Origin: Pomphorhynchus laevis
Lineage: Eukaryota; Acanthocephala; Palaeacanthocephala; Echinorhynchida; Pomphorhynchidae
Assembly (NCBI GenBank): GCA_012934845.2
Contig: WNNJ02002937.1
Coordinates: 62,001-126,000, forward strand
Direction: 5' to 3'
Length of the DNA stretch: 64,000 bases
The position numbers were made by a program, and so were the translations under genes. Under the pieces are notes generated by a model. It did not search any database. It was given only the letters and a program-made list of their open reading frames with translations, and had not been told where the DNA came from. Positions 1 through 64,000 of the stretch are shown here, piece by piece (positions within the stretch are counted from its first letter, which is position 1; the number at the start of each line of letters is the position of its first letter).

Positions 1-720
1 GCTAATCTCTTAAGTTTTTTCTTTGTTGCAGGGGCGCCATGAAACACAAGCACCTGCGATTTGGCGGAGTTTAATATAAGAGTGGACTAGGGTAACTGGT
101 CTTTTAATCTTAAACAAAAACGGCTGATGTCCGAGACTACGTCTTTGCACCTGCGTCCAGAGAACAGGGATGTGGTATCATGAACGTATACCACTAGACA
201 TTGTTCGCGTTTATATATTTTGAAAAGTTGAATGGAAGCAGCAAGAAACAAGATAGGAGAAAGAGGGGAGCCTTGGAGTACACCCGTAATAGGGTAGAAC
301 TGACGCGAATCAGTGTCGATTTACGAGAAAGCGCTAGCTTTCTCGTAAATTGACACGAGGGAATTCTGAATCGAAATGCGCGCAGGTATTTTGGACAAGA
401 TACCGGATTTTTCTTAGGGATAAAAACTCTACTACTAATGTTGGTGCCAGCCACATCGGATGGGACGGCTAAAAGCATAGTGACGGCCACTTCTCTTCTT
501 TGATCACCTTTCAAAAGCTGGCAGACACGAGAAGAGAGTGGAGCGACGAAATTGGAGGTGCCCGGGAGAGGCCCCAAAAGTTAAGGATATCTGTGACAGA
601 TAGATCTCTACTCCTAAAGTCTCCCTAAGGCGGGATTGGTTTAAGTGATTTAGTGGCCCCATAATTATGTAGGGAAAGTGACTCCTCCAAAACTTTATCA
701 AGACCTATTTTTCCAATCCC
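1..720 (-). pseudogene. Jockey-type LINE reverse transcriptase fragment
   Basis: Reading the minus strand from about 320 down to 1 gives a frame resembling TGVLQGSPLSPILFLAAS, then LVVYVHDTT and GRRCKDVVSDISRF. These correspond to the GVPQGS and YADDT reverse transcriptase motifs of Jockey-superfamily LINEs. A better preserved relative lies on the plus strand at 24590-24990 and shares the GVPQGS block, LVVYADDTT and the RRCKDVVS-like string. Here the catalytic aspartate pair is damaged (VHD for ADD), and upstream of 313 the reading frame is broken by a foldback sequence. The part at 360-720 is less certain. The fragment runs off the window start. A dead, truncated copy. Confidence 0.6.
313..356. 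repeat. 20-bp hairpin inside the Jockey fragment
   Basis: Arms 313-332 and 337-356 are inverted copies with one mismatch around a 4-base loop (GCTA). The related fragment near 24.7 kb lacks it, so it was inserted or grew here after the copies separated. It disrupts the RT frame. No function is assigned. Confidence 0.8.
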
Positions 721-1204
721 ACTCAATGCTCTATCGCTCCAACAGACAAACTTCTCCTTCGTGAATATCTTTTAAAAGGAAGACTGGGCTGGATTAAGAA
801 AAGCAATGCTTGCTCTATCCTTACCCAGTTGAAACCTATATCTAGTGTTCCAATATTATTTTGAGAGAACTAGTCTGGCAGAAGCAGAGAGATTGAGAAG
901 ACGGAGCATATGCGAAAGGGTTTTGGGTTTTGTTGGAGTGCGACTGTAAATTCGACCTTTATAGGTAGTCGAAAGTATCGCGGTAGCTTGCGAAGAAAGG
1001 TAGGAATTAAATTTGGTTAGACTCTCATTACCAGTTCGGGGGAAGCGTTGGAAATCTGCCTGGAAGAAAGCCACTGATCGAAGTGGATTTCGATCAGATT
1101 GGCTTTCGATCAAGCGTTGTAGATTGTGTCATTAAAGGTGAAGTTAGTGTATGTAGCTACTTCGAAAAATAATCTTAGACTTTGTAGGTGTCGTTGTTTT
1201 GACC
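721..1204. other. Unassigned stretch between two LINE fragments
   Basis: There is an open frame on the minus strand at 856-1113 (about 85 codons), but I see no recognisable motif. It may be diverged 5' sequence of the neighbouring LINE fragments. Nothing else is seen. Confidence 0.4.
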
Positions 1205-1700
1205 AAAAAAAAAGATTTATTTAAACGTGGCAAATGTGTGCCAGTGCACGCTTACATGATCACAACAAAACAAAAATGTAAATCATGTGTCGAAAAGGTG
1301 TGAACGGAGGAGGTGTTTGAATGTGATAAAGGAGGGGGCGCGGCGGACGTCGAGAGGGAGTTGATTCCAGGCGATTGAGGCGGCGACGAGGAAGGATCGG
1401 AGACCGTATTTGTTGGAGTAATTAGGAACGTGGAGTAAGAGGGTATGACGGGAACGCAGCGATAGCGAGGTGGGGCGAGTGTCGTCTAAGAAAGGAAGGT
1501 TGATGAACGATGGGGATCCGACAGCGATGAGACGAAAAGTTACGAGAAGGCGGAGTTTGATGCGGATGTGGATGGTGGGCCAGGAGAGTTGGGCAAGATA
1601 TGTGGATATGTGGTCGAAGCGACGGAGACGAAAGATCACTCGTACGGCGGTGTTGATTATTCGTTGTAGGAGTAGGATGATGGATTTTGGAGAATTGGCG

Positions 1701-1947
1701 AAAAGGCTAAGGCAGTAATCGATTTTAGGCTCTCTCCATTATCACATTCAAACACCTCCTCCGTTCACAATTTCTCGACACATGATTTACATTTTTGTTT
1801 TGTTGTGGTTATTAAAGCGTGCGCTGGCACGCATTTGCCACGTTAAAAAAAACAAAAAAAATAAAAAAGAAACAATTAATTATTAATTGTTTAAGTAATT
1901 ATTAATTGTCAAAAGTCAAAAAGGCTAAGGCAGTAATCGATTATAGG
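1701..1947. repeat. 29-bp target-site duplication flanking a nested LINE tail
   Basis: Positions 1701-1729 and 1919-1947 are the same 29 bases of the host CR1-A copy with one mismatch (t versus a). They bracket the insertion at 1730-1918. A long target-site duplication fits target-primed reverse transcription. Confidence 0.85.
1730..1918 (+). mobile_element. 5'-truncated CR1-A 3' tail nested in CR1-A
   Basis: About 120 bases match the CR1-A 3' end in the opposite orientation to the host element. The stretch includes the stem-loop GCGTGC-GCTG-GCACGC at 1817-1832 and the GCATTTGCCACGTTAAAA terminus. An A-rich tail and AT-rich filler follow to 1918. It is flanked by a 29-bp target-site duplication, so it is a separate, very strongly 5'-truncated insertion. 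Confidence 0.85.
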
Positions 1948-4423
1948 GAAGAGAAGCGATGAAAGAGACTTACAAGAACGGAAGTCGATAAGAAGGCGGA
2001 TACGGAGGATGTCACGGGGAATAAAGTTAGACGAGCGGACCTTGTCACGAACGAAGGGTTTAAGGGAAAGGTGATCATCGAAATGGAAGCCTAAGAAAGT
2101 GAGATTGTGTATTACGGGGATGATCGATGAGGCAAAAGATACAGTGGAGGATATATGCTTGGTTTACGGGGGATGATCCACATTATTTTGGACTTGTCAG
2201 GGTTCGGAACGAGATGGCAATTGGAGAGACGTGTGTAGATAGAAGAAATATAGTTGGAGGCAGAATTGCCGAAATAGTGTATGCTTATGCGGGTGCATGA
2301 GCATAGATGAGGATGTCATCGGCGTATTGCATGACGTTAAAGGAAAGAGGTTCGATAAAAGGAGAGAGATCGCCAAGTAGAAGAGAGAAAAGCAGGGGAC
2401 GTAGGACTGAACCTTGTGGGACTCGGCAAAAGATAGGGATAGGAGAAGAGGATGATGAATTAGAACAGACGCGAAAGGAACGGTCGGATAGATATGAGGC
2501 AAACTATGCTACGGGGAAGAAGAAAAGCCGTAATCATAACGGAGGCGAGAAAGAAGGACGGAGTGGTCGACAATGTTGAAGGTGGAGGAGAGGTCGAGGG
2601 AGATGAGAACACTATATAGAGCCTTGTCTCGAGAAATGAGTAAGTCGTTGTAAAATTTCATGCACGCGATTTCTGTGGTGTGATTAGAGCGAAAAGCGGA
2701 TTTGAAAGGATGGTACAGATTGGATGACGAGAGATAAGCGTCGATCTGTATTAAGATGAGGCGTTCTAAGAGCTTAGAAAGCGTAGGTAGTAGTGAAATG
2801 GGGCGATATCTAGAAGAAAGGGAGGGGTCAAGCGATTGTTTCTTAAGGAGGGGACGAACGATTGCGGATTTCCAGTGTGAAGGGAAGATACGACATGGAC
2901 AAGTTAAACAAGGTTGTGAAAAAAGCGGATATCGATGAGCATATGGATCTAAGTATGTGTGTAGGCAGGGGATCTGCAGGTGAGGTTTCGTTGGGCAAGG
3001 ACTTGAAGACAGATGATACTTGGTAGGTGAGACAGGGAGAAGATGAAGGAGTTCTGGTAGGATGAGGCTAGGCGGGGCAGAGTCGGATAGGATGGAGACC
3101 GGTGTGTGAGAGAGCAACGTGGATACTTTGGTCTGTAGAAGTGACGAATAATCATGGGGATTGATGTTGCACGGCGAAGAGGAGCGAGCAAGGATTGAGT
3201 TAAAAGTATGCTAGAGATTCTTAGACTTGAATGAAGTGACGATTTTATGCTGTCAGAAGGAGTTGCATTTGGTACGTAGTAGGTTGAGATGAGACCGGCG
3301 ATGAGCAAGATAGGTATCACGGAAAGACGGAATGATCGAGCGGAAATCACGTCTGAGAGAGCGGTGATAGACTCGATAAGCATGACTGAGTTGACGCTTT
3401 GAGAGTAGGCATTTGATGTAAAACCATGGAGCACGGTGTAAGCGACGGTGTTGGTGAGGCTTGAAAGGCAAGAGAAGATCGAGAATGGATGTGAGTTCAG
3501 AGTCGAAAAGAAAGGCAAGATCGCGAGGAGAGGAATTTGTTATTGTGGAATAGGATAAAGACGATTTGAGTAAGGCAGAGCGGAGAAGGGAAAGGCAAGA
3601 TTTCTCCAAGGGCGACGTAGGATTGTAGTTGTGTGAGGAGTGGTGTGGTTGTGAGTGAGATCAAGGGTGATGAGAAAGTGATCGGATAGATCATGATCGA
3701 AGATGGACAGTGAGGTGTAGGCAGCGAGGAACAGTGGAACAGAAGGTCGGCGAGTTCGGTAAAAAATAAGAAGGTATGCTCTTATGAACCAGGACGCTAT
3801 ACAATAGCGAAATCCAGAATGATCGGTTAGAAGAATTCGAGTGAGCAGTTCAAAAGGGCAAGGACTGAAAGGGGAAGTGATTTTGCCAAGAGACGCGGGG
3901 TGACGGCGAATGCGACAATGCCGCCATGATTAGAGAATTTATAAGGGGATGATCTGGGGGTGCGAGCGGATACGTCTACTGAGCTACTGGCAGAGAGCAA
4001 ACGTAGAATGAAGAGGTAGCCATTATCGGAGTGCCAGAATTCGGTGAGGCAGAAGAGATCGATGGATCGCTTTGTGAATAGGTTGAGGATGATATCGGAT
4101 TTTTTGAGAATAGATCTAATGTTGAGGAGGTTGAGGCGGAAACTGTGTGTGGTGGTGATAGTGTCTAGTGGAGAAGACACAGGGGAGATGGAGCGCCATC
4201 GAAGTTTTGGCGGGTGTGGACAACTTGAAAATTTTCGTCGATGTTTAGGATTAAGAGAGATGTTTCGCCGTTTTCCTCGCGACGGCGTTTTTCAATGCGA
4301 GCAGATGATAGTTGAGCGATTTTGGATGGGGTGCGATCGAGGAAAATACGAGTGGCTGAGGAATTAAACTCAGTGTACGTCGTTTGTCGATACCAGCGCC
4401 AGTAGGATGTCCCCTTCTTGATC

Positions 4424-5460
4424 TTACAACCCGGATGCACATTGATACATATTTTCCATAACGATGATTATTTTGGAACTCAATTTTCTTATCAGATCAC
4501 TATAAGTGTGTAATCCCCTGTCCGCACTTAGTGACGCAATTCTTTTATCGTCAAGTTCGCCGCCGTCTAAAAGCGCCGTTTCCTGTGATAACAAAGGGTA
4601 TGAATGATTCTCTTTCATACGGGCACACTCTCTCCGGGGCTAGGTGATTAAATGAGCAAACGTCTAACATGGACCGCTCCGTCATGCTTTCTAACAATCC
4701 ACGGCATTCCATGTCTAGCCTGGCATCTCGAACTATTATTATTGATGATCTCTCAAAAATCATATTTTCATCAAGTGGCTTAAGTACTTGCTCGATTGTC
4801 ACATCAGAGCACACATTGGACAATTATTTTGCAACAAGGTGAGAATAATGGCTGGTATATAATGTTGTTTAATGTAAAGTGACAGTTCGTCGTAGGCATC
4901 ATTAGAGGTTAGACATGAACGTTTGAGGAAAGCCCATTTAAATTGTAATAATTGCGTAAACGCGGCATATGCTATCTGGGGTTCCTCCTTAACAATCTTG
5001 ATTAGTCTGCTTTCCAGCATCTTCCATTCTTTGATTTTCGACTTTACGAATTTGTCAGTTTAGACTATATCACCAATGGCAGACCCAAGTACACGCATTC
5101 CTGATGTCATTATGCTGATCTCAGCGTTTTAGAAAAGATTCCTGGCCTCGTATTGGTTACTGCTTTGAGTAAGGAGTTGGCACTTTTCTTTGTTTATGAA
5201 AAACCCATATTGAGGCCAGATTTGACATATTGCCTCCCACACCGCAAGCAAATCATCAGGCGTTCCAACACAAATTCCGTCATCGGCATACCATCTGTAT
5301 ATTACTCCTGGACAGATGTGTGTGAGGCGCTTTATAATAGGTGGAGTGGCTGCTGCGAATGACAATATTGCCAAGAAATCCGACATTTTATTTCAGCACT
5401 CAAGGCACTTGGTTTGAAAATTGTCGTATTAAATTGCGCAAAGCTGTTTTGGTATATTGA
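4424..5460 (-). pseudogene. RLE-X retrotransposon fragment: RT catalytic region, thumb, endonuclease
   Basis: On the minus strand from 5460 down, FLAILSFAAATPPI is followed by YRWYADDGICVGT, which is the RT catalytic YADD. Next comes a thumb region with MRVLGSAIG, FVKSKIKEW and PQIAYAAFTQLLQFKWAFL (4799-5100). Then comes DARLDMECRGLL...SMLDVCSFNHLAP...ERESFIPFVITGNGAF (4551-4823). This order and wording match a widespread invertebrate RT family that I recognise by pattern (AYAAFTHGL-KW and ARLD-DVRVFNPLAPS motifs) but cannot name securely. The C-terminal part resembles a PD-(D/E)xK nuclease core, although its helix with the E-x-K is deleted in this copy. Several frameshifts and stops make it a pseudogene. 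Confidence 0.75.
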
Positions 5461-5639
5461 TTTTCATAATTTTAATTTTTTTAACAATGAGAATTGTTTT
5501 TATTACATTTACATGATACCCTCGTGGGCCCGTCGAGAAAATAAAAATAAAATAAAAAATGTATAAAATTGATTTCATCGTTGTGACATTTTAAAGTCTC
5601 ATAGCCCTTCCCAATTGGGCTCGTGGATTATCCATATGT

Positions 5640-5970
5640 TGAAACTTGAGAGACTCAGTGACTTTTTCTTCTCAAAAGTCATTGAAATCGCTTTAACGAA
5701 TATGTTCTTTATTGTGCTGGTAACAATCTTGACAATTGTTGTATGATTGCGTTCACCGAATAGCCAATCCCGTCGGTTGTAGAGACAATAAGCGGATGGA
5801 AGAAACCGTATTCTATCAGTTGGATTCTCTCACTGTACTTCGATATTTTTCTATTTTCGTGATATCTGTATGGATCAAGGACATTCGTTGCAGAGTACGA
5901 CGGAGCCAAACAATTGAAAACACATACGTCCACAATCAATGAATCAACATGGTCACTCCGCGCATCCAAG
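5640..5970 (-). pseudogene. RLE-X endonuclease-domain fragment
   Basis: The minus-strand frame 5709-5969 reads IVDVCVFNCLAPSYS, HENRKISKYSERIQLIEY and FFHPLIVSTTDGIGYS. This aligns with the endonuclease domain of the copies at 27.6 and 42.4 kb (FFDVCIFNSNTSSYQ, HETRKHNKYEERINEVDH, IAATGGIGPSA). It keeps the D-x-V strand and the E-x-R/K helix expected of a PD-(D/E)xK fold. It is only a fragment, with no RT attached, and is truncated at both ends. Confidence 0.7.
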
Positions 5971-6116
5971 TCATAATTATAATAATAAAGAATTTCTTAA
6001 ATATACCAAAAAGAGACAACAAAAAAGTTACAAAGGGTCAGATAAGAGGCAACCAACAAATAATCTTCGGTCTTCAGTAAATCACCAAATCACTTCATTC
6101 AACAGTCGTCCTACTT

Positions 6117-6236
6117 TGGCCTCAGCTCCAGGGGGATCTGAGCCCCAAACTGATCCAACACGCCGCCTTCCGACTGAACCACCCGGGGTCTTTCACCCCC
6201 CGAAGAATCCAATCGGCGCATACTATGCTGGGTAAA
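6117..6236 (+). repeat. Interspersed 120-bp repeat, copy 1
   Basis: This stretch matches 40601-40722 in inverted orientation with scattered substitutions. Both contain ggatctgagcccc and gggtctttcaccccccg. In frame it reads GSEPQTDPTRRLPTEPPGVF, so it may be the 5' coding end of an unidentified retroelement rather than a SINE. The flanks are unrelated. Confidence 0.65.
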
Positions 6237-6239
6237 CGA

Positions 6240-7620
6240 GAGACGAGGAGCTTAAGAAACCTTAGTCTTTGTTCTAGGGGACGTCCTCTCGAAAAAAAGA
6301 CTAAGATTTTCATAATTCTATTGTCATATTTAGCTTGCATATTGTTTCGCAAATAGCGAATTTCGCAAATACAAATGGTGGATGGACCTTTATTTGGGCG
6401 AATATGCTTTGAGGCGAAATTCGCTCGAGAATGGATTAATGACATTAAAGACTTATTTTAAGTTCAAACATTTCATCAAAATGATTTTTTTCTATTACTA
6501 TGGTGTATACCTAAATTGAACATATATTCTCAAATAAAACATTACATTTCTCTTCACTTGAGTGTTTATTAGATCTAAAAATTTGATAGGTATATTTAAC
6601 TCCGCTGATTCAAATAATATAAAAAATAATGGTGTCCAAATTTAACAATTTGAGAAAAAAATTTTTTACCTCAAAAAATAATTTTTATCATCTTTTTTTG
6701 TAAACTTTTACTTTATATACTTTATATATGTCATGAACAATTGTCTATTGATGAGGTGTTTAATGTTTCAGGTCGTAATATGCACAAAACATTTTAATTT
6801 TTAATTTTTTTTAATAAAAATAAAAAAATCTCGTAATATGATTATCCGTGATCAAAAGCCGAATAAGTACTAACGTATCTTACTAATACTTTCTGTTATG
6901 AAAAATATGAGTACCGAAAAAAAGGTGGTATTTAACTAAACATTACCCAGCATTTTAGCTTACTCAGACAATGTTACAAAGATAAAGAGGAAGTTGTATT
7001 TTGAACTCGCGCGTGTATCATCTGCTTACATGCGTACTCCACGGTCGTTCGTAGAAGACGACTTTTCAACCAAAGAATAATAATTAGCTTTTCTTGTATT
7101 ATTTACAATTCTATTAAACATTACGGCTCCTGCGAGGGTAAAGTTTTTTGCAAATTTTTCAATAAATCAATTTAATTAAAATATTATATAAGATCAAAGG
7201 TGTTAATTTGATATTACAGGGTCACCGGTCGACTTAATGAAGCAGGCGGCGTTGATTCGCTGCAATGCCACGGTTGGTCGCTGCATGAGTCATTTAAAAG
7301 AGCGCAGATCGCTGGTTGTACGCCTTAGTTTATTACCCAGCTGCTGCAGGAACGCTGTTGCTCCTGGCGCTCAGTGATTCCATATTCACCGGCGTAAACA
7401 AGTATCGCTGTTCGTCGAGATTTCGGTATTTATTCCTCTTAAGTTGTTCCGAATTAGCCGCAACTGGGCCTGCAGAGGACACAGATTGGCGACATGGCTG
7501 TCAGCCAACGTGTTGGGACAAGGTCTTCTCACAAAAATCTTTGCTCGCGGAAAATCACATACAGCCCACTATCATCCAATAATGGGAATACTTTTTATTC
7601 TTCAGCATTTGTCTTGCTTT
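6240..7620. other. AT-rich spacer and unassigned GC-richer block
   Basis: 6240-7200 is AT-rich with short inverted repeats and no supportable gene. 7210-7620 is GC-richer, with short open frames on the plus strand but no recognisable motif. It lies directly downstream of the RTE 3' end and may be debris of another element. Confidence 0.4.
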
Positions 7621-9620
7621 GAGGCGGGGTCGGCTATGTGAGATTTAGCCCTCTATTTCGCCCTATATCTAGCCTGGTTTGAATGAAGTCCAGATGACAT
7701 AAGATCTGTATGAATGCTATCTAGCCATCGTCGCTTAGACGACCTCTCGGACGTTTGCCACTGATCTCGTACTTTAAGGCGGTCTTTGCAACGGAGTAAT
7801 TTTCACTTCGCAACACGTGACCGTACCACCGGATTCTGGCCTCTTGCATTTTGCTAATGATTGGAGCGACTTTGTATCTTTGGAGGATATCCATATTTCT
7901 TACGTGGTCAAATCGCGTTATTCTGCTTATCCATCGCAGCATTTTAGTCCCCATGACCGCTAGGCATAGTTTCGCTGCCTTGGTAATAGGCCAACACTCT
8001 GTGCCGTACATGGCCACAGGGCAGATGATTGAGGAATAGATCTTTGATTTTAGATGGTCTTTAATTAACGGTCATATAAAACGCCTGTAGCCGTTCGCCA
8101 TTTTGTCCACGCTGAGTTTATTCGTGCCGTGATTTCATTACTCAGGTCGCCACTTGCCGAAAGTATGGTTCCGAGCTACTTGAACATGTCCGTACGTCTC
8201 AAATCAATGCCGTTTATGTTGATGGTACCAATTTCCTGTGGGTATGTTGTCAGGTATTCGGTCTTGTCTAGATTAAGTCGTAGTCCGAATTGTGTGAGTC
8301 GATTATTCCGGACTTTGGTTAATTCCTCCAGGTCCTTTTTGTTGTCCGTCGCCAGCCAGACATCGTCTGCGCATAAAATCGTGTGAGGAATCGGCTTTTG
8401 GATATCACTCGCTATAGCGTCCATAACTGTTGAATAAGGCCGGTGAGAGAGCGCTTCCCTGATGGACGTCCACTGGTATTCGAAATGGCTGTAAAATTCC
8501 AGCTGCACTTAAAACCCGGCTTTTGGAGTTCTGATAGAGTAGCATCACCCATTGGATTATATGCTCTGGGAGTTGATGCTGTCGCAGTGCATACAATTAA
8601 AATTCATGTGGGACACGGTCGAAAGCTTTCTCCAAGTCCAAAAATGCAACGTGGAGTGACTGATTTTTCTCCAGGTGCTTTTCGATTGTCAATCGTATTG
8701 CGTGCATAACGTCAGTAGTGCCATAATATTTGACGAATCTTGTTTTGTTTACGGTGATATCAACAATGTCACGGATACGCTTGTCTAAAATACGCTCGAA
8801 CATTTTCATAGTTTGCGAGATCAATCGAATTGGGCGGTAACTGGAGCAGTCAGCTGGATTCCCTTTCTTTTTCCATATCGGTATGGTGATACTCCTCTGC
8901 CAACCGCTCGGTATCTTATGCTCATCAGTGATCATGTTGAAGAGCTGGTTAGCCAGGGGACCGGGTCCCAGCTTTTTGTCTTTCAGATCTCAGTCGCAAT
9001 GTCGTCTGTCCTTTGGCTTTACTTATCATCACACAGTTTAATGCTTTCTTCACCTCGTCCTTACTAATTTGAGGTAATGAACCGGACGTTACTGCAACTT
9101 CTGGGATCGGGGGATGCGGAATCTCTTCATTTGAGATTTCCTCAATATGATCACGCCATCTCTCTCGAACTTTCTGTCGATCGATTAATAATTTAGCGTC
9201 CCTTCCATTGACGCAGTAAAACCTTTGGATATCCTGCGTGTTTTGATGTCTTCGCTTCACAAGCCGAAATAAATCTCGCTCACTATCGCGTGTATTGAGT
9301 CTCCTTTACATTATCATAGTGAATGGTTCTGGCAACTGCAACGGCCTTCTTACCGTTTCTCTTTGCTAAATGGTATGCATGCTAGTTTGTCTGTATCACG
9401 GATGATTTTACATCATCCGTCCAGAGCCATGTATCACGCTTAATATATCTTTATCCTGCTTTTGTACGATCAAGTATCTTATCCGCTATCGCATGCACTA
9501 TATGTCCAGTCTTGCTCCACGTTTCTTCAACTGTTGTTACTTCAGGAAGCCGTATCTTCGAGATCACTTCTTCTTCCATATCGCCGAAACGCCACCATTT
9601 TGTTCTAGACCGTGCAGTTA
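7620..9620 (-). mobile_element. RTE-clade LINE, 5'-truncated and frameshifted
   Basis: Reading down the minus strand gives the linker PLTARSRTKWWRFGDMEEEV (about 9620), then RQKVRERWRDHIEEISNEE and HPPIPEV. RT follows: WKKKGNPADCSSYRPIRLIS, MKMFERILDKRIRDIV, TTDVMHA, FLDLEKAFDRVPHE, VHQGSALSP, ILCADDVWLATDNKKDLEEL and FGLRLNLDKTEYLTT. The C-terminal block has GTECWPITKA, MLRWI, RIRWYGHVLR and RGRLSDDGWLDSIHTDL. These are hallmark RTE (RTE-1/BovB-like) strings. The catalytic box reads CADD. Frameshifts separate the blocks, and the endonuclease half is missing. The break at about 9620 is where a plus-strand RLE-X copy follows. Confidence 0.9.
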
Positions 9621-9701
9621 ATGGGAATCGTTACTTACTTACGGCAATAGAATCTTGATTGCATCATCAGATACATAACACACATTCTTTCAAATGCCTA
9701 A

Positions 9702-10127
9702 ATGGAAACCAAATTCGATTCCAATATGTTGCGTCATAATGATTCCGCAGCCAAATGCATTGGTTGCCGTTGCACGAAAATAAACCGTCCATGTATCAAC
9801 TGTCATGCCGCTCATTGTCAGAATAAAATAAATTCAATTACAGAACATCAACAAAGCATTCAAACCCTTAATCATACAACAAACAAAGGAAGTTTGCGTG
9901 ACGTAAATGTTCAACAAAATAACAACGATGATGTATTTTGTACCATACAGCCTATGACGTCTTCGAATTCACTTAAGCATCACTTATCAAAAGAGAGCCA
10001 TTTGTACAATAGCATTGAAGAATATAAAGAAGTTATAAAATGGCGTAGAATCTTTACCGATTATTCAAATGTAATGCTGATCACCTTCTTTTTACACGTA
10101 ATTCAGGCTGTAAAATCGTGCGGTTGA
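9702..10127 (+). pseudogene. RLE-X N-terminal Cys-rich segment
   Basis: This 141-codon open frame starts at ATG 9702. It has a compact cysteine cluster, CIGCRCTKINRPCINC, followed by HAAHCQNK. A polar, Asn/Gln-rich stretch and KWRRIFTDYSN follow. Because it runs straight into the RLE-X RT module at 10135-12050 in the same orientation, I read it as the N-terminal nucleic-acid-binding part of that element. A very similar cluster (CNSCVCVRNGKQCINC) heads the ORF1 of CR1-C at 60.7 kb. The frame breaks near 10127, so this is the start of a dead gene. Confidence 0.6.
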
Positions 10128-10134
10128 ACATTCA

Positions 10135-12050
10135 TCGCAAACTAAAACTCTGGAAATATGATTGCTTGTCTGAATTACACTCAGAAGCTCGTTATCTACA
10201 AATCGAATGTGTTCATCGTAAATCATTACATACACCTTTAAGAGTCAATTGAATTGGCAAATTTTGTCAACTAATGCGTCTGGGTAAAGCTGGTACCGCT
10301 ATGCATTTGCTGGCGAAGCTTGAGGCAGAAACAAATATACTTTCTGTAGAAGATGATATTGGGGTCATTTCTGTCAGAGAAAAGCTTGAGTAATCGCACC
10401 CGACCTCAAGAGAAATTTGTTCCGAGTTAATATTAAAACTACCGATATCTGAAATTATATCTCACCATGCAATAAGTTACCAGTCAATTTCAGCAAATGA
10501 TATAGTAATAGCCAGTCATCGTACCCATGAATCTACCGGTTCATCGGGGTTAAACGCATCCTAATGGCAAATACTTCTAAATTCATATGATAGAAGCTCA
10601 GTCAAACTAGCGGAAAGGCTGGCCAACTTTGCGATAATACTCGTCAGCAAGACGCTGCCACCTAACTCTCCAGCGGCTTTCACTGCCAGTCGACTAGTTC
10701 CTTTGGATAAACATCCAGGTGTACGTTCAATTCGGATAGGAGATGTAGTAAGGAGAATACTTGGTAAAGTTTTATGCAATCGCATCCGAGAGGATTTGCA
10801 ATCAGTCGCCGGAGTCGAGCAATTATGAGCAGGTCAGCAGTATGGCATTCAAGCTGCCTTTCACTCATTATCATAGATGTTCAGGAAGTCAATTAACTCT
10901 GCAATTTTACAAGTTGATGCTTCGAATGCCTTTAATTGAATTAATCGGAAGTTAGCTCTGAAAAACATTAAATTTATGTCTGAATATGGCAACATTACTA
11001 AGCAATTTCTATACAGATTCCACTACTTTATGTGTTGGAGACGAGTCAATTCTGTCAAAGATAGGCTTTACCCAGGGCGATTATATCTCAATGCTCGCGT
11101 TCGCAGCCGCTTCAATCCCACTTATCAATTTGATTAAAGAGAATTTATCAGAAATTTCGCATAGATCAACGCTGGTAATGCGAATTATGTAGGATCTATT
11201 GATAATTTAAGAAAAGTATGGAAGCTGCTTAACCAGGAAGCTCACAAATTTGGGTTTTATCTTAACATGGGAAAATGTTGGATTGTCGTACACAAAGAAA
11301 AATTGTCGCAGGCAATTCAATCATGTGATGTGAAAATAATTTCAAATGGCACTCAGGTATTGGGTTCTGCAATTGAAAGTGATTGCTTTATTGGTGATTT
11401 TGTCGAGGAAAAAATCGAAGGATGGTTGAATTTAATTTCGAACCTGACAAAAGTTGCGGGAGTGGATCCTCATATAGCGTACATATCCTTACGACGTCAT
11501 TACAATATAAGTGGTTCTATGTGCAAAGAACCTGTAAGGGTTGTAAGATAATTCTGTCTTATCGTACGCAATTTCAAATCAACTTATTCCGGCGATTACA
11601 GGAATGTCATCAAATAGCGAATCTTTGCAAGTTATGCTTCTTCCAAAGCAATTTAAAGGACTAGGAATTGAAGATCTAGCAGACAACCCTCAAAACAAAT
11701 TTTACAATTCACAAAAGATGTGCAATCTACTATTTCAGATAGATAGTTGTTTTACCAACAACTTAAAATTTTTACAGGCTAACACTGCAGCCTTAATTCG
11801 TTAGAAACAATGATAAGAATAATAGAAAATTATTATCACTGGAACATTCAAATAATCGATATCTTTTATTGTTGAAGCGCGTACCAATTCCTGGCGCTTC
11901 AAAATGGCTATCGGCAAAATCATTTGATTAGTTTCAAAAACATCTTGGGTTACGTTAATTTCAGGATGCCTTAGCTGTGATATACATATGGCCTCCACCA
12001 AATCAACCAGTAAATTGTACTTGTGGTGCTACGTTCGATATATGTGATAA
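10135..12050 (+). pseudogene. RLE-X reverse transcriptase, thumb and finger module (copy 3)
   Basis: In order on the plus strand: a linker (LRLGKAGTAMHLLAKLE), then TGSSGLNAS, SRLVPLDKHPGVRSIRIGDV, and IGFTQGDY (GTTQGDPL motif, 11060). Next are FGFYLNMGKCWIVV, QVLGSAIES, FVEEKIEGWLNLISNL, DPHIAYISL and LLPKQFKGLGIEDL. The end reads FQDALAVIYIWPPPNQPVNC then TCGATFDICD (11950-12040), which is the start of the C-x-C finger seen complete at 28.0 kb. A CR1-type 3' tail cuts it off there, so the nuclease domain is missing. Together with 9702-10127 this is the longest 5' part of the family in the window. Many stops and frameshifts. Confidence 0.75.
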
Positions 12051-12110
12051 AAAAGGATTTATTTATACGTGGCAAAGGCGTAACAGCGCACACGATAATG
12101 TTTCTTCATT
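12050..12110 (-). repeat. Solo CR1-type 3' tail
   Basis: The minus strand reads GTGTGCGCTGTTACGC then CTTTGCCACGTATAAATAAA, matching the CR1-A terminus with its decayed stem-loop. It is a very short 5'-truncated copy that cuts the RLE-X copy at its finger motif. Confidence 0.65.
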
Positions 12111-12695
12111 CAACCGTATTTCCAAAACTTCACTAGAAGTAAGCGGTATTATTTCGCCAATGCACTCGTCTAATTATCCCTATCCAACTCGTACTCTCCT
12201 TGGCCCGCAACCAGAGTATTCAAGCCTACACCGGTCAATCATACAGATTACCAAAGTCAGCGAAAACGGTTCCCCTCACTTGATAGGTGTACTATCATAT
12301 CGAATGTCAAGGTCTCCGACTCCTCTTCCGCTCAAAGCCGTCTCGATGCTGATGTATCTGCGTTTCGATCTCTCTTTTCGATAATCTTACCTGCTGATAA
12401 TCCATCTCTCTTTAATGACATCTCTCTAATTTCTAAACATCGCCTTACATCAAACGTTTCTGCTTCCCACTCAGATCTTCCTCCATTCTTAAAGGTTATT
12501 CTCAGTGATCATTCTCAGGCAACGTCAATGCTCTTCCGGCGTTTTAAACTCCTCTCCTCACCATCTAATCGTCGCATCCTTCCTGATCAGTCTCTGTCTG
12601 AAAACACTTAGCTTTCCTTTGCCAGTGAAGAAAAAAATCAACGTGAAATTAAAGGATAATAATTATTGGAGCTGGATCAAAGAAAACTTATTTTT

Positions 12696-12729
12696 GTGAT
12701 ATTTGGCTAACTTCTGTTACTATCATCAG
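12696..12729 (-). ncRNA. Hammerhead-like core, family H-a (minus arm)
   Basis: The minus strand reads CTGATGA, then a GTAACAGAAGTTAGC-like stem II, then CAAATATC. The CUGANGA box is intact, but the GAAA box is CAAA, so it is likely dead. It pairs head-to-head with the plus-arm copy. Confidence 0.5.
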
Positions 12730-12741
12730 ATGCCAACAGGA

Positions 12742-12770
12742 GATGCTGACAGAAGTTAGCGAAATATCAA
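12742..12770 (+). ncRNA. Hammerhead-like core, family H-a (plus arm)
   Basis: The stretch GCTGACAGAAGTTAGC is followed by GAAATATC. This is the stem II hairpin and GAAA box of the same motif that reads CTGAAGATGCTAAC...GTTAGCGAAA elsewhere. Here the leading CUGANGA box is changed to GGAGATG. Probably a decayed ribozyme; its mirror copy on the minus strand is at 12696-12729. Confidence 0.5.
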
Positions 12771-14279
12771 AATCTTTGATCCAGCTCCAATAATTCTTTA
12801 TCAATGATGGATCATTATCAACTATTTAAAGGAGAATCTTTCCTTACAATAAGAAATGGAAATGAAAATTTTCGTGTTGTTCACAATAATCCGAAAATTC
12901 GATGGTGACCAGTTTCTCTTCCTCGCCTCCTTCTCTATGCAATTTCGATTATCGCTCATATCACATTAGTCTACTCAAAATCCATTTTATCCAAAATAAA
13001 AATGACCTTCTCAGCACATTTGCCCAACAAATTCCTTGACATTTGCTGTATAATTTAATCTTGGCATACCAATTGTGATGATCTCGCTGTCCGTCGTTTA
13101 CGTTAAACAGAAGTCTCTCTCGTTGATACTACCCGCTCTTCTGATAATGCGTTACCAGATCACCGACGAATTTCGGTAGAATTGTCGCTTTTGCTCCCAC
13201 TCCTTCGTCTCATAAAAAATTATTGCTCTCTAGCACCCGAATCTTTCGAATTACTTATCTGCAGATCGTTTCATCCTTTACCACTTCGTCCTCTCACGTT
13301 GTTCAATGCCTAGTAACATCAATCCAAGCTTGTTTTCTTCTTATTTTCAATCTAAATCTGCTAATACTATGTCATATATCCCGTCAACTCTCCAATTATC
13401 GACTGTCCAAATATAATTCTGTCTTCCTGAACTCTTCTATCTCCTTCACGTTTCTTCTGACGAAGTTGTATAAGTTTTCCTTTTATTATCAACCAAATCT
13501 TACCCTGCCGACCATGTTTCTCTGTAATTACTTAAGATTATTTGGTATCTCCACTTTTGACAACCTTGTTCAATTCGTCTATCTGCAGCAGCACTTTTCC
13601 GTCAAACTGGAAATCTGTCATTGTACCTCCACTTCTGAAAAAAAACTCTTGACAGTCCTCATATCGTCATATATTTCTTCTCCTAACCTCATCAAAGCAA
13701 TTCAAACGTCTTGTGCTAAATCATGTTAATACCTATCTTCTATCGTCAAATTTATATCCCCCGTTGCAATCTACTTTTCGTTCTAATCTTTTCACGGAAG
13801 TAGCGTGACACAAAGTCTTTGGTGATCTTCTGCAATCACAAAAGTAAAAACTTTGTAGCGTCATAATCTCCCTCGACCTCTCATATGCATTCGACATCAT
13901 TGATCATTATATTCTTCTCTATCGTCTCCGTCATGCAATGGATTCTCTAATTCCACTGTAGCCTGGTTTTCCTATTATCTATCTGACCGTTCTTTCAGTG
14001 TTCATTTGACGAAAGTACCGGACTCAGCTTCAGTCAACATTCAAACTCAATTAGATGATGATTTGTCTAAGATACATGCTATCTTGTCAATTATTCTGGC
14101 AAATTCTATTACAGAAGTCACTTCTAAAATAAAAAAGTAGCTCTCTTCCGTGTTGGTTAAAATGATGATAATCGTCCTTGAATGTTGAAAGCAATACTTA
14201 CTGACAAGGTTGCTGTGCAGCTCATTTTTCTGAACTTTTTTGTCTCACAGGTTATCTTACAAGATTATAAAAAGATCTT

Positions 14280-16150
14280 GATGTGAATGAACGTAAACAT
14301 CTGTACGAAGTTAAACAAGTTTCAAAAGCGCGCTTAGATGCCGGAGAGACTACTGGACGATCAAAAATTTTCAGGTTGTCAGGCCAAGGACTCGGTTGCA
14401 TTGGATCTCACTTTAGGTGAATGCTTTCAGAATTCTTTTGTCGCTTCTAACTCATCTGATATTCTAAGATTTGAATGTATTGGTTGCTTAAGTAATATTG
14501 TTGAATCCGTTCCCACTTGTGATTTGCTCTCAGTGGTTCCAATAATGGTAGCGGAAATGGTGACAGTATGAGTAGTGATCGGCAGTCCGCATCTGTCAAT
14601 TCTGGTTGTATGATTTTGTACACCAATGCTCGTAGTCTCCTCTTTAAAATTAATAAATTAAGATTTCGTGTCCAGATTACACATCCATTGTTAGTGGCCA
14701 TAACTGAAAATGTCAATTTAAAGAAATATTAGCAAAACTGTCTGTACGCGATCCTAGATAATTGTGCAACAGTACTAATTTTAAGAGTGACGTTAATAGT
14801 ATTAGTTCCATCGTTGATAACAATGCATGCAATATAGTTTACGCCATTGATATAGCCACTGCGTTTGGTTGTAAATTTCTGGTACCGGTTTCGATCACTC
14901 GTCTCAAAATAGGTTTCTCTTACTGTTGATCAATTTATGATGTTATTCGCATGTTTTCTGTTCATGATGTGATAACGGAGCTCAAGAAGCTCAAATCATC
15001 TGGTTCTATCTGTCCTTATCTCTATCCACAAATATATTTGAAGAATCTAACTGACGTTATCCCCGTTCCTTTTTATTGGATCTTTATTGATTTTATCTAT
15101 CTCGGTCGAGTTCCGAATAAGTAGAAATGGTCTATAATAAGGCACTATACAAGAGGGAATCGATGTTCTGTGGAAAGTTATATACCTAGTTTTGACTTGT
15201 GTACATTGCCGTATATTGTAGAGGATATTGTGTCGTATAATCTGCAACTACCTAGATACTAATAGGTTATTGTGCCATAATCAACATGGCTTCAGAAAAA
15301 AGCATTCGGCTGTAACGAATCTTTTGATAGCCCTGGAAAGTTGGGATTACCTAGTAGATGAAGGATTCAATGTCGACGTTGTATTTTTTGATTTCTCGAA
15401 GGCTTTCGACTTTGTTCGTCATGATATATTGATTCGTAAAATGCAGGCATTGAATATCGATTCTATTTTTATTCGCTGGATAGCTGATTTCATATCACAC
15501 CGCTCGTAGCAAGTAAGGCTTAAGGTATTTTCTCTAATCGATACCCCGTTCATGCTGGCGTCCCTCAAGGTTTGGTATTGGGTCCACTGTTATTCTGTAT
15601 TTGTGTGAACGATTTACCTTGTATCCGGAGTCAAGATTCACTTTTGTATGCGGATGATCTTAAAATTAGGCGAGCAATTAGGTCGAATTTAGATATGTAT
15701 ATCATCCAATCAGATATTGACAGCGTTTCTAAGTAGGCATGCTCCAACGGCTTGTCTATCAACGTATCGAAGTGTGTTTGCATGCGTAGACATTCACGTA
15801 ATGATGATCCAGATCCAACATATCATCTAGTTAGCTCATCGAAATAGTTTCATATGTAAAGAATCTTGGTATATGAATCGCTAACGATTTGTCTACTCGC
15901 CAACACTGATTATGTATGTGCCAAAGATATGAGTATGGTATGTCTGATTCACCCTACGTTTAGCTTTCCGAATCCCTGATTATTTAAATAACTTGCAAAT
16001 GCATTCATTCTCAGTTATTTACTGCATGCATCTCAATGTTCATCTCCTAAAACGGCTAATGAATCCACTCGACTTGAGCATGTACTTTGTGGGGCGAAAA
16101 TGCTCGTTTATTCGGTAAGAGTTCTTCTATACGAGGACAGTCTCAGGGCT
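14280..16150 (+). mobile_element. CR1/Jockey-superfamily element, family CR1-E, degenerate
   Basis: The start of an endonuclease domain is visible at 14595-14720 (CMILYTNARSLLFKINKLRF, then LLVAITENVNL; compare the NARSL and TE-W motifs). After an internal deletion the RT begins near 14960 with ELKKLKSSGSICPYLYPQIY and IYLGRVPNK. The best block is 15228-15509: [61 protein letters not shown] and YADD-like LYADDLK remnants follow with frameshifts. The QHGFRK...VDVVFFDFSKAFD wording differs from CR1-A/B/C and is closest to CR1-D at 31.8 kb. The open frame at 14338-14571 (77 codons) is unrecognised. Non-functional. Confidence 0.75.
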
Positions 16151-16195
16151 TGGGATATGTTTCTAAAAAAAACGATTTATTTTAACGTGGCATAT

Positions 16196-16211
16196 GCGTG
16201 CCAGCGCACGC
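16196..16211 (-). other. 3'-UTR stem-loop of CR1-A
   Basis: The minus strand reads GCGTGC-GCTG-GCACGC, a 6-bp stem with a 4-base loop, preceded by GTAA and followed by ATATGCCACGTT. The equivalent position in CR1-B and CR1-C holds stems of different sequence. It is probably the 3' recognition element for the element's own reverse transcriptase, as is known for 3' tails of some LINE/SINE pairs; that role is inferred. Confidence 0.7.
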
Positions 16212-16245
16212 TTACATGACCACAACAAAAAAACAAAACTGTGAA

Positions 16246-19143
16246 TCAGGTGTCGAGAAGGTGTGAACGGAGGAGGTGTTTGAATGTGATAAAGGAGGGA
16301 GCGCGGCGGACGTCGAGAGGGAGTTGATTCCAGGCGAGTGAAGCGGCGACGAGGAAGGATCGGAGACCGTAGTTGTTGGAGTAATTAGGAACGTGGAGTA
16401 AGAGGGTATGACAGGAACGAAGCGATAGCGAGGTGGGGCGAGTATCGTCTAAGAAAGGAAGGTTGATGAACGATGGGGAGCCGACAGCGATGAGACGAAA
16501 AGTAACGAGAAGAAGGCGGAGTTTGATGCGGATGTGGATGGTGGGCCAGGAGAGTTGGGCAAAATATGTGGATGTGTGGTCGAAGCGACGGAGACGAAAG
16601 AGCACTCGAACGGCGGTGTTGATTATTCGTTGTAGGGGTAGGATGATGGATTTTGGAGAATTGGCGAAAAGGCTAAGGCAGTAATCGATTTTAGGGAAAA
16701 GAAGCGATGAAAGAAGAGACATACAAGAACGGAAGTCGATAAGGGGGCGGATACGGCGGATGTCACGGAGAATTAAGTTAGACGAGCGGACCTTGTCACG
16801 GACGAAGGGTTTAAGGGAAAGGTGATCATCGAAATGGAAGCCTAAGAAAGTGAGATTGTGGACTATAGGGATGATCGATGAGGCAAAAGAAACAATGGGA
16901 GGAGATATGTTTGGTTTACGGGGGAGGATCCACATTATTTTGGACTTTTCGGGGTTTAGAACGAGATGGAGATTGGAGAGACGTTTGTAGATAGAAGAAA
17001 GACAGTTGGAGGCAGAAATGCCGATATCGTGTATGCGATGTGCGGGTGCATGAGCATAGATTAGAATGTCATCGGCGTATTGCATGACCTTAAAGGAGTA
17101 AGGTTTGATAAACGGAGATAGATCGCCAAGCAGAAGAGAGAAAAGCATAGGACCTAGGACTGAACCTTGTGGGACCCCGCAAAAAATAGGGATGGGAGGG
17201 GAGGATGATGAATTAGAACAGACGCGAAAGGAACGGTCGGATAGATATGAGGCGAACCATGCTACGGAGGAGGAAGAAAAGCCGTAATCATAACGAAGGC
17301 GAGAAAGGAGGACGGAGTGGTCGACAATGTCGAATGCGGAGGAGAGGTCGAGGGAGATGAGAACACTATATAGAGCCTTGTCTCGAGAAATGAGTAAGTC
17401 GTTGTACACTTTTATGCATGCGATTTCTGTCGAGTGATTAGAGCGGAAAGCGGATTGGAAAGGAGGGTACAGATTGGATGAGGAGAGATAAGCGTTGATT
17501 TGTATTAAGATGAGGCGTTCTAAGAGCTTAGAAAGAGTAGGGAGTAGCGAAATGGGGCGATAGCTAGAAGGAAGGGAGGGGTCGAGCGATTGTTTTTTAA
17601 GGAGGGGACGAACGATTGCGGATTTCCAGTGTGAAGGGAAGATACGACTGCGGATGGACGAGTTAAACAAGGTTGTGAGAAATGGGGATATCGATGAGCA
17701 TATAGATTTTAATATGTGGGTAGGCAGGGGATCGGCGGGTGAGGTTTTGTTGGGCAAGGACATGAGGACAGATGATATTTCTGTAGGTGAGACAGGGAGA
17801 AGATGAAAGAGTTCCGGAAGGATGAGGCTAGGCGGGGCAGAGTGGGATAGGATGGAGACCGGGGTGTGAGAGAGCAGCGTGGATACTTTAGTCTGGAGAA
17901 ATGACGAATAATCATTAGCATTGATGTTGCACGGCGTAGAGGAATGAGCCAGGATTGAGTTAAAAGTATGCCAGAGAGTCTTAGAGTTGAATGAAGTGAT
18001 GATTTTATGCTGCCAGAAGGAGTTGCATTTGGTACGTAGTAGGTTGAGATGAGACCGGCGAAGAGCAAGATAGGAATCACGGAAAGACGGAGTGATCGAG
18101 CGGAAATCGCGTTTGAGAGAGCGGTGATAGACTCGAAAAGCATGGCGGAGTCGACGCTTTGAGAGTAGACATTGGATGTCAAACCATGGGGCACGGTGCA
18201 AGCGACGGTGTGGGTGAGACTTGAAGGGCAAGAGAATATCGAGAGTGGATGTGAGTTCAGAGTCGAAAAGAAAGGCGAGATCGTGAGGAGATGAATATGT
18301 TATTGTGGGTAATGATAGAGACGATTTGAGTAAGGCAGAGCGGAGAAGGGAGAGGTCAAGATTTCTCCAAGGGCGACGTAGGATTGTAGGTGTGTGAGGA
18401 GGGGTGTGGTTGCGAGTGAGATCAAGGGTGATAAGAAAGTGATCGGATAGACCAGGATCAGAGATGGACAGTGAGGTGTAGGCAGCAAAATGATCGGGGA
18501 CAGCGATGATGTCGAGTGCCCCACCAAGTATATGTGTGGGGGCAGTGGAGATTAGTTTGTAATTGTAGTTGGATAGAATGTTGATGAAGCGGATGGAATC
18601 TGTGGAAGAGGGGCGGTCTAGGCGGATATTGAAGTCGCCTAGAACGAGTGAAGGGATTGAGGACAAAGAACAATGAGAAAGGAGGTCAGCGAGTTCGGTA
18701 AAAAATAAGGCTGTAGGAGCTGATGAACCAGGACGGTATACAATGGCGAGATCTAGAGTGATCGGGTTAGAATAACGACAAGTGAGCAATTCAAAAGAGC
18801 AAGGACTGAAAGGGGGATTGATTTTGCGAAGAGACGCTGGGTGACGCGCGAATGCGACGATGCCGCCATGATTAGAGGATTTAGAAGGGCATGAGCTGAG
18901 GGGGCGGGCGGATTCGACTAGGGAGCAACCGGCAGAGAGCAGACGGCGAATGCAAAGGTCGTCGGAATCTGAGTGCCAGGATTCGGTAAGGCAGAAGAGA
19001 TCGATGGATTGCTTGGTGAATAGGTTAAGGATAAGATCGGATTTATTGAGTATAGATCTAGTGTTGAGGAGACCGAGGCGGAAACCGTGTGCTGTGGCGA
19101 AAGAGACTAGTGGAGAAGGCACATAGGAGGGATGGAGCGCCAT
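16246..19143 (-). CDS. CR1-A ORF2 protein: apurinic-type endonuclease plus reverse transcriptase
   Basis: An intact 965-residue frame starting at ATG 19141-19143. Residues about 20-245 form an exonuclease/endonuclease/phosphatase domain: LLNTRSILNKSDLILNLF, CLTESWHSD (catalytic Glu), NHGGIVAFAR, VYRPGSSAP, VLGDFNIRLD (Asp/Asn), LGGALDIIA and SDHFLITLDL (terminal SDH). The RT spans about 480-760: RPISLLPTLSKLLERLI, FQSAFRSNHSTEIACIKVY, LDLSSAFDIVDH, GVPQGSVLGPMLFSLL and the catalytic QYADDILIYAH. The C-terminus carries AWNQLPLDVRRAPSFITFKH, typical of CR1/L2 elements. The protein nicks target DNA and copies its RNA there. The start overlaps the ORF1 stop by 37 bases, suggesting reinitiation. 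No stop or missing catalytic residue is visible, so the protein could be active. Confidence 0.92.
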   Translation of the reverse strand: MALHPSYVPSPLVSFATAHGFRLGLLNTRSILNKSDLILNLFTKQSIDLFCLTESWHSDSDDLCIRRLLSAGCSLVESARPLSSCPSKSSNHGGIVAFARHPASLRKINPPFSPCSFELLTCRYSNPITLDLAIVYRPGSSAPTALFFTELADLLSHCSLSSIPSLVLGDFNIRLDRPSSTDSIRFINILSNYNYKLISTAPTHILGGALDIIAVPDHFAAYTSLSISDPGLSDHFLITLDLTRNHTPPHTPTILRRPWRNLDLSLLRSALLKSSLSLPTITYSSPHDLAFLFDSELTSTLDILLPFKSHPHRRLHRAPWFDIQCLLSKRRLRHAFRVYHRSLKRDFRSITPSFRDSYLALRRSHLNLLRTKCNSFWQHKIITSFNSKTLWHTFNSILAHSSTPCNINANDYSSFLQTKVSTLLSHTPVSILSHSAPPSLILPELFHLLPVSPTEISSVLMSLPNKTSPADPLPTHILKSICSSISPFLTTLFNSSIRSRIFPSHWKSAIVRPLLKKQSLDPSLPSSYRPISLLPTLSKLLERLILIQINAYLSSSNLYPPFQSAFRSNHSTEIACIKVYNDLLISRDKALYSVLISLDLSSAFDIVDHSVLLSRLRYDYGFSSSSVAWFASYLSDRSFRVCSNSSSSPPIPIFCGVPQGSVLGPMLFSLLLGDLSPFIKPYSFKVMQYADDILIYAHAPAHRIHDIGISASNCLSSIYKRLSNLHLVLNPEKSKIMWILPRKPNISPPIVSFASSIIPIVHNLTFLGFHFDDHLSLKPFVRDKVRSSNLILRDIRRIRPLIDFRSCMSLLSSLLFPKIDYCLSLFANSPKSIILPLQRIINTAVRVLFRLRRFDHTSTYFAQLSWPTIHIRIKLRLLLVTFRLIAVGSPSFINLPFLDDTRPTSLSLRSCHTLLLHVPNYSNNYGLRSFLVAASLAWNQLPLDVRRAPSFITFKHLLRSHLLDT

Positions 19144-20245
19144 CGAATTTTTGGTCGGGTGTGGACAACTTTAAAATTTCCGTCTATGTTTCGGATGGAG
19201 AGTGATGTTTCGCCGTTTTCCTCGCGACGGCGTTTTTCGATGCGGGCTGAAGAGATTTGAGCGATTTCAGAAGGGGCGCGATCGGGGAAAATTCGAGTGG
19301 TTGAAGATGACATGAGTTTGAATCGTTGAGAGAGGACAGTAGACGCGTGAGAGCGATGCTTGAAAACAATTTTTAGGAGAGGGGGCTGGGAAGGATTAGA
19401 TTGAGAAGATTTCTTTAGACGGATGAATGCGACAGGAGAAATGTCTCTGAAAAAGGATGGTTTATCCGAAGAAACAATAGACGAGATGATTGATCTGAAG
19501 GCGGAAACATCGTGGTCCAGACGTGCTTGTGGAGATAAGGATTTAGAAGGCGTGATATTAGTAACAATGACGCAACGATCGCGAGAAGCAAAGCGCTTCC
19601 GTAAAGGAGGACGACTGACGTGAGTAGGTGAGATCACGATAGAAGAGCTGGCAGTTGATGATTTGGAGGGATTTGGTTTGACGACGGGAGACATAGAGGA
19701 TAATGATAATAAAGAGGGTGGCAAGCGATGTGAGGAAAGGTTATGAGTGGAAGGATAGTGGAGGTTGGTGGAGGTGATTTTGATTGATGGATGCAAGGTA
19801 TTGAGGGACGAGACGGGAAGGACGGGACGTGGGGTGTCGGGGAGTGAATATACATTAGTTGTAACAATTTGCGGCTCCGTCACTGTCTCGGTAGATTTAT
19901 CATAAACTTGACAAAATCCATCTTGCTGCGATACAATTTGCGGCTCCTTCACTGTCTCAGTAGATTTGTCAGAAATTTGAGAAATTCGATCATGCTGCGA
20001 TGCCATTTCCAATTGCTCTAATCGTTTTATTATCAAGTTGATTTGTTTTGCCGCACAGAATCCGCAGTAGAACGGTGGTCCGCCACAAGTTTCCTGACCC
20101 AAAGCCAATTATGCGTTACTGATGTCTAGATTTGACAGCCGCTAGCTGAGCATTCCACTTGTATGTTCTCGAGCTTGCCGGTTTTATCGGTATCAACAGA
20201 GATTGCACGCTTGGCTTTTGGTAGATTTTTCTTCTTGGCTCCCAT
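19107..20245 (-). pseudogene. CR1-A ORF1 (RNA-binding protein), broken near the N-terminus
   Basis: The likely start is ATG at 20243-20245 (MGAKKKNLPKAKRAI). The frame runs to VECSASGCQI and meets TAG near 20127. The body then continues in another frame from about 20108: FYCGFCAAKQINLIIKRLEQ to the stop at 19107. The CSASGC...YCGFCAAK pattern parallels CTVDNC...YLCGFCAAK in the intact CR1-C ORF1, so a zinc-binding module has been split by a stop and a frameshift. The rest shows a short coiled-coil-like segment (INLIIKRLEQLEM) and two copies of a KSTETV-EPQIV repeat. After a Ser/Pro-rich linker comes a C-terminal domain (RCVIVTNITPSKS, LDHDVSAFRSIISS, IFPDRAPSEIAQISSARIEK, RNIDGNFKVVHTRPK). 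That layout resembles LINE ORF1 proteins with an RRM-like and a basic C-terminal domain. It would bind element RNA. Confidence 0.75.
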
Positions 20246-20284
20246 TAACTGTAGGTTGCAATAGTTTACGATTTTTAAATAATT

Positions 20285-20410
20285 GTAAGTAGTTAATTGT
20301 AAGTAGTTCGCGTTAGTAGTAGCGAGCGGATGTCGTCGATGGTTGTCGATAATTGTCAAGCGGATGGTTGTCGATGGTTGTCGTTAGTTGTCGTCGAAGG
20401 TTGTCGTTTG
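20285..20410. repeat. Short tandem repeats upstream of CR1-A ORF1
   Basis: Irregular repeats of GATGGTTGTCG and AATTGTAAGTAGTT lie just upstream of the ORF1 start, in the element's 5' leader. Repeated 5' leader segments are common in LINE promoters, but a promoter role here is only inference. Confidence 0.6.
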
Positions 20411-20732
20411 GTTTAATCTTCGCGATTTGCGATATATGTGCCTGACGTGGGAAATATTTCACAAAGAACATCTATTGAATATTCGATATACCCAAACTTT
20501 GCGAGGTTATTCCATTTATTTCAGCCGCCGCTGAATTGTACGGACCAAAACAATTCAATTTGGACAAAGAATTGTGAATTCATGGAATCGTTTGAGCGAG
20601 CAGACTGTTAGCTCAGTTTCACACAAACTTTTCAAACGGCGAATTATTTTAAATTTGGATTGGTCTTTTTTTCCATAATGTACAGTGTGTCACTTTGAGC
20701 CGTGCCCGTAATGTTGTCGACAAAATAATAAT

Positions 20733-21480
20733 GTGGATAAGACCATCTCAGCTCATCATTACTCACCTACCGTATACATCTACTCAACCATTCTTCCTGT
20801 CGTTAATGATATCGTATTAATCGGTTTCCACTCTGACAGCCATCTTTCTCTCAAGCCATGTATTTCCGATAAAGTCCACTTCTCGTTCCTGATCCTCTGT
20901 GATATTCGCCGTATTCGTAAGTTGAACGATTTTCGCTCTTGTCTTTCTATTTTATATGTCCTTTTATTTTCCAGAATCGATTATTGTCTGAGCCTGTGCT
21001 TCAACTCTCCCAAAACTACTCTCCAACCTCTCCAATGTATTGTAATCTCAATAGTTAGCGTTCTACGTTTCAGCCGTTTTGAGCACGTATTTCAACATAT
21101 TTTCAATCTTTCATCGCTTCCTACAATTAGCCATCGTGTCCAGTTTTGTTTGATTCTCATGACCCATCGTGTACTGCATCGCAATTCCCCTTATACTTTC
21201 ATCTTACATGTCTCGATGAATCTCGTCGTTCTTCTTTATATCCTTAAGATAATATCATTTCCTGTTCCTGTACACTCCAAATTATTCGACAAATGGCCAC
21301 CTCCGTTATTTTCCTGTTGCTGCTCATCTTGCTTGAAATTCGCTTCCTTATTACATCCGCTCGACTTCCTTCCATTCCAAATTCGTCTACGAGTTTATTT
21401 TTTTATCAGTTTGATTATTTTCTTTATTCTTATGGGCTTGTAAACGCGCCGTTTGGACGTATTTGCCATTTAAAATTAAT
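20733..21480 (+). pseudogene. CR1-like RT C-terminal fragment with 3' tail
   Basis: The plus-strand frame reads ILPVVNDIVLIGFHSDSHLS, LKPCISDKVHFSFLILCDIR, RIDYCLSLCFNSPKTTLQPL and so on. This matches the region after YADD in CR1-A and CR1-B (IIPIVHNLTFLGFHFDDHLS, VRSSNLILRDIRRIRPL, IDYCLSLFANSPKS). A frameshift follows near 21180-21260. The terminus at 21430-21475 has the TTGCCATTTAAAATTAA signature and a weaker form of the 3' stem-loop. It is a 5'-truncated copy, inserted about 250 bp upstream of the SepSecS gene. Confidence 0.8.
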
Positions 21481-21734
21481 TTCTCTTTTTTAAGAACGAA
21501 TAACTTTTTTTGGACTACTTTGAATAATTTGAACTAATTTGTATAAGAAATTATACAAATTAAGAAGATATGACATTGTACATCTTCTGAACTTGATTGC
21601 ATACATAATATGTATGCAATCATAATACGTATTATACATAATATTTTTAATTAAAAAAATTGAAATATTTTTAAAAGAACTAATTTAAAATTTATAATAT
21701 GGCCGAATAAAATTGATAAAACTACTGTTTTTAG

Positions 21735-22630
21735 ATGCAGTATGACAGTGAAGATGCTATGGCTAAAACATTGTCTATTCCGTATAATTATTTACATCAG
21801 GTCCGCAACGCCACTATTAATTCCAATCGAGATCTTATGCATGTTATCAATACTGGTAAATTGCCATTGAAACCTATTGATACTTTAACAGTGCTCACAT
21901 TTCTGGATTCCTATAGTAAAACAGTGGCGAAACCATTGGGGGAACCATCATTTTTAAATTCGTCATTACTTAGTGAAAGATGGCTAAATTTGAATCGGAA
22001 TGATTGGGAACCACTAAATGATATGTTAAATAGACTTACCCGCGACGCCTTACACATATGCCATTATAAATCTTTTGATGATATGATTTTACTGCCTTGG
22101 GCAACCGGTATGACAATGTCGCTTATGCTTTCTATCTTAAACAAATCATATAATGGTAATAACATTGTGGCGTGGTTCCGAATTGATCAAAAATCATGCA
22201 TAAAGTCAATTGAGCTATGTAATGATTTGATATGCATCAATCCTAAAGATGATGATGTTATATGTAATAATATAGAAAAATTAATAGAAGTGTTGTCTGT
22301 AGATAATTGTGGTAAACCGTTTTGTGTTGTTTCAACCACTAGCTGCTTTGCGCCGCGTGTACCCGATGATGTGATTGTGATTTCGAAATTATGTCGGAAA
22401 TACGAAGTTGCTCATTTAGTAAATAATGCATACGGTATCCAGTCGAAAGATATTGCGAAGATGATTGAAAAAGCAAGTAGGTTAGGAAGAATAGATTATG
22501 TCGTACAGAGCATGGATAAAAATTTTATGGTACCTGTTGGCGGATCAATTGTAATCGCATATAATCAGAAAATACCACAATGGCTTAAATTGAAATACGG
22601 GAGTAGCTTACAAAGAACGAATGGCAGCGT
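21735..22630 (+). CDS. SEPSECS: Divergent SepSecS-like protein, coding exon 1
   Basis: The C-terminal half of this exon is clearly SepSecS, the PLP enzyme that converts O-phosphoseryl-tRNA(Sec) to selenocysteinyl-tRNA(Sec): PWATGMTMSLML (121-132), FRIDQKSCIKS (148-158), STTSCFAPRVPD (200-211), HLVNNAYGIQS (227-237), GRIDYVVQSMDKNFMVPVGG (251-270). Lys262 sits at the PLP-lysine position. The first 115 residues align only loosely. The conserved phosphate-binding GEREGR and GRSGD...QPKAAGSS blocks of the animal enzyme are missing (only GEPSFLN and NRNDWEPLND are found). The best joined product with 25782-26235 is about 449 residues, against about 500 for the vertebrate enzyme. The start is the first ATG after AT-rich sequence. 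The donor at 22631 (GTATAT) joins in phase to the acceptor at 25781. Canonical tRNA-substrate activity is doubtful. Confidence 0.85.
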
Positions 22631-22840
22631 GTATATAGTCAAAAAATAGTCTAAAAATATATAAGGTATTAAATTATGTTAAAATAATTTAAAAATTTAC
22701 AAAATTTAAAATATTTAAACTATTAATTGACTACAGAAAACTGATAAAATTGAATTAATAGAATCCTTAAATATTTTAAAAAATCAAAATTATTTAAAAA
22801 ACAAATTAAGACAAATAAAAGTGTTTCAATGGAATAATAA

Positions 22841-24519
22841 TAATACAAATTTATTTAATGTGGCAAATGCGTACAAGCTGTACGCTTACAAGTCCACACA
22901 CAAAAATGAGAAAGTCAAGCAGATAAATTGTTAAAATGGGATCGGATTTGTCGTTTGAAGCACTGCAGGGAAGTTGATTGGCGTATATGAATGGGTAGAT
23001 GATTCCACGATAGAGGAGCAGCCACCAGGAAGGAGCGGAGTCCAAAGGAGGTAGAGTAGTTTGGGACATGTAAAAGAAGGGAATTACAGGAACGCAAGGA
23101 ACAGTAAACAGGACGAGAATTATCAAGAAAAGGAAGGTTGAGAAATGAAGGGGTATGAAAAGTTACAAGGCGGAAAGCAACGATAAGAAGACGAATTTGA
23201 ACACGACAATAAATTGTAGGCAAATCGAGAGAAGCAAGATGGTAGGATGTATGATCAAAACGACGAAGACGGAGGAGAATTCGGACAGCTGCGTTGACGA
23301 TGCGTTGTAGGGGAAGAAGAGTGGATTTAGGTGAGTTGGAAAATAGACTAAGACAATAATCGAGTCTAGAAAAAAGGAGAGATGATATGAGAGTCATACA
23401 AGAAGGGAAATCGATCAATCTACGAACTTGACGGAGGTTGCGGAGTATCAAAGGTAGATGAGCGTACTTTATCTCTAACGAAAGGTTTAAGTGAAAGTCG
23501 GTTGTCAAAATGGAAGCCTAGGAAAACGAGATTATCAACGATAGGAAGAATTGTAGAATTTAATGATACGGAGGGAGGTTCAAAGCCGAGGCTTCGAGGT
23601 AGGATCCACATAATTTTGGATTTATCAGGATTCAGAGAAAGGCGAAGGGAAGAAAGATGATTGGAAATTGAGACAAGACAGTCCGAAGCGGAAACACTAA
23701 GATCGTGAATACGATAAACAGGTGCATGAGCATAGATGAGAATGTCATCAGCATATTGCATAACATGGAAGTTAAATTTATGAGAAATCGAAGACAAATC
23801 ACCAAGAAGAAGAGAGAAAAATATAGGGCCTAATACGGAGCCTTGTGGAACACCGGACGGAATGGACGAAGGATGGGAGAGAGAAGAGTTAGAATATACG
23901 CGAAATGTCAGTTTGATAGATATGAAGAAAACCATGACACAGTGGGTAAAGAGAAGCCATAATCATGACGAAGGCGATGGAGAAGAATCGAGTGATCGAC
24001 GATGTCAAAAGCAGACGATAGATCAAGAGAAACTATGACACTACATAATTTATGATCGCGCGATATGAGTAAGTCGTTATAAACTTTAAGACATGCAATT
24101 TCGGTAGAGTAATTAGAGCGAAAAGCGGCTTGGAAGGGAGGAAATAAGTTAGAGGAATAGAGATATGTATTAACTTGCTTAAGAACGAGACGCTCAAAGA
24201 GTTTAGAGAGGGTTGGGAGAAGTGAAATAGGACGGTACGAAGATGGTAGTGAGGAGTCGAGAGATTGCTTTTTGATGAGAGGACGAACAGTGGCGCATTT
24301 CCAGATGGCAGGAAATGTACGGCTACGGATGGACGAGTTGAACAATGTGGTTAGGAAGGGTAAGATAATGGTGCAGATATTTTTAAGCAAGTGAGTGGGA
24401 ATTGGGTCAGAAGGAGAGGTTTTATTAGGTAATGACAGCAGAACCGAAGAAACTTCATCAGACGAAACTTTGGAAGGTAATAATAAAAGGTAATAAAGGG
24501 CAATCGTAATAAATAGCAA
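22841..24519 (-). mobile_element. CR1-like element, family CR1-B, 5'-truncated
   Basis: The RT is read from 24519 down: LPNKTSPSDPIPTHLLKNIC, TVRPLIKKQSLDSSLPSSYR, PISLLPTLSKLFERLVLKQV, FQAAFRSNYSTEIACLKVY, SVIVSLDLSSAFDIVDHSIL. After a frameshift near 23930 come GVPQGSVLGPIFFSLLLGDL and HVMQYADDILIYAHAP. After a second shift near 23480 comes the C-terminal block ending LSWNHLPIHIRQSTSLQCFK. The endonuclease half is absent. The 3' end has its own stem-loop (22869-22885) and an ATTATTATTATT tail. Only two frameshifts, so relatively young. Confidence 0.88.
22869..22885 (-). other. 3'-UTR stem-loop of CR1-B
   Basis: GCGTACA-GCT-TGTACGC forms a perfect 7-bp stem on the minus strand at the same place as the CR1-A stem-loop, between GTAA and ATTTGCCACATTAAAT. 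The stem sequence differs from CR1-A but stays paired. Confidence 0.75.
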
Positions 24520-24589
24520 TAAACGGTATTATAATTGGAGGTAATAAAAGGATATTTTGGCAAAAAAGTTTATATGCAGTTTTTGTGCA

Positions 24590-24990
24590 GCATCGTTATC
24601 TGCTGTTTTCACATCAATTCAGGCGGCATTGGTCCCTCGGGTTGCCTGCGAGAATAGTGAACAGGGTGGAGATACTGCTGGACACCAAGCGTTTTTACTA
24701 TGATGATGACCCTGATGCGCGTCAGTTTTACCCTATTACGGGTGTACCTCAAGGATCCTTACTTTTTCCCATCTTATATCGTGCTGCCTCCATTAATCTA
24801 TTCAAATTTTTTAAACGCGAACAACGTCTTGTCGTGTACGCTGATGACACCACAGCCCTGTTCACTGGACACAGGTGTAAAGACGTAGTCTCTGGCATCA
24901 TCCGTTTCTTTTTAAGATAAAGAGGCCAGTTACACAAATCCAATCTTGTTTTAAACATCGCCAAATCGCAGGCGGATGTGATTGGCGGAG
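24590..24990 (+). pseudogene. Jockey-type RT fragment
   Basis: The plus-strand frame 24585-24920 reads LDTKRFYYDDDPDARQFYPI, TGVPQGSLLFPILYRAASIN, EQRLVVYADDTTALFTGHRC and KDVVSGIIRFF. It has the GVPQGS and YADDT motifs of Jockey-superfamily RTs. It begins just before the RT core and stops at a frameshift near 24920. The fragment at 1-320 is its closest relative in the window. It lies inside the SepSecS intron, in the sense orientation. Confidence 0.8.
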
Positions 24991-25781
24991 TTTGGCAGGC
25001 GGATTCGATTGTAATCAACTAGATGTAATTTGTGCAAGTATTTATATCCAAGACAATTTATATCTCTGGATGAACCAATATATGTTGTACATATTATTGG
25101 AAATATTTATATCCAAGACCATGTTTGTCATTGAGAATAATAAATATTCGATTAGAATAATAAATTATATGCTTTGCGCTATATGATGATACTATTCGTA
25201 TTACTATATTAAATGAATTATTTAGTAATAGCTATATATAGAGATATTACTATAGTTGACAAATATTTTCCCAAATATTACATAATTCCGAAGATCAACC
25301 TACACACTTATACGAATAAAAATAATTATCAATTAATTATTAGTTACATAATTTTTAAATAATCAATATTTTGAATATAAAGTATTAATAGTAAGCAAAT
25401 ATATATAATCATCATTAATTCTATATAATGTTAACGAACACTGTCTCATTAAGGATATCTTTATTGACGGTTACTTTAAAAAATTTGATTGTTTATCAAA
25501 CTTATATACATATATTATTTACGATAAGTTTTTATTTCACCAAATATCATTCAATAGTTAATTATAAAAGATAGCTAAAAATAAATGTCAAATATATTCT
25601 TCAGCCCGGCTCCCTGATTAGTGTCCTTTCTACAAAATGAAATAGTATTTTCCTTGTTTCGCGATATAAAAGATAAGATAGAATAATATCTTTTTAAAAT
25701 ATTATAAAATATAAGATATCAATTTAGATACAATAATTGAATAAGTAATGAGTTGCCATTCATTCTAATATGTTCATCAAG

Positions 25782-26235
25782 AGTCGATCTTCTATTAACT
25801 TTACTGACAATGGGAAGATCGAAATTAGAAGAATACCTAGCAGAAAGAGTGTATTGTTTTCAACGTTTAAAATCGAAACTGCAAAGTCTGTCTGACAGAT
25901 TTCCAGTTCAATTAATTGATGCTAAAGAAAACAAAATTTCATTGGCTCTGAAAATACTAGCAGAGAATAAGGCCAAGCCACTTTCGCAATTGGGATCAAA
26001 TCTCTTCCATAAACAAGTTTCTGGATGCCGGGTACTAAGCGGTAGAAGTAATTTCAAGTATATATTGCAGTCTAATCTAGAACTAGACAACTTTGGAATG
26101 CATCGACAGAAACTTAATGGTATGTTCGGATACGTAAATGCCGCAGCTGCAATTGGCGTATGTGAATACGATATCGACGAGTTTTGTTCACGATTAGAAA
26201 AAACTTTGCGAAAATATTTCGCTGACAATATTTGA
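25782..26235 (+). CDS. SEPSECS: Divergent SepSecS-like protein, coding exon 2
   Basis: This exon encodes VDLLLTLLTMGRSKLEEYLA, then KLQSLSDRFPVQLIDAKENK, ISLALKILAENKAKPLSQLG, SNLFHKQVSGCRVLSGRSNF, GYVNAAAAIGVCEYDIDEFC and RLEKTLRKYFADNI. It follows the C-terminal domain of SepSecS: the LFTRQVSGARVV strand, the NAASAIGM helix and the D-V-D-F segment. The C-terminal acidic tail of the vertebrate enzyme is missing, and the stop follows about 15 residues after the final helix. No frameshift is visible. It completes the gene begun at 21735. Confidence 0.85.
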
Positions 26236-26466
26236 TTTGTTTATCACAATTGCGTTAAGAGATAAATACGTTTTTGAATACGTTCTTAAATACGTTTTTG
26301 AATTTGGGTTATGTTTTATTTATTTATTTATATTTACTTATCGACTACTAAAAGAGCAAAGTTTGAGATAGGGACATCACAATAAAAAAGAAATAAAGTT
26401 AAAAATAGTCAACAAAAACTGTCAAGCATTAAGGTGAATTTTAAATTGTAAAAGGTGACTTAAAGG

Positions 26467-27230
26467 TTGCTTTACAATTCGTTATATAATGACTCAAATG
26501 CTTACTTTGGTAAGCTGATTAATAGTGAAAGCTTAAATACATCAAAGATAAACATTTGGAAAACTTATATATTAGATAAAATTAAAGAGAAAATGAAAAT
26601 AACAAACAATTATAAAAGGAAAGATCAAATTAATAAAGATATGTATAAAGAACTTACTAAATTAAAGGATAACTATATAATAACAACTATTGATAAAGCT
26701 TGTAATAACTTTGTTTTCATATGCAAAAAGCTTTATTATGATATACTGATAAAAGAGGTTAATTCTAATGATTTAAATGTAAATCCAACATATGAACGTA
26801 GTGAGTTGAGTTTAGAAACAATTATTACAAGTCACTGTTCTATAATGGATAAAACGGGTATAAAGGTTGAATTAGATAATAAAACTATACCTATATTATA
26901 TTGGAATCCAAAATTACATAAAAATCCAATAAAACCTAGGTTCATATGTAGTGCGTTTAAATGTACATTAAAACCACTTTCTGTCTATATGAATAAAATA
27001 CTTAAAGTAATTAAAGCACACTTTAAAAAATATTGCAAGGTAATCGAAATTAATACTGGTATAAAACACTATTTCAGTATTAATTCTACAATAGAATTTT
27101 TAGAACAGACAAAAGGAATAAATTTTCAAAATATAAATACATACGATTTTAGTGAGCTTTATACCAATCTAGATTTAGCAGATATTAAGATGCATTAGAA
27201 AAATTAATTAATCTTATATTCGGAAAAGAT
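26467..27230 (+). pseudogene. Penelope-like RT N-terminal part, permuted (Naiad-like) family PLE-N
   Basis: A 243-codon open frame with LKDNYIITTIDKACNNFVFI, then YWNPKLHKNPIKPRFICSAF and INTYDFSELYTNLDLADIK. The pattern K(A/C)NNFVF...PKLHK-P...R-I...DFS-LYT is that of Penelope-like reverse transcriptases. The frame ends just after the first catalytic block, then ALEKLINLIFGK continues in another frame to 27230. GVPMGG and YxDD are absent here because the sequence runs into an RLE-X 3' end at 27255. Its family is the same as the copies at 44.1-46.9 and 54.1-55.8 kb, where a GIY-YIG nuclease precedes the RT. Very AT-rich. Confidence 0.85.
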
Positions 27231-27254
27231 ATACATATATATGGGAGGATATTT

Positions 27255-29228
27255 ATTAGTCAAAGCAAAAATCAAAATACAATGTTACAAACGACTCCTA
27301 GCGAGCAACAATCATTAAAATCAGCTAACTTCGCAATCGATATGTCAATGACTTAAATAACTCATTGCTAAAACAAGTCTCGTGAGGTGGCCGACATAGC
27401 GTTCCGCGTTATCCGTATTTGAGCTTGGACGTCCTCAGATGTTACAATAGGTAAATGTCGCGCGGATCGGGGAGCTCGCAAGCACATGGAGACTGCCCTA
27501 GCAAGGGAGAGGCTTATTTTCGTTCGTAACCAGGCGACGGAATCCGCGTATAGGGCTTCCTTTTATCATATAGCTCCCGCGCAATCGTCTTGATCATGGG
27601 CATCTGCTGATGGTCCGATCCCACCAGTCGCGGCTATAATTATCAGACAGAATATACTGTGGTCCACCTCCTTTATTCGCTCTTCATATTTGTTGCGTTT
27701 TCGCGTCTCGTGGTACTCGAAGCAAGATAATACGGATTTTGACTGGTATGATGAAGTATTGCTGTTAAAAATACAAACGTCAAAAAACGTTCGCTCCATC
27801 CTGCCGCCAAACAGGACGCAACACACGATATCTGGGCATGCATCTAATTTTCTGGTAGTTGTGACCCGTTGGAAAGGAATTGATTAGGGTACCGGTTCCA
27901 GCTGAGGTTCAAGTCCCACTCCATTACATACAAGTGTCAATGTGTCAGTCACTATGTCGCGAATCTCGTTGTATCGGATAATATGCAGGGCACCCCTTTT
28001 ACAGGAAAGAGCATGTGTCATGTTCTGATTGTCACCACAAATACAGTTTTTCGCCATACCTGTGGGAGTTCAGTTGAAGCGAGCAGCTAGAACATCCCGA
28101 AGCGGGTCGCCTTGGGTAAAACCCTCTTTCGATAGTATCTTGCTGCTATCTCCAACCATAATCGCGTGACCTCCATACATGTTGTTAAGCATTCGACCCA
28201 TCGATGGACAAACCATCCAAATATTTGCTAGTGTTAAATTTCGGCGGATCCTGTTAAACGCGTTCTTGGCATCAATGGAGAGAATTCCCATTTCAGAATT
28301 TGAGTGGAATTGCTCTGATAACGAGTTGGATCGCGTATTCTATTCCACCACGTTGTGCAGCACACAATTGTTCACGGCCTGCTACAGCTTGTAGGTCAGA
28401 CTTGACTACATTCCCAAATGTTTTACATATGATTCTTCTTAGTGCCTCTCATATCCCTATAGGTCTGACGCCAGGATTTTTGTTCAATGCGATGAAGCGT
28501 GATACGACCAAAGCTTCCAACACCTCAAAATCAATTTTATCCGTCGCAATCCGAAATGCCAAACGCGAGATTATCTCCGCCATATTTCGTAAATGTGTCT
28601 TGAATGTCGTTAACATCCGCTCGAACTCATGGGCAGTAGCCCCTGATGGTCCAGCACATCCACGAGTCTTCATGGCCGCAGCAATTACATGGTCTGCGTC
28701 TATCATGGTAAAGACAACGTCATGATAAACGACACAATTTGGCAGTGGCCTTTGCAGCAATGCTTCCTGGTCAGCGTTCATGCCCTCCGGATGTATTTCA
28801 CTTAATATCTCAGGTACACTACGTCCGTTGAAATCATCATCCCAATGAAATATCGGACAATCGACTGTGTCCGATTGTTTCAGGGTTTTGATCGCAGCGG
28901 TGATATTGCCAGATTTGATCAATGACGAGAAGCGTTTTTTCCAGTCAACATGTTTGACTATGTTGGTATTTAATTTCAATAATTTCGTCCATTTTCGTTG
29001 GAGTACACGAGCTTCGTCCAGTAAGTTCTGAAGTTGACCGCTGTGCCATAGTGTAATGCGTCTTTTTAGCGTTTTCCTTATCAATTGCACCTTCCGTGAT
29101 GGAATTCATTGAAATAGGCACTGACATATTACCGTAACTTCCTTCAATACCAAGTACTCTCCGTATAACTTATCCGCAACCTTTTTGTATTTTTCACTAA
29201 TCAGATCGATGAACATATCGCTCTCTAA
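27255..29228 (-). pseudogene. RLE-X retrotransposon (copy 4) with internal RT deletion
   Basis: Read from 29228 down: a linker (LKRRITLWHSGQLQNLLDEA, NITAAIKTLKQ), DADHVIAAAMKTRGCAGPSG and SRFIALNKNPGVRPIGI. After a break, ILSIDAKNAFNRIRRNLTLA (RT block A) and SKEGFTQGDPL (28111-28130) follow. The frame then jumps straight to RDVLAARFN (28080), TPTGMAKNCICGDNQNMTHA and LSCKRGALHIIRYNEIRDI. The YADD and thumb region is therefore deleted. Next comes the endonuclease: RTFFDVCIFNSNTSSYQSKS, YHETRKRNKYEERIKEVDH, IAATGGIGPSA. The 3' UTR ends near 27255. It is the only copy showing the CxC...H...C finger joined to the nuclease. Its far end abuts the SepSecS duplication. Confidence 0.8.
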
Positions 29229-30425
29229 CAGTGGCGAAACCATTGGGAGAACCATCATTTTTAAATTCGTCATTACTTAGTGAAAGATGGCTAAATTTGA
29301 ATCGGAATGATTGGGAACCACTAAATGATATGTTAAATAGACTTACCCGCGACGCCTTACACATATGCCATTATAAATCTTTTGATGATATGATTTTACT
29401 GCCTTGGGCAACCGGTATGACAATGTCGCTTATGCTTTCTATCTTAAACAAATCATATAATGGTAATAACATTGTGGCGTGGTTCCGAATTGATCAAAAA
29501 TCATGCATAAAGTCAATTGAGCTATAATAATAATACAAATTTATTTAATGTGGCAAATGCGTACAAGCTGTACGCTTACAAGTCCACAAACAAAATGAGA
29601 AAGTTAAGCAGTTAAATTGTTCAGATGGGATCGGATTTGTCGTTTGAAGCACTGCAGGGAAGTTGATTGGCGTATATGAATGGGCAGATGATTCCACGAT
29701 AGAGGAGCAGCCACCAGGAAGGAGCGGAGTCCAAAGGAGGTAGAGTAGTTTGGGACATGTAAAAGAAGGGAATTACAGGAACGCAAGGAACAGTAAACAG
29801 GACGGGAATTATCAAGAAAAGGAAGGTTGAGAAATGAAGGGGTATGAAAAGTTACAAGGCGGAAAGCAACGATAAGAAGACGAATTTGAACACGACAATA
29901 AATTGTAGGCAAATCGAGAGAAGCAAGATGGTAGGATGTGTGATCAAAACGACGAAGACGGAGGAGAATTCGGACAGCTGCGTTGACGATGCGTTATGTA
30001 ATGATTTGATATGCATCAATCCTAAAGATGATGATGTTATATGTAATAATATAGAAAAATTAATAGAAGTGTTGTCTGTAGATAATTGTGGTAAACCGTT
30101 TTGTGTTGTTTCAACCACTAGCTGCTTTGCGCCGCGTGTACCCGATGATGTGATTGTGATTTCGAAATTATGTCGGAAATACGAAGTTGCTCATTTAGTA
30201 AATAATGCATACGGTATCCAGTCGAAAGATATTGCGAAGATGATTGAAAAAGCAAGTAGGTTAGGAAGAATAGATTATGTCGTACAGAGCATGGATAAAA
30301 ATTTTATGGTACCTGTTGGCGGATCAATTGTAATCGCATATAATCAGAAAATACCACAATGGCTTAAATTGAAATACGGGAGTAGCTTACAAAGAACGAA
30401 TGGCAGCGTGTATATAGTCAAAAAA
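29229..30425 (+). pseudogene. SepSecS exon 1 partial copy, split by a LINE insertion
   Basis: 29229-29525 repeats the exon from VAKPLGEPSFLNSSLLSERW to CIKSIEL, and 29996-30419 resumes at CNDLICINPKDDD through to ...RTNGS. Between them lies 470 bp of CR1-B in antisense. The N-terminal 60 codons and exon 2 are missing from this copy, so it cannot make the enzyme. An artificial open frame (29844-30428) fuses antisense LINE sequence to the exon remainder, including the PLP-lysine motif, but nothing suggests it is used. Confidence 0.88.
29526..29995 (-). mobile_element. Nested, 5'-truncated CR1-B copy in the SepSecS duplicate
   Basis: On the minus strand it covers only the CR1-B C-terminus (RIRLLIVAFRLVTFH-type region) and 3' UTR, with the stem-loop at 29559-29575 and the ATTATTATT tail. 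It differs from the 22.8-kb copy at several 3'-UTR bases (for example acaaacaaaatg versus acacacaaaaatg), so it is a sibling insertion, not part of the duplication. The target was GAGCTAT/GTAATG; at most a 3-base duplication (TAT) is visible. Confidence 0.85.
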
Positions 30426-30619
30426 TAGTCTAAAAATATATAAGGTATTAAATTATGTTAAAATAATTTAAAAATTTACAAAATTTAAAATATTTAAACT
30501 ATTAATTGACTACAGAAAACTGATAAAATTGAATTAATAGAATCCTTAAATATTTTAAAAAATCAAAATTATTTAAAAAACAAATTAAGACAAATAAAAG
30601 TGTTTCAATGGAATAATAA

Positions 30620-31757
30620 TAATACAAATTTATTTAATGTGGCAAATGCGTACAAGCTGTACGCTTACAAGTCCACACACAAAAATGAGAAAGTCAAGCA
30701 GATAAATTGTTAAAATGGGATCGGATTTGTCGTTTGAAGCACTGCAGGGAAGTTGATTGGCGTATATGAATGGGTAGATGATTCCACGATAGAGGAGCAG
30801 CCACCAGGAAGGAGCGGAGTCCAAAGGAGGTAGAGTAGTTTGGGACATGTAAAAGAAGGGAATTACAGGAACGCAAGGAACAGTAAACAGGACGAGAATT
30901 ATCAAGAAAAGGAAGGTTGAGAAATGAAGGGGTATGAAAAGTTACAAGGCGGAAAGCAACGATAAGAAGACGAATTTGAACACGACAATAAATTGTAGGC
31001 AAATCGAGAGAAGCAAGATGGTAGGATGTATGATCAAAACGACGAAGACGGAGTAGAATTCGGACAGCTGCGTTGACGATGCGTTGTAGGGGAAGAAGAG
31101 TGGATTTAGGTGAGTTGGAAAATAGACTAAGACAATAATCGAGTCTAGAAAAAAGGAGAGATGATATGAGAGTCATACAAGAAGGGAAATCGATCAATCT
31201 ACGAACTTGACGGAGGTTGCGGAGTATCAAAGGTAGATGAGCGTACTTTATCTCTAACGAAAGGTTTAAGTGAAAGTCGGTTGTCAAAATGGAAGCCTAG
31301 GAAAACGAGATTATCAACGATAGGAAGAATTGTAGAATTTAATGATACGGAGGGAGGTTCGAAGCCGAGGCTTCGAGGTAGGATCCACATAATTTTGGAT
31401 TTATCAGGATTCACAGAAAGGCGAAGGGAAGAAAGATGATTGCAAATTGAGACAAGACAGTCCGAAGCGGAAACACTAAGATCGTGAATACGATAAACAG
31501 GTGCATGAGCATAGATGAGAATGTCATCAGCATATTGCATAACATGGAAGTTAAATTTATGAGAAATCGAAGACAAATCACCAAGAAGAAGAGAGAAAAA
31601 TATAGGGCCTAATACGGAGCCTTGTGGAACACCGGACGGAATGGACGAAGGATGGGAGAGAGAAGAGTTAGAATATACGCGAAATGTCAGTTTGATAGAT
31701 ATGAAGAAAACCATGACACAGTGGGTAAAGAGAAGCCATAATCATGACGAAGGCGAT
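30620..31757 (-). mobile_element. CR1-B copy carried by the segmental duplication
   Basis: Same orientation and sequence as 22841-23955, with GVPQGSVLGPIFFSLLLGDL, HVMQYADDILIYAHAP and the WNHLP C-terminus. It is cut off at 31757 before the RT palm start. The 3' stem-loop is at 30648-30664. Confidence 0.88.
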
Positions 31758-33500
31758 TAATATTAAATAATGTCGACATCTACACCCTCAGATTTCAAAG
31801 AAAACCATCTCTAACGAGCAAACAGAAGATTGGTTGTGGTAGAGTGACCTGCTCAAAATCCATGTTGTACAGTGATCATGATATTCGCGCTTATGACATG
31901 ACGTTCCATACTAGAGAGAATGATACGTTCTATGATATCTCTGCAGATGCACGTTAATCTAATCGGGCGATAATTTTCGACTTTAGATACATCTCCCTTT
32001 TTATAGATTGGGACTACAATTGCATCTCGCCAATCGTTGGGGATAACGCCAGATTCCAAACATTTATTGAATATACTGGTAAGAGGGCAGCAGATCATGG
32101 CTACTACATTCTTTAGAAAAATAGACGGTTTCCGTCTGGCCCCGCCGAATTGGTAGATTTTAGGTTCTATAGAGCATTATTTACAAAGTCAGGGCTGACT
32201 ATTTGATAATGTCTCGGTGAGCATGAAACTAGTGGGTGCTGTACGGAGGAAATCATTGGATCAGCAACTGTATCAGAGAACATACTACCAAAGTGTGTAG
32301 CAAATATGTTCAGAAAACATTTTTGATCGGTTGTTGTATGATCGTTGTGGTCGGTTAACACAGAAAGCTGGCATCTAGACGATATAGGGGACGTCGAACG
32401 TGTGAATAGAAGCGGCAAGGGTCGGTGCGAATGAATTGGATAGTACTCATTTCAAATAATCTCCGTTTATTACGGTTAAGAGAGCATGCACGATTCAGAA
32501 TTACTTTGAAATCATCAAAAGTGATCACCATCATCACCATCATCACCATTGCGGAACATTGACCATGACTCAATCCTCTCATTTATCGGGGACCGCACTT
32601 CATAATCTAGCCATATTTTACTCACTGGGGAGGAACGAACTACGCGCAGTAGAGTAGATCGTCGATATACTGGCAGGATGGTGTCGCGGAAGATACACCA
32701 TAGTTGTTCCAGAGTGGAAGAAGATGGAGAAGGCCACACGACTTGCTGCAATATATGGTTTGCTAGAACAAAATTTGTTTTGAATGAATTAAGTGAGGGT
32801 TCAACGACTAAGGTGGGATATATATCAGCATGTATGCAACCCAAAATGACTGTGTGATCACTTTTACCAATAGGACAGTCCTGCCTGATATCCGTAACCA
32901 GATTATTCAAAGAGGCAACACATACATAAAGCAGTGAAGATTGAGTTCCACAGAATCGTGTTTGTTTGTCTACGAGTTGAAAAAGGCAACATTCATTTAT
33001 ACAGTCGATCAGACAACGGGAGTGAATGTCACAACATGGCATAGGTGTGTAATCAGATCAATCAACATGCGGCATATCAAGATCACCCATCAAGACAAAC
33101 GGATGTGAGGCGTGCACACGTAAATCAGCCATCAATCTGACAGAGTCAGATAATGGAGATCTGTAAACTGCTCCCACCTTACATAACAAAGTGTCAGCAA
33201 CGAAAATACGAAACCATATCCATTCATAGTGTCCACTCGGGTCACATGAAATGACAATGTCACGTGCAGACAGATCCTCAAATATATAAACCTGCATCCC
33301 TCCATCTCGACGAAACGCCCTGTCGGCCCAATGACAAACATATCCTTCAATGCTAATTTCACTATCACCACACCATGGGATGAATTTAACACGTTTCACA
33401 AAATACGGCAACACCCAATTTCAAACTGTAAACACGGCACACAAGCTCAACCTTCTTGGAAAATAGATCACGCATATTCGACATCATTAAAATCAGACCA
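31758..33500 (-). pseudogene. CR1-D ORF2: endonuclease and start of RT
   Basis: Beginning near 33500 the minus strand reads ILMMSNMRDLFSKKVELVCR (NARSL-like start), then after a frameshift DSEISIEGYVCHWADRAFRR and DGGMQVYIFED, YRSPLSD and FVLMGDLDMPHVDWSDY. These are endonuclease blocks. SDHTVILGC, the terminal SDH motif, is at about 32860. The RT start follows: PLTSIFNKCLESGVIPNDWR, DAIVVPIYKKGDVSKVENYR, PIRLTCICRDIIERIIL, TVQHGF, GHSTTTNLLF and GVDVDII at 31760. There the element is cut by the SepSecS duplication junction. RT catalytic residues are therefore absent. QHGF and VDVDII place it close to CR1-E. Confidence 0.8.
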
Positions 33501-33525
33501 TTAGCTTCACAATTTCGGTCCCTGA

Positions 33526-35092
33526 TCACCCTACCAAAAGATAAGTCGCCGTCACGTAATTTATACCCTCGAATTGATGAGATGATGGAGGCTGCAATGG
33601 GAGAGGTGCAGTAGTCACACTGAGCGACGCGATGTAGCTATTCGTCACACACGTCAACCCATCAAGTGGCAGCAAGTTGAAGGTTGGCGTGCACTGCACC
33701 ACGCAAAAATTCCTGGTCATAAGATTGCGCTCCCTTTTTGAGCGCCGATCACGAATTTTCGTAATAGCCGCCTTAAGGAGCATCCTCTATTCTCTGCTGA
33801 GATCTCTCAATAAACAAATACTAGGCCCTTTGAGACGATGAGAGTGATAAAATACCAAATTAGTAAGTTCCTCATTAGAGAAAACCACATTTAGCAGCCG
33901 AGGACGACCAAGGCAATGTTTTGAAGGTCTTCGTAAGCAAAAGACAGACTTAGTGTGAATTCCTGAGCTAGTTTCGGATTGAGAGTTAGCAAACAGGAAG
34001 CCAATAATTAATCGAATACTGTTCTGATCCTCCTTTAAACGAATATCATTGTTTGCCGTTACGGGCTCCCTTAAGTTAGCAATGATCATGTATCTACAAT
34101 GATTTGATTTTGCATAAATAGGATGGCCAATACTCGTAGACCTAACATGAGTGAGCGTGGTGGACCTCAAGTCGATTCGCAAACGCTGCTCGTTGATCGA
34201 AGGAATACCTTGATGAGAGACCGGCTGACTGTAGGCGGTATGTTGTTCATGGAATGGGCTCACCAATCTGTAAGCGTTTCCAATTAAAAAGTCAACGCAG
34301 GAAGTAAGATTGTCAATTAACACACCCATATCTGCTCCGCCAACTACGACATTGAAGTTATGATCACACATTACAACGGGTTCTATAGAATAATCGATAG
34401 TATCGTCACTATTCTTCACCATCATATCGGACACTCGGAGTTTAGAGCATCACAGCGAACAACCCTCTTCGTCAATACGAGTGCTGTAACGCGAGTGATG
34501 TCATCACAAGCTGTGCTGATTGTAAAAACATCACTAGTTCGACGTCCCCCAACGAGCTAACAATTATTCCCACATATTTTTTGGACGTGTTGAGCAATAT
34601 TTAGAAGAGAAATCACATTTTTCCTGGTTATTGCTCCGACTTTTAAATTCTAGTGCATTCTCACCTTGCTTGCAATGTTTGCGTATGTCTCGTCGTTTTT
34701 GTCGTAATTAAGGTCATTGTTATCATCTAACTATAGAACGTGAGTATTAGCCAATGTGTCATGATTACAGTTTTGCAGTGGTGATGCTCTGGAAAGCTTA
34801 ACACACGCTGGTAGTCTTTGTATAGGTCAGTGGTCTTTCATCTCCAATAATTGTGCACTTGCTGGTTGCAACGGTGTTGTTAACCACTGGTAAGGGTAGC
34901 ATTCCGGGCAACGATAGGTTCGCGCATTTCAGAGTATGTATTTTGCAGTTCCAATTGTTTGCAGATACCCTTACCAAGTGCTTGTTTTTTGCTGGCAGAG
35001 CAGAATCCGCAGATGAATCGACCATCTATGTTTGGAAATACATCCTTAATAATCGATACATAATGGAGATACATCCTTAATGGTCGATACAT
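33526..35092 (-). pseudogene. CR1-D ORF1 remnants
   Basis: Three pieces in order on the minus strand. 35080-34880 has RFICGFCSASKKQALGKGIC, the same CGFCxA zinc-module end found in CR1-A and CR1-C ORF1. The 215-codon frame 34434-33787 carries CRYMIIANLREPVTANNDIR, RLIIGFLFANSQS, LGRPRLLNVVFSNEELTNLV and SHRLKGPSICLLRDLSRE. This is an RRM-like LINE ORF1 core. 33783-33680 continues with ILLKAAITKIRDRRSKRERN and LMTRNFCVVQ, the basic C-terminal domain. The middle of the N-terminal zinc module (34435-34790) is degraded. The protein would bind element RNA. Frameshifts separate the pieces. Confidence 0.7.
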
Positions 35093-35115
35093 CCTTAATG
35101 ATCATACATCTTTTG
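35030..35115. repeat. ATACATCCTTAAT imperfect tandem repeat
   Basis: Three to four imperfect units of atacatccttaat(aat)cgatac occur in a row, at the 5' edge of CR1-D. Confidence 0.6.
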
Positions 35116-35155
35116 AAGATACATAATAATGTTTGTGCTTGTTCAAAGATTGCAC

Positions 35156-35641
35156 TAGATGCATATTGGTGTTGTCTTATTCAGTCGATCAACTTACAAC
35201 GTGTGAACGTTGTAAGTGGCATTACAACGTTGTAAGTGGCATTCATGCCTCTTTTATAAGAGGCATTACAGTCATCTTTATTACAAGTATATTTGTACAC
35301 AACATTGCTAGTTGTTACAGTGTATTTTCTCGTTCTCATAGAGAATAGCGACCCCATTGTTCTTTTAATGTAATAGCCTCTTATGTCAATATGTTTATTT
35401 GGATCGACGCATTTCACATTAGATTGTGAGACAACTGACAAAGTTGTTTGACAAATCAAATTTCCATTTTCTTGATGTTTCAATATAATTACACACGAGA
35501 ACAGACACTGGAACAACCAGCAATGTTTTGTACAAATATACTTGTAATAAAGATGGATGTACAACGTTCACAACTTACAACGTTCACACGTTGTAAGTTG
35601 ATCAACCGAATAAGACAACACGGATATGCATCTAGTGCATA
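35156..35641. repeat. Inverted repeat of Penelope-like GIY-YIG debris
   Basis: 35156-35340 and 35484-35641 are inverted copies with scattered mismatches, separated by about 145 bp. Each arm includes the CTTACAACGTGTGAACGTTG block. The minus-strand frame 35181-35564 contains NVVYKYTCNKDDCNASYKRG, a GIY-YIG-like start (VYxxxCxxCxxxYI), so the arms derive from the 3' coding end of a Penelope-like element. The left arm also holds a 22-bp tandem duplication of AACGTTGTAAGTGGCATT. Confidence 0.7.
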
Positions 35642-35744
35642 TCCTTTAGTGCAATCCATCTAGTGCAATCTTCAAACACGCACAAACAAATCATTGTTCG
35701 GACAAACCAACAGTATCTGATTCAAAATTGTATACAAATACTTC

Positions 35745-35990
35745 AAATGGCTGAGGCAATCACGATCAGACTATTCCATTTATCATTAAATATAAAATGC
35801 ATTGAGATGGGATACGGTCTGAAACTGTATTGAATTCTTTCTTATTTTTGCTTTCTCTGTTTCTTTGAATGATTTTATATTTTAGATACCCTGATGATGG
35901 TCAATATATATGACCGAAATATTGGTTTCAATAAATTCACTTTGCTGTTCATCACAAAAGCATCTTCACGTGTAATTTACGGGCGACTTG
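35745..35990 (+). repeat. Penelope-like terminal repeat, copy 1
   Basis: About 245 bp repeated directly at 36840-37093 with few differences. It contains a hammerhead core. A directly repeated terminal segment with a ribozyme is the expected form of a Penelope-like pseudo-LTR. Confidence 0.75.
35891..35919 (+). ncRNA. Hammerhead ribozyme core, family H-b
   Basis: CTGATGA is followed by TGGTCA-ATATATA-TGACC (5-bp stem II) and GAAAT. This fits the CUGANGA...stem II...GAAA consensus exactly. Stems I and III were not resolved. Hammerheads are known in the terminal repeats of Penelope-like elements. Confidence 0.7.
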
Positions 35991-36280
35991 GCATATTCCA
36001 GCGAGAATTGTTTAAAACGGTTATTGAAAGGATAAAATGTTTATGCAGAATTCAAAGCGATATTACGTTTCTTAATATTAATAGATTGGACGTTTATATT
36101 AATGTACAATCATCAATATTTAAATATTAAACTGTTCAGTAAAAGTTACTGAAGGCAATCAAATACAACTATTCAGCGAGAATTGTTTAAAACGGTTATT
36201 AAAAGGATTATTGTGTAAGCAGACTCCATTTTAAATAGTAGAAAGATCAAGACTAGTCAAAATATTTTTTGTTTTCAAAT

Positions 36281-36312
36281 TTTCAACCACTACTGCTGAT
36301 GTCATCATCAGG
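36281..36312 (-). ncRNA. Hammerhead-like motif, family H-c
   Basis: The minus strand reads CTGATGA, a 20-base segment with weak pairing, then GTTGAAA. It sits at the 3' edge of the GIY-YIG fragment 36290-36800. The core boxes are present, but stem II is poor, so activity is uncertain. Confidence 0.4.
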
Positions 36313-36800
36313 AAAACGCCATTGCACAATGTACAACAACGTTATATAGCAAAACCAAATCTGGAAGAAACATATTGGAAGTTAATCTGGAAAAATAAAT
36401 TTGCCATTTGTAATCAAGTGGGTAGGCACATCCGGTTTATTACCCTCGAAGTTGTTGTCAGGATTAAGGTAACGCAATATGATAGTCTCTTTTATTTGCC
36501 TTGTAGACTTATCACTTTCGTGGGCAATAATTTCCGCACCGGCAAAATTTATGTCATGGCCGTTGGCGGCAAAGTGATTCTAAACTGCTGAGCTTATATG
36601 TCCAAGACTTAGTGCCCACTTGTGACCCAATAATCGAACAGCAAGTTTTTCACCTGTTTGTCCTACGTAATGAGCCGCGCAACCATTACACGGTATACGG
36701 TAGATCCCTCCAATCTTTTCATATTTTGGTTTTATTTTAAATAAACCAGACATACCAGGCCCACGTTTACAAAATACGGTACTGTTGTTGTCATGTAAGC
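36290..36800 (-). pseudogene. Penelope-like GIY-YIG endonuclease C-terminus
   Basis: The minus strand reads KIGGIYRIPCNGCAAHYVGQ, TGEKLAVRLLGHKWALSLGH and ISSAV, then a stop, HFAANGHDINFAGAEIIAHE, SDKSTRQIKETIILRYLNPD. This is a GIY-YIG nuclease with the C-x2-C insertion (IPCNGC) typical of canonical Penelope-like elements, in which it follows the RT. GIY is present and the second motif is YVG. One in-frame stop lies at the position before HF. The RT is absent. The 5' side abuts a CR1-A tail at 36775. Confidence 0.85.
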
Positions 36801-36835
36801 TCGCTGGCCCGCATTTGCCACGTTAAAATAAATAT
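36775..36835 (+). repeat. Solo CR1-A 3' tail
   Basis: Only about 50 bases: GTCATGTAAGC, a decayed stem, then GCATTTGCCACGTTAAAATA and a T-rich end. An extreme 5' truncation of CR1-A. Confidence 0.75.
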
Positions 36836-36839
36836 TTTT

Positions 36840-37093
36840 TAATGGCTGAGGCAATCAAGATCAGACTATTCCATCCATCCATAAATATAAAATTCAATGA
36901 GATGGGATACGATCTTAAACTGTATTGAATTCTTTCTTATTTTTCCTCTTCTCTTGCTCTTTTTTCTTTGAATGATTTTATATTTTAGATACCCTGTTGA
37001 TGGTCAATATATATGACCGAAAAATTGGTTTCAATAAATTCACTTTGCTGTTCATCACAAAAGCATCTTCACGTGTAATTTACGGGCGACTTG
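36840..37093 (+). repeat. Penelope-like terminal repeat, copy 2
   Basis: Direct repeat of 35745-35990. Its hammerhead core (36994-37023) reads CTGTTGA instead of CTGATGA, which alters an essential base of the CUGANGA box, so this copy's ribozyme is predicted dead. Confidence 0.75.
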
Positions 37094-37345
37094 TAATAGC
37101 TCCAGAATAATGAAGCGAAGTCACTCCGAATATTTCTAGACCTAAGCGAACCATCTCTTCAAATAATTACGGTCTTTTCTCTGACAACGAGATGACATTC
37201 CACGTTTTTACATTAAGGCTATCCGCTTCGGATTTTAATGCCTCTTCCACTGTCTTTGTACAACATACCAGGCCCACGTTTTATGAGGGACTGTCTGGGC
37301 ACACGGCACCCGACAATGAAAACTTCTTCGGTCTGGACATCCCTA
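37093..37345 (-). pseudogene. RTE-like endonuclease N-terminal fragment
   Basis: The minus strand reads LSGAVCPDSPS, NVGLVCCTKTVEEALKSEAD, SLNVKTWNVISLSEKRP, then a stop, LFEEMVRLGLEIFGVTSLHY. TWNV-SL...EMxRLGLxIxGV is the start of the apurinic-type endonuclease in RTE-like LINEs. It ends at the downstream edge of the Penelope repeat. Confidence 0.55.
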
Positions 37346-37379
37346 ATTTGGATCAATTATTTCAAATTATTTCTTATTA

Positions 37380-38245
37380 TTTATAATTATTATTTCTAAT
37401 TATTTAATTATGTATTACTTAATTATTTAATTTTTATTTAGCATTATTTGTATTATAAAATACGTAGGCTCAGTTAGCTGATCTGATTATTAATTTTTAT
37501 ACTTTTCAATTTCAAGGATAATTCAGAGGAAAGGGTTACTGTTCGATTATTGTTCGAATTATGTGATTAACATTAAAATATTTATTTTAGATATTTATAT
37601 GCAATAAAATTTAATTTTGAGAATTTACAGTGTACAATAAATTTTATAGATTTCAATAGCATGTATAAATTTCTGTAATCTAAAATTTATATTCTGTAAT
37701 ATTAATTTGGGGGTAATTAGAAATCAAAAATAAAATTTCAAAAATGATTTTATGCTTCTGTATTGTACCACAAATTTGGTTACTAATAATTTTGAAAAAG
37801 TGCACCCCTTTAAAATTCGTTGTTATCAAACATTGGCGCCAAATGATTTGCTGAAATCATCCTCTTTTCGATCCTGTTGGAATAGGATAAAATGCTCGGT
37901 TTAGCAATTTATTTTTTGATACGTATTTTTGTCAAAATTATTCGAAGTTTAATTAGCATATTTACCTGCATACTTTATCCAATATCTTTTTTATTCTCGT
38001 CTCTCATAAAACTTATATTCAAATGCATTTCAACGTCAACTGATACAAACACTTATCATTATGAGCAACGATCAACATTTTACAGGTTTTTTTTTATTTT
38101 ATACTAAAAAATTAACAATAACATAAGTTAAACGAGTCTAAGTATTTTGTTAACCCATTTAGACATGAAAATATTTTTCTGATTCAGATTAAAATTTCCC
38201 AAATTCAGATTTAAAAATAAACAAATTTATAGGATAAAATAATAT
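37380..38245 (+). other. AT-rich region with one hydrophobic open frame
   Basis: Mostly AT-rich. 37400-37500 contains an edge of the AT-rich repeat family noted at 45590. A 71-codon frame at 37892-38107 encodes a strongly hydrophobic stretch (LGLAIYFLIRIFVKIIRSLI) that could be a membrane segment or merely a product of T-rich sequence. I do not recognise it. Confidence 0.35.
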
Positions 38246-38246
38246 T

Positions 38247-38382
38247 GTAGACTTTTTCTTTATTATTTCAAGCTTTCAACACACAGTGTCCTTTTCAAGC
38301 CTAAAAGGACACTATGTGTTAAAAAGGACACTGTGCTTTGAAAGCTTGCATTAATAAAGAAAAAATTTCATGTCTACAAAAC
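38247..38382. repeat. Foldback of a Penelope-type terminal sequence
   Basis: TTGTAGAC...TTTATTA...CAAGCTTTCAA...CACAGTGTCC at the left recurs inverted at the right end at 38320-38382, giving arms of about 50 bp. GGACACTxTGTG occurs three times inside. The sequence resembles the region around a hammerhead GAAAGCTTG box, but no complete CUGANGA core is seen. Confidence 0.6.
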
Positions 38383-38469
38383 TACCATTAACTAAATAGA
38401 ATAAAATAAGTAACCGAATTAATATGAACCGATTTGTGAACCGATTAATAGATAATATACTATATATTA

Positions 38470-38640
38470 TAAGAAGAAACTGCATGTTATCGGATTTCGA
38501 CCATTATTCCTAGACCCGACATAGCAGTAGGTCCAAATACATGCTAATGATGAATTTTCTCTGGTAAAATTTGATTATTTAGTATAATGTATTATTCCAA
38601 TACAGAATATATTATTAACTATCCATAAACTTTTCCAATT
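38470..38640 (+). repeat. AT-rich interspersed repeat, copy
   Basis: Shares with 45810-45990 and (inverted) 49570-49740 the string of ATACATGCTAA, AAATTTGATTAT, GTATxxTxTATTxxAATACA and ATATTATTxAxTATCCAT. Non-coding. 38640-39140 beyond it is AT-rich with no feature seen. Confidence 0.6.
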
Positions 38641-39149
38641 AAAAATTTGATTTTTTTATTGAAAAATTCTCCACTTAAGAGTTTAATTTTATTTAGAAAA
38701 GTATAATTTGATTTATATATTAAACTATTTTCTTAAATAACAAATATAAATAACTTATATTTGATATTCTAATTGTAATAGTTTTTGTAGATGCCCGCAA
38801 AATTTGTTTGTATGTGTATTGTAAGTATTTAAATTCATATATTTCAACCAGCTGTATGTATAATTGTTAGTAATAATATTGTATGTATTATTGTCTATAT
38901 TATCTTGTGTATATTATCTCTCAAAACGTTTTTGTCTAATTTTTTATTTAATTTATAAATAACAAATGTAAACTTTATGCATTGAATATTGATTTTAAAC
39001 ATTTATATATAATATATAAATATATAACCAAAAATTTGTTAAATCATTGAAGCCAGCTCAACTTAATATAATAAATTGGACTGACAAATAATTAACTAAT
39101 AAGCAGCTTAATATACTGGAATTAGATCCTTACTTTAATCCACCATGTC

Positions 39150-39507
39150 GTTTACGTGCCTGTAAATAATCTTTGGAATTAGAATAGACTTTAATTTTCT
39201 CAGAAAACATTGCTTATAATTTGGACAATTTCCTCAATTTAAACTTTAAATTAATGAGTATGATGTTTCCAAAGTTTTGAACAAAACCATCATTAATAAA
39301 GAATTCAATGAAGAAGGTTTGGTTGTATCCAAAGCTGATAAAGAGAACAAGTTTGTGGTTTTGTATAAGGAAGAATATACGCGAATGGGTATTCCATTAT
39401 TAAATAGCCATAAATTTGTTCGATTAAATAAAGATCCGACAGCTACTCGACAAAGTGAATTTAATCACGATGCACCATGTTTCTTCAAAAGCGAATCCAA
39501 TTGCTGA
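39150..39507 (+). pseudogene. Penelope-like RT N-terminal fragment
   Basis: The plus-strand frame reads EEGLVVSKADKENKFVVLYK, EEYTRMGIPLLNSHKFVRLN and KDPTATRQSEFN. It corresponds to the KADKGxxxVV...Y...LN...F..L..DPT block that precedes the RT core in Penelope-like proteins. It is cut by the gag-like sequence on the other strand near 39480. Confidence 0.7.
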
Positions 39508-40430
39508 AAAATATCTCGTCTGGTCGCGTTGATAAGCTGTAAAATATAGCTATCATTTACTCTACCAGCTGCTCCTCCAAAGCTAGCGGGTTCAATCTTT
39601 TTTGGGTTGGAGAAGAGGTATCGGGATCTATAGTTTTTAAATTCGATACATTTTCTTGACCATACCGGCTGTGCTCTGCCGCAGTTGGAGCACTTTAGTG
39701 GGTCGGAGCACTTCCCTCCGACATGAGGACAGCTGGACAAGCTGCAAACCCCACAGGAACTGGCCTTACCACACCCAGAGCCCCAATGGCCCCATTGGTG
39801 GCAAGTGTTGCAGTGGTAAAAAGTCATGTTATCTGAACTTAATAAAGTAAACTTCAGATTGTGCCCCAAAAAGGGGTTACAGGCAGATTTAGCTAGCGTA
39901 TCAGCCGTATAAAGAGGGGCCGTGACTAAGGCAATCGGGAGGGGAAAGCCATTCCTCCCCGTTACCGTCCTGAAGTTAGAGATATAGCTTTAAAGAATAT
40001 AGATTTAAAGAATCGATATCTTTTTCCTCAAGGTGTGGATGAAGATTATTTATTTTAACCGAAGCCAAAATTGACCCTTATTGTAGAGATCCTAAGTGCG
40101 AGAGATCCTTTTGAAAAATTCCTCGTAATCCTTGGCTAGATTCCTAGATACGAATGAAATTTTTATTTCTGTTTCGAAATATTTTACTGAATTAAACAAG
40201 ATTCTGTTGTTGAATTTTTCAGTGTATTTTCTCAGAAATGGATTGAATAGGTTATGGCGCAATGATTTTATAGGGGGAAGTTCCCCAATACCATTATTTT
40301 CAGTGGAGATTAAAGAATCTCTTACCTCGTTCGTAGAAAAAGTAAATGATACCTGAGATTCTTCCAAAAAATTTTCCAAATTTGCTTGCAATTCGTTCTT
40401 ATTTGATCCTCCGATTGTTACTTCACGCAT
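39465..40430 (-). pseudogene. Jockey/I-type LINE ORF1 (gag-like zinc-knuckle protein)
   Basis: Two pieces. 40430-40092 (112 codons) is an unrecognised N-terminal part with a charged C-terminus (LAKDYEEFFKRIS). After a gap with stops, the minus strand reads VTGRNGFPLPIALVTAPLYT and ADTLAKSACNPFLGHNLKF. The 39869-39465 frame follows with cysteine knuckles CNTCHQWGHWGSGC, CGVCSLSSCPHVGGKC and CSNCGRAQPVWSRKC, then a tail ending LDSLLKKHGAS. Triple CCHC knuckles with the final P-WSRKC are typical of ORF1 proteins of Jockey, I and R1-type LINEs, which package element RNA. No matching ORF2 follows. Confidence 0.75.
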
Positions 40431-40600
40431 CTATATAGTGTATCTTACAATGGAATGTACGTTGATGTACAATTCTCGCTGCGTGCATACGACATTAGGA
40501 ATTACGGTGTTTCATTATAAAACTACAGCGAAACATGGGAAGCATCAGTATGTAAAGCCGCTATCACAAATTTTGTGTTCAGACTGACGATGGTAACAGT

Positions 40601-40722
40601 TAGTTTATCCAGCATCGTCCGCACCGATTGGATTCTACGGGGGGTGAAAGACCCTGGGTGATTTAGTCGGAAAACGGCGTGTTGGATTGGTTGGGGGGGC
40701 TCAGATCCTAATGGATTTGGGG
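40601..40722 (-). repeat. Interspersed 120-bp repeat, copy 2
   Basis: Inverted relative to 6117-6236 with similar length and ends. In frame it reads GSEPPQPIQHAVFRLNHPGS. 40723-41815 beyond it is AT-rich, with no supportable gene. Confidence 0.65.
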
Positions 40723-41814
40723 CCGTGAAAGTTTGGAAGACATAAAGTGATTGATTGGCCTGCATGCATACTGCATTTGATTGTTTGTTGTCTCTGATTT
40801 ATGACATTTTCTATGTTACTTTATGTTATGTACTTTGTTTTTCTATTAAGAAAATCTTATTATTATATAACAGTTAGTTACCGAAAATTTGTTGTGAAAA
40901 CTTGATTAAATAAGAATTCTTGTCTGGAATCATTATATTTAAAATATCGATGAGATTATTTACAGATTTTTGTTGATATAAAATAATTTCAGAGAATTAA
41001 AATTCTTGGAATTATCACCATATAATTTTACATAATTCATATTTAAATTTAGATTCACTACGATTCTAAAGGCATTAAGAACTAGTTTCATATGCAATGT
41101 GTTTTTTCCGTGCTGCATTGGAGGATATGTATATCAAACAGCTAAACTTTATAACTCAAAGCTAATGACAAAAATAACAACACCGAACAGTTTTGAACAG
41201 GAGGTATTTTTCATATATATAATACTAAGAAAATATGAATTAATACTTAAATTAGTTACTAAAATTGTTAACTTGAAGGTTGAATAGCTGCGTAGTCATC
41301 TTGGATAACTGCAATTTGCAAGAAAAGTTATGATGGTCCTCGACAGCTGCAGATCCCATATCTTTATTTCACTTTTAGTAAAATATAGTTGGATAAGCAG
41401 CTATCAAATGTATCCATGATATCACTTGATAGCTGCTAAATAGAAGGTTGCACCACGATCTAGCATTACAGATTTAATTTATAAATGATTTAATTTGTTC
41501 AAATTCAGCGAAACTTTGAAATTAGCAGTCGGATGATCGTTAGCTAACAGCAAAATACCGATACGTAAAATGTAGGTATATTGTATAAATTTGTTTACCC
41601 CTAAAAGTTGCCGAAATCGTGTCAAAAATTTAAACAACTTGTATATATATTAGATCTCAAACTTTTTTAAGGTAATTTTTTAAAAAATTTATATATAATT
41701 TAAATATAATTTATAAAAAATTTAAAGTTATTTATTTAAACATTTTTTAACGGAATATTTAAGAATTTTATTTTGATTGCCTACTTAAAATATATATTTT
41801 AAGTAGTTGATACT

Positions 41815-41940
41815 GATCCATTATTGATCAATAATTATTGGAGTTGGATCAAAGAAGAGAGGAAATTATTTTTGATATTTCGCTAATTACTGTTAGCATC
41901 TTCAGAAAATTACATATATTTTCAGTAAAATTGCACATTC
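41815..41940 (-). mobile_element. Single hammerhead-bearing repeat, family H-a
   Basis: On the minus strand: CTGAAGATGCTAACAGTAAT, TAGCGAAATATC, TTTGATCCAACTCCAATAAT, then a terminus ATTGATCAATAATGGATCA and TATCAACTACTTAAA. The core (41878-41905) is CTGAAGA, a CTAAC...TTAG stem II and GAAA. This is the unpaired version of the palindromic units at 12.7 and 62.1 kb and defines their end. Confidence 0.65.
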
Positions 41941-41968
41941 GGAAATTACTTGATAACTGAAAAAGAGA

Positions 41969-42718
41969 GGATAGTTATTAGTCAAAGCAAAAATCAAAAT
42001 ACAATGTTACAAACGACTCCTAGCGAGCAACAATCATTAAAATCAGCTAATTTCGCAATCTATATGTCAATAACTCATTGCTAAAGCAAGTCTCTTGAGG
42101 TGACCGACATAGCGTTCCGCGTTATCCGTATTTGAGCATGGATGTCTTCAGATGTTACAATGGGTAAATGTCGCGTGGATCGGGGTGCTCGTAAACACAT
42201 GTAGACTGCCCTAACAAGGGAGAGGCTTATTTTCGTTCGCAACCAGGCGACAGAATCCGCGTATTGGGTTTCCATTTTTCGTATAGCTTCCGCGCAATCG
42301 TCTTGATCATTGTATCTGCTGATGGTCCGATCCCACCAGTCGCAGCTATAACTATTGGACAGAATGTACTGTGGTCCACCTCATTTATTCGCTCTTCGTA
42401 TTTGTTGTGTTTTCGCGTCTCGTGATACTCGAAGCAAGATAATACGGATTTTGACTGGTATGATGAAGTATTGCTGTTAAAAATACAAAAGTCGAAAAAC
42501 GTTCGCTCCATCCTGCCGCCGAACAGGCGGCAACATACGATATCCGGGCATGCATCTGGTTTTCTTGTAGTTGTAACCCGTTGGAAAGGAATTGATTCGG
42601 GTACCGATTCCAGATGAGGTTTAAGTCCCACTCCATTACATACAAGTGTTAATGTGTCAGCCACTATGTCGCGAATCTCGTTGTGTCAGATAATAGGCAA
42701 GGCAAGCCTTTTACAGGA
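41969..42718 (-). pseudogene. RLE-X endonuclease end (copy 5), 5'-truncated
   Basis: Starts in the finger (SCKRLALPIIRHNEIRDIVA at 42718), then LVCNGVGLKPHLESVPESIP and the endonuclease domain: RTFFDFCIFNSNTSSYQSKS, CFEYHETRKHNKYEERINEV and FCPIVIAATGGIGPSADTMI. The C-terminus is KLYEKWKPNTRILSP, then in the next frame SVAWLRTKISLSLVRAVYMC and LRAPRS. The D-x-V strand is FDFCIF and the helix carries E-T-R. The 3' UTR is the same as at 27255-27400. Only one frameshift, near 42250. 5' truncation at a protein-coding position is typical of target-primed insertion. Confidence 0.8.
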
Positions 42719-43069
42719 AAAATGAATTATAACTGAAAATGAATTATTGCAACGAAATGTGAATTTTATTTCCTATTAAATGTAGTGATTTACAGTACAT
42801 GTTATTTTTCAGGTCATTCAAAATAATTATTATTTAAATTACATATAGTTTTACTTTTAATTATGTTGTATCAATTTGAATAAAAAATTAGCAATCATCA
42901 TGTTACCATAATAAGCATAAATGAAAAATATTTTTAAAGTATTTCATCATTTTGGTTTTCACCGCTGTAATTAACCATGAATTCCATCAAAGCATTTAGA
43001 TCAGGCTATTAATATTATTTGAAATTGAAAGATATCATTTAAAACACAAAAAAAACAATTCAAATTTAG
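42719..43069. other. AT-rich intron or intergenic sequence
   Basis: No gene or repeat recognised. It ends with TTTAG at 43065-43069, used below as a splice acceptor. Confidence 0.5.
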
Positions 43070-43293
43070 GAGTAAAAAATTGCAATTTAAGGTATTGAAG
43101 AGATACGTTGGATTTATTGGTGGAATGATTCTATCAATAATTTTGCTATTCTCACTTGTTAAATTAGCAGGACTTGCTCCTATTGAGGCAATTGTAATTT
43201 CGCATTGTATTGGTTGCGTATTGGCTTGGGGATTAGCTTTTAATCATACAGTTCGATGTTTTACATTGTTGGCGATGCCTTCATTTCTCAGCG
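43070..43293 (+). CDS. DC-STAMP/sneaky-like membrane protein, exon with two membrane segments
   Basis: Between an AG at 43068-43069 and a GTAACA donor at 43294 the open frame encodes SKKLQFKVLKRYVGFIGGMI, LSIILLFSLVKLAGLAPIEA, IVISHCIGCVLAWGLAFNHT and VRCFTLLAMPSFLSG. It has two hydrophobic segments (about residues 13-34 and 39-58), then a FNHTVRCFTLLAMPSF motif like the N-terminal membrane region of DC-STAMP-domain proteins such as sneaky, which act in sperm-egg membrane breakdown. Entry is one base before a codon; exit is phase 1. The identification rests on this motif and on the exons downstream. An exon of about 20 residues is probably missing before 50086. Confidence 0.5.
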
Positions 43294-43399
43294 GTAACAA
43301 ATATTACTTTATCTAAAGAAAATTTGAAACTTATTTTATCAAGAATAATTATTGACAATTTAGTATTAATTAATAATTTGTTTATTAATTTTATTAATT

Positions 43400-43482
43400 A
43401 ATAGATTGTTATATGATTTTATTAATAGCTTGTTATATGATTTTATTAATAGCTTGTTATATGATTTTATTAATAGCTTGTT
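43400..43482. repeat. 24-bp tandem repeat, about 3.5 units
   Basis: The unit GCTTGTTATATGATTTTATTAATA is repeated almost perfectly just downstream of the exon at 43070. Confidence 0.9.
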
Positions 43483-43589
43483 AGATAATTTTTTTAAAAA
43501 ATTAATCTATCTGTGCAAATAATTACTAAGCATGCCATTAATAACTCTTATATTAAGAAAGAATTTCAATACATCTTTTTAATTAACAC

Positions 43590-44035
43590 GAACAGGAAAG
43601 TATAAACGTGCATGCTTTTTTACAACCTTCGTCGGGAAGCTTAACCCGAAACTCGCCTAACATAGATGCCTAGCCTCCAATGAGGCGTTTCGACCTTAGT
43701 CTACTAATCACTACAGGGTGGTCTCATCAGTGTAGCCCTGTAGTTACACAACTTCGGCAGTACTTATTCATCAGTAAACCTCTGACAGAAATTTACTAAG
43801 CGCACGCTCCTCCATCGGTGACCAGCCATACATCTGATATAGTTTGCGTAAGCAGTGGCTTGACAAGACAGCACGTATAATATCGTTCCTTCCTTCATCA
43901 GCTTACTGAGGTTGCTGTACAAGCAACACGCTTGTATACAGCTGACACACAATGCACGAGAAAAATTTCTCTAGCTACAAACCACGAGCAAAAGCTCTAG
44001 TGCAGCAACATGCTAAGATTCGTCACTCCACATAT
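43590..44035 (-). other. Unassigned GC-richer stretch, possibly LINE-derived
   Basis: Base composition differs from the surroundings. A 62-codon minus-strand frame (43764-43952) has Cys and Trp residues but no recognised motif. Probably part of a retroelement. Confidence 0.35.
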
Positions 44036-44039
44036 ATTG

Positions 44040-44205
44040 TTTATACAAATCTAGATTTAGAAGATACTAAAGAAACGTTAGAAAAATTTATTTAATCTTA
44101 TATTGAATACATACGATTTTAGTACGCTTTATACAAATCTAGATTTAGTAGATATTAAAGAATCGTTAGTAAAATTAATTAATCTTATATTCGAAATATA
44201 ATATT
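44040..44205 (+). pseudogene. Tandem PLE-N reverse transcriptase snippets
   Basis: LYTNLDLEDTKETLEKFI and, about 75 bp further, YALYTNLDLVDIKESLVKLI followed by NLIFE. Two partial copies of the same RT block, head-to-head with the minus-strand PLE-N fragment that follows. Confidence 0.7.
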
Positions 44206-45180
44206 TTCTTATTTTCATATATTTAGGAATATATTTACTTAAATCTGACCCTATTATTTCTTTACTTTTAGAATTATTTAAAAGTCCGGCTATATTTATG
44301 TTATCTATACATTTATTAATGAAGTTTATGGTTAATGTATATTTTTTATTGTTATTATTAGCATTTATGGTACGATTATAGTATTTTGTATTACAATAAC
44401 TGTCTATTATACAACTTAGCCTATCATAGTCGTTAATTAATTTTTGATTTATTGAACATATGATATCTTTAGAAAAACTTCTTATATTTACATAAAGATC
44501 TTTTAGCTTATTATCACTTAAAAGTTGTTTTAATATTTCTAATTGTTCATTTATATACATATCTTTTTTAATATTTTTAACTCTATTTTTCCTATTCCTT
44601 TTATCACCATGACTTCTTGGTTTGCGTTTAACCGGATTATTATAATATAGTTGTTAATTATGTATTATACTACTTCTGCCAATTCCTTGTACCACGTCAT
44701 TTAATCCTAATGGGTACATGGAATTAAGCGTTTTAATCCAAAAATCTTCTTTTTCTAATAGTTTTTGATTTAATATTGAAATGTTTTCTTCGATAATATG
44801 TTCTAAAATAAATAATTTACAGTTTTTAATATCATGTCCTATTAATCTCATATGTTTATGAAATATAGTTTGACTATTATGCTGTATATTATATATGTGT
44901 TGCCTAAACCTAGTTTTTAACATTTGATATGTTTTTCCTATATATTGCAATCCACATGTGCATTGTATTAGATACACTACACCTGCGGTATTGCAGTTAC
45001 AATTATTATTAATATTTAATGAAAAACATTTGTTTGTCGTATTACTTACGATACAATTATTATTTATAACATCACAAACTATACAATTTTTTCTGTTACA
45101 TTTAAAAGATCTAAAATTGAAATCATTAGTACTTACGTATTTTTCCAATATGGTTGAGTACATGTAACTTTTAAGTCATA
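44205..45180 (-). pseudogene. PLE-N GIY-YIG nuclease and linker (permuted order)
   Basis: From 45163: YSTILEKYVSTNDFNFRSFK, CNRKNCIVC, then the nuclease GVVYLIQCTCGLQYIGKTYQ, MLKTRFRQHIYNIQHNSQTI, FHKHMRLIGHDIKNCKLFIL, LNQKLLEKEDFWIKTLNSMY, PLGLNDVV. A basic stretch follows (KRKPRSHGDKRNRKNRVKNI), then the linker DMYINEQLEILKQLLSDNKL to IGSDLSKYIPKYM at 44210. So here the GIY-YIG domain comes first and the RT would follow. That order is reported for the Naiad/Chlamys group of Penelope-like elements and is the reverse of canonical ones. The nuclease itself is uninterrupted. The RT is lost at the junction with inverted RT snippets at 44040-44205. Confidence 0.8.
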
Positions 45181-45234
45181 ATTTTTAACGTTGCTTTTTC
45201 GGTGTCGCCACCTAGTTTAGTTGATTCAGACTAA

Positions 45235-45380
45235 ACTTACAACGGGCCATCCAGCAGCATCTGACAGGGGGCTGCCCTGCTTAAGGCGGTTGCAGGCTGG
45301 AACAAGATCTATAAAGATCTACCACCTTCACTCCACGCGCTACGCGACCTAGCTATTGGCCATTACCTGGTCTCTTAAAC
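45235..45380 (+). pseudogene. LINE C-terminal fragment
   Basis: The frame reads QGAALLKAVAGWNKIYKDLP, PSLHALRDLAIGHYLVS, then stop. It resembles the AWN-LP---R C-terminal box of CR1/R1-like LINE proteins. Short, so low confidence. Confidence 0.4.
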
Positions 45381-45589
45381 GTGATCACGTGAAGCAGTTT
45401 ACATTTTAAAGTGTAAACACCTTGGGATGCAAACTTCTCCCTTTTTTAAGAATTAATAATTCATGCTTGTTTGAAAATAAGAAAAAATAATAAAGTCGTA
45501 ACCAATAATACATAGTTTCAGTATTTCTGACAGAGGTCATATTACCGGGAAAACAAAGTCCACAGGTCAATAATAACATGTCAGTAGAA

Positions 45590-45990
45590 CAAATTAAATC
45601 AGCTAACTGAGTCTACGTATTTAATATAATTATAAAATAAACAAAACATAATAATAATGCTAAATCAAAATTTAATAATTAAATAATGAAATAAATAATT
45701 GTTATAAGATTTTTTATAATTTATATCAAGTTAAAAAAATTGAAATTTAAAATAAACGTCATTTTTATGAATTGACTAATAAATAACAGACGTTGTATCA
45801 AAATAAAGATTAGAGGTAATCAGGAGAAACTGCTATGCTATCACGTTTCAGCCCATACTCCTCTACCCAATATAGCAGCGGGGCCGAATACGTGCTAAGG
45901 ACGTATTTCCTCATATTAAATTTGATTATATAGTATCTTATTCAAATACAAAGTATATTATTTATTATCCATCCATAAAAAGTTTCCGCT
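45590..45990 (+). repeat. AT-rich interspersed repeat, longest copy
   Basis: About 400 bp. The left module (AATCAGCTAACTGAGTCTAC) recurs at 37468, 49305 and 56404. The right module (AACAGACGTTGTATC...CATCCATAAA) recurs inverted at 49570-49800 and partly at 48960-49110 and 38470. Non-coding, with no transposase or RT motif. Origin unknown. Confidence 0.65.
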
Positions 45991-46084
45991 AATGATTTTA
46001 AATTTAATTTTAATATTATTGTGTTGATTTATATATTTTACTATTTTCTGTTTGATTGTTTTTATTATAGTAACCTAGTTTAAA

Positions 46085-46935
46085 ATATGTATCTATTAAA
46101 TTATTTTAATGATTTTGAAAAATACCAATATCGTTACAAATTGTTGCAATGCTCAAAATTTCATTATTTAATGTATTATATTTTATATTATATGGTATGC
46201 ATGAATGCTCATGCAAAAATGTTTCTTGTAAATTTAAATATGTTATCTTTACGATATAAATTAATGGTAGTTTTAGTTAATGTTAATTTAATGTTCATAT
46301 CTAGATATACACCTTCTTTATCATTAATATTGGTTTTGTTAAGAATAAGGCTTTCTGGATAAATGTGCTCACTAATTGAATAAAAATTATTAGAATTAAA
46401 TACACATATATCATCAATTTATCGAAACATATATTTCATATATTTATATTGTTTAGATTTAGTTTTTACACAGTTATGAACAAATTCATATTCTATAAAG
46501 CTTAAAAACAAGTCAGCTATAATTGGGCTACTATTACCACCCATTGGAACACCTTTTACTTGTCTAAATATAGATGTCCCTACTTTTAAATAATTTTGAT
46601 TTATCAAAATATTTAAGGATTCTATTAATTCAATTTTATCCATATATTTATATTTATTTGATGGTTTAATTTTTGTTAGATAGGCGTTATAATTATTATA
46701 ACATATATATGTATATCTTTTTCCGAATATAAGGTTAATTAATTTTACTAACGCTTCTTTAATATCTACTAAATCTAGATTTGTATAAAGCGTACTAAAA
46801 TCGTGTGTATTTATATTTTGAAAATTTATTCCTTTTGTCTGTTCTAAAAATTCTTTTGTAGAATTAATACTGAAATAGTGTTTTATACCAGTATTAATTT
46901 TGATTAACCCACAATATTTTTTAAAATATCATTTC
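46085..46935 (-). pseudogene. PLE-N reverse transcriptase core
   Basis: Read from 46935 down: KHYFSINSTKEFLEQTKGIN, FQNINTHDFSTLYTNLDLVD, IKEALVKLINLIFGKRYTYI, then YLKVGTSIFRQVKGVPMGGN, SSPIIADLFLSFIEYEF, and MKYMFR-stop-IDDICVFNSN, SLILNKTNINDKEGVYLDMN. This covers the RT core with GVPMG and the catalytic box, in which the residue before IDD is TAA (46419-46421). The same element family is at 26467 and 54084. It is separated from the nuclease at 45.2 kb by unrelated sequence and the AT-rich repeat, so it is probably a separate insertion. Confidence 0.8.
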
Positions 46936-47319
46936 AGAAGCAAAGCAGCCATCTTCATATAACTTAAAATTCAAATTAAATTTATTTAGAAAAAGCAAAC
47001 TACACTCGAAATAAATTCATGAAATTCAAGTCACTATTTATTTAATTAATTGACTTTATATGCATTACAGTCAATTAAACATTCCTTAAACATCGTATTA
47101 TCGCAGTATTTAATATTAAATTGCAACAAGCAATACGAAGTATATTATCAGATTGATTAATGACGATTTAATGCAAACATTCCACTGCTATATTCACAAA
47201 TTAATTTTAATACCCATTTAATTCATTAAATTTAATACTCATGATTCTAGTAACTAAGAATCATGCAGCAATTTGTAAGATAACTACTGTCAAGTGTTCA
47301 AAAATCAGCAATCAAACAA

Positions 47320-47415
47320 AATTGAAATATATAAAGGATTATTGGAACTGGCTCAAAGAAAAGTGGAAACTTTAATTGATATTTCGCTAACTTCTGTTAG
47401 CATCTTCAGAAAGAT
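47320..47415 (-). mobile_element. Hammerhead-bearing repeat, family H-a
   Basis: The minus strand reads CTGAAGATGCTAACAGAAGT, TAGCGAAATATC, and ends with TCCAATAATCC. Core boxes (47382-47409) CTGAAGA and GAAA are intact, with a 6-bp GCTAAC/GTTAGC stem II. The RTE copy at 47430 starts immediately beside it. Confidence 0.65.
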
Positions 47416-47429
47416 GCTACCACCAACTG

Positions 47430-48720
47430 AGGTGGTGGTACCGATCTTTAAGAAAAGTGACCGAAGAGTGTGTTCCAATTAGCCATATGGTAAGCTATTT
47501 GTAGGATTTTTGAGTTAAGGATACGGCCTATAGTTGCGGGACAGTTGCAAGAGAAACAATGCGGCTTTAGTCCAAGTCGTCGAAGTACGGATTCACTCTT
47601 TACTCTATTAACTATCCTTGAACAGTCTTTGTAGTTCGCTCAACCGGTATACATGTGCTTTGTAGATTTGGAGAAGGCGTTCGACCGAGTTCCGCGAGAG
47701 AGGTTGCGGGAGATACCAAAGGAGTATGGAGTACCACATTATCTTCGGGTAGCTGTTGCTTCTCTGTATGAACAAATCATGATTTGTATTCGTGTTCTAA
47801 GTAGGAAGTCTGAATTATTTTTAGTAAGCGTTGGGCTTCGTCATGGTTGTCCTTTGTCTCAACTTTTGAACCTTGTTTACATGGATAAAATTACGAGACG
47901 GGCTGCTATAACGGATGTCGGACTTCAGTTCAGTTCCATCAGGATATCATATCTCCTTTTCGCAGATAATGTTATCTTGTTAGCCTCTTGTCATGAGGAG
48001 TTACATTGCCTACTAAATCGATTCACGATGGAATACCGAGCGGCAGGGATGCTGGTTAGTACCTCAAGGAGTGTCTCTGTGTTCGTCATGGATTCAGGTG
48101 CCAATCTCAATCCGGATATGGGAAAATGTTTTTCCTGATGTAGAGGATTTCAAGTATCTTGGGCTATTGTTCTCCAGGGACGTTGGGAACATCAGGGAGA
48201 TTGATAGATGGATTTGTGCAGCTAACGCAGAAATGCGTTCTTTGTACAGATCTATTGTTGTGAAGCGGTAGTTGATCTATTATTGTGAAGCTTTCGGTTT
48301 ACCACTCAATCTTCGTTCCTATCTTAACCTATGGTCATAAGCTTTGGGTTATTACCCAAAGGATAATATCATGGATACAGACGACCAAAATGAGGTTCCT
48401 TCGCGGTGTGGCCGGTCTTAGCCTTAGAGATAAGGTTAGCGATTCCGTCATCTGGTATGAACTCGGAGTAAATTCGTTGCTTATCAACATCGAAGAAAGT
48501 CAGCTGAGGTGGTTAGGACACGTGCTGAAGATGTCTGATGATATCCTTTCTCTGAGGGTTTTCTGGGCCAGACTCTCTGGAAAGAGACCTCGAGGTAGAC
48601 GTCTATATTGGTGGAGCGATCAAATCTCGAAACTGACCGACGACCCCCTGGGCTATTTGCAAGAGAACTCTGGTCTGTCGCCCAGGATCGCTATCTTTGG
48701 ATAAGTTTGGTTCGTGCAAT
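47430..48720 (+). mobile_element. RTE-type LINE (Rex3-like), RT and C-terminus
   Basis: Starts near VVVPIFKKSDRRVCSN, continues (after breaks) with FVDLEKAFDRVPRERLREIP, KEYGVPHYLRVAVASLYEQI, VSVGLRHGCPLSQLLNLVYM, SSIRISYLLFADNVILLASC, DVEDFKYLGLLFSRDVGNIR, EIDRWICAANAEMRSLYRSI, VYHSIFVPILTYGHKLWVIT, RGVAGLSLRDKVSDSVIWYE, ESQLRWLGHVLKMSDD and SGKRPRGRR. This is the RTE wording of the Rex3-like branch. The catalytic box is FADN instead of FADD, so activity is lost. Three frames are used in turn. Endonuclease absent. Confidence 0.88.
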
Positions 48721-48959
48721 GCCTTCACGACCCGACACCCGGATTAGTTGTTCACAGCAAAAATCTTGTGTATTGCTCGTTTTTTCTTGTCAATAAATTT
48801 TTTTTTACACAACCACATCAACATCTATTCAAAAATATTACAAAGTCGATTAAGATCCTTACAAAAATCAAAGCAGGCATTATGTTCTTGAAATACAAAT
48901 CAACAAAATATTATTTAATTTTTTCAAACTCTTAGGCCAAAATTTTTTTATGATTTGAT

Positions 48960-49340
48960 AAAGAATTTTACGGTTTGCATTTGAATAAGATACAGTAGAT
49001 AATCAAATTTCATTAGAAGAAACAAGAAGTCATAAAAATAGTATAATCTCACTTATAACGCAATAATGACCGAAACCTGATAACATAGTAGTTACTCCTG
49101 ACGACTTTTTTTATCCTTTTTCTCATACATCGCTTGTTATCTATTAGTCTATTCATAAAATTTGAATTTTATTTTTAATTTCAATTAATAATAAAATTCA
49201 AATAGATATCAATTATTAAAAATAAATTCAAATAGATATCAATATAAATTGTATAAACTCTTATATTATTATTTATTATTTATCTTTATTTATATATAAT
49301 ATAAAATACGTAGACTCAGTTAGCTAATCTGATTACTGGA
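48960..49340 (-). repeat. AT-rich interspersed repeat, copy (inverted)
   Basis: Contains, inverted, the GTCGTCAGGAGTAACTACTA module (48960-49110) and the AATCAGATTAGCTAACTGAG module (49305). The surrounding AT-rich sequence has no gene. Confidence 0.55.
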
Positions 49341-49569
49341 GAAATATCATTATAAATTTCTAAAAGATTTCAAAAGATTTAATTTTCGATGATGGGAGAA
49401 TAAGTTATCGGCTAATTTTTCAAGCAATCTTTTTTCGAAGGATTATATCAATAAATAATATAATATTATAATATATTAATAATATTATCAGTATATTATT
49501 ATAATATATCTGATCTGATTTACTAGTAATTAAAGTTCTTCAAACAATTAGGAAAACTTCATAGGATTT

Positions 49570-49970
49570 ATGGATGGATAATAAATAATATGATTTGTAT
49601 TAGAATAAGATACTTTATAATCAAATTTTATCAGAGCAAATACATCATTAGCATGTATTTTGCCTAGCTGTTATGCTGAATCGAGGAATAAAGGCCGAAT
49701 CCTTATAGCAGTTCATCCTGATGACTTTAATCCTATTCTGATACAACGTCTGTTATTTAGTAGTCAATTTATAAAAATTGACTATTATTTTAAATTTCAA
49801 TTATAAATTTTAACTGGATATAAATTATATAACATCTATATAATAATTTATTATTTATAATTATTTATAATTTAATTATTTGTTATTTAATTATATAAAT
49901 TTTATTTAGCATTCTTTTTAATTTATTATAAAATTCGTTGATTTAGGTTTCTTCACTGATCTATGTGAGA
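49570..49970 (-). repeat. AT-rich interspersed repeat, copy (inverted)
   Basis: Inverted relative to 45590-45990. Shares ACAACGTCTGTTATTTAGTA, GATAATAAATAATATGATTT and CATGTATTTTGCC-like strings. No coding capacity. Confidence 0.6.
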
Positions 49971-50085
49971 AAATTAAAAAAGTTATTCATTAATACTATT
50001 TAGGCCAGGGACGAGCGGTGCTATACACATTAATAATATACATTATATCGAGAGATATAATTTCAAATATCATGATTCATTGCAG

Positions 50086-50174
50086 ATCAATAACTTCTAC
50101 AGTGTCATGCGTTGCTGTAATGGGAGTTGACAAAGGATCACACGTAATGAGAATGTTATTGGATCCTTTTCACA
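50086..50174 (+). CDS. Sneaky-like gene, internal exon (TVSC motif)
   Basis: After TGCAG at 50081-50085, the frame encodes SITSTVSCVAVMGVDKGSHV and MRMLLDPFH. A GTAACA donor at 50175 ends it in phase 1, exactly what the next exon needs. The SxTxxVSC string before a helical segment resembles the region after the first membrane segments in DC-STAMP-domain proteins. The exon may begin slightly upstream, since the same frame is open there (RDIISNIMIHC). Assignment to the same gene as 43070 is inferred from order, strand and phase. Confidence 0.45.
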
Positions 50175-50226
50175 GTAACAAATACTCTCAAGTATGCACA
50201 TTACTTATTATTCTTATTTAATTCAG

Positions 50227-50328
50227 AAGCTAAAGTTGAATTGGCTGATTTTCTACAAAATATATCCTATCATTTAACGCAACTTAAAGTTGCCGTAGAT
50301 AGCTTGTTGGAAGGAGTCAAATTAACAG
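50227..50328 (+). CDS. Sneaky-like gene, internal exon (helical)
   Basis: Bounded by TTCAG at 50222-50226 and GTTAGT at 50329. Only one frame is open and it requires one base from the previous exon, which 50174 supplies. The joined peptide continues LLDPFH-KAKVELADFLQNIS, YHLTQLKVAVDSLLEGVKLT G. It is amphipathic helical. Exit is phase 1. The small 52-bp intron supports a genuine exon pair. Confidence 0.5.
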
Positions 50329-50471
50329 GTTAGTGGATTTGTTGACTATAACATTCAAATTTTCAATTCAACAATAAAGTTACATTGATTGGATATGAAT
50401 TTCGTATCATATATATTGAATATTATCATCAAATCGAACTCGAGAGCCCATTGAGGCTTCTTTCAAATAAA

Positions 50472-50632
50472 TCGTTAAAAAATCAAGAATCGAGTAACAT
50501 CAGTCTTCAGAGTTGTAAGTAGTTTGTTATCAAGAAAGTTTTTAAAGAAGGCTTTTACGCCGAATGCTCAGCCCTTGTATTGTGCTATAAAAGAAAAATC
50601 GCTGCTGTTACTCGATTCTTGATTTTTAACGA
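50472..50632. repeat. Foldback with 27-bp arms
   Basis: 50472-50499 and 50606-50632 are inverted copies (TCGTTAAAAA(A)TCAAGAATCG and AGTAACA) with a single one-base length difference. The 106-bp centre is not repeated in the window. Possibly a small non-autonomous element. Confidence 0.7.
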
Positions 50633-50911
50633 TATATATTTTCAGAGTAAAACTTTATATATAATATATTATATAATATATATTATATATATTATATAAA
50701 TTTTATTTAGCATTATTTTTAATTTATTATAAAATTCGTTGATTTAGGTTTGTTCACTGATCTATGTAAGAAATTTGAAAAAGTTATACATATATATAGT
50801 TTAGATTACTTATTCAAATCAGCACCGGGATTTTTTCACGCATACTTGTATATATAAATACTAGGATTTCAAGTCAAACCGGAAACACAAAGATAATCGT
50901 TTTATTCAAGC

Positions 50912-50939
50912 TTTCGACCAACTAGTGGCCTTCTTCAGG
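50912..50939 (-). ncRNA. Hammerhead ribozyme core, family H-d
   Basis: The minus strand reads CTGAAGA, AGGCC-ACTAGTT-GGTC, GAAAGCTTG. It is a CUGANGA box, a 4-5 bp stem II and a GAAA box. It lies directly 3' of the Penelope-like GIY-YIG frame 51384-50992, as expected for the terminal repeat of that element. Confidence 0.65.
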
Positions 50940-50991
50940 AAAATAATATCTACAATTGTAAAAATATAACAGCATAAATATATGATCGCAT

Positions 50992-52085
50992 CTAAATGTT
51001 GTTCTTCACCAATTTCAGTGCACCTATCACTTCACTGTTTAGCGATTTATCAGTCATTAATTGTGCTATCCAATAGAGTTCCTTACGCTTTCTTTTAGCA
51101 GTGTTGGGAATATTTCCCTCAATTACTGCAAGTGAAATTTCATGTGTTGGATTCTTAATGAGGTGTAATGTCAGTCCATCTGCATTTATACGACAGGCTT
51201 TAATATCCTCTCTACGGTTGTTCATCCGAACTAACATCTTATTTTCGCTTTCCCATACATATTGTGCATGACAGACTGTGCAAGTGCCTAAATATACCGA
51301 ATTTTGTGTCTTACAGTTATTGTTACCCTTGATTATATAAGTTAATTTTGTAGTGGAGCTTGTGAATGTTTTTGAGTTATTCATTATCTGACACGTTTTA
51401 CACCGTTTATCTCCACACGGTACAATTCTATTTTTAGCAGTCTTTATTGTTTTTCAAAGATATCCGGCGAGGAGCATATTTTCTTTGCTCGTATAGCCTC
51501 ATTCCTAATTATTAGACGCTTTGTTTTAGGGGTGTGTAAACTGCTCGCGTGCACTATACTTCTCGTTCCAGTGAATTTTCTATATAAAGATGTTCGGAAG
51601 CTGTTCTTCAATTTTTGGATGCTTACATTCAGAAACCCAATCGAGTTGTTCATCTCTATAGTGTTAGTAAAGCGAAGCTCATATAGGTTATTTAGTTCAC
51701 TGACAAATAATTCAAATTCTCTCTTACGTGATCCCAAATAATAAACGCATCATCTATTTAACGCACCCACATTAGTGGAGCCTTTTCACGTTTGAACACA
51801 TATTCCTCCTCCAAGTTAGAAACATATAAGCTAGCGTATGTAGGACCAACTGGGCTTCCCATTGCTTTTATCATACATGTATCAACAGCCTCAATTCCAT
51901 TATCATGATCTATTGATGTGTAGAGAGATTCAACATCCATTACACCAAATAAATCTTCAGAACCAATATAACCAACTTGATTTCTCAATCTTTTTCTAAA
52001 ATATTGAGAACTAGATATATATGATGGGACTGTTAAAAGGAGGGGCTTTAATAAGGTATCAACATATTTATTCAGTGCTTCTGTT
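50992..52085 (-). pseudogene. Canonical Penelope-like element, 3' half (RT core then GIY-YIG)
   Basis: Read down from 52085: SKYVDTLLKPLLLTVPSYIS-like start, SQYFRKRLRNQVGYIGSEDL, FGVMDVESLYTSIDHDNGIE, then with a short deletion KAMGSPVGPTYASLYVSNLE, PLMWVR-stop-IDDAFIIWDH. TAA sits at 51758-51760. Then come REFELFVSELNNLYELRF, IGFLNVSIQKLKNSFRTSLY and RKFTGTRSIVHASSLHTPKT. The GIY-YIG domain follows: NNCKTQNSVYLGTCTVCHAQ, YVWESENKMLVRMNNRRED and TAKRKRKELYWIAQLM. Nuclease after RT is the canonical order. It meets the plus-strand 5' half of the same type of element head-to-head at about 52085. Confidence 0.85.
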
Positions 52086-52745
52086 GCCGTGTTATTTAAC
52101 CGAGGATCAAGAGCAAGTACTGAGTCTCGGACTTAACTTTGCGATCACTCCAGCTGAATTTAATCGTTTCGGAATGGCAAAGACAATTCAAAAAATTTCT
52201 ACTACACGTACAAGCGACACAGGCGAATACATAAAAACCCGAAATATTGTAGGATTAAAGTTGTCTGAGGAATATGTAAAAATCAGTCCTACCCAAACTG
52301 GAAAACTTAACATCCCTTTTCGGTTTCTGAAAGCAATTCAAGAATTAAAGCAACAACGAGATATAGTTGTCAAAAAGGCTGATAAGGGAGGCGAGACTGT
52401 AGTTTGAGATAAGGATGACTATATATTAGAAGCATGTAGACAGTTATATAGCTTGTCGTATGAAAGAATATCAGCTATAGAACATGAAACAGCAAAAGTA
52501 GCAGTCTACAATTTAGTATCAAAATATATATCGCTGCAGTGTCTACCTCCATGCTTATTAGAAACACTATATAATGCAGAAGCTAAAGAAGGTCGTTTCT
52601 ACATGTTTCCTAAGACTCACAAGCTAGTTAAGCCATGCCCTAGTAGACCGATTATTAGTAATAATAACACGGCAACATACGCACTGAGTAAATATGTTGA
52701 TACCTTATTAAAGCCACCCCTTTTAACAGTCCCATTATATTATTA
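52086..52745 (+). pseudogene. Canonical Penelope-like element, 5' half
   Basis: The plus-strand frame reads LTEDQEQVLSLGLNFAITPA, EFNRFGMAKTIQKISTT, NIPFRFLKAIQELKQQRDIV, VKKADKGGETVV, stop, DKDDYILEACRQLYSL, then RFYMFPKTHKLVKPCPSRPI, ISNNNTATYALSKYVDTLLK and PPLLTVPLYY at 52740. That end repeats, inverted, the start of the minus-strand half at 52021-52085. It covers the N-terminal domain and first RT blocks and stops where the other half starts, so the two halves make up one element broken into an inverted pair. Confidence 0.85.
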
Positions 52746-52829
52746 TTATTCCAATACATACCAAAGCCAAAAGGCTATTCAGGCAGAGACCAAAAAAAGA
52801 AAAAAGCAAATAGTCAGTCAACGTAGCTA

Positions 52830-52985
52830 ATTAGGGTATTCCAGTGGTAGTGTTGAATGGCGGCATTGTTCACGTATCCATTTGTAGCATCGTGATTTAA
52901 ACGTTCTCAAACTGGGGGCTGCAACGACTGCCGCAGACAACGAATTCCACATATTAATTCCTCTCCTCGAGAGTCTATACACTTT
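52830..52985 (-). pseudogene. LINE C-terminal fragment (WNSL box)
   Basis: The minus-strand frame is open: SRRGINMWNSLSAAVVAAPS, LRTFKSRCYKWIREQCRHST, LPLEYPN, stop. WNSLxxxVVxAxSLxxFK is the C-terminal box of CR1-like LINE proteins. It differs in wording from CR1-A/B/C, so it is another family. Confidence 0.65.
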
Positions 52986-53040
52986 TGGTAATTGTTGAAG
53001 AATTGCAAGGTAGGGAATTTATTTGAAAAATTTTACAAAT

Positions 53041-53070
53041 TTTCAGTCGCTCCTAGCAACCTTCTTCAGG
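53041..53070 (-). ncRNA. Hammerhead-like core, family H-e
   Basis: The minus strand reads CTGAAGA, AGGTTGCTAGGAGCGACT and GAAA. Stem II pairs imperfectly. It lies 3' of the GIY-YIG frame 53694-53317. Confidence 0.5.
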
Positions 53071-53316
53071 CAAAAAAAATCAAAAATTCAAACAGTAAAA
53101 TCACAACTACACAACACATATACACTTACAACAAAAACATCAAAGAAATTTTAACCGAAAATTTCAAAATACAAGTATTGAAGTTCAATTGGAGAAAAAT
53201 TGGCTAAAAAGCACTAAAATAATAAAACACGAATAAAAAAGATAAAACACTAAAGAATAAAACACCATATAAAACAAAATCAAATTAAAATACAAATCAA
53301 TCCAAAAACTACATGT

Positions 53317-53969
53317 TTATTCCAACTGCAAACCGTATTGTGGCAATCTCAAAATAATGTCTGCTTTATTGCCTTCAAAGACTTTGCCACATTCTTGTCT
53401 TAAGAAAAGGGCTTCCTTAATTGTTCTAATTTTCTTATTCGTCTCTTGGCAAAGAACTTCAGCACTAACAAAATCAATTATGTGATCACTGTTCTTGCAA
53501 TGATTGAAGACCGCTGACGATGAGTTGGCCGTTTTTATATACCGACGGTGCTGTCCTACACGTGCTTCCAGCTTTTCACCCGTTTGACCAATATATTTGT
53601 GGTCACAATCTCGACAGGGTATCGAATATACACAACCCATACTGTTTTTCTTAGGTTTGCGTTGAAAAAAAAACCAGACAGACGTGGTGGGCATTTATAA
53701 TAAGTCCTAATTTGCTTCCCTACGTTGTTACCAGCCTTGTGAACCCTCTTATTGATTTGGAAGTCCCGCTTCGTCCCCGAAAAGGGTAACTGTAGATAAG
53801 TTATGGTTTCTTTATCATTTTGTTTCGACGAAGATCTCATTGCCTGATGACTGGCTCTATGAATGATACGTTTGGGATAGCCACACTTAATCAGTGTGGA
53901 CCATATATGTTGTCTTTGTTTGTTTGCAAGCTCCGTTGTACTACACAATTTTATTACTCTGTAGAACAT
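53317..53969 (-). pseudogene. Canonical Penelope-like element C-terminus with GIY-YIG
   Basis: First IKCGYPKRIIHRASHQAMRS, TITYLQLPFSGTKRDFQINK and RVHKAGNNVGKQIRTYYKCP (RT thumb/connection), then a one-base shift into KKNSMGCVYSIPCRDCDHKY, IGQTGEKLEARVGQHRRYIK, TANSSSAVFNHCKNSDHIID, FVSAEVLCQETNKKIRTIKE, ALFLRQ. GIY-YIG residues: VYSIPCxxC and YIGQTGE, with the IPCxxC insertion. The nuclease domain itself has no stop. 5' RT part missing. Confidence 0.85.
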
Positions 53970-54083
53970 CGAGCGAGCACTCGAAAGCTTCCATTCTTCT
54001 GGTCCGAATGATGTATAAGGTGTAAGGTAAAGTGGAATATTAGGATTTCTCTATAAACTGGTGACCAAATTGTTGTTAAGGAT

Positions 54084-55807
54084 CTAAATCTTGACATCTA
54101 AAAAACCAACCTCTAGATTATCTCCAATAGAAACATCCCATTTTATATCACCATCTAAACTGTTCAAAGTGCTCTTCATAAGAATAGTGTCAAAGTAACT
54201 TGCTGTGAATATCAACACATCATCCACATACCTGCGCCAGTACAAGATGCAATTACAATTTTTTTTTAACATGTAGCTCTCCCAGTTCCTCATGTACAAC
54301 TCCGGCGCAGGTATGTCGATGATGTGTTGATATTCACAGCAAGTGACTTTGGCATTAAAAAGTGACTTTGACATTAACGCACTACATATGAACCTAGGTT
54401 TTACTGGATTTTTATGTAATTTTGGATTCCAATATGATATAGATATAGTTTTATTATATAATTCAACCTTTATATCCTTTTTATCCATTATAGAACAGTG
54501 ACTTGTAATAATTGTTTCAAAACTCAACTCACTACGTTCATATGTTGGATTTACATTTAAATCATTAGAATTAACCTCTTTCATTAGTATATCATAATAA
54601 AGCTTTTTGCATATGAAGACAAAGTTATTACTAGCTTTATCAATAGTTGTTATTATGTAGTTATCCTTTAATTTAGTAAGTTCTGTATACATATCTTTAT
54701 TAATTTTATCTTTCCTTTTATAATTGTTTGTTATTTTTATTTTATTTTTAAATTTATTAAATATATAATCTTTTCAAATGTTTATCTTAGATATATTCAG
54801 CTTTCACTATTAATCAGCGAACTAACGTAAGCCTTTTAGTTATTATATAACGAATTGTAAATTTTATTTTGTGGTTGTTATTATTTAATGTATATTTATA
54901 CCTTTGTGATATCAGCTTTCTTAATTCACAATTTTCAATTTATTCTAGATTATGGGTACATATATGTTCATTTATTTTATCAAAACTAAAACTTTTACAA
55001 TTGCATTCTGTTTCCATTATGTTTCTAATATTATCGTTACATATTGATTTTAATTCTTTATTATAATTACAAATTTTTCGTCCTAATGGTGGTAGGAGTT
55101 TATACCTTATTTTAGGAATATATTTACTTAAATCTGACCCTATTATTTCTTTACTTTTAGAATTATTTAAAAGTCCAGCTATATTTATGTTATATATACA
55201 TTTATTAATGAAGTTTATGGTTAATGTATATTTTCTATTGTTATTATTAACATTTATTGTACGATTATAGTATTTTATATTACAATAACTGTCTATTATA
55301 CAACTTAGCCTATCATAGTCGTTAATTAATTTTTGATTTATTGAACATATGATATCTTTAGAAAAACTTCTTATATTTACATAAAGATCTTTTAGCTTAT
55401 TATCTCTTAAAAGTTGTTTTAATATTTCTAATTGTTCATTTATATATATATATCTTTTTTAATATTTTTAACTCTATTTTTCCTATTCCTTTTATCACCA
55501 TGACTTCTTGGTTTGCGTTAATCGGATTATTATAATATAGTTGTTTATTATGTATTATACTACTTCTGCCAATTCCTTGTACCACGTCATTCAATCCTAA
55601 TGGGTACATGGAATTAATCGTTTTTATCCAAAAATCTTCTTTTTCTAATAGTTTTTGATTTAATATTGAAATGTTTTCTTCGATAATATGTTCTAAAATA
55701 AATAATTTACAGTTTTTAATATCATGTCCTATTAATCTCATATGTTTATGAAATATAGTTTGTATATTTTCATCAATTTTTGTAGACGCTTTTACTTTCA
55801 CTTTCAT
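54084..55807 (-). pseudogene. PLE-N element: partial GIY-YIG, linker and RT (permuted, chimeric 3' end)
   Basis: Read down from 55807: the C-terminal half of the nuclease (TIFHKHMRLIGHDIKNCKLF, EDFWIKTINSMYPLGLNDVV), a basic stretch, the linker NINIAGLLNNSKSKEIIGSD and LSKYIPKIRYKLLPPLGRKI, a finger-like ECNCKSFSFDKINEHICTHN, LRKLISQRYKY, then RT: LKDNYIITTIDKASNNFVFI, YWNPKLHKNPVKPRFICSAL. Nuclease, linker, finger and RT lie in one direction in one copy, which supports the permuted order. At about 54360 it switches to another Penelope-like RT segment, CILYWRRYVDDVLIFTASYF and GDNLEVGFLDVKI, next to a 54206-54350 inverted repeat of that YVDD block. Confidence 0.8.
54206..54350. repeat. Inverted repeat of an RT YVDD block
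   Basis: 54209-54240 and 54304-54342 are inverted copies coding RRYVDDVLIFTAS on each strand. The spacer is about 60 bp. Confidence 0.8.
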
Positions 55808-55809
55808 TT

Positions 55810-56120
55810 TTCATTTTCATGTATTGTGTAGATGCTGGGATACCACGATGGTTCGCCACACCTAAGGCAGCACACATATCCTTTTTTATAGCGAGACATA
55901 CTAGCTATGTCAGTGTATTACCTGGATTCCGGTAGATTGCACTTTATAGAAACACTGGTTGCTAATCAGCGTTCCACCACTATCATAATACACCCGCTGG
56001 CTGTCCACGGCTGCTTATTGGAACAAATCATAGTTTATGTCGCAGCTAACCCATATATATCTATGGGCCATTTTTCCATCCGCAACCCGGTGGACGCGCT
56101 GGATAGTCCCAGGTAGGCCA
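55810..56120. other. Unassigned GC-richer stretch
   Basis: Distinct composition and a 69-codon plus-strand open frame (55907-56116) without recognised motif. Probably part of an unidentified element. Confidence 0.35.
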
Positions 56121-56253
56121 CCAACTGTATATAAAAAATATATATTTTATGTTAAATAAATTTTAAACTGAAATTTTATCAAATTGATGAGAAAGTTCGC
56201 AAAACTATCATATGCACCTAATATTCTAATATGTATCACTAGATACATATACA

Positions 56254-56292
56254 CGTTTGATTGATTGTCTAATAAAGACAATCAATCAAACG
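56254..56292. repeat. Perfect 17-bp hairpin
   Basis: CGTTTGATTGATTGTCT, loop AATAA, then the exact inverse. It lies in AT-rich sequence with no coding context. Confidence 0.9.
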
Positions 56293-56399
56293 ATTAAAAG
56301 CTATGAATTTGGTAGGCCGCAATCATGATCTCTTATGATTTATTTGCACGAAATATTCTCTTGAATATTTTGAAAGTAGTTATCCATAAAATGTTATAT

Positions 56400-56530
56400 G
56401 ATCAGATCAGCTAAATGAGTCTACGTGTTTTATATGATTTATAAATTAAAAAATAATTCTAAATTAAATTTTAAAAAATTAAATAATTATTAATAATTAT
56501 AATAATTATTTACAATTATTTATAATTAGA
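56400..56530 (+). repeat. AT-rich interspersed repeat, left module
   Basis: Begins ATCAGCTAAATGAGTCTACG and continues AT-rich as at 45595. 56530-56715 holds nothing recognisable. Confidence 0.55.
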
Positions 56531-56719
56531 AATATCACAATGAACTTCTCAACATGCTCTTCAATATAACTGGATTGATTAGTAAAATTATCACCTAATT
56601 GATCGGTAAAAGTATCACTTGATTGATTGTAATGTAATAATGTAATTGTAACAATTTTAATATGATACTGTCGAATTTATTCATTATTTTATATTTGAAA
56701 GTGTGAAAGATTTTTTAAT

Positions 56720-59640
56720 GTGGCCAATGCACACAGACTGTGTGCTTATAAGCCCACAAAAGCGAAACAGATTAAAAAAGTTAATCGTTTAGTAACATCG
56801 ATTTTGTTGCTTTTTGAAAAATTGGAGTGAGGATGATGATCGCAGATGATCAGGTAAGGAATTCCAAAGGAGAGGAGTAGCGATATGTAGGGATTGACGG
56901 CCGAAGTTGGTTGAGTGAAGAGGTACGTGTAGCAGAAGAGAATCACAGGAACGTAGGTGAGTAGAAAGATAACGAGATTCACTTAGAGTTGGCAGATAGA
57001 GATAAGAAGGAGAATTACAATGGATAAGGCGATAAGTTAGACAAAGCAGACGAAAACGAACGTGATGTTCAATACTTATCCATCCAAGTTTTGATAAATA
57101 GGAAGAGATATGATCGAATTTACAAAGTCGAAAAAGGATGCACACAGCAGTGTTAGTGAGGCGCTGAAGAGGTTTAAGGGATGACTTTGAAAAGAATACG
57201 AGCCATTGATTACTGCTAAGACATTGATTACATATTGATTACTGCTAAGACAGTAATCAATACGTGGGAAAAGAAGTGATGAGATAAGAGATTTACATGA
57301 ATTAAAATCTAGAGAATTTCTGACGAGACGAATATCACGGAGAAAAATATTTAAAGATCTGGTTTTATCACGAATGAAGGGATCGAGATGCAGATTATTG
57401 TCGAAGTGAATACCTAGAAATACTAGTTCATCTACAGCAGGAATAATTGTGATCTGAACATACAGAGAAGGAGGAAAAACAGAAACAGTGGAGGGTAAAA
57501 TCCATAACACTTAAGATTTGGTAGGATTGAGGGACATGCGCAAAGAAATTAGATGTTCTGATAGAGCACGAAGACAATTAGACGCGGATACGAAAAGTTG
57601 GCTTAGGGTAATGAGGAGACGAATGACAATAAAGAAGTATATCATCACGTACTGCATTACTTTGATTCAGAATTTACTTAATATACAAGATAAATCTCCA
57701 AGAAGAAGCGTAAATAGAATAGGGCCAAGTACAGAACCTTGAGGTACACCACAAGAGAGAGAAGATAGAGGAGAACACATTGAATTATAATAGACGGAAA
57801 ATGATCGATCGGAGAGATACGAAACGAAACAAGCCAAGGTGGACGAAGAGAAACCATAGTGATAGCGAAGACGAAAAAGAAAGATTTTGTGATCGACAAT
57901 GTCGAATGCAGATGAAAGATAGAGCGATATTACCACACTACAAAGTCCTTTGTCACGAGCGGAGAGCAGATCAAAAAATACTTTATGACATGCTAGTTTG
58001 GTGGAATGATTGGAGTGGAAAGCCAATTGAAAAGAAGGGTAGAGCTGCGATGAAGAGATATACTTGTTTATCTGATCTAAGACAAGGTGTTCAAGAATTT
58101 TAGATAAGGTTGGTAGAGTTGATATTGAGCGATAAGATGAAGGAAGAGAGGGGTCAAGAGAGGGCTTTTTAAGTAGGGGACGAACAATGGACTTTTTCCA
58201 AAGAACGGGAAATATTCCATTCACAATTGACGAGTTAAAGAGGCTGGTAAGGAAGGGTGTGAAGTTTGTTGACAACAATTTGAGAATTCGAGTAGGGATG
58301 GGATCGGCAGGAGAGGACTTACAAGTTAACGAAATAAGAAGACAAGATACATCATCTTTAGATACCGCAAGTAGGTAAAAGAGCTCATGGATACGAACAG
58401 ACGAGATACAACAAGTTTGTTGATGGACGATGATCGAATCGATTAAAGAAATAGTTTTTGAAATTAGGTAATCGGAGAATTGAGAAGGATCAAGAGTGGA
58501 GGTGACAGAGGAACGAGAAAGTAGAGAATTAAGAGTTTTCCATTTAGTTCGAGAGTCATTAGCGGAAGCCAGTTTGTTTCGCCAAAAACTGTGCCTTAGA
58601 ACGCAGACTAGTCTGAGATAACGATGATAAGTTCTGAAAGAGCGACGCAGGAGGCGTTTTGAAGTCACACACTCAGAGTCGAACCATTTTTCAGGATTTT
58701 GCCGTGATTGAACAAAAGTTTTAAGAGGAAGAATTTCATCGAGGATAGAGCAAAATACATTGTCAAAGAGGGTACATAAGTAATTAGGGTATTGGTAGAT
58801 AGAAGAAGGATACATTAACGGAGAGCGGTTAATATGAGAGCGAAGCAGGGAAAAGTCGAGGAATTTCCAAGAACGACACGAGGTAATTTTCGCAGGAACA
58901 TTTATTTTTAACAAAGGGAGAGAACATGTAACAAGGAAGTGGTCGGATAGAGCAGGATCATATATGCACAATGAAGAAGACAATGCAAGACGCGAAGGTA
59001 GGGCAACAATATCGAGGGCACCGCCAAGAATATGGGTAGCAGAAGAATAATGAGGAGACATGATTTGAAAATCATGATCGTTAAATGTAGAAATCGTCTT
59101 TAGGTATTGGAATCACGAAGAAGGTCTAAGCGAACATTTATATCACCTAGTACAACGCAAGGTAAACCGGAGAGGAAGATGAAAGAAAGTCAGTTTGACA
59201 GTTCACAGAAAAAAGAGTCAGACGGATGACATGATCCAGGCCGATAGAATAAGTATATATTGAGAAGCAACGAGCCGGCTTTTACACGGAACCCAAGTAG
59301 TTCGAAAGTGAGAGGAACAAATGGCAACGGTAATGATTGCAACGGAGACCAATGGTGAGAGAAAGCTATAAGGCCTCCGTGGTTAATTGATCAATTTGAA
59401 CTAATAGGTCGTTGACTAGTCTTATCGACCACAGATAGATTTAAAGAGCGGAGGCGTTTAAGAGAGTAATCATTCTGATCAACGTGCCAAGATTCGGTAT
59501 AACACAAAACATCCAAATATTTGTTCAGGAAAAGATCATATACTGAATCAATATTGTTACTAAGAGAGTGGATATTTAAGACAGCTAATTTCTAGGAGAA
59601 CTTGGGGAGTAGCGGAGTAGAATCAATTAGAGGATACCCC
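56720..59640 (-). pseudogene. CR1-C ORF2: endonuclease plus reverse transcriptase
   Basis: Read down from 59640: endonuclease CYTESWHVDQNDY, NHGGLIAFSHHWSP, FYRPGSCHPS, CVVLGDINVRLDLLRDSN. Then the 464-codon open frame 59061-57667: ATHILGGALDIVALP, ALSDHFLVTCS, SCLLISLTCKSSPADPIPTR, LLKKPSLDPSLPSSYRSIST, FHSNHSTKLACHKVFFDLLS, VISLYLSSAFDIVDH, GVPQGSVLGPILFTLLLGDL. After frameshifts: LGIHFDNNLHLDPFIRDKTR, IDYCLS, then LLWNSLPDHLRSSSSLQFFK. The YADD box falls in a broken part near 57640, where the minus strand reads VMQYVMIYFF-like. One key residue of RT block A is also changed (LYLSSAFD for LDLSSAFD). A dead copy with long readable stretches. Confidence 0.85.
56729..56745 (-). other. 3'-UTR stem-loop of CR1-C
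   Basis: GCACACA-GTC-TGTGTGC on the minus strand, a perfect 7-bp stem between ATAA and ATTGGCCACATTAAAA. Same place as in CR1-A and CR1-B, different stem sequence. Confidence 0.75.
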
Positions 59641-59762
59641 AAATGATTTACTTAAAGTTTTGCTGAATAATTTACATTTAAATCATTTTCAATCGTTGGT
59701 CATATATTGGCTGGGTTAGAAAGATTGTTGTTGCCTGTAGACGAAACTTCGCCGAATACTGG

Positions 59763-60806
59763 TCAGCTCTCATTTACTGCGTGGGCTTCCCTACTTGATG
59801 AAACCACTATCTTATGCCCTTTAATAAAATATCGCTTACTTGGGTTTGACTTTTTTCGTTCGGATGATTCTTTCCGTAATCTCTTAAGTTCCTCTTGTTC
59901 AAGTTTCGATAAATCAGAGCATAAGTACACTGTATGAAAGAGATATGAATTCTTAAGCTTTAACGAAGATTTTAAAGATGATTTCACATTGTTGACGCTA
60001 ACTTTTACCTTAACACACGGAGGGGAATTAGCATGAAGTGCAGGGAGTCGATGTAAGTCTAGTTTTTGTCCGACCAAAGAATAACCAATTTCTTCAATGT
60101 GATTTAATTTAATTTGTTGCTCGCTTTTAGAAACGGCTAAATAAGGAACTATCAGATTTGAGGCACTAGCGCTTTCCCTATCAAGATAGTTTGCTAATTT
60201 AGAATAAGATTTATATACCTCTGGTGTGCGTTGAAAAGAACAAACAGCATGAGATACCTGCTTATTGATGCAACGGTTGAGGGAGGAGTTGATAGACTCA
60301 TTTACTATTATAAATATACGCTCTTTGTTTGTCCAGCAACTATTTGAATCATTTGATATTAACTGGTTTTTAAATTTAGTTATTTCAATTCGGGTTTTGT
60401 TGATTGCTTTGGCTGCACAAAATCCACATAGGTAATCTTGGGCCAGTAAATCTCTAGAAAGCCTTCTCGGAAGAATTACCGTTGAATACACGTTGCAATT
60501 ATCCACAGTACACTTCACTTCGATTGAGATAGTCTTTACGACGTTTTCTGTCATTCCCGGTTCATCGTTGTTCGAACATTGTTTGGATAATTTGGCTGTA
60601 TGTTTGTCGTTATATTGATTGGATGGAATCAATCTTTCTCGATTTGAGCATCGGTGTGCACAACAATTAATGCATTGCTTACCATTTCGAACGCACACAC
60701 AGCTGTTACAAACAGCTGTTTGACTGTTATAAGGACAACATCGCTTATTCGCAGACTGTTCTGTCATGGTGATTTGATGATTGCACTTTTTTGTCCCCAA
60801 GTTCAA
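59763..60806 (-). CDS. CR1-C ORF1 protein: Cys-rich, zinc-module RNA-binding protein, intact
   Basis: An uninterrupted 347-codon frame; the second in-frame ATG (MTEQSANKRC, near 60768) is an equally good start. Domains: a cysteine cluster CNSCVCVRNGKQCINC plus CAHRCSN (residues about 32-57); a second zinc-type module CTVDNC...RDLLAQDYLCGFCAAK (about 98-137); a helical stretch TRIEITKFKNQL; then a core with LNHIEEIGYSLVGQKLDLHR, VKVKVSVNNVKSSLKSSLKL. The charged C-terminus is KLEQEELKRLRKESSERKKS. A LINE ORF1 protein of this kind would coat element RNA and assist its integration. The CGFCAAK module is shared with CR1-A and CR1-D. ORF2 follows on the same strand after about 120 bp. Its intactness contrasts with the broken ORF2. 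Confidence 0.8.
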   Translation of the reverse strand: MNLGTKKCNHQITMTEQSANKRCCPYNSQTAVCNSCVCVRNGKQCINCCAHRCSNRERLIPSNQYNDKHTAKLSKQCSNNDEPGMTENVVKTISIEVKCTVDNCNVYSTVILPRRLSRDLLAQDYLCGFCAAKAINKTRIEITKFKNQLISNDSNSCWTNKERIFIIVNESINSSLNRCINKQVSHAVCSFQRTPEVYKSYSKLANYLDRESASASNLIVPYLAVSKSEQQIKLNHIEEIGYSLVGQKLDLHRLPALHANSPPCVKVKVSVNNVKSSLKSSLKLKNSYLFHTVYLCSDLSKLEQEELKRLRKESSERKKSNPSKRYFIKGHKIVVSSSREAHAVNES

Positions 60807-61046
60807 ATTGTATGTATTTTAGATTGTAAGTAGTGTACGTAGTTAATTTAGTGGCCAAGAAAGTCCAACGAGCATAAGTTTCATATATTCTTGAATAATA
60901 AAGAAAATATACAATATCTTATCTAAGTACTCAGTAAGTCTATTTATTTTATCACCGCTTTAACTTTGTCGGAACTCTAAATTGCACTCAAATTGATGCC
61001 AAATTGATAATGGATATTCGTTCAAGCTCTCTAAGAACCCGTTTAG

Positions 61047-61214
61047 GTGATGTAATTAGATTCCTGTACATGTATTTGCATACCGTTATACGTCAATGTA
61101 AACCAGACGTTAAAAAAACAATAGTGAAAGAATGGGAAAGGAATCAAATTAAGCCAGAATCCACCAAAATTCATTCACTGGTGACTGACAAATTTGATAT
61201 TTTTGTAAAGAAAG
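61047..61214 (+). CDS. Sneaky-like gene, downstream exon 1
   Basis: The frame reads GDVIRFLYMYLHTVIRQCKP, DVKKTIVKEWERNQIKPEST, KIHSLVTDKFDIFVKK and ends at the donor GTATGT at 61215 in phase 1. The start at TTTAG|GTGATG would accept phase 1 from 50328; the frame is also open upstream to an ATG at 61004. Next come two exons with matching phases, which supports real splicing. It corresponds to the central extracellular region of DC-STAMP-like proteins, although no specific motif is decisive here. Confidence 0.5.
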
Positions 61215-61261
61215 GTATGTAAAATTGTTCTCATTAGGTATCAAATTTTATTTTATTATAG

Positions 61262-61327
61262 CTATGATGGACATTCTTTGCGCTGGTAATCGCGGTTTTA
61301 ACTGGATTCAAGATTTATTTATTGCAA
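61262..61327 (+). CDS. Sneaky-like gene, downstream exon 2
   Basis: Bounded by TTATAG and GTGAGA. Phase 1 in and phase 1 out. It encodes (A)MMDILCAGNRGFNWIQDLFI A. It is too short to identify on its own, but consensus splice sites on both sides and frame continuity make it convincing. Confidence 0.6.
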
Positions 61328-61539
61328 GTGAGAATATCTTATAAAAATTTATTTCTTTATATTTCAATATAAAATATTTTCTGAATTGTGAAGATTATTC
61401 TTTTGATGTAAAATATTTATTAGTTATTAGCCATACCACATATATTTATTTTCAGTCACATTAAGATTTTAGTTAAAATACGGTGGTAGCAACACAGTGT
61501 GAGAGAGAGCACTTAAGATATTTTTATTGTTTTTTTAAG

Positions 61540-61753
61540 ATCTGGAAAGACAGATGGAGGAAATTCGTCGTAAGCTTGATTTCAATTTAACGATTCAACA
61601 TTCGTTCTTATCCAACGAAACACATTCGAACGATCCTCGAACTCTACTGAGGGAAATCAATAGAACATTTGAGAATCAAAAGAGTTTCGTAAGATGGATG
61701 ACAACTGTATCGGGATATGGTACAGTTTTCGCCCTTTTATCAATTTTTGTGTG
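61540..61753 (+). CDS. Sneaky-like gene, downstream exon 3 with membrane segment
   Basis: After TTTTTTTAAG the frame continues in phase: NLERQMEEIRRKLDFNLTIQ, HSFLSNETHSNDPRTLLREI, NRTFENQKSFVRWMTTVSGY, GTVFALLSIFV. The pattern (beta-strand-like DFNLTIQHSF, then I-x-x-x-F at a helix, then a membrane segment near the end) fits the region just before the last membrane segments of DC-STAMP-domain proteins. Either TGG-TAA is a true stop at 61755-61757, or GTAAAT at 61754 is a donor leading to further exons outside what I can identify. The second fits the family better, because the conserved C-terminal domain and RING-like end would follow. Confidence 0.55.
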
Positions 61754-62039
61754 GTAAATTTAAATAAAGTTATTGCGTGAACATTTTAAAATTTTCTGAA
61801 TAATTAAAACGATTTTAAAAAATCGCGTTTATAAAAAGCAAATAAAATAAATAAATAAATTAAATTAATTTAAATTTTTTAAATATATTATACAATATAT
61901 AGAATATATACAATATGCACATGCAATAAAGTCGTTCTATCAAAATATTACCAAAATACGATATTTTAATATATTAAATATTAATACAGTATAAAATATT
62001 AAATATTAACCTTAAATATTAATACAATATAAAATATTA

Positions 62040-62260
62040 AATAATGAATTATTGGAGCTGAACCAAAGAAATGAGGAAAATTTTATTTGATATTTCGCTA
62101 ACCTCTGTTAGCATTTTCAGAAAATTACAATCTTGATTAATTATTGATCGTTTGAAATTTTCTGAAGGATTTATCTGAAGACGATAACAGATGTTAGCGA
62201 AATATCAAATCAAATTTTCATCCTTTTTTTGATCCAGCTCCAATAATTAACTATTTTTCT
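62040..62260. mobile_element. Palindromic hammerhead foldback, family H-a
   Basis: Inverted ends GAATTATTGGAGCTG (62045) and GATCCAGCTCCAATAATT (62231). Minus-strand core at 62092-62120: CTGAAAA, CTAACAGAGGTTAG, CGAAATATC (first box decayed). Plus-strand core at 62175-62204: CTGAAGA, CGATAACAGATGTTAG, CGAAATATC (boxes intact). Same design as 12645-12835, slightly larger. Confidence 0.7.
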
Positions 62261-62281
62261 TATTTTTCAATATTATAATAA

Positions 62282-62362
62282 TATCTAATAATTCTTTATC
62301 AATAAGGGATGAAATTATTGATAATCATCCCTTATTGATAATTCTTTATCAATAAGGGATGA
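62282..62362. repeat. Short direct and inverted repeats of a 22-bp unit
   Basis: ATTCTTTATCAATAAGGGATGA occurs directly at 62290 and 62341. Between them ATCATCCCTTATTGAT is its inverse. The same ATTCTTTATCAAT string follows the foldback at 12787. Confidence 0.75.
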
Positions 62363-63001
62363 GTGCGGTCAATCACAGGTTGATCAATTAGAGTAAAACG
62401 CATTTCGATAGAAGAAATATTTAATGAGATGGCAGACTTCATAGTGGACTCGTTCAGCACTGAAATAAACAGTTTCAAATAAGTTTCGGAGTTCGAGTGC
62501 CAGTTGATTTCGACCCACACACCAGATAATAAGGCGTTTGATTTGCTCAATTCTCATCTAACAATTGTGAAGCTCGACATTGCCTGTATTGAGCTCGCCG
62601 AGGGCTTCACTACGTGAAGAAACATTGTATGAGCATCGTGATATGCAGGAAGTGGACTGCCTTCCCGAGCCTAAACGAGGCAGTTGATACGTCACTGTTG
62701 CAGGTGCTGCTTGGCGATCCTGAAAAGATCACGCTTTATAACTGCTTCCGCAGTCCAATCATGGTTCAAACGCCGGACTATGAGCAAATGATCATTCCAT
62801 TTTTCTCGAGGCTGATTGAGAGTATCGATCGGCAATGGCTTTCCAACTTTGACAACAAGAACCGTCCGACATCTGACATTTAAATTGCGAGCGAATTGAG
62901 TATTGTTGCAGCTTGGCAGAGACAGAATAACGTCGTTGGCGATGGATTCAGTATAGCTGCCCTTTGTGGACGACATTCCTGTGAGCGCAGTCAATCACAG
63001 G
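62359..63001. other. Unassigned block bounded by near-identical 20-bp direct repeats
   Basis: TGAGTGCGGTCAATCACAGG at 62359 and TGAGCGCAGTCAATCACAGG at 62982 flank about 620 bp of GC-richer sequence. The block has open frames on both strands (62614-62883 plus; 62692-62994 minus), none recognised. It could be one unit of an unidentified element. Confidence 0.4.
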
Positions 63002-63129
63002 CAATTTGTGACTTCCCTTCCAGAATTGGAAGCCTTGACAATACGACGCAACATGCGGATAAAATACCGGACATCTCCAGGGAACGTCTCGTTGACTAGC
63101 GGACAGGATATACATCTTTGACGTGCCGG

Positions 63130-63331
63130 TTGGCCAGGTTATTAAAGCAGTTACTTCAATTTATACTTTTTAAATTTATTACTTCTGTGGCGTTTTAATT
63201 TTATTTTAAATAGTGTTCTATACCATTAAAAAAATAGTGTAATATTATAATAATTATAATTAAATTTAAAATTGTAATCGGATTTATTATTAAGCCTTAA
63301 ATTAAGTTCTTTTTTTAATAAAATACGCTTC
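63130..63331. other. AT-rich spacer
   Basis: No gene or repeat recognised. Confidence 0.5.
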
Positions 63332-63745
63332 TTATATAATGTGAGATAACAAGTTACTTTCAAATGATAAAATAAATGCACTTTCAAAATCAACGGAATG
63401 ATTCAAACTAACAAAATGCTGAGCAACAGCCCTATATGTAGTCCCCTTCGGTACATTATAATTATGTTGTTTAATACACTTTACCAATCTTGACCTGTTT
63501 GACCAACATATATCTGTTCGCATTCTTTACAAGGTATTTTATAAACAATGGCATCTTTGTTAAAATCTGGTTTACGCTTAAAAATGTTCTGAAGTTTCGT
63601 TAATTTTCTCTTAAAAATGTGCACTTTGTTAACACTACTATTTTTTGTTATTGTTAATAAACTTTGAAAATACAAAATTCCACTTGTTACTAACAAAAGG
63701 TATTTTCCTATATGATGTAATCTTTTTTCCCACACAACACCGACT
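63332..63745 (-). pseudogene. Penelope-like GIY-YIG fragment
   Basis: KRKPDFNKDAIVYKIPCKEC and EQIYVGQTGQ come first, followed by a stop. In the next frame come SRLVKCIKQHNYNVPKGTTY, RAVAQHFVSLNHSVDFESAF and ILSFESN. It has VYKIPCxxC, YVGQTG and the later conserved H-x-VDF block. Frameshifted once near 63485. RT upstream is lost at the RTE junction. Confidence 0.8.
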
Positions 63746-64000
63746 GATTGGCAATATAGCACCACGGTACCAATTTGGAAAAAGAAAGGAAATCCAGCTG
63801 AATGTTCAAACTACCGCCCTATCAGATTGCTATCTCATACTATGAAGGTATTCGAGCGAATTCTTGACCAGCGTATACGCAAAATCGCAAATTGTACAAT
63901 CAATCAGGCTGGTTTCGTCAAGGGATGTGGCACCACCGACGCCATACATGCCGCGCGGCTGCTGATCGAAAAATATCGGGAAAAAGACACACCTCTTCAC
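63745..64000 (+). pseudogene. RTE-clade reverse transcriptase start (runs off window)
   Basis: An open plus-strand frame: TDWQYSTTVPIWKKKGNPAE, CSNYRPIRLLSHTMKVFERI, LDQRIRKIANCTINQAGFVK, GCGTTDAIHAARLLIEKYRE, KDTPLH. These are RTE RT blocks and match the minus-strand RTE at 7.6-9.6 kb (WKKKGNPADCSSYRPIRL, MKMFERILDKRIRDIV, FVKYYGTTDVMHAIRLTIEK). No stop within the window, so this copy is better preserved. It is cut at its 5' side by the Penelope fragment. Confidence 0.85.

Follow-up and report, generated by a model that had tools for sequence, protein, structure and literature searches.

The window, i.e., the whole 64-kb stretch of DNA analysed, which lies within a 249-Mb assembly, contains copies of a reverse transcriptase (RT)-encoding element, every one of which is broken, decayed, and dead. 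They were mapped by tblastn, for which three intact proteins encoded in this genome (L051, L052, and L054) served as queries; all five stretches listed in an initial annotation were recovered, with a best E of 3e-87, the motifs quoted there are present in the window translations, and a sixth stretch, consisting only of the Cys-rich head of a further copy, was found at 60627–60776 on the minus strand (L051 residues 4–49, E 2e-6). The copy previously placed at 9702–12050 is present but its extent differs, since the tblastn matches run from 9735 to about 12162 on the plus strand. It includes a Cys-rich head and the linker that follows (9735–10046; Cys cluster at about 9738–9827; L051 19–133 and L052 32–61), the N-terminal linker and RT interrupted by 8 in-frame stops (10115–11491; L051 191–654, E 1e-62), and a region from the second linker to the zinc knuckle and just past it (11818–12162; L052 757–829 and L054 704–796). 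No nuclease was found in this copy, the match stopping just past the finger near 12162.

Nuclease sequences are carried by the copies at 27 and 42 kb and by fragments near 4.6 and 5.8 kb, all on the minus strand. In the 27-kb copy, whose tblastn span is 27449–29261, the N-terminal linker and the RT start (SRFIALNKNPGVRPIGI) lie at 28308–29261 (L051 135–447, E 3e-87) and the RT middle, with DAKNAFN and FTQGDPL, at 28100–28327 (L052 442–517 and an ORF); the YADD part and the thumb are missing, and the linker end, the knuckle (CICGDNQNMTHALSC), RYNEIRD, the nuclease (PD..D..K-x2-KY), and the C-terminus occupy 27449–28180 (L052 777–1025, E 7e-59, and ORFs). The C-terminal end and the 3' end (27245–27448) were assigned by a DNA match to 41967–42720, and the element ends at 27245, as most of 41 genome matches stop at query position 316, which corresponds to this base. 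The 42-kb fragment extends from the knuckle region to the element 3' end (41967–42751; tblastn span 42162–42751) with 91% DNA identity to 27245–28008, and it includes an open nuclease ORF of 152 aa (42227–42685) in which D48, D65, K92, and Y96 represent the residues CPD, D, and K-x2-KY. Between 4 and 6 kb, a fragment with the knuckle region and nuclease start (4569–4838; L051 861–973, E 1e-13) is followed by the second half of an RT with WYADDG and the thumb PQIAYAAFT (4847–5383; L054 424–601, E 4e-30; RVT_1 E 3.7e-5, below the Pfam cut-off) and by a nuclease fragment (5697–5957; L051 913–997, E 2e-14). Read along the minus strand, the latter nuclease is upstream of the RT, an inverted order due either to two fragments or to a rearrangement.

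A DNA comparison at E 1e-10 pairs the 27-kb copy with the 42-kb copy alone (91% identity over 764 bp); the remaining window copies share similarity at the protein level only. The copies had been taken to form one element; the DNA matches reveal several subfamilies instead, so that the composite drawn from them mixes subfamilies. Near the 3' end of the 27-kb copy, an ORF on the plus strand (26464–27198) has motifs by which we take it to encode a Penelope-like element RT, and the RT-like pieces at 7721–8989 on the minus strand presumably belong, by familiar motifs, to another LINE. A recent repeat of 299 bp occurs twice in the window with 99.7% identity (29227–29525 and 21920–22218). Rfam and tRNA scans over the window gave no match.

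Intact relatives are encoded in the same genome. In the own-genome nuclease search the best 150 of 7356 first-look candidates were scored, hence the copy number is a lower bound, and 19 of the 150 matches listed fall within open frames of at least 900 aa. Four loci were retrieved. In three of them, L051 (1044 aa), L052 (1029 aa), and L054 (951 aa), a complete frame covers everything from the linker through the nuclease; the frame of L053 leaves its locus within the nuclease. The Cys head is present in L051, L052, and L053 and absent from the L054 frame. Two decayed loci, L002 and L003, share about 88% identity with the 9702 copy and align colinearly, in several frames, over the linker-to-nuclease span of the intact proteins. 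The R2-like order of modules proposed initially is therefore borne out by single open frames and by these colinear relatives. That the pieces are unrelated elements merely resembling one is hardly credible: the window copies do come from several subfamilies and the 4–6 kb fragments are out of order, but the modules are joined in contiguous open frames, and the decayed L002 and L003 keep the same order. The 3' matches of the L052 subfamily were scored at 90–100% identity in 40 of 40 cases; L052-type copies are young and the window copies decayed. Beside the L052 3' end lies a 431-bp repeat (L052:4491–4921) with about 40 copies at 97–99% identity, which was chiefly what a 1102-base query matched; its loci (L056–L078) were left out.

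Pfam analysis of 10 window pieces and the three intact proteins gave RVT_1 as the only meaningful domain, above cut-off in all three intact proteins (E 2.8e-7 to 3e-12), and structural matches of the RT, led by R2 and L1, indicate an RT of non-LTR type. The Cys pattern of the head at 9735 is the same in L051–L053 and in five homologous proteins; no Pfam finger or Myb domain was detected in the three intact proteins, and the head is poorly modelled. The finger had been described with the spacing H-x4-C, which is incorrect; the actual motif is C-x-C-x7-H-x3-C, present in 57 of the 75 family proteins, a total that includes truncated ones, and followed by RHN/RHD or similar in 55 of these 57. The nuclease residues D, D, K, and Y are conserved in 44/44 chosen rows, a figure biased to intact rows given that the alignment used (A3) includes 40 of the 82 proteins found by then, mostly with complete C-terminus and with L054 lost; the strict pattern is present in 18 of 49 rows when truncated and diverged ones are included. 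A further alignment, A1, omits P0044, P0045, and L053. The assignment to the PD-(D/E)xK nucleases is favored by the predicted fold, whose top match is the R2 restriction-like endonuclease (RLE), with further nucleases of such fold ranking behind it, although no Pfam profile matched. PHROGs gave no match to the nuclease ORF, and a single-sequence PDB search returned only a group II RT (E 0.16), a comparison for which a profile is required in place of a single sequence. The restriction-enzyme-like domain very probably cuts DNA. Human LINE-1 ORF2p bears an N-terminal APE nuclease, in place of which the family has a C-terminal RLE.

By all the features tested the family belongs to the RLE LINEs. 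In particular, we hold with a probability of roughly 0.9 that the window copies are dead members of one RLE-encoding LINE lineage, drawn from several of its subfamilies, with a single ORF of about 1000 aa and a PD-(D/E)xK-type nuclease. The ORF encodes, in order, a Cys-rich head, a helical linker, the RT, a second linker, the C-x-C-x7-H-x3-C knuckle, and the nuclease, whose putative PD-(D/E)xK signature includes D-x16-D and K-x2-(K)Y.

Three homology searches collected 106 proteins, few of them from named sources: within the family these are Penaeus proteins annotated as uncharacterized, and within a neighboring RPIA/YLDD group (P0044 and P0078–P0104) they belong to sunflower, quinoa, other Asteraceae, a moth, a red alga, and Diplonema. 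This group shares RPIA.G, QGDPL, and the knuckle with the family, differing by YLDD in place of WYADD, and 4 of its 29 members have the strict RPD..D..K-x2-KY pattern, several others being truncated. The RT tree suggested in the initial annotation was built with 46 rows, namely 37 of the 106 proteins (20 of the family, 15 of the YLDD group, P0105, and P0106), four own-genome sequences, the window row, three R2, and one L1. All 25 family rows, including the long window row (1.42), which lacks its own starred set, form one branch (100/100) beside or within the YLDD group.

R2 elements of Bombyx, zebra finch, and turtle share with the family the RT, linker, knuckle, RH(N/D), and PD-(D/E)xK nuclease with a distant K-x2-KY, all in a single ORF, and R2 chains are the top structural matches. 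One could thus count the family in the R2 or NeSL/Utopia group as a divergent element without site specificity, comparable to the cockroach BLAG elements, and non-site-specific R2-like elements are indeed described in part of the literature (PMC7650587). This placement is nevertheless improbable, because the tree separates the family plus the YLDD group from the three R2 RTs (100/99), which form another branch (98/83), a topology with flagged long branches and with R2, human L1, and two others as the only named references, none from NeSL, Hero, or CRE. The Cys cluster at the head, the knuckle with C-x-C and H-x3-C, and D-x16-D are also unlike R2, and the family is dispersed, whereas R2 occupies one site in 28S rRNA genes: 25 different flanks were found among 27 3' junctions. 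Utopia/NeSL elements, likened by description only, combine N-terminal fingers, an RT, a further finger, and an RLE within a single protein in the portion of PMC4640811 consulted; Utopia, unlike the family, inserts in U2 genes.

The 3' ends are subfamily-specific. L052-type elements begin about 35 nt ahead of the first ATG and end with a constant sequence followed by an A-rich tail whose length varies from 7 to about 30 nt; the window subfamily has a CT-rich end (15 junctions), and in the L051 subfamily all 22 rows with the element end lose similarity inside an AT-rich tail. The sequence flanking L051 on its 3' side is repetitive, occurring at 18 or more other places among the matches listed. 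No flank is common to all 27 fetched 3' junctions and only 5 of 351 flank pairs share at least 13 nt. Two of these pairs (L082/L084 and L106/L107) are apparently duplications of a locus; of the rest, L080/L100 have an AT-rich flank in common, L088/L098 have 15 nt drawn from a repeated motif, and L090/L094 have 13 nt. A fixed target site was therefore rejected for these samples, and a weak preference for certain repeats may exist. The 16-mer ATAAAATAACATACAG, with 122 genome matches against 0 for the reversed control, occurs exactly in 2 of 8 L052-type 5' junctions and in a near form in a third. It was not accepted as an insertion target, being also found within a 5-kb tandem array on contig 82 (locus L114), where it recurs every 4997 bases with no frame above 106 aa and no Rfam match, and on other contigs. 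Six pairs compared for target-site duplications gave none that convinced; C487 shares 19 nt consisting of the ATAAAATAACATACAG motif.

These ends and junctions also bear on whether the family branches within the named CRE clade (SLACS, CRE1/2, MoTeR, FoTeR, Cnl1), perhaps already in Repbase, a placement to which we give slightly under an even chance. CRE members, compared by description, likewise have RT and RLE in an ORF; the poly-A tail of the L052 subfamily is a CRE trait according to the text seen of PMC12278014, the H-x3-C knuckle resembles MoTeR in the section available of PMC12857005, and a passage of PMC3849965 places a Penaeus EST contig near CRE1, in line with the Penaeus family proteins. 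The window subfamily has its CT-rich end rather than poly-A. Against the placement, the RLE consensus quoted in PMC12857005, C[X1-3]C[X7-8]H[X3-4]C[X9-10]RHD/N ... PD.X12-14.D/E, agrees with the family in the knuckle but not in the following spacings (8 vs. 9–10 and 16 vs. 12–14). Moreover, no named CRE or SLACS protein is among the homology matches listed, including those of the third search, which was directed at this clade, and the sampled insertions are dispersed, with no shared flank from spliced-leader genes, the single position used by trypanosomatid members, or from telomeres.

The initial statement that no established name can be attached stands for the literature searched, in which no published name was found; Repbase, outside that search, may already contain such families. 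A more tentative possibility, somewhat less probable than a CRE affiliation, is an unnamed, widespread RLE LINE clade that lost site specificity and became high-copy and dispersed, with a Cys-rich head and poly-A, AT-rich, or CT-rich 3' ends according to subfamily. If true, it would go against the rule of fixed sites, since the consulted part of PMC4640811 describes target specificity for most RLE LINEs.

The lineage is an abundant, scattered cousin, of a known kind, of site-specific R2, and homology and architecture point to R2-style target priming as the most likely mechanism. By analogy with R2, the protein would bind its own RNA at the 3' end, the nuclease would nick the target DNA, and the freed 3'-OH would prime reverse transcription (TPRT), with dispersed copies and subfamily-specific 3' ends as the expected outcome; the Cys head may bind nucleic acid. 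The observed module order, predicted fold, and many copies stand beside conserved nuclease and RT catalytic residues and tailed copies at scattered junctions, which fit TPRT. R2 is under engineering for gene insertion, as reported in the part seen of PMC12222951, and the same RT and nuclease core with scattered insertions and intact, near-identical copies in one genome offers a way to probe which determinants in the protein govern target choice. An identity is also supplied for database RT proteins labelled uncharacterized, e.g., those of Penaeus.

Two of the collected proteins have additional domains. In P0045 (1549 aa), a distant relative, the RT is preceded by an RNase H domain (PF00075), the arrangement that the text consulted of PMC4640811 reports for Utopia elements of oomycetes. 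P0080 (Diplonema papillatum DIPPA_29707, 1702 aa) combines an RT, the knuckle, and an RPD..D..K-x2-KY nuclease with a tyrosine recombinase domain (PF00589), and is either an odd chimera or a gene-model fusion.
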